A stretch of DNA of 32,609 nt from NCBI GenBank assembly GCA_031254105.1, contig JAIRVB010000054.1, forward strand, positions 1-32,609, in the 5' to 3' direction. Shown here piece after piece: positions 1 to 32,609 of the stretch. Source of the stretch: Chitinispirillales bacterium (lineage in GTDB: Bacteria > Fibrobacterota > Chitinivibrionia > Chitinivibrionales > Chitinispirillaceae). The translations under genes were made by a program, and so were the position numbers. Positions within the stretch are counted from its first letter, which is position 1. Every line of letters starts with the position of its first letter. The notes under the pieces were generated by a model. The model did no database searches. It saw nothing but the letters and a program-made list of their open reading frames with translations, and was not told the DNA's origin.

Positions 1-74
1 AAGGGTAACTTCGCCTTGCCGTTCCACGGTTTGGTAGTTACGTTGATTCCAAGTGCATCTGCAATAAATACCAT
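1..74 (-). CDS. Unknown protein, N-terminal fragment
   Basis: The first 24 codons of a minus-strand gene run off the left edge. The predicted start reads MVFIADALGINVT and then TKPWNGKAKLP. An AGGTGA ribosome-binding site lies six bases before the ATG, which is why I accept this start although the piece is short. I do not recognise the family and too little is visible to assign a function. It lies downstream of the DUF4143 ATPase on the same strand, separated by about 100 bases that hold a 13-bp inverted repeat, so it may be a separate transcription unit. Confidence 0.5.
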   Translation of the reverse strand, partial: MVFIADALGINVTTKPWNGKAKLP

Positions 75-87
75 GTTTTCACCTTGT

Positions 88-148
88 ATTTAACTTTATT
101 TATAAATTATATCCTGCACGAAGTTAAAAGTAAATAATAAAGTTAAAT
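88..148. repeat. 13-bp perfect inverted repeat between two minus-strand genes
   Basis: ATTTAACTTTATT at 88-100 pairs perfectly with AATAAAGTTAAAT at 136-148, leaving a 35-base loop. It sits between the stop of the ATPase gene (176) and the start of the unknown gene at 74. An AT-only stem of this kind could be a weak terminator for the ATPase or an operator for the downstream gene. There is no GC-rich stem and no clear U-tract, so the role is open. Confidence 0.5.
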
Positions 149-175
149 GTGTGGACTTTGTCCGTAATTCTATAC

Positions 176-1408
176 CTATTGCCATAAACTCGCTGTTGGT
201 ATGGCAATCATATCCTCCCCGAATTGTAAAACATCCTCTCCTGAGTACATCACATAGCCAGTATATGCTTTCTTTCCCTTTATAATATTATCCCTAAACC
301 AAATTTGGGGGGTGAAGTCGCTTTTTGATACGTTATGTCCAGCCTTAACCTCCACGCCGATTAATGCCCCATCTTCGCGTTCTATTAAAAAATCAATCTC
401 TCTATCTCTTCGATCTCTGTATTGATAAAGCGAGTATGCCGCGTCCAAATCTACTTGCGCCGCCAGCTCTTGAAAAACGAAAGTCTCCGCAAGTTTACCA
501 GCGCGGTCAGTGTTCAGCATAACCTCTTTTTTATTCCATCTCAAAACAGATGTCATAAGTCCGGTGTCTGCCGCAAATATCTTCGGGCTGCGACCGATAC
601 GGCCATAATCTGTCTTAGTCCATGCCGGTACTTTTTCAAACAGGTAAAGCGTTTCCAGAGCGTTTATGTATGTTTCCACAGTTGGTTTTGATAATCCTAA
701 ACTTGTGCATATTGGAGGAATATCCATAAACTTACCAGACCATGACGCAAGAATTCCTATGAGTTCGCGCAAAGCGTTTTGCCGTTTAATGTTTGCGACA
801 TCTTTCAAATCCCGTTTTATTAAAGTGTCAATATAATCGTTATGCCAGTCTTTTACAGCAGTTTGCGTTGAATATGAAACAGCTTCGGGATAGCCGCCGC
901 GAAACGCCAGATCAAAAATTTTATCTTTGTCGTATCCGGTAATTTGCTTTGGAAAATCCCTGTCAAATGCTTTTTTTAAGAAAGTTGGTTTTTGACGAAG
1001 AATTTCCCCTTGTGTTAAAGGCCGCAAATGCAGGTTTTTAACCCGTCCCGCTAAACTCTCCGACACACTTGGCAGGGATTGAATGTTTGCTGATCCTGTC
1101 AGCAGATATTGTCCAGGGCGGTTATTGTTATCAACCACATATTTGATTTCCGGTATTAGATCAGGGGCTTTTTGAATCTCATCTATTACCATAGTCCCCT
1201 TTTCGTTTTTTACAAATCCGGTCGGGTCATCCAAAGCGGCAGCGCGAATGCTCTTTTTATCTAACGGCATAAAGATGCTGTCTTTGTCCATTACTTCCTT
1301 TGCCAAGGTCGTTTTTCCGGTCTGCCGCGCACCGGAAATGATCACTACACGACGGCTTTTAAGAGCATCTTTTACACTATCGGCATGCCAGCGCGGGTAC
1401 TCATTCAT
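176..1408 (-). CDS. AAA-type ATPase with C-terminal DUF4143 domain
   Basis: This is a 410-residue protein of the widespread ATP-binding AAA_14/DUF4143 type. Residues about 20-150 are the P-loop domain: Walker A GARQTGKTTL lies near residues 26-35 and the Walker B stretch is MVIDEIQKAP near residue 73. A helical, winged-helix-like middle part follows, and the C-terminal DUF4143 domain contains REIDFLIE and GVEVKAG, which resembles a PD-(D/E)XK nuclease fold. The length is normal for the family. The start is supported by AGGAAA six bases upstream. The biological role of this family is not established; members are common in anaerobes and often sit alone, as here. The gene appears intact. Confidence 0.93.
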   Translation of the reverse strand: MNEYPRWHADSVKDALKSRRVVIISGARQTGKTTLAKEVMDKDSIFMPLDKKSIRAAALDDPTGFVKNEKGTMVIDEIQKAPDLIPEIKYVVDNNNRPGQYLLTGSANIQSLPSVSESLAGRVKNLHLRPLTQGEILRQKPTFLKKAFDRDFPKQITGYDKDKIFDLAFRGGYPEAVSYSTQTAVKDWHNDYIDTLIKRDLKDVANIKRQNALRELIGILASWSGKFMDIPPICTSLGLSKPTVETYINALETLYLFEKVPAWTKTDYGRIGRSPKIFAADTGLMTSVLRWNKKEVMLNTDRAGKLAETFVFQELAAQVDLDAAYSLYQYRDRRDREIDFLIEREDGALIGVEVKAGHNVSKSDFTPQIWFRDNIIKGKKAYTGYVMYSGEDVLQFGEDMIAIPTASLWQ

Positions 1409-1434
1409 TTTGTTTCCTGCGTCTCCACAATAGT

Positions 1435-1526
1435 GGCAAAAAGTGAAATGAAATATCGGCGAAAAGGAAAATAGAAAAGTGGCAAAAAGGAAAATAATAC
1501 TTGGGCGAAAAAGAAAGTAAAAATAT
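1435..1526. repeat. Four tandem 23-bp direct repeats (iteron-like)
   Basis: Units start at 1435, 1458, 1481 and 1504, exactly 23 bases apart. Each begins GGC(A/G)AAAA followed by an AAAT/AAGT-rich tail. Units 1 and 3 begin GGCAAAAAG, while units 2 and 4 begin GGCGAAAA, so there is a hint of a 46-base higher-order unit. The array lies 27 bases upstream of the ATPase start on the minus strand, where a promoter or operator would be expected. The regular spacing of about two helical turns suggests protein binding on one face of the DNA, but it could also be a simple variable-number repeat. Confidence 0.7.
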
Positions 1527-1682
1527 AATATATCTGCTATGATGCTTCCGCAGGAATTTTTTCTCCCCCCATGTCCTTAATTTTAACATGCTCCCAAGTA
1601 AAATTGAAGAGAGGGTTACTGCTTATAGGTGTTGGCAAGGGAAATATACTCGCATTTAAAAAAGCTATTGACTGTTTTGATA

Positions 1683-1739
1683 TTGACATTCCGCTCTAAA
1701 TCATTTATATTATATAGTTACAATAGGTACTTATTGTAA
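1683..1739 (+). promoter_or_regulatory. Sigma-70-like promoter with operator-like dyad
   Basis: TTGACA at 1683-1688 is followed after 17 bases by TATATT at 1706-1711, a near-consensus housekeeping promoter pointing rightwards. Transcription would start near 1718. That is exactly where a perfect 8-bp inverted repeat begins: TTACAATA at 1718-1725 and TATTGTAA at 1732-1739 with a 6-base spacer. A repressor bound there would block the start site. The transcript would cover the small membrane protein gene at 1835. Confidence 0.6.
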
Positions 1740-1834
1740 TTGATAGTTGTACTTAAACGATGCCTATAAAACTGGATGTTAGCCGATGTGAAGGCCTGGT
1801 CAAGAAAATTTGCTTTCTTTGCATGGAGAGAACG

Positions 1835-1957
1835 ATGTTTAAATCAATTTGGAGTAAAAAGAGTAGCTTTCCGAAGAACAAGAAACTTCCCGTTTCATAT
1901 TTTGTTGAGACTCTCGTTCTTACGATTATGACATTTATTGTTATAGGATGTTATTAA
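1835..1957 (+). CDS. Small single-pass membrane protein, 40 residues
   Basis: The frame encodes a basic N-terminal half rich in Lys and Ser (MFKSIWSKKSSF and following), then a hydrophobic C-terminal segment of about 18 residues (VETLVLTIMTFIVIGC) and a terminal Tyr. GGAGAG with four further bases precedes this ATG. That is a good ribosome-binding site, so I prefer this start to in-frame ATGs at 1760 and 1826. A strong promoter/operator lies about 120 bases upstream. The topology (positive inside, tail-anchored) resembles small stress proteins or type I toxins, but there is no sequence match that I recognise. It could be a chance frame. Confidence 0.4.
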   Translation: MFKSIWSKKSSFPKNKKLPVSYFVETLVLTIMTFIVIGCY

Positions 1958-2170
1958 TATTATTCGCGCAACGCCAGCGGCTTTCCAAAAGGCCATTAAG
2001 ACCATCTTAATAAAAATTCCCCAACCTTATTCCTTTTTTAGTGTATTTTAGTAAAAATTTTCCGGTAACACATTTTATTCCCGAAAGTGTTAAATTGTTA
2101 AAGAGATACCTGTGTGTATTTATACCTGATGATACTATTAGATTAAGTAAATTAAAGGATGCTATATTCT

Positions 2171-4999
2171 ATGCATGGTAAAGTTAAAGCGGTCAGCACG
2201 GCAGCAAGTCTTTTTTTGGCAGCCATTCTTTTCAGCGCCAAACCTGTTCTATCTTCAGAGATCAATTCCGGTGAAGATGATGAAGAGGCTATTGAGCTTG
2301 TCCTGGATGAAGATGGCGAAGAAGCGGTTGAACTTGCCGAAGAGATAGAATTTATTGATGATGAAAGCGGACTTGAGAAGATGCCCGAGATACTTGAGTT
2401 CGTGGAAGCGGACTATCCTGAGGAGTTTATAAAAGATGGTGTTGAGGGAACAGTTTTATTAGAACTTTTGATAAGCGAAACAGGCGGAGTTGACAGCGTG
2501 AGCGTGGTTCACTCACTTCATCCGTTACTTGACACTTGCGCAATTGAAGCGGTTAAGAAATTTAAGTTTTCCCCAGCGCAGGCAGGCGGGGAGAATGTGG
2601 CTGTTATGCTTCAGTACGAATACCGTTTCAGTCTCAGGGATGTAATAAGCGTTCCTGAAAGTTATGTTAACTTCAGCGGCCGGATTCTGGAACGCGGTAC
2701 ACGCCGTCCGGTAGGGGATATGCTTGTTGCACTCAAGTTTTTAGATACGCTTTGCAGCGGCGCGGATCTGCCTATGCCGTTTTCTTTTTATATAGAGCAG
2801 ATAGGCAAGTTTGAAGGGCAAAGGTTAGAGGATGGACTTCTTGTTACGGAGACTGATTCGGACGGGACATTTAAGTTTACTTCACTGCCTGCCTGCAAGG
2901 TTCAGGTAAGTTTGGTCTCGCCTGATTACGATCTGTTTATCAGTGATGAGCAGATAGGCAAACTTGAGGAGGTAAGGGCAACCTACTATGTCAAGCGTAC
3001 TGATTATTCCGATTATGAGCTTGTCGTATACGGCAAGGCAGAGGAGAAGGAGGTCAGCCGCCGTCAGCTTTCGGTTGCTGAAGTAAAAAGGATTCCGGGA
3101 CTTGGAGGAGACGCTGTTAAGGTTGTTCAGGCGATGCCTGGAGTGGCCCGTCCATCGGTTATGGGGACGGATGTGGTTGTGCGGGGAGCGCCAAGCTGGG
3201 ATTCCCGTTTTTTTGTTGACGGCGTCAGCGTTCCGTTGCTTTACCATTTGGTGGGCTCTACTTCTATTTACCCATCTGACGCTCTTGAGACAATAGATTT
3301 TTATCCCGGCGGTTTTTCAACCCGTTACGGCGGAGCTGTAGCAGGGGTAATAGAGATGAAATCCCGCCGGTCAAAAACAGACAGGCTTCAGGGATATGTT
3401 GATTTAAGTATGCTTGACGGATCTATTTTCGTGGAGGGGCCTATAAATGAAAAGGTGTCGTTCATGGCTTCGGGGCGAAGAAATTTTACCGGCGACCTGC
3501 TCAACCTTTACTTCAATCACCTCGCTTCCGGTGATATCGGTTTTGCGGTGGCGCCGTTTTACTGGGATTATCTGTTGAGGACGGATATTGCAATTGACAA
3601 AAACCATCATATGTTCGTATCCCTGCTGGGAAGCCGCGACAGTCTTGGCCTTTTTATAAATGGTCTGGATGTGGGATCGTCAGAGATAGGGGAAGCTACA
3701 AACAGCCTCAACATGAAGTTAATGTTCCATACCCTTACGGCTGGGCTTGACAGCAGGATAAACGGCCGGTGGAATAATTATCTGCGGTTCTCCGGTACTT
3801 ACCTCACAGAAGGCGGGGCGCTTTTTGGAGTTGCAAAATATGAGTCGAGTTTATATCTAAGTCATTTGCGCAATCAGGTCAGTTTTACGGCAAGCGACAA
3901 AGTAACTGTTAACGCAGGCGCTGATATAGAATTAATGAATCACGATATGATTCTTATAATACCATCTGGTCAGAATCTCATTATGCGCGATACAACAGAT
4001 AACGAGTTGTTCGGCGTTGTCGGCGGATACGCAAATGTAGAGTGGAAACCTATTGATAAACTGCAGCTTATTCCGGGTATTCGTTATGACTACTATCCGG
4101 AACTTGATTATAAAGGATCGGTTGTACCCGCGTTTTGGGATTATGGGATAATCAATAACCGCAGAGGAGCTTCCGGAGAGCCGTCGTTTCGTATTAACGG
4201 ACGTTACGAGATTATGGATGGTCATGTTGCCAAAGCTGCCGTTGGGTCATACAGCCAAACGCCTGAGCCCATTGGCCAGGTAATTCATCCGACCTGGGGC
4301 GAGCCCGATCTTCCCGCTACAAAAGCCGCTCAGTATGTAATCGGCCATGAGTGGCGGATCAGCGACATTTTAAGTCTCGACGCGCAAACCTACTTTAATC
4401 GTCAGTGGGATGTTCCCCGCAGTTTCGATACGATTGACTATGATCCGAATCTTGAAATTCAAAAGCTTTACTTAAGCGATGGAAAGAGAAGAACTTACGG
4501 CCTTGAACTTATGCTGCGCCATATGCGCACGGAGAAATTTTTTGGCTGGATCTCTTATACTCTATCAAGAAGCGAAAGGTGGGACAAAGCCCGTAACCGC
4601 TTTGTACTTGCCCGTGAGGATGAACCTCACCATCTGCAGCTGCTTGGAAGCTGGAGCCTCAAAAACGATCTGGATCTGGGCGGACGTTTGCGTTTTGTGA
4701 GCGGCAGACCGACCACTCCTATAGTCGGTATAGTAGAAGACGCAAATAGCAAAAGCATCCGTCCGATATACGGAAAACCTAATTCTACCCGTATGGATCC
4801 ATTCCTGCAGCTTGATTTGAGACTTGACAAAAAGGTCATTTATGAAAAGTGGATTCTTTCTTATTATTGCGATTTACAAAACGTTTTGTGGCCTATTTAC
4901 AGAAGCCCGGAATTTGTGTTTCACAATTATAACTATACCGAAAAACAAACTATATCCATGATACCGATGATGTCGTTTGGAGTAAGAGCGCAATTTTAA
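2171..4999 (+). CDS. TonB-dependent outer-membrane receptor with N-terminal TonB_C domain
   Basis: This large outer-membrane receptor has an unusual N-terminus. Counting from the longer frame at 2159: signal peptide 1-33; acidic linker 34-73; a TonB C-terminal-type domain about 75-158 (EADYPEEFIKDGVEGTVLLE, then AIEAVKKFKFSPA); a carboxypeptidase-regulatory-like beta-sandwich about 170-275 with DGTFKFTSLP; a plug domain about 300-405 (VVQAMPGVARP, VVVRGAPSWDSRFFVDGV, PGGFSTRYGGAVAGVIEMKS); then a beta-barrel ending in the terminal Phe typical of BAM substrates. I chose the ATG at 2171 because the AAGGA at 2155 abuts the ATG at 2159; the 2159 start remains possible. The substrate is unknown. 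Two lipoprotein genes follow on the same strand and may be partners. Confidence 0.9.
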   Translation: MHGKVKAVSTAASLFLAAILFSAKPVLSSEINSGEDDEEAIELVLDEDGEEAVELAEEIEFIDDESGLEKMPEILEFVEADYPEEFIKDGVEGTVLLELLISETGGVDSVSVVHSLHPLLDTCAIEAVKKFKFSPAQAGGENVAVMLQYEYRFSLRDVISVPESYVNFSGRILERGTRRPVGDMLVALKFLDTLCSGADLPMPFSFYIEQIGKFEGQRLEDGLLVTETDSDGTFKFTSLPACKVQVSLVSPDYDLFISDEQIGKLEEVRATYYVKRTDYSDYELVVYGKAEEKEVSRRQLSVAEVKRIPGLGGDAVKVVQAMPGVARPSVMGTDVVVRGAPSWDSRFFVDGVSVPLLYHLVGSTSIYPSDALETIDFYPGGFSTRYGGAVAGVIEMKSRRSKTDRLQGYVDLSMLDGSIFVEGPINEKVSFMASGRRNFTGDLLNLYFNHLASGDIGFAVAPFYWDYLLRTDIAIDKNHHMFVSLLGSRDSLGLFINGLDVGSSEIGEATNSLNMKLMFHTLTAGLDSRINGRWNNYLRFSGTYLTEGGALFGVAKYESSLYLSHLRNQVSFTASDKVTVNAGADIELMNHDMILIIPSGQNLIMRDTTDNELFGVVGGYANVEWKPIDKLQLIPGIRYDYYPELDYKGSVVPAFWDYGIINNRRGASGEPSFRINGRYEIMDGHVAKAAVGSYSQTPEPIGQVIHPTWGEPDLPATKAAQYVIGHEWRISDILSLDAQTYFNRQWDVPRSFDTIDYDPNLEIQKLYLSDGKRRTYGLELMLRHMRTEKFFGWISYTLSRSERWDKARNRFVLAREDEPHHLQLLGSWSLKNDLDLGGRLRFVSGRPTTPIVGIVEDANSKSIRPIYGKPNSTRMDPFLQLDLRLDKKVIYEKWILSYYCDLQNVLWPIYRSPEFVFHNYNYTEKQTISMIPMMSFGVRAQF

Positions 5000-5022
5000 G
5001 GGCAAATTATAAATTACAATGT

Positions 5023-5060
5023 ACAAATAAAACAAAATCCATTGCAGGGACGGTCTGTGA
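5023..5060 (+). repeat. Spacer repeat, copy 1 (before first lipoprotein)
   Basis: This stretch, starting ACAAATAAAACAAAATCC and continuing GCAGGGACGGT, is closely matched at 6344-6381. Each copy lies in the leader of one of the two paralogous lipoprotein genes, about 100 bases before the gene. It therefore marks the left part of a tandem duplication unit. Confidence 0.6.
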
Positions 5061-5139
5061 CCAATCGTTTATTTTTACGCGTTGAAGTTGAATATGTATA
5101 TACAGGATAAGCAGATTTGATATGTACGGAAGACGATAT

Positions 5140-6336
5140 ATGAGGTACATTATCGCAGGCATAACAGCGGCGTCTTTCATGATTATTAGTTGTGAGGACT
5201 TCTCTGCTTCCTACCAGCGCGTAGATGCCGGCGCTTTCCGTTTGCTTAATATTCAGTATTATCCGGCGGAAGCCGCTCCGGGTGACATAGTTACGTTGAC
5301 AGCTGTGTTTGCGGGGAAAGAGATAGACTTGGAAAAATTAATTGACTGGCGCGTATCATACAATATGCTTGTTGATCACTACGGAACCCTAACCGCTGTT
5401 GATGATAAGCCGCTTGAGTATCATGAAATCCAGACATCTTTTTTTTCCGGGAATACTCAGGCGGTTAATGTGCGTTTCAAAATACCTGAGGACTGCGTAA
5501 GAAGAAGCGGTTCGATTCCGAACAACTGGGCGGATCTGGTGCCATCCTATGTGAAAAGCAGCATACCTCAGGAACTTTTATCAATGACAAAGGATGAGAT
5601 GGTTGACTTAATTGAAGCTTATGACAGGTATCTTAAGGGCCCACATGATAATTTTACCCTCGACCGGCCTATGTCTATGATTAAGGCTGCAAGTAATGAA
5701 TGGCAAAAACCGCAGTATTCTGAGGAGTTACACAGCTGCCTTAATACCATACTCCAATTTTTCACCGTGCCTATCCGCATAAGCGCGAATGTGAAGGGGG
5801 AGCATACGATACAGAGCACCTATTCTGTTCGCTACAACGGAAAATTCTATAGTTTGGACATAAACTACAACAATAATCCGGATATTGGTTTTGTAAGAGT
5901 GTATAAAGTCAAAGGCAAAAATCAGCTCGGATTTGATGAATCGGATCCATTTGTAGATTTCTTCGGTTACTGGCCTGCTATAATAGAAGTTGAAGACGGT
6001 TACACATATATCGCGGAGGCTATTGTGTATGCCAATAGTATTGATTATAGCGTTACATTAGGCGGCGTGACTGTAGAGGAGGAATATCGCGTCTATTGGC
6101 AGTTTCAGCTTGACGAAGATGAGATAAAGGGTATACCGTACAGTAAATATATGGATATAACCAGCGTACCGGGTCAATTGGGGGCAGGGCCATTCGCATG
6201 GATCATCCCTCCCGCAGATAAGCGCATAACAAAGTTTACCTTGTGGGTTTCTGTGACCGATCACGTGACTAATGAACGGCTTCGCCCGCAAGGTTCCGCA
6301 TTGGCGGAATTTCGCGGATATTTCACTTATAAATAG
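5140..6336 (+). CDS. Putative surface/periplasmic lipoprotein, paralogue A
   Basis: The protein starts MRYIIAGITAASFMIISC, a lipoprotein signal peptide with the lipidated Cys at position 18. I chose this ATG over the one at 5122 because GGAAG lies about seven bases upstream and because the signal then matches the paralogue, whose Cys is also residue 18. The mature part begins EDFSASYQRVDAGAFRLL and carries PAEAAPGD, typical of an Ig-like strand start. It also has TILQFFTVPIRISANVKGE, SVRYN, YWQFQLDEDEIKGI and NERLRPQGSALAEF, all shared with the next gene. I do not recognise the family. Its position after the TonB-dependent receptor suggests a receptor-associated lipoprotein, by analogy with other receptor/lipoprotein pairs. 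Confidence 0.85.
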   Translation: MRYIIAGITAASFMIISCEDFSASYQRVDAGAFRLLNIQYYPAEAAPGDIVTLTAVFAGKEIDLEKLIDWRVSYNMLVDHYGTLTAVDDKPLEYHEIQTSFFSGNTQAVNVRFKIPEDCVRRSGSIPNNWADLVPSYVKSSIPQELLSMTKDEMVDLIEAYDRYLKGPHDNFTLDRPMSMIKAASNEWQKPQYSEELHSCLNTILQFFTVPIRISANVKGEHTIQSTYSVRYNGKFYSLDINYNNNPDIGFVRVYKVKGKNQLGFDESDPFVDFFGYWPAIIEVEDGYTYIAEAIVYANSIDYSVTLGGVTVEEEYRVYWQFQLDEDEIKGIPYSKYMDITSVPGQLGAGPFAWIIPPADKRITKFTLWVSVTDHVTNERLRPQGSALAEFRGYFTYK

Positions 6337-6343
6337 ACAAATT

Positions 6344-6381
6344 ACAAATAAAGCAAAATCCGCCGCAGAGACGGTAAGTGA
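6344..6381 (+). repeat. Spacer repeat, copy 2 (before second lipoprotein)
   Basis: This starts ACAAATAAAGCAAAATCC, continues GCAGAGACGGT, and aligns with 5023-5060. The match outside the coding region shows that the lipoprotein gene was duplicated together with its leader. Confidence 0.6.
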
Positions 6382-6428
6382 TCGTCAGCGTGTAATATGA
6401 GGAACTTGCAACATACAGGAGAAACAGA

Positions 6429-7556
6429 ATGAAACGTATTATGGCCGTAACGGTATCAATTTTTTTCGTACTTGCCGGATGCGAAGATTTTTCCACCTCT
6501 CACCAGAACATAGACAGCGGTGAATTCCGTATGCTTAACTTTATGTTTAACCCGGCGGAAGCCGCTCCCGGAGATTCTATTACATTAGTAGCGGTTTTTG
6601 CGGGAAAGAAAAAAAACGTTGAAGATATAGACTGGCGTATCTCTTTTAACGTAATGGTTGACAATTACGGCGGGGAAACCGCGATAGGCTCTGAGCCGCT
6701 TAGCGTATACGGCAGGATCTTGGATATTTCATTTTCAGAAAATACTCAAACAATAGCTTACAAATTCAAGGTGCCCGAAAATGTAGTAAGAAAAAGCGCT
6801 TCTATTCCGGAAAATTGGATTGAGATGGTTCCGGCCCATATCAGAAGTGTCATACCATCGCAGTTTGCCGCGGTCAGAAAAAATGAACTGATTGATAGTA
6901 TTGAGTATTATGCAAACCAATCTGTTATACCAAGTAATTTTGACAGGTATCTTCCAATCCTGCTGCAATTTTTTACTGTACCTGTTTTGATAACAGCTAA
7001 TATAAATGGCGAGGGCAGGGAACATAAAATACAAAGCAGTCACTCCGTTCGCTACAACAGGTATTTTCCTGACATAGCTCCTGTAAACAATAATCCTGAG
7101 GTTGACAGTATCCTGGTATATAAAGTCAAGGGTGAGAACATTATAAGTTTTGACAATAAGAAAGGTAAGAGTTATGAAACTATCAAATATGATAAATCAA
7201 AAACACTTGTCATTTCGGTACAGGATGGATATACCTATTTTCTTGAGGCATTTACGAGCCCGCTAGATTTAACGACAACCATGGATGCCGCTTTTATGGG
7301 AGCGCCGCGCTGGAACTTACCGGAAGAGCATGTCTCCTACTGGCAGTTTCAAATGGACAAAGAGAAATCGAAAGGTATTTCTCTCAGTAAGCAGATGGAC
7401 ATAAACAACATGTTCGGAAGACTCATACCGCCGGTCAACAAAAACATAGAACATTTCACCATGTGGCTTACGGTAAAAGACGAACTGTTTAATGAACGGT
7501 TCCGCCCGCGCGGGTCAACGCTTATGGAGATTCAGGGAAAGTTTGAGTATAGATAG
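6429..7556 (+). CDS. Putative surface/periplasmic lipoprotein, paralogue B
   Basis: The start MKRIMAVTVSIFFVLAGC is a canonical lipoprotein signal with lipobox LAGC and Cys at residue 18; AGGAG lies eight bases before the ATG. It is a tandem paralogue of the preceding lipoprotein: CEDFSTSHQNIDSGEFRML, PAEAAPGD, ILQFFTVPVLITANINGE, SVRYN, YKVKGEN, YWQFQMDKEKSKGI and NERFRPRGSTLMEIQGKF all align. It is about 24 residues shorter than its partner, mainly in the middle region around residues 135-160 and near the end. It probably lies in the same transcript as the TonB-dependent receptor. The function is unknown; a binding role at the outer membrane is an inference from context. Confidence 0.86.
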   Translation: MKRIMAVTVSIFFVLAGCEDFSTSHQNIDSGEFRMLNFMFNPAEAAPGDSITLVAVFAGKKKNVEDIDWRISFNVMVDNYGGETAIGSEPLSVYGRILDISFSENTQTIAYKFKVPENVVRKSASIPENWIEMVPAHIRSVIPSQFAAVRKNELIDSIEYYANQSVIPSNFDRYLPILLQFFTVPVLITANINGEGREHKIQSSHSVRYNRYFPDIAPVNNNPEVDSILVYKVKGENIISFDNKKGKSYETIKYDKSKTLVISVQDGYTYFLEAFTSPLDLTTTMDAAFMGAPRWNLPEEHVSYWQFQMDKEKSKGISLSKQMDINNMFGRLIPPVNKNIEHFTMWLTVKDELFNERFRPRGSTLMEIQGKFEYR

Positions 7557-7561
7557 AATTC

Positions 7562-7604
7562 AGAGCTCAGACAAAAGAAACACTCTTGCTTTAATCTGAG
7601 CTCT
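7562..7604. terminator. Bidirectional terminator-like hairpin
   Basis: AGAGCTCAGA at 7562-7571 pairs perfectly with TCTGAGCTCT at 7595-7604, giving a 10-bp stem with a 23-base loop. It lies exactly between two convergent genes that end at 7556 and 7610. There is no strong T-run on either side, so termination strength is uncertain, but the position fits a shared terminator. Confidence 0.55.
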
Positions 7605-7609
7605 ATAAG

Positions 7610-7939
7610 TTATTCGCCGCTGTCATTACTGGCTTCAATAATCCACTCTTTAGCGTGTATATCATTGTAAAGCAAATTAACTTCTTTTTGCGTAGGGTTG
7701 CGGTAGCGCTTAATTTTTTCTAATTCCGCGGGTGGCTTACCCTCTTTAAGAGCGCCGCGGTAATCTTCAGTGTAAAAATCTTCAATTGAGGTGTATAGCG
7801 GTTCCCTGTTGAACTTCATTGAGATCAGAGAGGCGATCTGCTCGCTGCTGAGTGGTCTGCCAAGAGCTTCTTCGCGTTGTTTTAATGTTTTTGCTAATTT
7901 TTTTGGAAAAAAATCGTGGGCTGTGCCGCTATGTTCCAT
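7610..7939 (-). CDS. Small hypothetical protein, 109 residues
   Basis: I do not recognise this protein. I start it at MEHSGTAHDFFPKK because AGGAA lies about eight bases upstream, whereas the longer frame (to 8020) has no such site. It is charged and apparently all-helical, with KKLAKTLKQREEALGRPLSS followed by EQIASLISMKFNREP and a C-terminal stretch KRYRNPTQKEVNLLYNDIH. It has no signal peptide, membrane segment or cysteine. It lies about 95 bases downstream of a DUF362 gene on the same strand and might be co-transcribed with it. A role as a small cytoplasmic accessory or DNA/RNA-binding protein is possible, but nothing shows it. Confidence 0.65.
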   Translation of the reverse strand: MEHSGTAHDFFPKKLAKTLKQREEALGRPLSSEQIASLISMKFNREPLYTSIEDFYTEDYRGALKEGKPPAELEKIKRYRNPTQKEVNLLYNDIHAKEWIIEASNDSGE

Positions 7940-8034
7940 GTATATTTCCTTTAATGATAACGCAACTTCAAAATAAAATGTACGGATGCGGAACGCGGGA
8001 ATAAGAACATAAAAGTTCAATCACTTCCGCATTA

Positions 8035-8904
8035 CTAAATTCTACTTTTAGAATATACAAAAATTTCCGCTGCTTTTTCAACAGAGATTCCAACAATATC
8101 CATATTCCGAAGGTTACTTTGCCCAAGCCCCAGAAACGCGGCCTGCTCTATATAGACAACGGGGCGCTCTATTCCCATTATACGGGCGCCTACTGAGTCT
8201 ACAGCTACAAAGTCTCTTCCCGCGACAACGAGCTGTGAGTCAAATATGATATTGCGTATGCCTTTAACTGTTGAGGGATGACCGTTAATGATAGAAAGCT
8301 GTATGGGAAAGCGCTGGCACATTCCCGCAATAAAGCCATGCAGGTCGGAAAATAGAGATTTGTGTCCGCGCTCATGTTTTACCTCAGGATGGCCGTAATA
8401 ATCGTTTGCCGGTATGGACATCGCTGTATTTTCCATGGTAAGAGAGATTTGCGCTTTAGGGTGTTCCTTGAACTGCGCCAGAGAGATAATTGTATCAAAT
8501 GAAAGGATGCGGGGGTTAACCACAACCTCTTTTACCGGACCCCAGTTAAGACTTATACATTTAAAGGGTCCGTGGTTAAGATCGAAGAATTCCGTCTCCT
8601 CTTCGGAAATGACATTGTTGATTCCCAATAATTCAAAAATATAATCAGTCTCTCCATCGTTTGAGCCGCCTGCTACAGTTACTCTATAAGGGTTATAACG
8701 TTTGACTAATTTTATGAGCGCTCTCATAGTATCCGCCTGAGTACATGAGGATGTGTCGTTTGCGCGGTACAGGGTATCATCAGGTTTTATCGCTACATGC
8801 TTATCGGTGAAAAGACCGGAGAGGTTGCCAAGGCACTCAAGAGCTTCCGCCAGACTACGTCCTATGTCGGGATTGTGTACAATTGCCACCTTTGGTTTGT
8901 TCAT
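8035..8904 (-). CDS. DUF362 domain-containing protein, copy 1
   Basis: This 289-residue protein has the hallmarks of the DUF362 family: an N-terminal strand KVAIVHNP, KHVAIKPD, then PYRVTVAGGSNDG, a long middle region, and the C-terminal signature VVAGRDFVAVDSVGARIMGI. Family proteins are often fused to or paired with 4Fe-4S ferredoxin domains; none is visible here, and no cysteine cluster is present. GGGGAAG lies about eight bases before the start. It is a tandem paralogue of the next gene to the right, with only 33 bases between them. The biochemical function of the family is not settled, so none is proposed. Confidence 0.85.
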   Translation of the reverse strand: MNKPKVAIVHNPDIGRSLAEALECLGNLSGLFTDKHVAIKPDDTLYRANDTSSCTQADTMRALIKLVKRYNPYRVTVAGGSNDGETDYIFELLGINNVISEEETEFFDLNHGPFKCISLNWGPVKEVVVNPRILSFDTIISLAQFKEHPKAQISLTMENTAMSIPANDYYGHPEVKHERGHKSLFSDLHGFIAGMCQRFPIQLSIINGHPSTVKGIRNIIFDSQLVVAGRDFVAVDSVGARIMGIERPVVYIEQAAFLGLGQSNLRNMDIVGISVEKAAEIFVYSKSRI

Positions 8905-8937
8905 TCGCAGCGCTTCCCCATCTGGTTTTGATATAAA

Positions 8938-9798
8938 TCAGGCAGCTCTTGCTCTAAGCGCAAAAATCTCAGCCGCTTTTTCGATTGAAGTTCCGACAAT
9001 TTCCATGTTTTCCGGTTTGCTGTGTCCAAGTCCAAGCCGCTCCGCCTGTTCTATGTGCGCGACAGGGCCGCTGATGCCCATTACGCGCGCCCCTACATAA
9101 TCTACCGCCACAAAGTCTCTTCCGGCAATAATTAATTGGGAATCAAAAACAGCGCCTTGATGAGCCGCCGGATGACCGTTAATAATAGCGAGCTGTACGG
9201 GAAACCGTTTACACATACCTGCGATAAAACCGTGCATATCGGAAAAAAAACTCTTTCGGCTCTCCTCTTTTGTTTTTTCGTGGGTGTAGTAATCATGCGC
9301 GGGAAAAGCCATGGCAATGTTTCTCATGGTAAGAGAAATATCTGTTTTACGGTGAGATTTGTGCTGCGCAAGGGAGACAATGGTGTCATAGGAAAAGATG
9401 TGAGGATTAATAACCACCTCTTTTACCGGTCCCCACTCAAGACTCACGCGTTTAAAAGGTCCCCGGTTATGGTTGAAGTATTCTATATTTTCTTCGGAAA
9501 TGAGATCGTTGATTCCCAATAGTTCAAAAACATGATTGGTTCCCAGGATACCGCTTGATCCTCCGGTAATAGTTATTTTATTGGGATTATGGCGTTTTAT
9601 CACCCCAACGAGCGCTTTGATAGTATCAGCCTGAGTGCATGTGACAGTGTCATCCGGATTTGCGCATGCGTCATGAGGTTTTATGCTCACGTGCTTGTTG
9701 GTGAAGAGATCGGAAAGGCAGCCAAGATGCTCCAAAGCGCGCTCAAACCCTTTTCTGATATCGTGATCATGCGTAATAGCCACTTTCGATTTGCTCAT
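8938..9798 (-). CDS. DUF362 domain-containing protein, copy 2
   Basis: This is a 286-residue paralogue of the adjacent gene, colinear along its whole length: KVAITHDHDIRKGFERALEH, KHVSIKPHD, NKITITGGSSG, FKRVSLEWGPVKEVVINP and IIAGRDFVAVDYVGARVMGI. It lacks a short insertion that copy 1 has before FDSQL. It is first in the minus-strand unit and has GGAG eleven bases upstream. As in copy 1, there is no ferredoxin domain and no signal peptide, so both copies should be cytoplasmic. The divergence between the copies suggests an old duplication rather than a recent one. Confidence 0.85.
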   Translation of the reverse strand: MSKSKVAITHDHDIRKGFERALEHLGCLSDLFTNKHVSIKPHDACANPDDTVTCTQADTIKALVGVIKRHNPNKITITGGSSGILGTNHVFELLGINDLISEENIEYFNHNRGPFKRVSLEWGPVKEVVINPHIFSYDTIVSLAQHKSHRKTDISLTMRNIAMAFPAHDYYTHEKTKEESRKSFFSDMHGFIAGMCKRFPVQLAIINGHPAAHQGAVFDSQLIIAGRDFVAVDYVGARVMGISGPVAHIEQAERLGLGHSKPENMEIVGTSIEKAAEIFALRARAA

Positions 9799-9894
9799 CG
9801 GGCGCGCTTCTCCGGTTTGGTTTCATCGGTTAATGCAGGCAGGAGTTAAGAGAAAAAAGAATGCAAATTTGGGGCCCATTTGGGGCGAAAACAG

Positions 9895-9923
9895 TTGCTT
9901 TGTTTGGTAGCATATTGTATTCT
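9895..9923 (+). promoter_or_regulatory. Candidate promoter of the restriction-modification operon
   Basis: TTGCTT at 9895-9900 is followed after 17 bases by TATTCT at 9918-9923. This is a moderate match to a sigma-70 promoter, in the 244-base gap between the divergent DUF362 and methyltransferase genes. A start near 9930 would leave a leader of about 110 bases. Confidence 0.4.
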
Positions 9924-9965
9924 TTTTACTCAGGTATCGTTTCTTATCTTGGCTTGCTATAAGCG

Positions 9966-10028
9966 GCAGGTAAAGATATTTTTGGATTAACATCTCTTTC
10001 CTTGTAAAATTAACCGGGTTTTACCTGC
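9966..10028. repeat. 9-bp inverted repeat in the methyltransferase leader
   Basis: GCAGGTAAA at 9966-9974 pairs with TTTACCTGC at 10020-10028. The right arm ends 14 bases before the methyltransferase ATG. It could form a hairpin over the leader or serve as two half-sites for autoregulation, as is common in restriction-modification operons. No separate controller protein gene is visible. Confidence 0.45.
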
Positions 10029-10042
10029 GAAGAATAGAAAAT

Positions 10043-10918
10043 ATGGAAATAAGAACAGATGTTTATTTGAGTGACTGCAAAGAACAGCTTAGGTTGCTGC
10101 CTGATGACTCTGTTGATTTAATCGTAACTTCTCCGCCCTATGCAGATCAAAGAAAAGATACTTATGGAGGTATTAAGCCAGATACATATGTAGAATGGTT
10201 TTTACCTGTCTCAGAACAACTTTTGAGAGTACTTAAGCCAACAGGGACTTTTGTATTAAATATAAAAGAGAAAGTGGTTAACGGAGAGCGCAGTACATAT
10301 GTAATGGAATTGATTATTGAGATGCGCAAACAGGGGTGGCTTTGGACAGAGGAATTTATCTGGCATAAAAAAAACTGCTTTCCGGGAAAGTGGCCGAATC
10401 GTTTTCGTGATGCCTGGGAGAGGCTTCTTCAGTTCAATAAAACTAAAAAATTTAAAATGTATCAGAATGAAGTTATGGTTCCAATGGGAGATTGGGCAAA
10501 ATCTCGTCTTAAAAGTCTCTCCGCTACTGATAAAATCCGTGATAATTCAAGAGTTGGAAGCGGATTTGGGAAAAATATCTCTAATTGGCTGGATCGGGAA
10601 AAAGCTTTTCCGACGAATGTTTTGCACCTGCCTACAGAATGCAGTAATAAAAACCACAGTGCGGCATTTCCTGAAGAATTACCGGAATGGTTTATCAAGT
10701 TGTTTACAAAAGAAGAGGATGTTGTCCTTGACCCTTTTATGGGCTCCGGTACAACTTTAAATGTCGCAAACAGAATGAGACGTAATTCCATAGGGATTGA
10801 TGTTGTACCTGAGTATTATGAAATGGTAAAGAAACAGATAAACTCTGCTGAATTGTGTCTTTGTGAATCAAGAGCGGAATATGGGAAAAAAGTTAAATCT
10901 AAAGTACAGCGTGTTTGA
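10043..10918 (+). CDS. Type II DNA methyltransferase, probably N4-cytosine
   Basis: This is a 291-residue beta-class methyltransferase of the N6_N4_Mtase family. The catalytic motif IV comes first (DLIVTSPPYADQR, near residue 27) and the AdoMet-binding motif I last (DPFMGSGTTLNVANR, near residue 232), which is the circularly permuted order of class beta. A SPPY rather than DPPY motif favours N4-cytosine methylation over N6-adenine. The region between them, including WHKKNCFPGKWPNRFRDAWE, would hold target recognition. It overlaps the downstream endonuclease gene, forming a compact restriction-modification unit. The modified sequence cannot be read from the protein alone. Confidence 0.9.
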   Translation: MEIRTDVYLSDCKEQLRLLPDDSVDLIVTSPPYADQRKDTYGGIKPDTYVEWFLPVSEQLLRVLKPTGTFVLNIKEKVVNGERSTYVMELIIEMRKQGWLWTEEFIWHKKNCFPGKWPNRFRDAWERLLQFNKTKKFKMYQNEVMVPMGDWAKSRLKSLSATDKIRDNSRVGSGFGKNISNWLDREKAFPTNVLHLPTECSNKNHSAAFPEELPEWFIKLFTKEEDVVLDPFMGSGTTLNVANRMRRNSIGIDVVPEYYEMVKKQINSAELCLCESRAEYGKKVKSKVQRV

Positions 10919-11639
10919 GTACGTTGAACAGAATATTGAGACGTTTCATCAAAAGCGCATTCAAAGTCTTGATAATTTAAAACTTGCGCAGGTTCTTAAA
11001 CGTAAGAACCCTTATCTGTTCAAGGCAAAACATGTTTTAACTGCTGGCGAGATAGTCAAGGGGATTGTAGACGCTCATATTTCGTCAAACGAAGAGACCA
11101 TTTTCGGCGATTGGCTTGAAGGGCTTGCTATTTTTATTAGCGGTAAAGTTTACAATGGTTATAAGTCCGGCATTACAGGCATCGATTTGGAATTTGACTG
11201 CAACGGGATAAGGAGCATTGTAACAATTAAATCTGGCCCGAATTGGGGGAATAGTTCTCAAATAGCAAAAATGATAACTGATTTTAAAACAGCAAAAAAG
11301 ACTCTGAGAACAAGCAACTCACAATTAAACATAATCGCCGTAAATGGGTGTTGTTATGGTATAGATAATAATCCGGATAAGGGCGATTATTTCAAATATT
11401 GCGGGCAGAGGTTTTGGGAGTTCATATCAGGAGATATAAATCTTTATACAGATGTTATAGAACCGCTTGGATATGGGGCCGGAGAGAGGAATGATGATTT
11501 TGTGAGATCATATAGCCAGATGATAAATAAGTTTACAAGAGATTTTTCAAATGAGTATTGTAAAAATACTGGAGAAATTGATTGGGAAAAGTTAGTTCAC
11601 TTTAATTCGGCAATGACAATACTTAAACTATTGAGGTAA
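10881..11639 (+). CDS. Type II restriction endonuclease, PmeII/EcoO109I-like
   Basis: This 252-residue protein follows and overlaps the methyltransferase by 38 bases. Its core (NPYLFKAKHVLTAGEIVKGI, then ETIFGDWLEGLAIF, GITGIDLEFDCNGIR and TIKSGPNWGNSSQIAKM) matches my memory of the PmeII-type endonuclease family, related to the EcoO109I fold. The likely metal-binding core is the IDLEF acid and the TIK lysine; the residue two before the Lys is Thr rather than Glu/Asp, so the exact catalytic set is unclear. I prefer ATG 10881 over the GTG at 10863, which has no ribosome-binding site. It would cleave DNA that its partner has not methylated. It appears intact. Confidence 0.8.
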   Translation: MGKKLNLKYSVFEYVEQNIETFHQKRIQSLDNLKLAQVLKRKNPYLFKAKHVLTAGEIVKGIVDAHISSNEETIFGDWLEGLAIFISGKVYNGYKSGITGIDLEFDCNGIRSIVTIKSGPNWGNSSQIAKMITDFKTAKKTLRTSNSQLNIIAVNGCCYGIDNNPDKGDYFKYCGQRFWEFISGDINLYTDVIEPLGYGAGERNDDFVRSYSQMINKFTRDFSNEYCKNTGEIDWEKLVHFNSAMTILKLLR

Positions 11640-11642
11640 TCC

Positions 11643-12722
11643 ATGCAAATCTCCGTTAACACAGCTTCCCGTTCCTACCCCGTATTCCTTGACAGCGGCA
11701 GCGCCTTGGGTCTTGGGGCGTATCTTAATGAAAAATTCAAAAATCGCCGCTGCTGCCTTGTGACCAACACTACTTTGGCATCAATCTATTCATCCTATAT
11801 TAATACATTAAAAGAAGAAACCGGCTGCGTCATACATACGGCTCCTGATGGCGAGAAATACAAGACCATTGCCACCTGGAGCGAAATCCTTGACACACTA
11901 ATCTCAGCGCGTCTTGACCGTTCAAGCTACATTGTCGCTTTTGGCGGCGGTGTGTTAGGTGATATGGCCGGATTTGCGGCGGCAAGTTTTATGCGCGGGA
12001 TTGATTACATTCAGGTTCCGACGACACTTCTTTCAATGGTGGATTCAAGCGTTGGGGGAAAAACGGCGGTTGACCATCCAATGGGAAAAAATCTTATAGG
12101 CGCGTTCCATCAGCCCTCAGCAGTGTGGATTGATATTGACTTTTTAAAAAAGCTTCCATCCCGTCAATTTGTGGCAGGTTACGCGGAAATGTTTAAGTAC
12201 GCTTTTATAGGCGGAAGCGGGATGTTTACGTTTATAATGAATAACAGGGACGCTATTTTGCGCTCCGAGCCAAAACAGCTTATGGAGAGTATAGAAAAAA
12301 GTATCCGTGTAAAGGCGGATATTGTGGGGCGGGATGAAAAGGAATCCGGCAGCCGCGCGCTTCTGAATTTTGGGCATACGTTTGCTCACGCACTGGAGCA
12401 GTTTTACGGATTTGAGGGATTGCTGCATGGCGAGGCGGTTTTATGGGGAATGGTTTGCGCGGTTGATCTCGCAAAGCGCAAGGGAACTCTGCCGCGCAGC
12501 TGTTGGACGGCGTTCGACCGGATTATGGATGGGCTGCCTCTTCCCGCGTTACCGTCCGTTCCCGACGCCGGAAAAGTTTACGAGGCTATGTTTGCCGACA
12601 AAAAGGTATCTTCGGGCAAACTGCGTTTTGTGCTGCCTTGCGCTGAGGGTGAATCAGTAGTCGTGAATGGCGCGCGGGAAAGTGAAGTAATGGCAGCATT
12701 AGAAAAGATAGGGGAATTATGA
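11643..12722 (+). CDS. aroB: 3-dehydroquinate synthase
   Basis: AroB converts DAHP to 3-dehydroquinate in the cytoplasm, the second step of the shikimate pathway. At 359 residues it has the usual length. Visible signatures are the NAD-binding loop FGGGVLGDMAGFAA, the phosphate/substrate segment VPTTLLSMVDSSVGGKTAVD, KNLIGAFHQP, the zinc-binding FGHTFAHALE and LHGEAVLWGM. The gene starts three bases after the endonuclease stop, and its ribosome-binding site (GAGG) lies inside the end of that gene. The restriction-modification pair is therefore inserted directly in front of the housekeeping block, and translation may be coupled. The DUF2007 gene starts one base after its stop. Confidence 0.97.
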   Translation: MQISVNTASRSYPVFLDSGSALGLGAYLNEKFKNRRCCLVTNTTLASIYSSYINTLKEETGCVIHTAPDGEKYKTIATWSEILDTLISARLDRSSYIVAFGGGVLGDMAGFAAASFMRGIDYIQVPTTLLSMVDSSVGGKTAVDHPMGKNLIGAFHQPSAVWIDIDFLKKLPSRQFVAGYAEMFKYAFIGGSGMFTFIMNNRDAILRSEPKQLMESIEKSIRVKADIVGRDEKESGSRALLNFGHTFAHALEQFYGFEGLLHGEAVLWGMVCAVDLAKRKGTLPRSCWTAFDRIMDGLPLPALPSVPDAGKVYEAMFADKKVSSGKLRFVLPCAEGESVVVNGARESEVMAALEKIGEL

Positions 12723-12723
12723 G

Positions 12724-13108
12724 ATGCAAAAAGTTAATATAGCGGCGTTCAATTGGATAAACGAAGCGGAAATGGCACGCATTTTTTTAGAAAATAATGA
12801 TATTGAGGTTGAAATTGTTGATAGTCAAATTGTGGCTGCCAACCCTTTGCTGGCAAATGCCGTCGGTGGAATTAAATTGACAGTAGATAAGTTACACGCT
12901 GAAAAAGCGATCGGTTTATTATAAGGAATATGAAAGAGAACTGAACGCGAATCATAAATTATGGTGTCCTGAGTGCGATTCGGAAAATGTTGAAAAAATA
13001 GAGTTGAATGGGATATTGAAGTTTTTATCAATAATAACATTGGGTATCGCGGCGATAGTTGCGTCAAGGAGATTTGGTTGTAAACAATGCGGTCATAAAT
13101 GGAGATAA
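12724..13108 (+). pseudogene. DUF2007 / zinc-ribbon protein, split by a frameshift
   Basis: The first frame (12724-12924, 66 codons) is a DUF2007-type domain: INEAEMARIFLENNDIEVEI, then NPLLANAVGGIKLTV. It stops at TAA 12922-12924. The next frame continues without a stop to 13108 and reads KEYERELNANHKLWCPEC, then a hydrophobic segment LKFLSIITLGIAAIVA and a closing FGCKQCGHKWR. CPEC and CKQC form one zinc ribbon with a membrane-like insert. Such a C-terminal tail is usual for this family, so one extra base near 12920 has split a single gene. It may be a real mutation or a sequencing error. The family is described as putative signal transducers, without a proven function. The start lies one base after aroB. 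Confidence 0.75.
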
Positions 13109-13232
13109 TTCATTAAACATTACCCACAGCTTCTTGCCCTAAATTATTTTACAGAACTTTCATTTTTAGTTAGATAAACCCCATTTGGTTAGCTAAAAGG
13201 GTTGTCTTGATTGAGGTTATGAGCGCTGAAAA

Positions 13233-13745
13233 ATGAAAATAGATATGAGAGTTGTGCCGCAGGGACATTCGCGGCTTGAGCAGGATTTGGAACTTGAAGA
13301 GTTCAGGGATGACCTGCCCCCTTTTTCTGAAAAGATACACGCTGTTGCGGAACTTGACAGAATGGGAGAGACGGTTGTCGCCGGTTTGCGTTTTGAGGGT
13401 GTCTTTGAGGTTCAGTGCAGCCGCTGCCTTGTTCATTACAGTGTGCCTGTAAAATCAGATCTGCATATCATAATAAAGGAAGAGCATGGGAAGTTTGGCC
13501 ACTCTTCTGATGATGACGGTACAGATTTCTTTTTTGATGTTAATCATGAAGTAGTGGATATAAGTTCCGCCATTTATGATGAAATAATGATTGAGCTTCC
13601 GCTCAAGCCGCTCTGTTCCGAAGATTGTAAAGGGATAGAGATTAAGGGCAGCGGCGTTGTTTTTGAATCGGGCAGATCATCCGAAGAAAAAAAAGAACAG
13701 CCGGTAGACCCAAGGTGGGAAGCATTAAAAAAATTGAAAAAATAA
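13233..13745 (+). CDS. yceD: YceD/DUF177 family rRNA accumulation protein
   Basis: This 170-residue protein belongs to the DUF177 family, which in bacteria and plants is needed for 23S rRNA accumulation. Supporting motifs are an N-terminal beta-rich domain, FEVQCSRCLVHYSVPV (first Cys pair), the acidic DEIMIELPLKPLCSEDCKGI (second Cys pair) and the closing DPRWEALKKLKK typical of the family. The gene lies upstream of rpmF, the conserved order in many bacteria, which supports the call. The start has only a weak GAG upstream. It is followed by REP-like palindromes rather than directly by rpmF, a gap of about 230 bases. Confidence 0.93.
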   Translation: MKIDMRVVPQGHSRLEQDLELEEFRDDLPPFSEKIHAVAELDRMGETVVAGLRFEGVFEVQCSRCLVHYSVPVKSDLHIIIKEEHGKFGHSSDDDGTDFFFDVNHEVVDISSAIYDEIMIELPLKPLCSEDCKGIEIKGSGVVFESGRSSEEKKEQPVDPRWEALKKLKK

Positions 13746-13754
13746 TCCCTGTAG

Positions 13755-13773
13755 GGGCGGCCATTGGCCGCCC
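13755..13773. repeat. REP-like palindrome (GGGCGGCC type)
   Basis: GGGCGGCCA and TGGCCGCCC pair around a single central base, preceded by GTAG. The same GTAGGGGCGGCC core recurs at 13921 and 22043. It lies ten bases after the yceD stop, so it may stabilise the transcript end. Confidence 0.75.
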
Positions 13774-13832
13774 GCCTGTAATGAAGCAAATAATTATTTG
13801 CCCATACAAGATAAGCAGAGCGGATATGCAAT

Positions 13833-13858
13833 AAGGGCGAAAACGCAGGTTCGCCCTT
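13833..13858. repeat. REP-like palindrome (GGGCGAA type)
   Basis: AAGGGCGAA and TTCGCCCTT form a 9-bp perfect stem with an 8-base loop. The GGGCGAA/TTCGCCC arms recur at 16284-16303 and 16549-16566. Confidence 0.7.
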
Positions 13859-13924
13859 ACACGGATGGATTAATTGTAGGAACGATCTGTAATTGCCCGC
13901 AAGTAAATAAATGACATATAGTAG

Positions 13925-13945
13925 GGGCGGCCCTCGCGGCCGCCC
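13925..13945. repeat. REP-like palindrome (GGGCGGCC type)
   Basis: GGGCGGCC and GGCCGCCC pair around CTCGC, again preceded by GTAG. It is about 30 bases before the L32 start and lies in the probable yceD-rpmF transcript. Confidence 0.75.
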
Positions 13946-13976
13946 ATGATTTTATAGAAAAGAAAGGCAGCAAAAA

Positions 13977-14156
13977 ATGGCAGAACCAAAGAAGCGCCAA
14001 ACCCGTTCCCGCAGCGGCAAGAGACGCAGTCACCTTGCGCTTACGCCTGTAAGTCCCACACTCTGTTCCCACTGCAAGCAGCCTAAAGCTGCGCACAGAG
14101 TTTGCGGCAACTGCGGATATTACGCCGGCGCAGAAGTTATCACACCCGAAGATTAA
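13977..14156 (+). CDS. rpmF: 50S ribosomal protein L32
   Basis: This short gene encodes 59 residues. The start MAEPKKRQTRSRSGKRRSH is the conserved basic N-terminus of L32, which threads into the large ribosomal subunit. Cys30, Cys33, Cys43 and Cys46 (LCSHCK, RVCGNCGYY) make it the zinc-binding form. AAAGG lies nine bases upstream. It sits between yceD and plsX, the standard neighbourhood. Having four cysteines suggests that it is the zinc-dependent paralogue type, although no other copy is visible here. Confidence 0.97.
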   Translation: MAEPKKRQTRSRSGKRRSHLALTPVSPTLCSHCKQPKAAHRVCGNCGYYAGAEVITPED

Positions 14157-14197
14157 CCTCTTAAAGGGATGAAGTTAACAAATGGGAGCAAAGCGGC

Positions 14198-15160
14198 GTG
14201 ATCCGTTTAGCCGTTGATGTCCAGAGCGGAGACTATGGGCCGGATGTGACGGTGCGGGGAATTCTTGACGCCCGTAAAGCCGCGTCTGTTCCGTTTGTCA
14301 CTTATTTGTGCGGCAACCGGGATGAGATAAATCATATACTTGATGATTTGGAAAAAACTGTAAGTTTTGACAGATCTGAATTTATTGTTGAACACTCATC
14401 GGATCTCATCAGTGAAGAAGACTGGCGTTCTATGGTATGGAAAAACCGCAAGGGTTCTTCTATTGTGCGCTGTGTTTCGCTTCAAAAAGAGGGTAAGGCT
14501 GACGCTTCCATCAGCGCCGGAGATACTGGTATATTGATAGGAACAGCCCTTTTTATCCTTGGACGCGGCGAGGGGATAAGCCGTCCGGCCCTTGGAGCTT
14601 TCATTCCGACAGCTACGCATGGAAATCCGGTTCTTGTGCTTGACGTGGGCGCTAATCTCAATTGCCGCGCCGAACACTTGGCGTCTTTCGCGCAGATGGG
14701 CAGCTCTTATGTGAGTCGGCTTTTTTCAAAGCCTGTACGTACCGCCCTGCTTAACATTGGGGCTGAGCCGAGCAAGGGGCCGAAAGTTGTGCGCGACGCG
14801 GCGGAGCTTCTTGAGAAAAAAGATTGGTATACAGGTTTTATAGAGGGTAATAAAGTATTTTCCGGTGATGCGGATGTTGTAGTGTGCGATGGTTTTTTGG
14901 GCAATGTTTTACTGAAAGCTTGCGAGAGTTTCTACTCTCTCGCGGCGGATTTTTTAGCCGGTAATCAGAGTGTTCTTGAACTTCTCATTCATAAGATGGA
15001 TGTGCTTAATCCTGAAAATTACGGAGCGGTTCCATTTTTGGGTATTCGGGGTACGGTGCTTAAAGCGCACGGAGGATCATCCGTACGGTCTATCAGAAAC
15101 GCTGTTTTAACCGCTCTGGGCGCCGTGAAAAATAATGTCACGGAATGTTGGAAAAACTAA
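14198..15160 (+). CDS. plsX: Phosphate acyltransferase PlsX
   Basis: PlsX moves the acyl chain from acyl-ACP to phosphate, making acyl-phosphate for phospholipid synthesis at the inner membrane face. Family motifs are SAGDTGILIG, VLDVGANLNC, LLNIGAEPSKG and GDADVVVCDGFLGNVLLKA, with the late GIRGTVLKAHGGSS. At 320 residues it is of usual length. The N-terminal motif is unusual: LAVDVQSGDYGPD where most members have DAMGGDxxP. I use the GTG at 14198, as no in-frame ATG lies nearby; GGGAG is about eleven bases upstream. It follows rpmF by 41 bases and is likely co-transcribed with it. Confidence 0.93.
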   Translation: MIRLAVDVQSGDYGPDVTVRGILDARKAASVPFVTYLCGNRDEINHILDDLEKTVSFDRSEFIVEHSSDLISEEDWRSMVWKNRKGSSIVRCVSLQKEGKADASISAGDTGILIGTALFILGRGEGISRPALGAFIPTATHGNPVLVLDVGANLNCRAEHLASFAQMGSSYVSRLFSKPVRTALLNIGAEPSKGPKVVRDAAELLEKKDWYTGFIEGNKVFSGDADVVVCDGFLGNVLLKACESFYSLAADFLAGNQSVLELLIHKMDVLNPENYGAVPFLGIRGTVLKAHGGSSVRSIRNAVLTALGAVKNNVTECWKN

Positions 15161-15166
15161 GCAATC

Positions 15167-15275
15167 AATGCAGAAATAATAATGCAGAATGCAGAAATGA
15201 GAAAAATTAATGACAGAAAAAAATGTGGATTCAGATGTTTTTGATTTCTGCATTCTGCATTATTATTTCTGCATT
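15167..15275. repeat. 32-bp perfect inverted repeat element, copy 1
   Basis: The left arm at 15167-15198 (starting AATGCAGAAATAATAATGCA) and the right arm at 15244-15275 are perfect reverse complements over 32 bases, with a 45-base AT-rich loop. Within each arm the unit ATGCAGAA is itself repeated. Related elements occur at 22308-22403 and 23436-23554. It lies between plsX and fabH. No transposase is visible; it resembles a tiny non-autonomous (MITE-like) element or a strong transcript hairpin. Confidence 0.85.
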
Positions 15276-15298
15276 ATAATGAAAGGCGATAGGTAACA

Positions 15299-16264
15299 GT
15301 GAGCGATATTAAATCTCGTATCCTTTCTGTTGGTACATTTGTGCCGGATAAGGTTCTAACCAATAAAGAGATCGAAGGTTTTTTGGATACAAGTGATGAG
15401 TGGATCACGGCCAGAACCGGCATAAAAGAGCGGCGCATAGTTGACAAAGAGCACCCCATGAGTGCTGCGGATATGGGTGTAAAAGCTTCTTACGCAGCGA
15501 TGGAACGCGCGGGAGTAACAGCCGATGATATTGACGGCATCATTGTGGCGACATTTACCCCTGACAATTTTTTCCCGTCCACCGCCTGCCGCGTTCAGTC
15601 GGATCTTAAATGTAACAACGCTTTTGCGTTTGATATGAGCGCCGCGTGTGCGGGTTTTGCTTATGCGCTTACTGTAGCAAATAACATGGTTGTTTCCGGT
15701 CAGGCCCGTACAATGCTTGTTGTGGGTTCTGAGGTGATCTCTAAAACGCTTGACTGGAGCGACCGGGGTACCTGCATTCTGTTTGGAGACGGTGCGGGCG
15801 TTGTGGTGCTTCAGGCGGAAAAAAACCGTAACCCGGTCAGAGGTATTTTGTCAAGTTATTTATTTTCTGATGGAACTTTGGGTGATCTGCTTAAGCTTCC
15901 CGCCTGGGGTGATGAGCGTTTTCTTAGGATGAAAGGCAATGAGGTTTTCAAGCACGCCGTGCGTTTCATGACAGACGCGTCTTTAAGGGCTATCACTAAA
16001 GCGGGTCTTGACGTTAACGACATAGATTTAATTGTGCCTCACCAGGCAAATATCAGAATAATCAGCGCGCTTGCCGAGCAGCTGTCGGTACCTATGGATA
16101 AAGTCGCGGTTAATCTTGAAAAGTATGGTAACACCTCAAGCGCGTCCATACCGCTTGCTTTTGAAGAAGCGTGGCTTGACGGACGGGTGAAGGATGGATC
16201 GAAAGTCCTGTTTGTAGGTGTTGGCGGAGGGTTTTCGGTGGGCAGCATGGTTTGCGTGATGTGA
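15299..16264 (+). CDS. fabH: 3-oxoacyl-ACP synthase III
   Basis: FabH condenses acetyl-CoA (or another primer) with malonyl-ACP to start fatty acid synthesis. At 321 residues it is of usual length. The catalytic triad is visible: Cys117 in DMSAACAGFAYAL, His248 in IVPHQANIRI and Asn278 in LEKYGNTSSASIP, close to the E. coli positions. The C-terminal glycine loop GVGGGFSVGSM is typical. I use the GTG start with AGG five bases upstream. It is separated from plsX by the 32-bp inverted repeat element and from fabD by a REP array, both of which interrupt an otherwise conserved operon. Confidence 0.97.
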   Translation: MSDIKSRILSVGTFVPDKVLTNKEIEGFLDTSDEWITARTGIKERRIVDKEHPMSAADMGVKASYAAMERAGVTADDIDGIIVATFTPDNFFPSTACRVQSDLKCNNAFAFDMSAACAGFAYALTVANNMVVSGQARTMLVVGSEVISKTLDWSDRGTCILFGDGAGVVVLQAEKNRNPVRGILSSYLFSDGTLGDLLKLPAWGDERFLRMKGNEVFKHAVRFMTDASLRAITKAGLDVNDIDLIVPHQANIRIISALAEQLSVPMDKVAVNLEKYGNTSSASIPLAFEEAWLDGRVKDGSKVLFVGVGGGFSVGSMVCVM

Positions 16265-16270
16265 TATATT

Positions 16271-16580
16271 GGGGCGCGGGATAGGGCGAATGATTATTCG
16301 CCCGCACACGGATGGCCGTATTGCGGCGCATGATAGGGCACCCGCAAGGGGTGCCCGTACAAATGATATGCAATGAATATCCGCATACCCCCACATACGC
16401 AAAATGTATGGTACGCCCTGTAGGGGCACCCCTCGCGGGTGCCCCATCATGCGTCCATGCCATGCGCGGATGTATAAAAAATTGCCATATAAAATGGGCA
16501 CCCGCAAGTGGCGCCCGTACAGGGATCGGGGATCAGGAAATAAAATATGGCGAAAGATTATTCGCCCGTACATGAACGCG
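16271..16580. repeat. Array of REP-like palindromes between fabH and fabD
   Basis: This 350-base gap has no supported gene. It holds at least five short palindromes: GGGCGAAT/ATTCGCCC at 16284-16303, GGGCACCC/GGGTGCCC at 16336-16356, GGGGCACCC/GGGTGCCCC at 16423-16445, an imperfect GGGCACCC copy at 16496-16516 and a GGCGAA/TTCGCC copy at 16549-16566. The elements around 16330-16360 and 16420-16452 are near-identical but inverted relative to each other, as in BIMEs. Overlapping open frames in all directions here are by-products of the repeats. Confidence 0.8.
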
Positions 16581-16616
16581 GATTGAGAAATTAAGAAACC
16601 AAGGAGACGTAATATT

Positions 16617-17558
16617 ATGAAAATATCGATGCTCTTCCCCGGTCAGGGATCTCAGTTTACAGGTATGGCCAAAGATTTCTACGAAGAAGTCCCCGCCGCC
16701 CGTTTACGGTTTGAAGAGGCTGACAAAATTTTAGGGCGTGATCTCAGCCGTATCATTTTTGAAGGGCCGTCGGAAGAACTTACCGCAACCCAAAATACTC
16801 AGCCCGCTCTTTTCACAGTTGAAGCGGTTATAACCGATTTTCTTATGTCGCAGGGAGCAGTCCCGCAGTACGCGGCGGGTCATAGTCTTGGTGAATACAG
16901 CGCGCTTTACGCGGCAGGGGTTATCGGGTTTGAGGATGGATTAAAAACTGTCGCGGCACGCGGAGCGGCGATGGCTGAGGCGGGCAGACAGGCTCCGGGC
17001 GCAATGGCTGCTGTTATGGGGATAGACAGGGAAAAAACCATCTCTGTACTTTCGCGGGTGAGAAGCGGCATTGTTGTAGCGGCAAATGAGAATTCTCCTG
17101 AACAAACGGTTATTTCCGGTGAAGTTGAAGCGGTCAACGAAGCCTGTGTTTTATTGAAAGAGGTGGGAGCAAAGCGCACGGTTGTGCTGCCTGTCAGCGG
17201 CGCTTTTCATTCACCGCTTATGAGGTCAGCGGCGGATAAACTTCAGGCGGCTTTGGTTCCCGTTGTTTTTTCAACACCACGCTGCCCTGTCATAACAAAT
17301 GTGACGGCAAAAGCGGAAACCGACCCCGCTCTTATGAAAGATTTACTTGTCAAACAACTCATGTCGCCTGTTAAGTGGGTAGACTCTATGATTACATTAT
17401 CGGCCCTGTCTCCAGATTTTTGCGCTGAGGTTGGACCTGGGACTGTACTTAAGGGGCTTACAAAAAAATGCGCGCCATCGTTAAATGTTATTTCATGTGA
17501 CACTGTAGAAAATTTATATTCATTGATTAATCAAAATAACCAGGAGTGCGTAAGGTGA
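16617..17558 (+). CDS. fabD: Malonyl-CoA:ACP transacylase
   Basis: FabD transfers malonyl groups from CoA to the acyl carrier protein. The protein has 313 residues, with FPGQGSQ near residue 7 (Gln11 oxyanion), nucleophile Ser90 in GHSLGEYSAL, Arg115 in the AARG stretch and the active-site His198 in SGAFHSPLM. NTQPALFTVEA is also typical. AAGGAG lies ten bases upstream. Its stop overlaps the fabG start as GTGA, which indicates translational coupling. Its separation from fabH by a REP array suggests either a separate promoter or read-through. Confidence 0.97.
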   Translation: MKISMLFPGQGSQFTGMAKDFYEEVPAARLRFEEADKILGRDLSRIIFEGPSEELTATQNTQPALFTVEAVITDFLMSQGAVPQYAAGHSLGEYSALYAAGVIGFEDGLKTVAARGAAMAEAGRQAPGAMAAVMGIDREKTISVLSRVRSGIVVAANENSPEQTVISGEVEAVNEACVLLKEVGAKRTVVLPVSGAFHSPLMRSAADKLQAALVPVVFSTPRCPVITNVTAKAETDPALMKDLLVKQLMSPVKWVDSMITLSALSPDFCAEVGPGTVLKGLTKKCAPSLNVISCDTVENLYSLINQNNQECVR

Positions 17559-18298
17559 TAGATCTTTCATCAAAAAAGGCGCTTGTTACCGGTTCGGGGC
17601 GCGGTATCGGCAGGGAGATCGCTCTCAAGCTTGCAAAGGCCGGAGCGGATGTGGCTATAAGCGATATCGACCTTGAGACCGCAAAGAAAACGGCGGCTGA
17701 AATTGAGGTTCTGGGACGCAAGTCTACCGCTGTCGCGGCTGATGTGTCAAAAGCGGCTGATGTCGAAAAAATGTTTGCGGATGTAATTAAAGCCTTTGGC
17801 GGAATTGATATTCTTGTCAATAACGCGGGGATAACAAAAGATGGTCTTCTTATGAGAATGAAAGAGGAAGACTGGGACGCGGTTCTCAACGTGAACCTCA
17901 AGAGCGCCTACCTCTGCTGTAAAGAAGCCGCGCGCCCGATGATGAGCGCCCGTAGCGGTAAGATCATAAATATCGCCTCTGTAGTGGGGCTTATGGGTAA
18001 CGCGGGTCAGGCCAACTACTCCGCTTCAAAAGCGGGTATGATCGGTCTTACGAAAACTCTGGCTCGTGAATTCGCCTCCCGTTCAATCAATGTAAACGCT
18101 GTGGCTCCCGGCTTTATCCGTACCGCCATGACAGATAAACTCAGCGATGAGGCTAAGCAAAAACTTGCCGGCGGAATCCCCATGGCAAAGCTTGGCGAAC
18201 CTGAAGATGTGGCTAACGCGGTGCTGTTTTTGAGTTCATCCCTGTCCGATTACGTTACCGGTCAGGTGCTGACTGTTGACGGCGGACTTGTTATGTAG
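17555..18298 (+). CDS. fabG: 3-oxoacyl-ACP reductase
   Basis: FabG is the NADPH-dependent short-chain dehydrogenase that reduces the 3-keto intermediate. I start it at GTG 17555, because AGGAG at 17542-17546 has ideal spacing to it and the GTG overlaps the fabD stop; the longer frame from 17546 would begin inside that site. Counting from there, the cofactor loop is TGSGRGIG (12-19), NNAG lies at 89-92, and the catalytic residues are Asn114, Ser142, Tyr155 and Lys159 (ANYSASKAG). At 247 residues the length is typical. The cofactor loop has GSG where ASR is more usual, a conservative variation. Confidence 0.96.
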   Translation: MIDLSSKKALVTGSGRGIGREIALKLAKAGADVAISDIDLETAKKTAAEIEVLGRKSTAVAADVSKAADVEKMFADVIKAFGGIDILVNNAGITKDGLLMRMKEEDWDAVLNVNLKSAYLCCKEAARPMMSARSGKIINIASVVGLMGNAGQANYSASKAGMIGLTKTLAREFASRSINVNAVAPGFIRTAMTDKLSDEAKQKLAGGIPMAKLGEPEDVANAVLFLSSSLSDYVTGQVLTVDGGLVM

Positions 18299-18353
18299 AG
18301 TGGTATTAATCATATTATAAACATTATTAGTCTCTTTTGAAAGGAGAAAAACC

Positions 18354-18587
18354 GTGAGTGAAGTAGAATCAAAAGTAAAACAGATCATTGCCGAGAAGCT
18401 TGGCGTGAGCGAAGAAAAAATCGGCCCGACATCTTCATTTGTAGATGACCTGGGCGCTGACTCTTTAGATCAGGTGGAACTCATCATGGCTTTTGAAGAC
18501 GCCTTCGAAGTCGAGATTCCCGATGAAGACGCAGAGAAGATGCGCACAGTTAAGGATGCTCTGGAATATCTCTCAAGCAAGCTCTAA
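18354..18587 (+). CDS. acpP: Acyl carrier protein
   Basis: AcpP carries growing acyl chains on a 4'-phosphopantetheine arm. The protein has 77 residues and is highly acidic. The attachment site is Ser37 in [13 protein letters not shown], and the C-terminus [11 protein letters not shown] is standard. The GTG start is preceded by AAAGGAG with good spacing, a stronger ribosome-binding site than those of its neighbours, which fits the high abundance expected of ACP. A terminator-like hairpin follows. Confidence 0.98.
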
Positions 18588-18608
18588 GAGATAGTACGTT
18601 TAAAAACA

Positions 18609-18653
18609 GGGCTCTTTGACGCACGGGAAAACTTTGCGCCAGAGAGCTCTTTT
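18609..18653 (+). terminator. Terminator-like hairpin after acpP
   Basis: GGGCTCTTTGACGCA and TGCGCCAGAGAGCTC form an imperfect stem with a G-T pair and small bulges, followed immediately by TTTT at 18650-18653. It starts 22 bases after the acpP stop. It could end most transcripts from fabDG-acpP, or attenuate read-through into fabF, which begins 190 bases further on. Confidence 0.6.
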
Positions 18654-18737
18654 GGTAATGATCATCAATGCGCATGATTTATCGCTTCTGTTGACTTGGG
18701 GTATGAGGTCGTGTGTATTGATAATCACTGCCAAAAG

Positions 18738-18757
18738 ATTCCCGCTTTCGCGGGAAT
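18738..18757. repeat. Short palindrome ATTCCCGC-TTTC-GCGGGAAT
   Basis: This is an 8-bp perfect stem with a 4-base loop, followed by GACGG. Palindromes of this kind are scattered through many bacterial genomes. It lies in the gap between acpP and fabF and differs in sequence from the GGGCGGCC and GGGCGAA families elsewhere in the window. Confidence 0.65.
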
Positions 18758-18840
18758 GACGGAATAAGAATGGAATGATGAAAGCGTTTGCAAGCGGTAT
18801 GGATCACGCATACCAATAATCACTACTAAAAAGGTTAGTC

Positions 18841-20079
18841 ATGACAAATAGAGTGGTAATTACAGGGCTTGGGGTGACGAGTCCGGTTGGTAATGATGTA
18901 AATACATTTTGGACCTCTCTTTGCGCTGGCAAGTCGGGGATAGATAAGGTCACTGCGTTTGACACATCTGATTATCCTACAAAAATTGCCGGAGAGGTTA
19001 AAGATCTCGATTGCAGCGGTTTTCTTGACCCTAAGGAAATAAAGCGCAATGACAGGGTGATTCTTCTGGGGCTTGCGGCTGCGCATCAGGCTGTTAAGGA
19101 TTCCGGTCTCGATTTGAAAAATTTGGATTTGGATAACATTGGGGTTATTGTTGGTTCCGGCATCGGCGGTCTAAAAACTATGGAAACCGAGCAGACCAAG
19201 CTGGTGCAGAGAGGGCCGAACCGCGTTTCCCCTTTTCTCATACCAATGATAATAGCCGACATGCCCGCGGGTCTTATCTCCATGCAGTATGGTTTTAAGG
19301 GGCCTAACTATGCGGTTGTGAGCGCGTGCGCTTCCGGCGGACACAGCATTGGCGATGCGTATATGATGATAAAGTGCGGAATGATGGATGCCGCGCTTGC
19401 CGGAGGAACCGAAGCTGTTATCACGCCTCTTTCATTTGCCGGATTCTGTTCGATGAAGGCGATGTCGACAAGGAATGATATTCCGTCAAAGGCGAGCTCC
19501 CCGTTTGACATTAAGCGTGATGGGTTTGTGATGGGAGAGGGCAGCGGTATAGTAGTTCTCGAAAGTTTGGAGCACGCGCTTAAAAGAGGAGCGAAAATTT
19601 ACGGTGAAATGTTTGGGTATGGGGCGACCTCTGACGCGCACCATCTCACTCAACCTGCCCCTGAGGGGTTGGGGGCGCAGGCGTCTATGAAAATGGCGGT
19701 TAAAAGCGCTAACCTTTCTGTTAATGATATAGATTACATAAACGCTCATGGGACCTCAACGCCTTTTAATGACAAGGGAGAATCTTTTGCCATATCGCAA
19801 GTCTTTGGCGAAGCTGTCGATAAAATAAATATCAGTTCGACAAAATCAATGACAGGGCATCTTTTGGGAGCCAGCGGCGGTATTGAGTTTATCGCTTCGC
19901 TTCTTGCGGTAAGGGATGGAATCATCCCTCCGACAATTAACTATGAGGACCCGGATCCGGAGTGCGCTCTCAACTATACTCCTAATACCGCGATTAAAAG
20001 AGAGGTACGCTATGCGTTGAGCAACTCCTTTGGTTTTGGCGGACATAACGTATCGCTTGTTGTCGGAAAGTATCAATGA
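18841..20079 (+). CDS. fabF: 3-oxoacyl-ACP synthase II
   Basis: FabF elongates acyl-ACP by condensation with malonyl-ACP. The 412-residue protein has the Cys-His-His active site of KAS I/II: Cys163 in VVSACASGGHSIGDAY, His303 in NAHGTSTPFND and His340 in KSMTGHLLGASGG. A typical C-terminal NSFGFGGHNVSLV is present. It overlaps rnc by four bases (ATGA), so the two are translationally coupled. The leader holds a palindrome and a weak AAGG; given the hairpin after acpP, it may have its own promoter. Confidence 0.97.
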   Translation: MTNRVVITGLGVTSPVGNDVNTFWTSLCAGKSGIDKVTAFDTSDYPTKIAGEVKDLDCSGFLDPKEIKRNDRVILLGLAAAHQAVKDSGLDLKNLDLDNIGVIVGSGIGGLKTMETEQTKLVQRGPNRVSPFLIPMIIADMPAGLISMQYGFKGPNYAVVSACASGGHSIGDAYMMIKCGMMDAALAGGTEAVITPLSFAGFCSMKAMSTRNDIPSKASSPFDIKRDGFVMGEGSGIVVLESLEHALKRGAKIYGEMFGYGATSDAHHLTQPAPEGLGAQASMKMAVKSANLSVNDIDYINAHGTSTPFNDKGESFAISQVFGEAVDKINISSTKSMTGHLLGASGGIEFIASLLAVRDGIIPPTINYEDPDPECALNYTPNTAIKREVRYALSNSFGFGGHNVSLVVGKYQ

Positions 20080-20891
20080 GTTTTGTGAGACAGAATAATA
20101 AAATTTTAAGTTTTGTCAGTGGTTTTTTTTTTCGCGGTAAAAAGAGTGTCGGGCAGTTAAATAAATTTCAGAAACTTATAGGTTACTGTTTTAAGACTGA
20201 ATCGTTACTGAAGCACTCACTTACCCACAAGTCGTTTGTCAGTCAGGAAGATACAAAGGGATTACTGTCAAACGAACGTCTTGAGTTCTTAGGCGACTCA
20301 GTGATAAACTGCCTCGTAACCGAGTATCTTTACTTTACTCATCCTGACAAAAGCGAAGGACAGCTATCCAAAATAAAATCGCTTGTTGTCAGCCGCAAAA
20401 TTTTAGGTGAGATAGCGAATGGGCTCGAATTAGGTAAGTTTTTAATAATGGGGCCAAGCGAAGAGAAATCGGGAGGGCGTTCCCGGATGTCTACAATGTC
20501 AAACGCCTTTGAAGCGGTTGTGGGCGCTGTGTACCTTGATGGAGGCTTAGTCCCGTGCAAAACACTTTTAGAACGCTGGCTTTTCGGCAGGATAGAGGGT
20601 TTTCTTGGGGATGAGAGCAACATAAATTATAAAAGTAAAATTCTTGAGATGGCCCAGCGTGACGGTTTTGGTATTCCGCGCTATGTAACAGTGTCGGAGA
20701 GCGGGCCTGATCACGCGAAGCAGTTTAAGGTAAAAATAATTATAGGCGGCGTTGAGATGGGGGAGGGGACAGGGCCCAACAAAAAGCTTTCCCAGCAGAC
20801 GGCCGCTCAGAACGCAAGCATGAATTATGATAGAGAATTAATATTATCCCGTATCAAAGGAGAGCAGGAAGATGAATTACTTTCTCAGTGA
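20076..20891 (+). CDS. rnc: Ribonuclease III
   Basis: RNase III cleaves double-stranded RNA in rRNA processing and decay. The 271-residue protein has the signature NERLEFLGDS (66-75, with Glu70 and Asp74), a second acidic cluster in SNAFEAVVGAVYLDGG (Glu146) and a C-terminal dsRNA-binding domain from about 190 (NYKSKILEMAQRDG, GPNKKLSQQTAAQNA). The position three before Glu146 is Asn rather than the Asp of E. coli, a variation seen in other bacteria. The N-terminus is about 30 residues longer than in E. coli and includes a basic/aromatic stretch. It overlaps both neighbours. Confidence 0.95.
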   Translation: MSFVRQNNKILSFVSGFFFRGKKSVGQLNKFQKLIGYCFKTESLLKHSLTHKSFVSQEDTKGLLSNERLEFLGDSVINCLVTEYLYFTHPDKSEGQLSKIKSLVVSRKILGEIANGLELGKFLIMGPSEEKSGGRSRMSTMSNAFEAVVGAVYLDGGLVPCKTLLERWLFGRIEGFLGDESNINYKSKILEMAQRDGFGIPRYVTVSESGPDHAKQFKVKIIIGGVEMGEGTGPNKKLSQQTAAQNASMNYDRELILSRIKGEQEDELLSQ

Positions 20892-22026
20892 AGAACAGCA
20901 GATGATCGTTGACACCGCAAGAGAGATTGCCCACAAGAAGATTATCCCGGTCAGAGAGAAATATGATCATGAGGGGATTTTCCCCTGGGATGTGGTACAG
21001 GCTCTTTCTGAAGCGGATATGTGCGGTTTATATATCCCGCAGGAATACGGCGGGTTTGGCGGCGGCGTCTTTGAACTGTGTCTTGCGGTTGAAGAGCTCT
21101 CTAAAATTGACGGCGGAATCTCGCTTGCAATGGCAGCCACTGCGCTTGGAACTTTCCCGATTCTCCTTCACGCATCGGAAGAACAGAAGAAAAAATATCT
21201 GCCAGGAATCGCGGCAGGTAAAACAATTGCCGCGTTTGGTTTGACAGAAGCAAACGCGGGAAGCGATGCTCTTGGCATGAAGACCACAGCCGTTCTTGAC
21301 GGAAACGAGTGGGTGATAAACGGTACAAAGCAGTGGATCACAAACGGTGAGAACGCTCAGGTCTACACAGTTTTCGCAAAAACAAATCCTAACAAGGGCG
21401 CGCGCGGAATCTCCTGCTTTATCATCGAAAAGGGAACGCCCGGTTTTACATTTGGCAAGCATGAAGATAAAATGGGTATTAGAGCGTCAAGCACAACAGA
21501 ACTTGTTTTTCAGGATTGTCGTATCCCCAAAGACGCGATTCTTGGCAAAGAGGGTATGGGTTCTATCGTAGCGATTCACACGCTCAACAACTCCCGCCCC
21601 GGTGTTGGATCACAGGCTCTCGGTATCGCTGCAGGAGCGCTTGATGACGCGGTAAAGTACTCACGCGAACGCGTTCAGTTCGGTTGCGCGATCTCTTCAT
21701 TTCAGGCTGTTCAGCACATGCTTGCTGATATGGCTACAGAAATTGAAGCCGCCCGCGCGCTTCTCTACTGCACAGCCCGTATGATTGACGCTGGAGCAAA
21801 AGACTTCGCGAAAGAATCCGCAATGTCAAAGCTTTACTGCTCAGACGTCGCGATGCGGGTAACGGTAGACGCGCTCCAGGTAATGGGCGGTTACGGTTAC
21901 ATGCGTGAATACCCGATGGAAAAGCGTATGCGTGACGCAAAGATTACGCAGATTTACGAAGGAACAAACCAGATTCAGAGAAACGAGATCGCGATGAAAT
22001 TAATTAAGGAAGTCGCGTCGTCGTAA
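20872..22026 (+). CDS. Acyl-CoA dehydrogenase (short-chain/butyryl type)
   Basis: This FAD enzyme introduces a trans-2,3 double bond into acyl-CoA. At 384 residues it matches the short-chain/butyryl-CoA dehydrogenase subfamily. Signatures are FGLTEANAGSDALG in the middle domain, WITNGENAQVYTVFAKT, and the C-terminal VMGGYGYMREYPMEKRMRDA followed by IYEGTNQIQRNEIA, where Glu363 is the likely catalytic base. AGGAG precedes the ATG, which lies inside the end of rnc (20-base overlap). No electron-transfer flavoprotein or thiolase genes are nearby. It could serve fermentation, fatty-acid turnover or, less usually, lipid biosynthesis. Confidence 0.93.
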   Translation: MNYFLSEEQQMIVDTAREIAHKKIIPVREKYDHEGIFPWDVVQALSEADMCGLYIPQEYGGFGGGVFELCLAVEELSKIDGGISLAMAATALGTFPILLHASEEQKKKYLPGIAAGKTIAAFGLTEANAGSDALGMKTTAVLDGNEWVINGTKQWITNGENAQVYTVFAKTNPNKGARGISCFIIEKGTPGFTFGKHEDKMGIRASSTTELVFQDCRIPKDAILGKEGMGSIVAIHTLNNSRPGVGSQALGIAAGALDDAVKYSRERVQFGCAISSFQAVQHMLADMATEIEAARALLYCTARMIDAGAKDFAKESAMSKLYCSDVAMRVTVDALQVMGGYGYMREYPMEKRMRDAKITQIYEGTNQIQRNEIAMKLIKEVASS

Positions 22027-22046
22027 TTTTTTTGTGGCATACGTAG

Positions 22047-22226
22047 GGGCGGCCATCGGCCGCCCGCACACCCCGCGTCCGTACATTACATGCTGTGCAT
22101 ATGATATATCCCGAATGTGATATATTAAAAATATGATACACCCCCGCACATATAATGCGCATGTTTTTTCATATATCCGTATATTGTTTATGTGTGTGAT
22201 ATGCGGACGGCAATGGCCGCGCCTAC
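22047..22226. repeat. Pair of inverted REP-like palindromes
   Basis: GGGCGGCC/GGCCGCCC at 22047-22065 is preceded by GTAG, as at 13751 and 13921. A degenerate copy lies in the opposite orientation at 22203-22226 (GCGGACGGCAATGGCCGCGC, then CTACG). Together they bracket an AT-rich segment, in a BIME-like arrangement. Confidence 0.6.
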
Positions 22227-22307
22227 GGGGGATTCGGACCCCATATCAAATATTTTGAGCGTGTAAAATTTTTTCTGTAAAAATTAATCTTTCAATCATA
22301 CAAAGAT

Positions 22308-22403
22308 AATGCGGAAATAATAATGCAGAATGCAGAAATATTAAAAACTCTTAAAATACATAAATAAACTATTCAACTATCTTATTTGTTTTATTTCTGC
22401 ATT
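22308..22403. repeat. ATGCAGAA inverted repeat element, copy 2
   Basis: The 32-base left arm at 22308-22339 is the same as copy 1 except for one base (GCGG for GCAG). The right arm is shortened to ATTTCTGCATT at 22393-22403, which still pairs with the inner end of the left arm. It lies at the 3' end of the glycosyltransferase gene. Confidence 0.75.
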
Positions 22404-22415
22404 AAACAAACTAAA

Positions 22416-23420
22416 TTACAAAAAGTAATTTACACTCTCAATATGTTCGAGACCCTCAATAACAGTTTGCGGTTTTAATTTTTTCATGCATCCCCAATGA
22501 ATAAGAGGACATCTGTTTCCGCCATGAAGATGGCAGGGACGGCATAGCATTTTGAGTTCAAACACTTTATAGGGCGGATTCGCATAGGGGTAAAAACCGA
22601 AGTGACGCGTTGTGGGGCCAAAAATTACACCTGTCTTTACCCCGCAGGCGCGTGCCAGATGTGAAAGGCCGGTATCGTTACCAAGAGCAAGCGAACAGCG
22701 GCTCAGCACTTTGCCGCATTCGTTAAGCGTAAGTTTGCCTGCTAAAGACAAACAATTCTCTTTTATACGCTCAATAGCGGCGTTTGCTTCAGATATATCC
22801 TCTTTGCCGCCAAGAATTAAAACTCTCCACCCTTTAGCCGCGTAATGCCGCCCGACTTGTACAAAATACTCTAAAGGCCACTGCTTATTTTTCCACGCGC
22901 TGAACGGGAAAAGCGCGATTACCGGTTGTCCATTCCCTTCATTCTCCCAACGCCGGAAACTTTCCGGAAGCTGATCTCCAAAATCAAGTTTAAGCGCCGG
23001 AACCGGAGTAAGCGTGTCTCCGCCGACCGCCTTGATATATGCGGACGCAACTGCGTACGCGCTGCCGTAGAGGTCAATGCGAAGTAAAAGTAAAAGGAGT
23101 CTTTTGATACGCGGCTTTTTGAATACGCCTGTAACCGTATTTATCCCAAGAGATTTTAGCAGACGCCTGCTTTTAGAGCTGTTTTGCAAGTCGAACACCA
23201 GATCAAAATCATCTTTGAGTATAGCTTTACAAGGGAGTTCTCCCTTCTTTATACCAATGACAGATGATAAACGCGAATCACCTTCAAAAAGAGAGGCGTA
23301 GGCGCTGCTTGTCAAGAGGGTTATCGACGAATCGTGATATTTTCCATTAAGATATGTGATGACAGGAGATACGAGAATAACATCTCCCATGGAAGAAAGG
23401 CGTATAAGCAGGATTTTCAT
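22416..23420 (-). CDS. Glycosyltransferase family 9 (heptosyltransferase-like)
   Basis: This 334-residue GT-B fold enzyme is of the ADP-heptose:LPS heptosyltransferase family, acting on the cytoplasmic face of the inner membrane to build LPS core. The N-terminal domain starts MKILLIRLSSMGDVILVSPV, typical of WaaC/WaaF/WaaQ. The C-terminal nucleotide-sugar domain has PFSAWKNKQWPLEYF, LGGKED, SLAGKLTLNECGKVLSRC and LGNDTGLSHLARACGV followed by GPT. A Cys-rich C-terminus (CRPCHLHGGNRCPL) is common in family members. AGGA lies about ten bases before the start. The exact acceptor cannot be told from sequence. It stands alone with a repeat element at both ends. Confidence 0.9.
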   Translation of the reverse strand: MKILLIRLSSMGDVILVSPVITYLNGKYHDSSITLLTSSAYASLFEGDSRLSSVIGIKKGELPCKAILKDDFDLVFDLQNSSKSRRLLKSLGINTVTGVFKKPRIKRLLLLLLRIDLYGSAYAVASAYIKAVGGDTLTPVPALKLDFGDQLPESFRRWENEGNGQPVIALFPFSAWKNKQWPLEYFVQVGRHYAAKGWRVLILGGKEDISEANAAIERIKENCLSLAGKLTLNECGKVLSRCSLALGNDTGLSHLARACGVKTGVIFGPTTRHFGFYPYANPPYKVFELKMLCRPCHLHGGNRCPLIHWGCMKKLKPQTVIEGLEHIESVNYFL

Positions 23421-23435
23421 ATTTGAAATATCCTT

Positions 23436-23554
23436 AAATAATAATGCAGAATGCAGAATGCAAAAATAAAAATAGGTAAGTCCAAATCATCGTTAAGCAA
23501 ATTGGTTTTAGGTTTTGATTTTATTTCTGCATTCTGCATTATTATTTCTGCGTT
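23436..23554. repeat. ATGCAGAA inverted repeat element, copy 3
   Basis: The right arm at 23523-23554 differs by one base from the right arm of copy 1; the left arm at about 23436-23467 is imperfect, with an extra ATGCAGA unit. The loop sequence is unrelated to that of copy 1. The stop codon of the kinase gene (23553-23555) overlaps the outer end of the right arm, so the element sits right at that gene's 3' end. Confidence 0.75.
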
Positions 23555-24698
23555 ATCTGAGGAAGAGCAGCGCAAGCGTTCCGGTTACCGCTACCCCTCC
23601 CGCAGCAGCGGTGATTATCCAGGGCAGGAGGTTTTTTATACCACTGCTGCCATCTATGGCTATCCGTCCGGTTGGGCGTCCTGCAAGGGGGGGAGTCCAT
23701 TGGGGGATAGAGGCCGGATTGTGCATGCAGCGCTCAAGAACATCGTATGGAGAGAGGTCTGAAATCTCTCTCAGCACGCTGTAAATATCGTACCCCATCT
23801 CCGCGGCGCTTGCATAGCGGTCATTGGGGCTCAGGCTTAAAGATTTTTCTATTACACGCACAAGACGGTCGGGAAAAACCATGTTATGGCTGTTGAGCGG
23901 CCTGTACTGTCCCGAGGTCTTTTTATGAACGAGTTCCGTTAATGTTTTTTGCGGAAACGCGCGGCTGCCTGTAACCATCTCATAGAGCACCGCGCCCAAA
24001 GAAAATATGTCACTTCTGTGATCAAGGGGCTGGCCGTTAAGCTGCTCTGGACTTAGATACACAAGTGTTCCCATGATTTTGGAGCCGACAGTGTGCAGAC
24101 TCACCTCACTTGGTCTGGCAATGCCGAAATCCATGAGTTTTACAATGCCTTCACGTGATATGAGAATATTTTCCGGTTTTACATCTCTGTGAATAAGTCC
24201 GCGGTAAATTTTACCGTACAGTGTATAGTCTTTAACGTGCGCATAATGCAGCGCCTGACATACAAAGTGAGCTGTTGAAAGAGCCGCGGCTAAAGGCAGT
24301 TTACCCAATTTGGAGATCAGATGTTTTATGGAGACCCCATCCACAAATTCAAGTTCAAGGTAAGGGTAAGGATACTCCCCCTCAACATAACCAATATTAA
24401 ATATCTCAATAATATTTGGGTGGCGTATATCAGCAAGTATCTTTGCCTCAGTGAAGAAGCGTTCCCTGGCATCCTCTTTGTGGCTCTGTTTAAGGATCTT
24501 TACCGCGCGCACCACCTCAAGCTCTTCGTGCCACACTTTAAAGACGCTCGCGCTTCCCCCTTCGCCGACAAGGCTTTGAACGATATTAGGCCCAAGCTTG
24601 TCACCGGCGGACGGCATTGTAAACGGCTGCTCATAGGGGTTAGTTACTTCCGCGGCGTTTACATGAAAACGTTCCTGAGAGTTTGCAGAACTGTTCAT
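23553..24698 (-). CDS. Membrane-anchored Hanks-type Ser/Thr protein kinase
   Basis: The 381-residue protein has a complete kinase domain (about 36-310): glycine loop GEGGSASVFKV, Lys67 in AVKIL, Glu84 of helix C, catalytic HRDVKPEN (170-177), DFG (190-192), the activation/P+1 region GTLVYLSPEQL and DHRSDIFSLGAVLYEM. After a short linker a single transmembrane helix (about 359-380) ends the protein, with essentially no extracytoplasmic domain. It therefore looks like an inner-membrane-tethered cytoplasmic kinase without a sensor domain. There is no clear ribosome-binding site before the ATG, and no phosphatase partner gene is adjacent. The N-terminal 35 residues are not conserved-looking. Confidence 0.93.
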   Translation of the reverse strand: MNSSANSQERFHVNAAEVTNPYEQPFTMPSAGDKLGPNIVQSLVGEGGSASVFKVWHEELEVVRAVKILKQSHKEDARERFFTEAKILADIRHPNIIEIFNIGYVEGEYPYPYLELEFVDGVSIKHLISKLGKLPLAAALSTAHFVCQALHYAHVKDYTLYGKIYRGLIHRDVKPENILISREGIVKLMDFGIARPSEVSLHTVGSKIMGTLVYLSPEQLNGQPLDHRSDIFSLGAVLYEMVTGSRAFPQKTLTELVHKKTSGQYRPLNSHNMVFPDRLVRVIEKSLSLSPNDRYASAAEMGYDIYSVLREISDLSPYDVLERCMHNPASIPQWTPPLAGRPTGRIAIDGSSGIKNLLPWIITAAAGGVAVTGTLALLFLR

Positions 24699-24948
24699 AA
24701 TACATTAAATATAGTAAAACGCGCTGCCGGACAGTAGACGTAATTATTCGACTTCGTTCAAGAGTTCAGGCGGAGTAACCCGGATATCTACCGCGCTGTC
24801 TCTTTTCGTAACCGTATTCGTCCGGTTTTCTGTTTTGTTTCTCTTTTTTGTACTTTTTGTTATATGCCAATCAAATGAAAATAAAGCGGATGGGTGTTTG
24901 GATGTTTTAAATTCTGTACAGCGTCCGTATGCGTGTTTTATATACGGC

Positions 24949-24987
24949 AGTTTTCTTTGTTACTTGAGAAAATATTATTATTTCCGG
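24949..24987. repeat. 39-base direct repeat downstream of paralogue 1
   Basis: This sequence, starting AGTTTTCTTTGTTACTTGAG, recurs at 28266-28304 with only a difference or so near the end. Each copy directly follows the stop codon of an exported-family gene. The rest of the gap to 24699 holds a 68-codon open frame without a start codon and no other signal. Confidence 0.7.
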
Positions 24988-25992
24988 TTATCTCCCTCCT
25001 GGGGGTAACGGTATAATTAATATACCCGATGGATTACTTTTTGTGCTTATAAAAGAGTTTTCCCTTGGTATATTAAGTTTAACACCATAAGCAGATTCCG
25101 CCCATTTCGCAAGTCTTGTCAAGTAATCTTTGACTTTAGGGTCTTCAAGAACTCCTGATTTTGCGTAGATAGGCTCGTTTACACTTCTAAGCTCATTAGT
25201 GAGAAGCGGTTCATCCGGATGCAGCCTTCTGAGTTCATTAATGACAACTTCAATACCATAGTAAGTTATAACACTTCCGGGCCGTTCCTCAAAAATATCG
25301 GTTTCCAAACCCTTAACGAGCGCAATACGGCATTTTTTTGAGCCAACAAATGCCAAATCCCTAGCTCTACTCCTTAATTGCGCCAAAGACTTAGCTTCTT
25401 TAAAAAATGTAATCAATGAATCTTCGCTCTTTACATCGCCAAGCGCCGCGCGTTGCGCAAGTGTGTGTGTTTTTTCTGATTTAAGCCAGTGTCTTTTTTC
25501 TGAATCGGTTAGATTCAACAAACAAAGCATCTGAACCGGATCCGGGATATAGTGTTTTGCAAGCGCTTTCTGTATATCAGATTTAAAGGGTGGTAAAAGC
25601 CTCCATTCTGTCATATTTATCAACCGATTGGAAGCAGATTCTCTTAAATCTCTGTTATTATCAAAAAGAGCGCTCACTAAAATTTCAACGATGAGCGGTT
25701 CTCTGATAAGACCATTATATCCTTCACACTTCGGAGTACCGCTTCCAATTTCATATAAATCCAATAAATATTGCCTATAATAGTTATAATCAATTTTTCC
25801 CATAGAAAACGCACTAAATAAATGGCGCGACGTAGTAGTTATCCCTTTTTGCTCAATCATTTCAATCAATTTTTTCTCATTAGCTATGAGTTTTTGTTCA
25901 AAAACAGGAGTATTTGTGTCTGTTTTGGCTTCAACAACGCCACAATTCAGAAAAACGCTGACCATCAATGGCCAAATATAATTAAGTTTCAT
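24988..25992 (-). CDS. Exported HEAT-like protein, tandem paralogue 1
   Basis: This 334-residue protein of unrecognised family has a Sec signal (MKLNYIWPLMVSVFLNCGVV) and probable signal-peptidase cleavage after VEA, near residue 22. The Cys at 17 is not in a good lipobox. The mature part is helical: REPLIVEILVSALFDNNRDL followed by TEWRLLPPFKSDIQKALAKH, then THTLAQRAALGDVKSEDSLI and RDLAFVGSKKCRIALVKGLE, which look like HEAT-type helix pairs. A C-terminal helix VKDYLTRLAKWAESAYGVKL precedes a Pro/Gly tail. It is last of four copies; its ATG overlaps the previous stop (ATGA), with AAAGG before it. It is nearly identical to paralogue 4 over most of its length. Confidence 0.85.
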   Translation of the reverse strand: MKLNYIWPLMVSVFLNCGVVEAKTDTNTPVFEQKLIANEKKLIEMIEQKGITTTSRHLFSAFSMGKIDYNYYRQYLLDLYEIGSGTPKCEGYNGLIREPLIVEILVSALFDNNRDLRESASNRLINMTEWRLLPPFKSDIQKALAKHYIPDPVQMLCLLNLTDSEKRHWLKSEKTHTLAQRAALGDVKSEDSLITFFKEAKSLAQLRSRARDLAFVGSKKCRIALVKGLETDIFEERPGSVITYYGIEVVINELRRLHPDEPLLTNELRSVNEPIYAKSGVLEDPKVKDYLTRLAKWAESAYGVKLNIPRENSFISTKSNPSGILIIPLPPGGR

Positions 25993-27026
25993 TGCGGCCT
26001 TTCAAACGGAAACATGTCGTAATATGGAACAACTCTGACAGCGTTAGGATTTATCTTGCGTATAAACGAATCTTCTTTAGGCAGTTTTACTTTAACGCCA
26101 TAAGTAGATTGAACCCATTTTGCCAATTTTGTCAAATAATCTTTGACATTTGTATCATCATAAATCCCTGTTTCTTTATCGTAAACAGGCTTTTCTACGC
26201 TTCTAAACTCCTTAGTTAGAAGCAGTTCATCAGGATGTAGTCTGCTAAGTCCCTTAATGACAACACCAATACCATGGTCAATCATACCACTGCTGGGATG
26301 CTCTTGAAAAATATCCGTTTCCAAACCTTTAACAAGAGCAATACGGCATTTTTTTGAACCAACAAATGCCAAATCCCGACCCCTATTCTCTAATTGTAAA
26401 TTATTCTCAGCTTCTTTGAATAACGTAATTAATGAATCTTCACTCTTTACATCACCAAGCGCCGCACGTTGCGCAAGTGTGTGAATGTGTTCTGATTTAA
26501 GCCAATGCTTTTTTTCTGTCTCGGTTAGATTTAATAAACAAAGTATCTGAACAGGATCTGGGATATGATGTTTTGCAAGCGCTTTCTGTATATCAGATTT
26601 AAAAGGAGGTAAAAGTCTCCATTCCGCAGCTGTTGTCAACATAGTAAAAGCAAATTCTCTTACTCTTTGCTCATCATCGGAGAGTGCACACACTAAAAGC
26701 TCGACTATAAGCGGTTCTTTGATAAACCCGTTATATCCTTCCCAACTAAGAGGGCCGCATCCAATAACGCTTAAACCATGTACATAGTCCCTACGATTAT
26801 GAGCAAATTCTCCCTTAGATATGTTAAGCACTTTTTTTACTGCTGAGGTTTCAATAATACGGCCTTTCTGCTCAGCCATTTCAATCAGTTTTTTCTCATT
26901 AGCTATGATTTTTTGTTCAAAAAGCGGGATATTATCAACAGTTTTAGCTTCAATGATGCCACAATTCAAAAAAACAAACGTTAGCAGTGTCCAACCGTAT
27001 TTAAATTGTTGAATGGACAACTTCAT
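25989..27026 (-). CDS. Exported HEAT-like protein, tandem paralogue 2
   Basis: This 345-residue member of the same family has the signal MKLSIQQFKYGWTLLTFVFL ending NCGIIEA, a predicted cleavage after EA, and AAAGG four or five bases before the ATG. The family core is kept: EWRLLPPFKSDIQKALAKHH, THTLAQRAALGDVKSEDSLI, RDLAFVGSKKCRIALVKGLE and LHPDELLLTKEFRSVEKP. It differs from paralogue 1 in the N-terminal 60 mature residues and in its C-terminal tail, which ends VRVVPYYDMFPFERPQ instead of the PLPPGGR tail. Its stop overlaps the start of paralogue 1 by four bases, so the two are translated together. Confidence 0.85.
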   Translation of the reverse strand: MKLSIQQFKYGWTLLTFVFLNCGIIEAKTVDNIPLFEQKIIANEKKLIEMAEQKGRIIETSAVKKVLNISKGEFAHNRRDYVHGLSVIGCGPLSWEGYNGFIKEPLIVELLVCALSDDEQRVREFAFTMLTTAAEWRLLPPFKSDIQKALAKHHIPDPVQILCLLNLTETEKKHWLKSEHIHTLAQRAALGDVKSEDSLITLFKEAENNLQLENRGRDLAFVGSKKCRIALVKGLETDIFQEHPSSGMIDHGIGVVIKGLSRLHPDELLLTKEFRSVEKPVYDKETGIYDDTNVKDYLTKLAKWVQSTYGVKVKLPKEDSFIRKINPNAVRVVPYYDMFPFERPQ

Positions 27027-27055
27027 ATAACCTTTCTTACTTGAATAGACAACAA

Positions 27056-28105
27056 TTACTTTTGTTTATTTTTTTTAGCAGACGGTTCGGGTTCGGATGG
27101 TGGAATCGGCATAGGTGTAAAACTACCACCGAATATATTACTTTTCGTGCGTATAAAAGAGTTTTCTTTCGGTAAGTTTAATTTAACACCATAAGTGGAT
27201 TCTGCCCATTTTGCGAGTTTCGTCAAGTAATCTTTGATTTTTGGATCATCAATAATTCCTGTTTTTGTATAGATAGGTTCCTGTAAATTTCTAAACTCGC
27301 TGTTAAGAAGCGGCTCATCAGGGTGTAGTCTGCGTAGTTCCGTAATAACTGCGCTGATACCAGAAACTGATATAACAGTAGCTGGGAGGATCTTAGAAAT
27401 ATCTGTTTCCAAGCCCTTTACGAGTGCAATACGAGATTTTTGCGAACCGACAAATGCAAGATCTGCTGCAACATTCTCAAAATCATCAAAAATTTTAGCT
27501 TCCTTGAATAATGTAATCAATGAATCTTCACTCTTCCTATCCCCAAGGGCCGCGCGTTGTGCAAGCGTATGCGTTTTTTCCGATTTAAGCCATTGTTTTT
27601 TTTCAGATTCTGTTAGATTTACCAAACAAAGTAACTTTACTGGATCTGCAAAGTCATGTTTCGTAATTGCTTTTTGTATATCAGATTTAAAAGGAAGCAA
27701 AAGTCTCCATTCCGTGTGGTCTGTCAACCATTTAAAAGCCAATTCTCTAACACGCAGCTCATTATCGGAGAGAGCGCATACTAAAAGTTCAACAATAAGC
27801 GGTTCTCTGACAAGTCCATTGTACCCTTCGTTAATTAGCAGACCTGTTCCAATATGGCCCAAGCCGAATATCAACGAACTACGACGATAATCAGCTTCTT
27901 CTTTAGAAAGCAGATTAAATACATCTACAATAGAACCGTACATACGAATGCTCTTCTGTTCAACCATTTTGATCAGTTTTTTTTCATTAGCAATAATCTT
28001 CTGTTCAAAGGCAGGGAGAGCGTCAACAGGCTTAGCTTCAACGTTTGTGATGCCGCAACTCAAAAAAACGCTAATTGTCAATATACAGCTATATTTAAAT
28101 TCCAT
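27056..28105 (-). CDS. Exported HEAT-like protein, tandem paralogue 3
   Basis: This 349-residue member is the most divergent of the four. The signal MEFKYSCILTISVFLSCGIT leads to NVEA, with cleavage likely after it. The core is recognisable: EWRLLLPFKSDIQKAITKHD, THTLAQRAALGDRKSEDSLI, ADLAFVGSQKSRIALVKGLE. The C-terminus ends in a Pro/Glu-rich, Lys-rich tail (PPSEPEPSAKKNKQK) that the others lack. Only a weak TGGA precedes the ATG. It lies 29 bases upstream of paralogue 2 on the same strand. Function unknown; a periplasmic or surface scaffold role is only suggested by the helical repeats. Confidence 0.83.
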   Translation of the reverse strand: MEFKYSCILTISVFLSCGITNVEAKPVDALPAFEQKIIANEKKLIKMVEQKSIRMYGSIVDVFNLLSKEEADYRRSSLIFGLGHIGTGLLINEGYNGLVREPLIVELLVCALSDNELRVRELAFKWLTDHTEWRLLLPFKSDIQKAITKHDFADPVKLLCLVNLTESEKKQWLKSEKTHTLAQRAALGDRKSEDSLITLFKEAKIFDDFENVAADLAFVGSQKSRIALVKGLETDISKILPATVISVSGISAVITELRRLHPDEPLLNSEFRNLQEPIYTKTGIIDDPKIKDYLTKLAKWAESTYGVKLNLPKENSFIRTKSNIFGGSFTPMPIPPSEPEPSAKKNKQK

Positions 28106-28265
28106 TTACAAATCCATCTTCTCAATTTATTAACTTTGTATAAATAATTTTACTTTCTCTATTTATGGAATTGCGCCAGTTGCCTTTGTGAAGCTTTGCC
28201 ATTATGTTTGTAAATTGTGGTATATGTCCCTTGTACTGACTTGCCGAGCAAACAACCCCCATATA

Positions 28266-28304
28266 AGTTTTCTTTGTTACTTGAGAAAATATTATTATTT
28301 CCGG
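28266..28304. repeat. 39-base direct repeat downstream of paralogue 4
   Basis: This matches 24949-24987 at an offset of 3317 bases, the same offset as between the stops of paralogues 4 and 1. The similarity of the two genes therefore extends past the stop codon into non-coding DNA, as expected for a recent duplication or gene conversion tract. Confidence 0.75.
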
Positions 28305-29318
28305 TTACCTCCCTCCTGGGGGTAACGGTATAATTAATATACCCGATGGATTACTTTTTGTGCGTATAAAAGAGTTTTCCCTCGGTATATTAAGTTTAAC
28401 ACCATAAGTAGATTCCGCCCATTTCGCAAGTCTTGTCAAATAATCCTTGACTTTAAGGTCTTCAAGAATTCCTGACTTTGCGTATATAGGTTCCTCAACA
28501 CTTCTAAACTCATTCGTCAGAAGCGGTTCATCCGGATGTAGCCTTCTAAGTTCGTTAATGACAACGACAATACCATAATGAGTTATAACACTTCCCGGCT
28601 GTTCCACGAAAAGATCGTTTTCCAAACCCTTAACGAGCGCAATACGGCATTTTTTTGAGCCAACAAATGCCAAATCTTCGGCTCCATTACTTAATTGCCC
28701 CCAAGTTTTAGCTTTTTTGAATAATGTAATCAATGAATCTTCGCTCTTTACATCGCCAAGCGCCGCGCGCTGCGCAAGTGTGTGTGTTTTTTCTGATTTA
28801 AGCCAATGCCTTTTTTCTGAATCAGTAAGGTTTAACAAACAGAGCAGTTTAACGGGATCCGGAATATAATGTTTTGCAAGCGCTTTCTGTATATCAGATT
28901 TAAAAGGTGGTAAAAGCCTCCATTCTGTAGAATTTATCAACAGATTGGAAGCAAATTCTCTCAAATCTTTGTTATTGTCAAAAAGAGCGCTCACTAAAAT
29001 CTCAACGATGAGCGGTTCTCTGATAAGACCATTGTGTATTTCGCACTTTGGAGTGCCTCTTCCAATTTCATATAAAACCCATAAATATTCTCTATAATAG
29101 TTATAATCAATTTTTTCCATAGAAAACGCGCTAAGTAGATGGCGCACTACTGATGACTTAGTAGATATCCCCTTTTGCTCAATCATTTCAATTAATATTT
29201 TCTCATTAGCGATGAGTTTTTGTTCAAAAACAGGAGTATTTGTGTCTGTTTTGGCTTCAACAACGCCACAATTGAAAAAAACAAACGTTAGCAGTGTCCA
29301 ACCGTACTTAAGTTTCAT
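28305..29318 (-). CDS. Exported HEAT-like protein, tandem paralogue 4 (mosaic)
   Basis: This 337-residue member, first of the four to be transcribed, has AGGA seven bases before the ATG. Its body is close to paralogue 1 (AKTDTNTPVFEQKLIANEK, EWRLLPPFKSDIQKALAKHY, and the same GILIIPLPPGGR tail). Its signal peptide, YGWTLLTFVFFNCGVVEA, is instead of the paralogue 2 type. At the DNA level, 29275-29306 is identical to 26968-26999 of paralogue 2, while the adjoining sequence on the other side follows paralogue 1. This marks a recombination junction near 29270. It includes a short insertion (SSVV) after residue 54 that paralogue 1 lacks. Confidence 0.85.
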   Translation of the reverse strand: MKLKYGWTLLTFVFFNCGVVEAKTDTNTPVFEQKLIANEKILIEMIEQKGISTKSSVVRHLLSAFSMEKIDYNYYREYLWVLYEIGRGTPKCEIHNGLIREPLIVEILVSALFDNNKDLREFASNLLINSTEWRLLPPFKSDIQKALAKHYIPDPVKLLCLLNLTDSEKRHWLKSEKTHTLAQRAALGDVKSEDSLITLFKKAKTWGQLSNGAEDLAFVGSKKCRIALVKGLENDLFVEQPGSVITHYGIVVVINELRRLHPDEPLLTNEFRSVEEPIYAKSGILEDLKVKDYLTRLAKWAESTYGVKLNIPRENSFIRTKSNPSGILIIPLPPGGR

Positions 29319-29363
29319 CTCAAATTCCTTTCTGTTTACGTATACTTTAACAAATTGTTCTAC

Positions 29364-30719
29364 CTAATCCCGTTCAATATTTTGTAAACGCAACCATTGT
29401 CTTTGAGGATTTTTACCATTGCTGTCACGTGTACCAGTAAACGTTCCCTGCATTGGCCTCATTCTAAAAATAAATGTTGGAAAATTATTCTTTCCAGACG
29501 CTTGATAATTCATCACATTCCCGACTTCATTGACATCATCCATCCAATTAGCAAATGGACCGTGACTTAACTCATGAACCATTACGCGGCTAATTGTTTC
29601 TGTGTTTGTATAGGTAGTTAACGCGTTAAAACCTCCAACATTAACGCCGGCAATAGGAAACCACAATAATGTATTCGCAGGATAGTTATTGTTAATTCGC
29701 TCTATTCTTATAGAATTATTGTTAAAGGAATTTGGTATTATTTTAACAGGTTCACCTTCTCCAATAAAAATAGTAGTAGTGTCCCAGTTTCTAAGTGTTC
29801 CTGTTGAGTTGTATAAATTTATATTTAAAGTAACATTTGTACCTCTGGTTATTGGATTAGTAATTGTCCAAACTCCACGAGCATTCTCAACATGAACAAC
29901 AGTTTCAATATTGCCCGAACTTGTTGGTGTTATCCTGCTGTTAATAGCATCCCGCAAAGCGGCTACCTCTGCATTAGCTTCTACACCGTCCATCCATGCA
30001 TCAAGAACGCCATTTCCATTATTATCATAAGGAATATCAAATTCTTCAAACCAAAGTGTAGCATCCACAACCGCCTGACGCAACATTTCATTAGTATATG
30101 CTGCTAACACCAACTCTGTTGGCTTAAATGACAAGTTGGAACGGGGGCTGCGACTATCATAAACTTTGTAATAATGTATTCTGACCCCTTTTTTCACAAA
30201 AACTTCCACATTAAGTGTCCTTAATGAAACATCTTCCCCAGAAGCCGATACCCCCATAACCTTAATTTGAGCCCGTCTATGGCCGGAAACGTTCGCTGCG
30301 GTAAATGTAATTGTTGTAGTTGCGTTTCCCTGTACTGGAAAGTTGTTTTCTTGATTGACATTTACAACATCGGTATTAGTGCTTTTTACATAAAAACTTT
30401 CAACCCCCAATGCTGTTGCTGTTCCGTTAATAACAACATCCACAGTATTTGTCCCACCACTTGCTACAGAAATATATACTGAGTCTCGGGTATCAGGATT
30501 ACGCGCTGGTTGATCTAGATTACTTCGTCCGCTGTATAACGGATCATCAAGAGCCACTTTATCAAAACCATACCATGTATCTTGATTTTTCGAGAACTCA
30601 ATTTCTCTAAATTCTCTAGTTGTGTTATTTGTTTTAACACTTTCATTCACATCATCCCCGCACGAAACCGCAAACAGCGTCACAGAAATAGCAGCAAATA
30701 ATATTTTCAGTATCTTCAT
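29364..30719 (-). CDS. Lipoprotein with Ig-like region and HELSH zinc-protease-like motif
   Basis: The protein starts MKILKILFAAISVTLFAVSC, a lipoprotein signal with Cys20; GGGAG lies about six bases before the ATG. Residues about 80-175 look like a bacterial Ig-type beta-sandwich (YVKSTNTDVVNVNQ, TTITFTAANVSGHRRAQIKV). The C-terminal part contains VMVHELSHGPFANWMDD with His382, Glu383 and His386 in HExxH order, followed by NVMNY, like the Met-turn of metzincin-type proteases. The third zinc ligand is not the usual His eleven residues in; an Asp shortly after is a candidate. It is probably a cell-envelope metallopeptidase, but the family is not recognised. It lies 45 bases upstream of paralogue 4. 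Confidence 0.82.
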   Translation of the reverse strand: MKILKILFAAISVTLFAVSCGDDVNESVKTNNTTREFREIEFSKNQDTWYGFDKVALDDPLYSGRSNLDQPARNPDTRDSVYISVASGGTNTVDVVINGTATALGVESFYVKSTNTDVVNVNQENNFPVQGNATTTITFTAANVSGHRRAQIKVMGVSASGEDVSLRTLNVEVFVKKGVRIHYYKVYDSRSPRSNLSFKPTELVLAAYTNEMLRQAVVDATLWFEEFDIPYDNNGNGVLDAWMDGVEANAEVAALRDAINSRITPTSSGNIETVVHVENARGVWTITNPITRGTNVTLNINLYNSTGTLRNWDTTTIFIGEGEPVKIIPNSFNNNSIRIERINNNYPANTLLWFPIAGVNVGGFNALTTYTNTETISRVMVHELSHGPFANWMDDVNEVGNVMNYQASGKNNFPTFIFRMRPMQGTFTGTRDSNGKNPQRQWLRLQNIERD

Positions 30720-30803
30720 TTTTAACTCCCGAACATGAAAGAGTGTAACTTGTTTTCGTTTTAGTTAGTAATTAATACAGGTTCATTATCTATTACTTGA
30801 CTG

Positions 30804-32609
30804 TTAAAACTGTTTTTTGCTGACAAATACTCTGATGTTACCATCTGGGATATTATACAGAATGGTAGCATCGGGGTTATCTCCGACAATACTATAGTTA
30901 TTCGAAAATATTATAGGTTTCCCTTTAGTCCTGTCGGGTGTTAACGACCAAAACAGATAATTGCCGCCCTCCTCTCCTGCGCGGTACAATCTGACTTTTG
31001 TGGTTACAGCGCCCGGAATTCGATTCATGTTAGCATCCAAAGCGGTAACTTCCGCTTCAAAACTTGAAACTCTTGTTTTTTTGTGTTTCTGAACTTTCGC
31101 CCGAACAACCCGCGCATGAGCTCCATTTGCTACGATATGGATTCTCCGTTGAAGTGTGTGAGGATTCCCTGCCGCCTCAATAGAAAGATTCGTAAAAACA
31201 GGAATATCTTCCGCCACAGTAAAGACGCCGTAAACAAACCGGCCTAAAACATCCGTTGTTGGCTGTATCGGTAAACTTTCGTAAGCGCCCATATCGTAAC
31301 GGTCTCCGACCGGACGGTCAAAGCCGACAAAATCAGTTTCGAATCCGACAGTGTCGGCGGAATACCGGCACGGGCTATCCTGTTTTAACTTCAAACCATC
31401 GTCATAGGTCGCAAATTTTCCATCGTCACCGGCAGGCAGGTCAACATCAACAAAACGCGGATCATCCGAAATATTGCCGGTACCCTGATAACCATTTGTC
31501 ACACAAGAATAATTAACTGTAAACTTTGACCCGCTCAGTTCGCCATATCCGTTTTTGAGATTGTTCCATAAAATGCTGTTGTGGATAATCGCGGATGAAG
31601 AGCTGTCCCTGTTTACAATTCCGCCCGTTCCTTTAATTGAGGCATTGTTTACGTTAGTGCTATACAAAACGGATAACATTCCCGAATTGTTATAGATAGA
31701 GCCGCCATTTCCCGCAGCGCTGTTTTTAACAAATACACATGTAGACAATGTAACATTCGAACTATTCAGATAAAGCGCTCCGCCGCGGGAAGCATGGGCG
31801 GAATCGGTTCCGGCGATATTGTTTGCAAAGGCGGTGTGATTTATCAAAGCATAACCGGCATCATTCAAAAACAAACCGGCTCCGTTTCCCTGAAGTGAAA
31901 CATTATCTCTGATTACGCTATTCTCTATTGTTATGGATGCCGCGTTAGTATAGATACCCGCGCCGTCTGACAGAGAAAAGTTTCTTATTATTGCGCAATT
32001 AACTATTGTGGGTATACGCTCGGTATTATGGATACCTGCACCTGAGTTGTTACTTCCTGTTCCATTCGCGACCCCGCCCCTGATAGTTAAGCCTTCTATT
32101 CTTATCCCTCCGGAACCGGGATTTCCATCTGTCATCATCACACGGTAAACGTTGTCGTTCATGTGCTGCAGATCATTTGCTGAAGGCGGCCAAGATTTTA
32201 TATTTTGATCATTCTTACTTAAATCTCCGCTCAAAATTGTCAAATACGGTGATCCTTTAGGTTTCCTTCCAGTTTCATCACCATTAAACCCGCCAATGAT
32301 CTCTATCCCCGGTTTAATCAAAAAGGCAGCCGACCTCGGGTCATTCTGATTCGTTTTATATACCGGGTAATAAGTTCCCTCAGCCACCCAGATTTCCTTA
32401 CCCTCTTTTTCCGCTTTGTCTATAGCTTTTTGCAGACATTTGTACGCGCTCTGCCAGGAATTCCCATTCTCCTGTCCTGGCAGCGCGGGAGATTTCTCAT
32501 TTACAAAAATCCGGTAGTCCGGTGACTTTTGCACATTTATCACGTACATTGTCTTACCGCAGTTCTGCGGATCTTTTACCTCAACTGTGATGTCGGTTGA
32601 TGAGCTGTT
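30804..32609 (-). CDS. Parallel beta-helix surface protein, N-terminus cut by window edge
   Basis: The reading frame stays open to the window end, so the start lies outside; the ATG at 32549 is internal. The visible part begins with the end of a cadherin-like beta-sandwich (DITVEVKDPQNCGKTMYVIN). A right-handed beta-helix follows (NGNSWQSAYKCLQKAIDKA, EIWVAEGTYYP, repeated NSSGAGIHN-, GGALYLNSSN- and GGSIYNNSG-like turns) and closes with FDRPVGDRYDMGAYES, a choice-of-anchor-Q type ending. About 155 further residues form a C-terminal domain I do not recognise. Such proteins are secreted or surface-attached, often adhesive or polysaccharide-active; no catalytic site is evident. Confidence 0.85.
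   Translation of the reverse strand, partial: NSSSTDITVEVKDPQNCGKTMYVINVQKSPDYRIFVNEKSPALPGQENGNSWQSAYKCLQKAIDKAEKEGKEIWVAEGTYYPVYKTNQNDPRSAAFLIKPGIEIIGGFNGDETGRKPKGSPYLTILSGDLSKNDQNIKSWPPSANDLQHMNDNVYRVMMTDGNPGSGGIRIEGLTIRGGVANGTGSNNSGAGIHNTERIPTIVNCAIIRNFSLSDGAGIYTNAASITIENSVIRDNVSLQGNGAGLFLNDAGYALINHTAFANNIAGTDSAHASRGGALYLNSSNVTLSTCVFVKNSAAGNGGSIYNNSGMLSVLYSTNVNNASIKGTGGIVNRDSSSSAIIHNSILWNNLKNGYGELSGSKFTVNYSCVTNGYQGTGNISDDPRFVDVDLPAGDDGKFATYDDGLKLKQDSPCRYSADTVGFETDFVGFDRPVGDRYDMGAYESLPIQPTTDVLGRFVYGVFTVAEDIPVFTNLSIEAAGNPHTLQRRIHIVANGAHARVVRAKVQKHKKTRVSSFEAEVTALDANMNRIPGAVTTKVRLYRAGEEGGNYLFWSLTPDRTKGKPIIFSNNYSIVGDNPDATILYNIPDGNIRVFVSKKQF

Follow-up and report, generated by a model that had tools for sequence, protein, structure and literature searches.

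What do four consecutive genes encoding exported, HEAT-like proteins do side by side in one bacterial genome? The question is raised by a window of 32,609 nucleotides (the whole stretch of DNA that we analysed), which is an entire contig (C25) of the 3.68-Mb, 56-contig genome of a Chitinispirillales bacterium. A first reading, made from the sequence only, described the genes as tandem paralogues with a constant core and variable ends, and thought of diversifying envelope families, inhibitors or immunity proteins. Our comparison across genomes suggests a role as inhibitors or immunity proteins, and this option is better supported than envelope diversification.

Four diverged copies of a HEAT-like protein

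The four genes (Table 1) start with ATG, are co-directional and run without interruption, the end of copy 3 overlapping the start of copy 4 by 4 nt. Their products are 62-87% identical in pairwise comparisons (87, 63 and 62% relative to the first copy); copy 4 is the one at 87% identity to copy 1, and the two have a common 3' flank. All four carry the signal end (V/I)EA and the core motifs highlighted by the sequence-only reading, with single substitutions in copy 2. The pattern RAxLGDxxxExxLI is a family-specific core of these proteins.

Table 1. Positions of the main features in the window
Feature	Positions	Strand	Basis
Remnant (3' end) of a gene whose exported product is probably an outer-membrane beta-barrel, by eye	24825..24953	-	tblastn, 79% over aa 362-404
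HEAT-like exported protein, copy 4 (P0001, 334 aa)	24988..25992	-	ORF, alignment
HEAT-like exported protein, copy 3 (P0002, 345 aa)	25989..27026	-	ORF, alignment
HEAT-like exported protein, copy 2 (P0003, 349 aa)	27056..28105	-	ORF, alignment
HEAT-like exported protein, copy 1 (P0004, 337 aa)	28305..29318	-	ORF, alignment, structure model
Lipoprotein with metzincin-like peptidase domain (451 aa)	29364..30719	-	HExxH in aligned relatives
HELSH codons (aa 382-386)	29562..29576	-	Position from translation
Large secreted beta-helix protein (choice-of-anchor Q), 5' part missing	30804..32609	-	NCBIfam choice_anch_Q, 30.7 bits (cut-off 25)
Conserved part of the beta-helix gene	32209..32609	-	83-85% DNA identity to three other loci of the same genome; sliding identity

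Over the whole gene, dS ranges from 0.30 to 1.25 and dN/dS from 0.22 to 0.35. The copies are therefore old, functional duplicates maintained by purifying selection, and an assembly duplication, which the sequence-only reading had raised against itself, is ruled out by this synonymous divergence. The contrast between core and ends is borne out as well: dN is lowest (0.02-0.12) at alignment columns 160-200 and, in most pairs, highest (0.43-0.60) in the C-terminal tail, with high values also at columns 40-120. The family may be called diversifying in the sense that its ends vary, but we saw no sign of positive selection on the genes or their ends, and no whole-gene dN/dS above 1.

The HEAT-like assignment of the window copies is well supported by profile searches and modelling, although these copies fall below curated thresholds. 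A profile of the four copies matched the alphaRep HEAT designs in PDB profile searches (E 5e-6), and so did a profile of 15 relatives (E 1.4e-8); these searches returned only alpha-helical repeat designs and HEAT-type chains. One relative in another genome of the phylum (G166, L063:2788-3768) passes the Pfam HEAT_2 model (PF13646) with 39.1 bits for a cut-off of 27.7. The structure model is all-helical with paired helices (pLDDT 80, pTM 0.78), and its nearest PDB matches are again alphaReps, at non-significant E-values of at least 0.085. The alignments used to model the HEAT protein and the peptidase were shallow (8 and 3 sequences, excluding the loci from the wider genome search). None of the window HEAT proteins has a match above cut-off in Pfam, NCBIfam, PADLOC or PHROGs, and N-terminal signal sequences are present in nearly all relatives, one copy of G166 being the exception. 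The family is thus, as initially described, exported, multi-copy and unrecognised.

Downstream of the array lies the remnant of a gene whose intact version (404 aa) stands behind a sister cassette of the same genome (C41). We found no RNA genes in the window, and its promoter and terminator scans were uninformative, with 29 promoter-like sites for 21.8 expected and terminator-like sites mostly on the opposite strand.

A cassette of beta-helix protein, peptidase and HEAT genes

The neighbours of the array, a lipoprotein with a HELSH motif and a beta-helix protein, had been noticed as flanks in the sequence-only reading. They are part of the system and not mere neighbours: across the phylum, the order is a large beta-helix protein, a HExxH lipoprotein, and one to four exported HEAT genes. 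A count of paralogues, proposed earlier as a check, placed relatives of the HEAT genes in 9 of the 40 class genomes and in 11 of the 168 phylum genomes. The genome of the window itself holds eight cassette loci or remnants. Besides the four HEAT genes of the window, these have two and a fragment (C14), one with pseudogene pieces (C34), one with a truncated copy (C41), one at a contig end, with a stop in the peptidase frame upstream of the catalytic part (C2), an intact one in a remnant (C22), or none (C17 and C18). One relative from the same taxonomic order is a public 'Chitinivibrionales' metagenome-assembled genome (WJKA01000346.1). Scanning a wide range of species gave no match to the four copies; a mixed alignment gave two contigs, of which one was G036 itself. 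Carriage by phages or plasmids was rejected, because relatives were absent from the viral contigs (one pattern scan) and from the plasmids (distant relatives as queries) that were searched.

Classical metzincins have the motif HExxHxxGxx[HD] and a Met-turn. The peptidase of the window, whose gene ends 45 nt before copy 1, has in addition to HELSH a possible third metal ligand (D395), a Met-turn-like GNVMNY and a C-terminal R...QW. HExxH is kept in 9 of 9 aligned relatives, and in 11 of 11 in a second alignment; the third-ligand position is H or D in all aligned peptidases, with six to eight residues between it and HExxH in the group of the window. The N-x-M turn and the R...QW are common to the nine (with one exception at N in the set of 11), and most aligned peptidases have a DxNxNGxLD loop. 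Distant relatives of an outgroup family (f8) carry the canonical HExxHxxGLxD, and two of four match the Pfam M12/M43 families below cut-off. A profile search of the PDB gave no relative, and the structure model (pLDDT 40) is too poor for a metzincin fold assignment. On these motifs, we call the peptidase metzincin-like.

The beta-helix gene lacks its 5' part because the contig ends there. Full-length homologues of about 1060 aa exist in the same genome (C14, C17 and C18), with an N-terminal domain resembling CBM3 (by eye), a cadherin-like domain, which Pfam Cadherin-like recovers in those tested, and PMP-type repeats; across loci, these proteins carry cadherin-like, CBM_4_9 or PMP-type domains. 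Over their first ~2 kb, the genes share 76-92% DNA identity, against 30-80%, depending on the pair, in the 3' part, the identity dropping abruptly between a conserved 5' and a variable 3' region. In the window, the 710 bp searched just 3' of position 32209 have no DNA match elsewhere in the genome. C34 and C41 share 119 identical bases at their start and then fall to 59% identity, which an assembler stopping at a repeat would also produce. Since the contigs of the window, C34 and C41 all terminate within the beta-helix repeat, their missing 5' halves are probably a consequence of assembly. Exchange between cassettes is plausible from these identity drops and from the 3' flanks shared by two HEAT copies. 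The active recombination claimed by the sequence-only reading is in this way supported indirectly, as plausible exchange.

Some loci depart from the common order. In G083, peptidase and HEAT genes stand alone. In G166, the peptidase domain forms the C-terminus of an OmpA/PG_binding_1 protein; two HEAT genes come next, and then a second OmpA/peptidoglycan-binding protein. Neither locus has a beta-helix gene. In the outgroup f8, the slot behind the metzincin is occupied in 4 of 4 loci by an unrelated exported protein with the FGE-sulfatase fold (tested by profile in two loci, with which the remaining two align), and we found no HEAT gene there.

The peptidases and the HEAT genes co-diversify: the identity matrices of the peptidases and of the first HEAT proteins are correlated (Mantel r 0.90, p 5e-5), with three related cassettes of one genome dominating the result. 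A correlation of this kind is also expected from shared descent.

What the HEAT proteins may do

The distribution of the HEAT genes follows the catalytic domain of the peptidase. Among close metzincins (E < 1e-60 in the 168 genomes of the phylum), all ten with an intact HExxH are followed immediately, in the same orientation, by a HEAT gene, at -28 to +116 nt (within 45 nt for nine of them). The two dead peptidases, one where HELAK replaces HExxH (C17) and one that lost the catalytic domain (C18), have none. The contrast between 10/10 and 0/2 has a Fisher p of 0.015, for members that are not fully independent and with only two cassettes on the dead side. Conversely, HEAT genes can outlast the peptidase. 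In C22, a deletion fused the beginning of the beta-helix gene (~53 codons) in frame with the tail of the peptidase but spared the HEAT gene, which is intact, and HEAT genes or fragments lack a detectable peptidase in four other genomes (G030, G008, G011 and G021), orphan loci lying at contig ends in G014, G008 and G030. None of these intact peptidases lacks a HEAT gene, whereas HEAT genes are at times found without peptidase, an asymmetry that one would expect if HEAT genes encode inhibitors or immunity proteins.

We favour this role because HEAT genes adjoin intact metzincins, are missing where these are dead, are kept as orphans, and are replaced by another fold in the outgroup. That the HEAT proteins are dedicated exported inhibitors or immunity proteins of the adjacent upstream peptidase has, in our judgement, about an even chance of being correct. 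We infer an active peptidase that would be exported and held by its lipoprotein anchor close to the beta-helix surface protein. The HEAT proteins, presumably exported by Sec, would bind this peptidase, either in the periplasm or on the cell surface, and thereby stop self-digestion. The duplicated and diverged copies might cover peptidase variants encoded by other cassettes of the same genome or by neighbours, i.e. non-self variants. By analogy, a polyimmunity-like array is the best reading of the tandem copies. The peptidase itself may serve attack, surface processing or nutrition.

Since HEAT repeats are able to bind many different partners, the HEAT proteins might be secretion or folding chaperones, or surface-assembly factors, for the peptidase and the beta-helix protein, with different copies for different substrates. 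Adjacency and co-diversification are equally expected under this explanation, the FGE-fold replacement in f8 would fit a scaffold as well, and beta-helix and peptidase genes are found together in complete loci of the class and of f8. Yet, C17 and C18 keep an intact beta-helix gene and the N-terminal regions of the peptidase lipoprotein but no HEAT gene, and HEAT presence therefore tracks the catalytic domain. The HEAT gene of C22, for its part, persists without clients. We regard such a chaperone or assembly role as rather unlikely. It is very improbable that the HEAT proteins are structural or ligand-binding envelope proteins linked to the peptidase by the mere chance of sharing a lipoprotein/adhesin operon. 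All products of the cassette do seem exported, judging from their N-termini, and the beta-helix proteins have the domain types listed above, but incidental linkage accounts poorly for a HEAT gene that follows each peptidase with an intact active site and is missing where the site was lost, or for a pairing that holds in G083 and G166 without a beta-helix gene.

A stronger form of the inhibitor/immunity role, with which it overlaps, takes the whole module for a polymorphic weapon used between bacteria, in which a conserved beta-helix carrier whose 3' cassettes can be swapped would deliver the metzincin to competitors and the HEAT array would confer immunity. The abrupt passage from conserved 5' to variable 3' sequence in the beta-helix genes, the eight loci or remnants in a single genome, the toxin-like C-terminal placement of the peptidase domain in G166, and the orphan and pseudogene HEAT copies, which fit polyimmunity loci, are all consistent with it. 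Against it, most loci encode the peptidase as a lipoprotein of its own, we identified no delivery machine, the beta-helix protein does not end in a recognised toxin domain, and a protease for nutrition or surface processing would present a similar picture. We consider such a weapon unlikely. Similarly, it is rather unlikely that Fibrobacterota have a polymorphic peptidase system, not described before, for competition between neighbouring cells. Its parts would be a beta-helix surface protein that recombines at its 3' end, an anchored metzincin, and an exchangeable slot for exported immunity proteins, taken by HEAT solenoids in one clade and by an FGE fold in another.

If the inhibitor/immunity role is true, bacteria would have in HEAT solenoids a new class of metalloprotease inhibitors, with a fold not tied to such a role before, encoded beside their targets in a little-studied phylum where non-homologous partners fill the same operon slot. 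They would also provide a clean test case for inhibitor specificity evolving through tandem duplication, and give a testable function to families that are blank in current libraries.

Relation to known systems

A metzincin with an adjacent exported inhibitor is an arrangement already known in kind. We did not find, in the libraries and literature searched, multi-copy HEAT solenoids in an inhibitor role with an FGE-fold substitute and a beta-helix partner. Like Pfam HEAT_2 proteins and alphaReps, the window proteins are predicted to be solenoids of helical hairpins; they differ by their Sec signal, by the RAxLGDxxxExxLI core and by scores below every Pfam cut-off.

The classic metzincin/inhibitor pair is AprA/AprI, and BamI, the product of an adjacent gene, binds the metzincin Mep72, which carries carbohydrate-binding modules, and neutralises its toxicity in E. 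coli (PMC4334185). As in these Pseudomonas systems, a secreted metzincin-type protease and its partner are neighbours in one operon. Here, by contrast, the peptidase is a lipoprotein, the partner has up to four copies, a beta-helix gene precedes them, and inhibition is presumed. The fold of AprI is well defined, and part of BamI is unfolded (PMC4334185); neither is reported as a HEAT solenoid.

The published list of immunity types in polymorphic toxin systems includes HEAT repeats, for the nuclease toxin Tox-REase-7 (PMC3482391). The partner is here a metzincin-like lipoprotein instead, and we found no RHS, CDI or T6SS carrier; the beta-helix gene has the conserved 5' and variable 3' layout, but only in G166 is the peptidase not encoded by a gene of its own. 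Tandem arrays of paralogous immunity genes, termed 'homogeneous polyimmunity loci', are described as lying apart from regular toxin loci (PMC3482391). The window shares with them diverged same-strand paralogues in tandem, short gaps and orphan copies elsewhere, and differs in that its HEAT array directly follows the peptidase.

Variant cassettes within the window genome

Several cassettes are followed by a gene for an exported protein, probably a beta-barrel, which is intact on contig C41 and persists only as remnants in the window and elsewhere. In the cassette on contig C17, the peptidase carries the motif HELAK in place of HExxH, a second copy of the beta-helix C-terminus exists as a separate lipoprotein, and no HEAT gene lies downstream. 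On contig C22, the start of the beta-helix gene is joined in frame to the final peptidase codons, the remnant of a deletion, and the HEAT gene downstream of it is intact. A distinct protein on contig C40 shares the surface module, combining a repeated beta-helix N-terminal (CBM3-like) domain with DUF6973 and ChW repeats.

Coordinates of the features, within each locus
Feature	Genome or contig	Locus	Positions
Exported protein gene	C25	window	24825-24953
Exported protein gene		L054	4641-5855
Exported protein gene		L021	9101-9634
Exported protein gene		L053	4864-5145
HELAK cassette	C17	L088	7774-9354
Deletion remnant	C22	L021	10797-11069
Surface-module protein	C40	L089	5371-7578
Metzincin-like fusion locus	G166	L063	3-6035
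Repeat-tailed HEAT gene	G005	L024	3110-4132
Orphan HEAT gene	G021	L058	2357-3028

Unusual HEAT genes and partners in other lineages

One HEAT protein ends in tandem copies of the 6-residue repeat ETWKDG-T, a tail that is possibly slippage-prone, and a truncated orphan HEAT gene is surrounded by nitrogenase-like genes. In G166, a metagenome-assembled genome (completeness 80%, contamination 4%), OmpA and peptidoglycan-binding domains are fused to a metzincin-like domain; two HEAT genes and a further OmpA/peptidoglycan-binding protein follow. The GC content here is 64%. The peptidase-HEAT-HEAT order recurs, with the peptidase broken into two frames, on a 3.6 kb contig labeled Ignavibacteria (L066, JAAYAN010000093.1), which could be misbinned. 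Finally, the distant family f8 (loci L126-L129) has the same beta-helix/metzincin operon as the HEAT cassettes, with an exported protein of FGE-sulfatase fold, probably a non-homologous partner, in the HEAT position.
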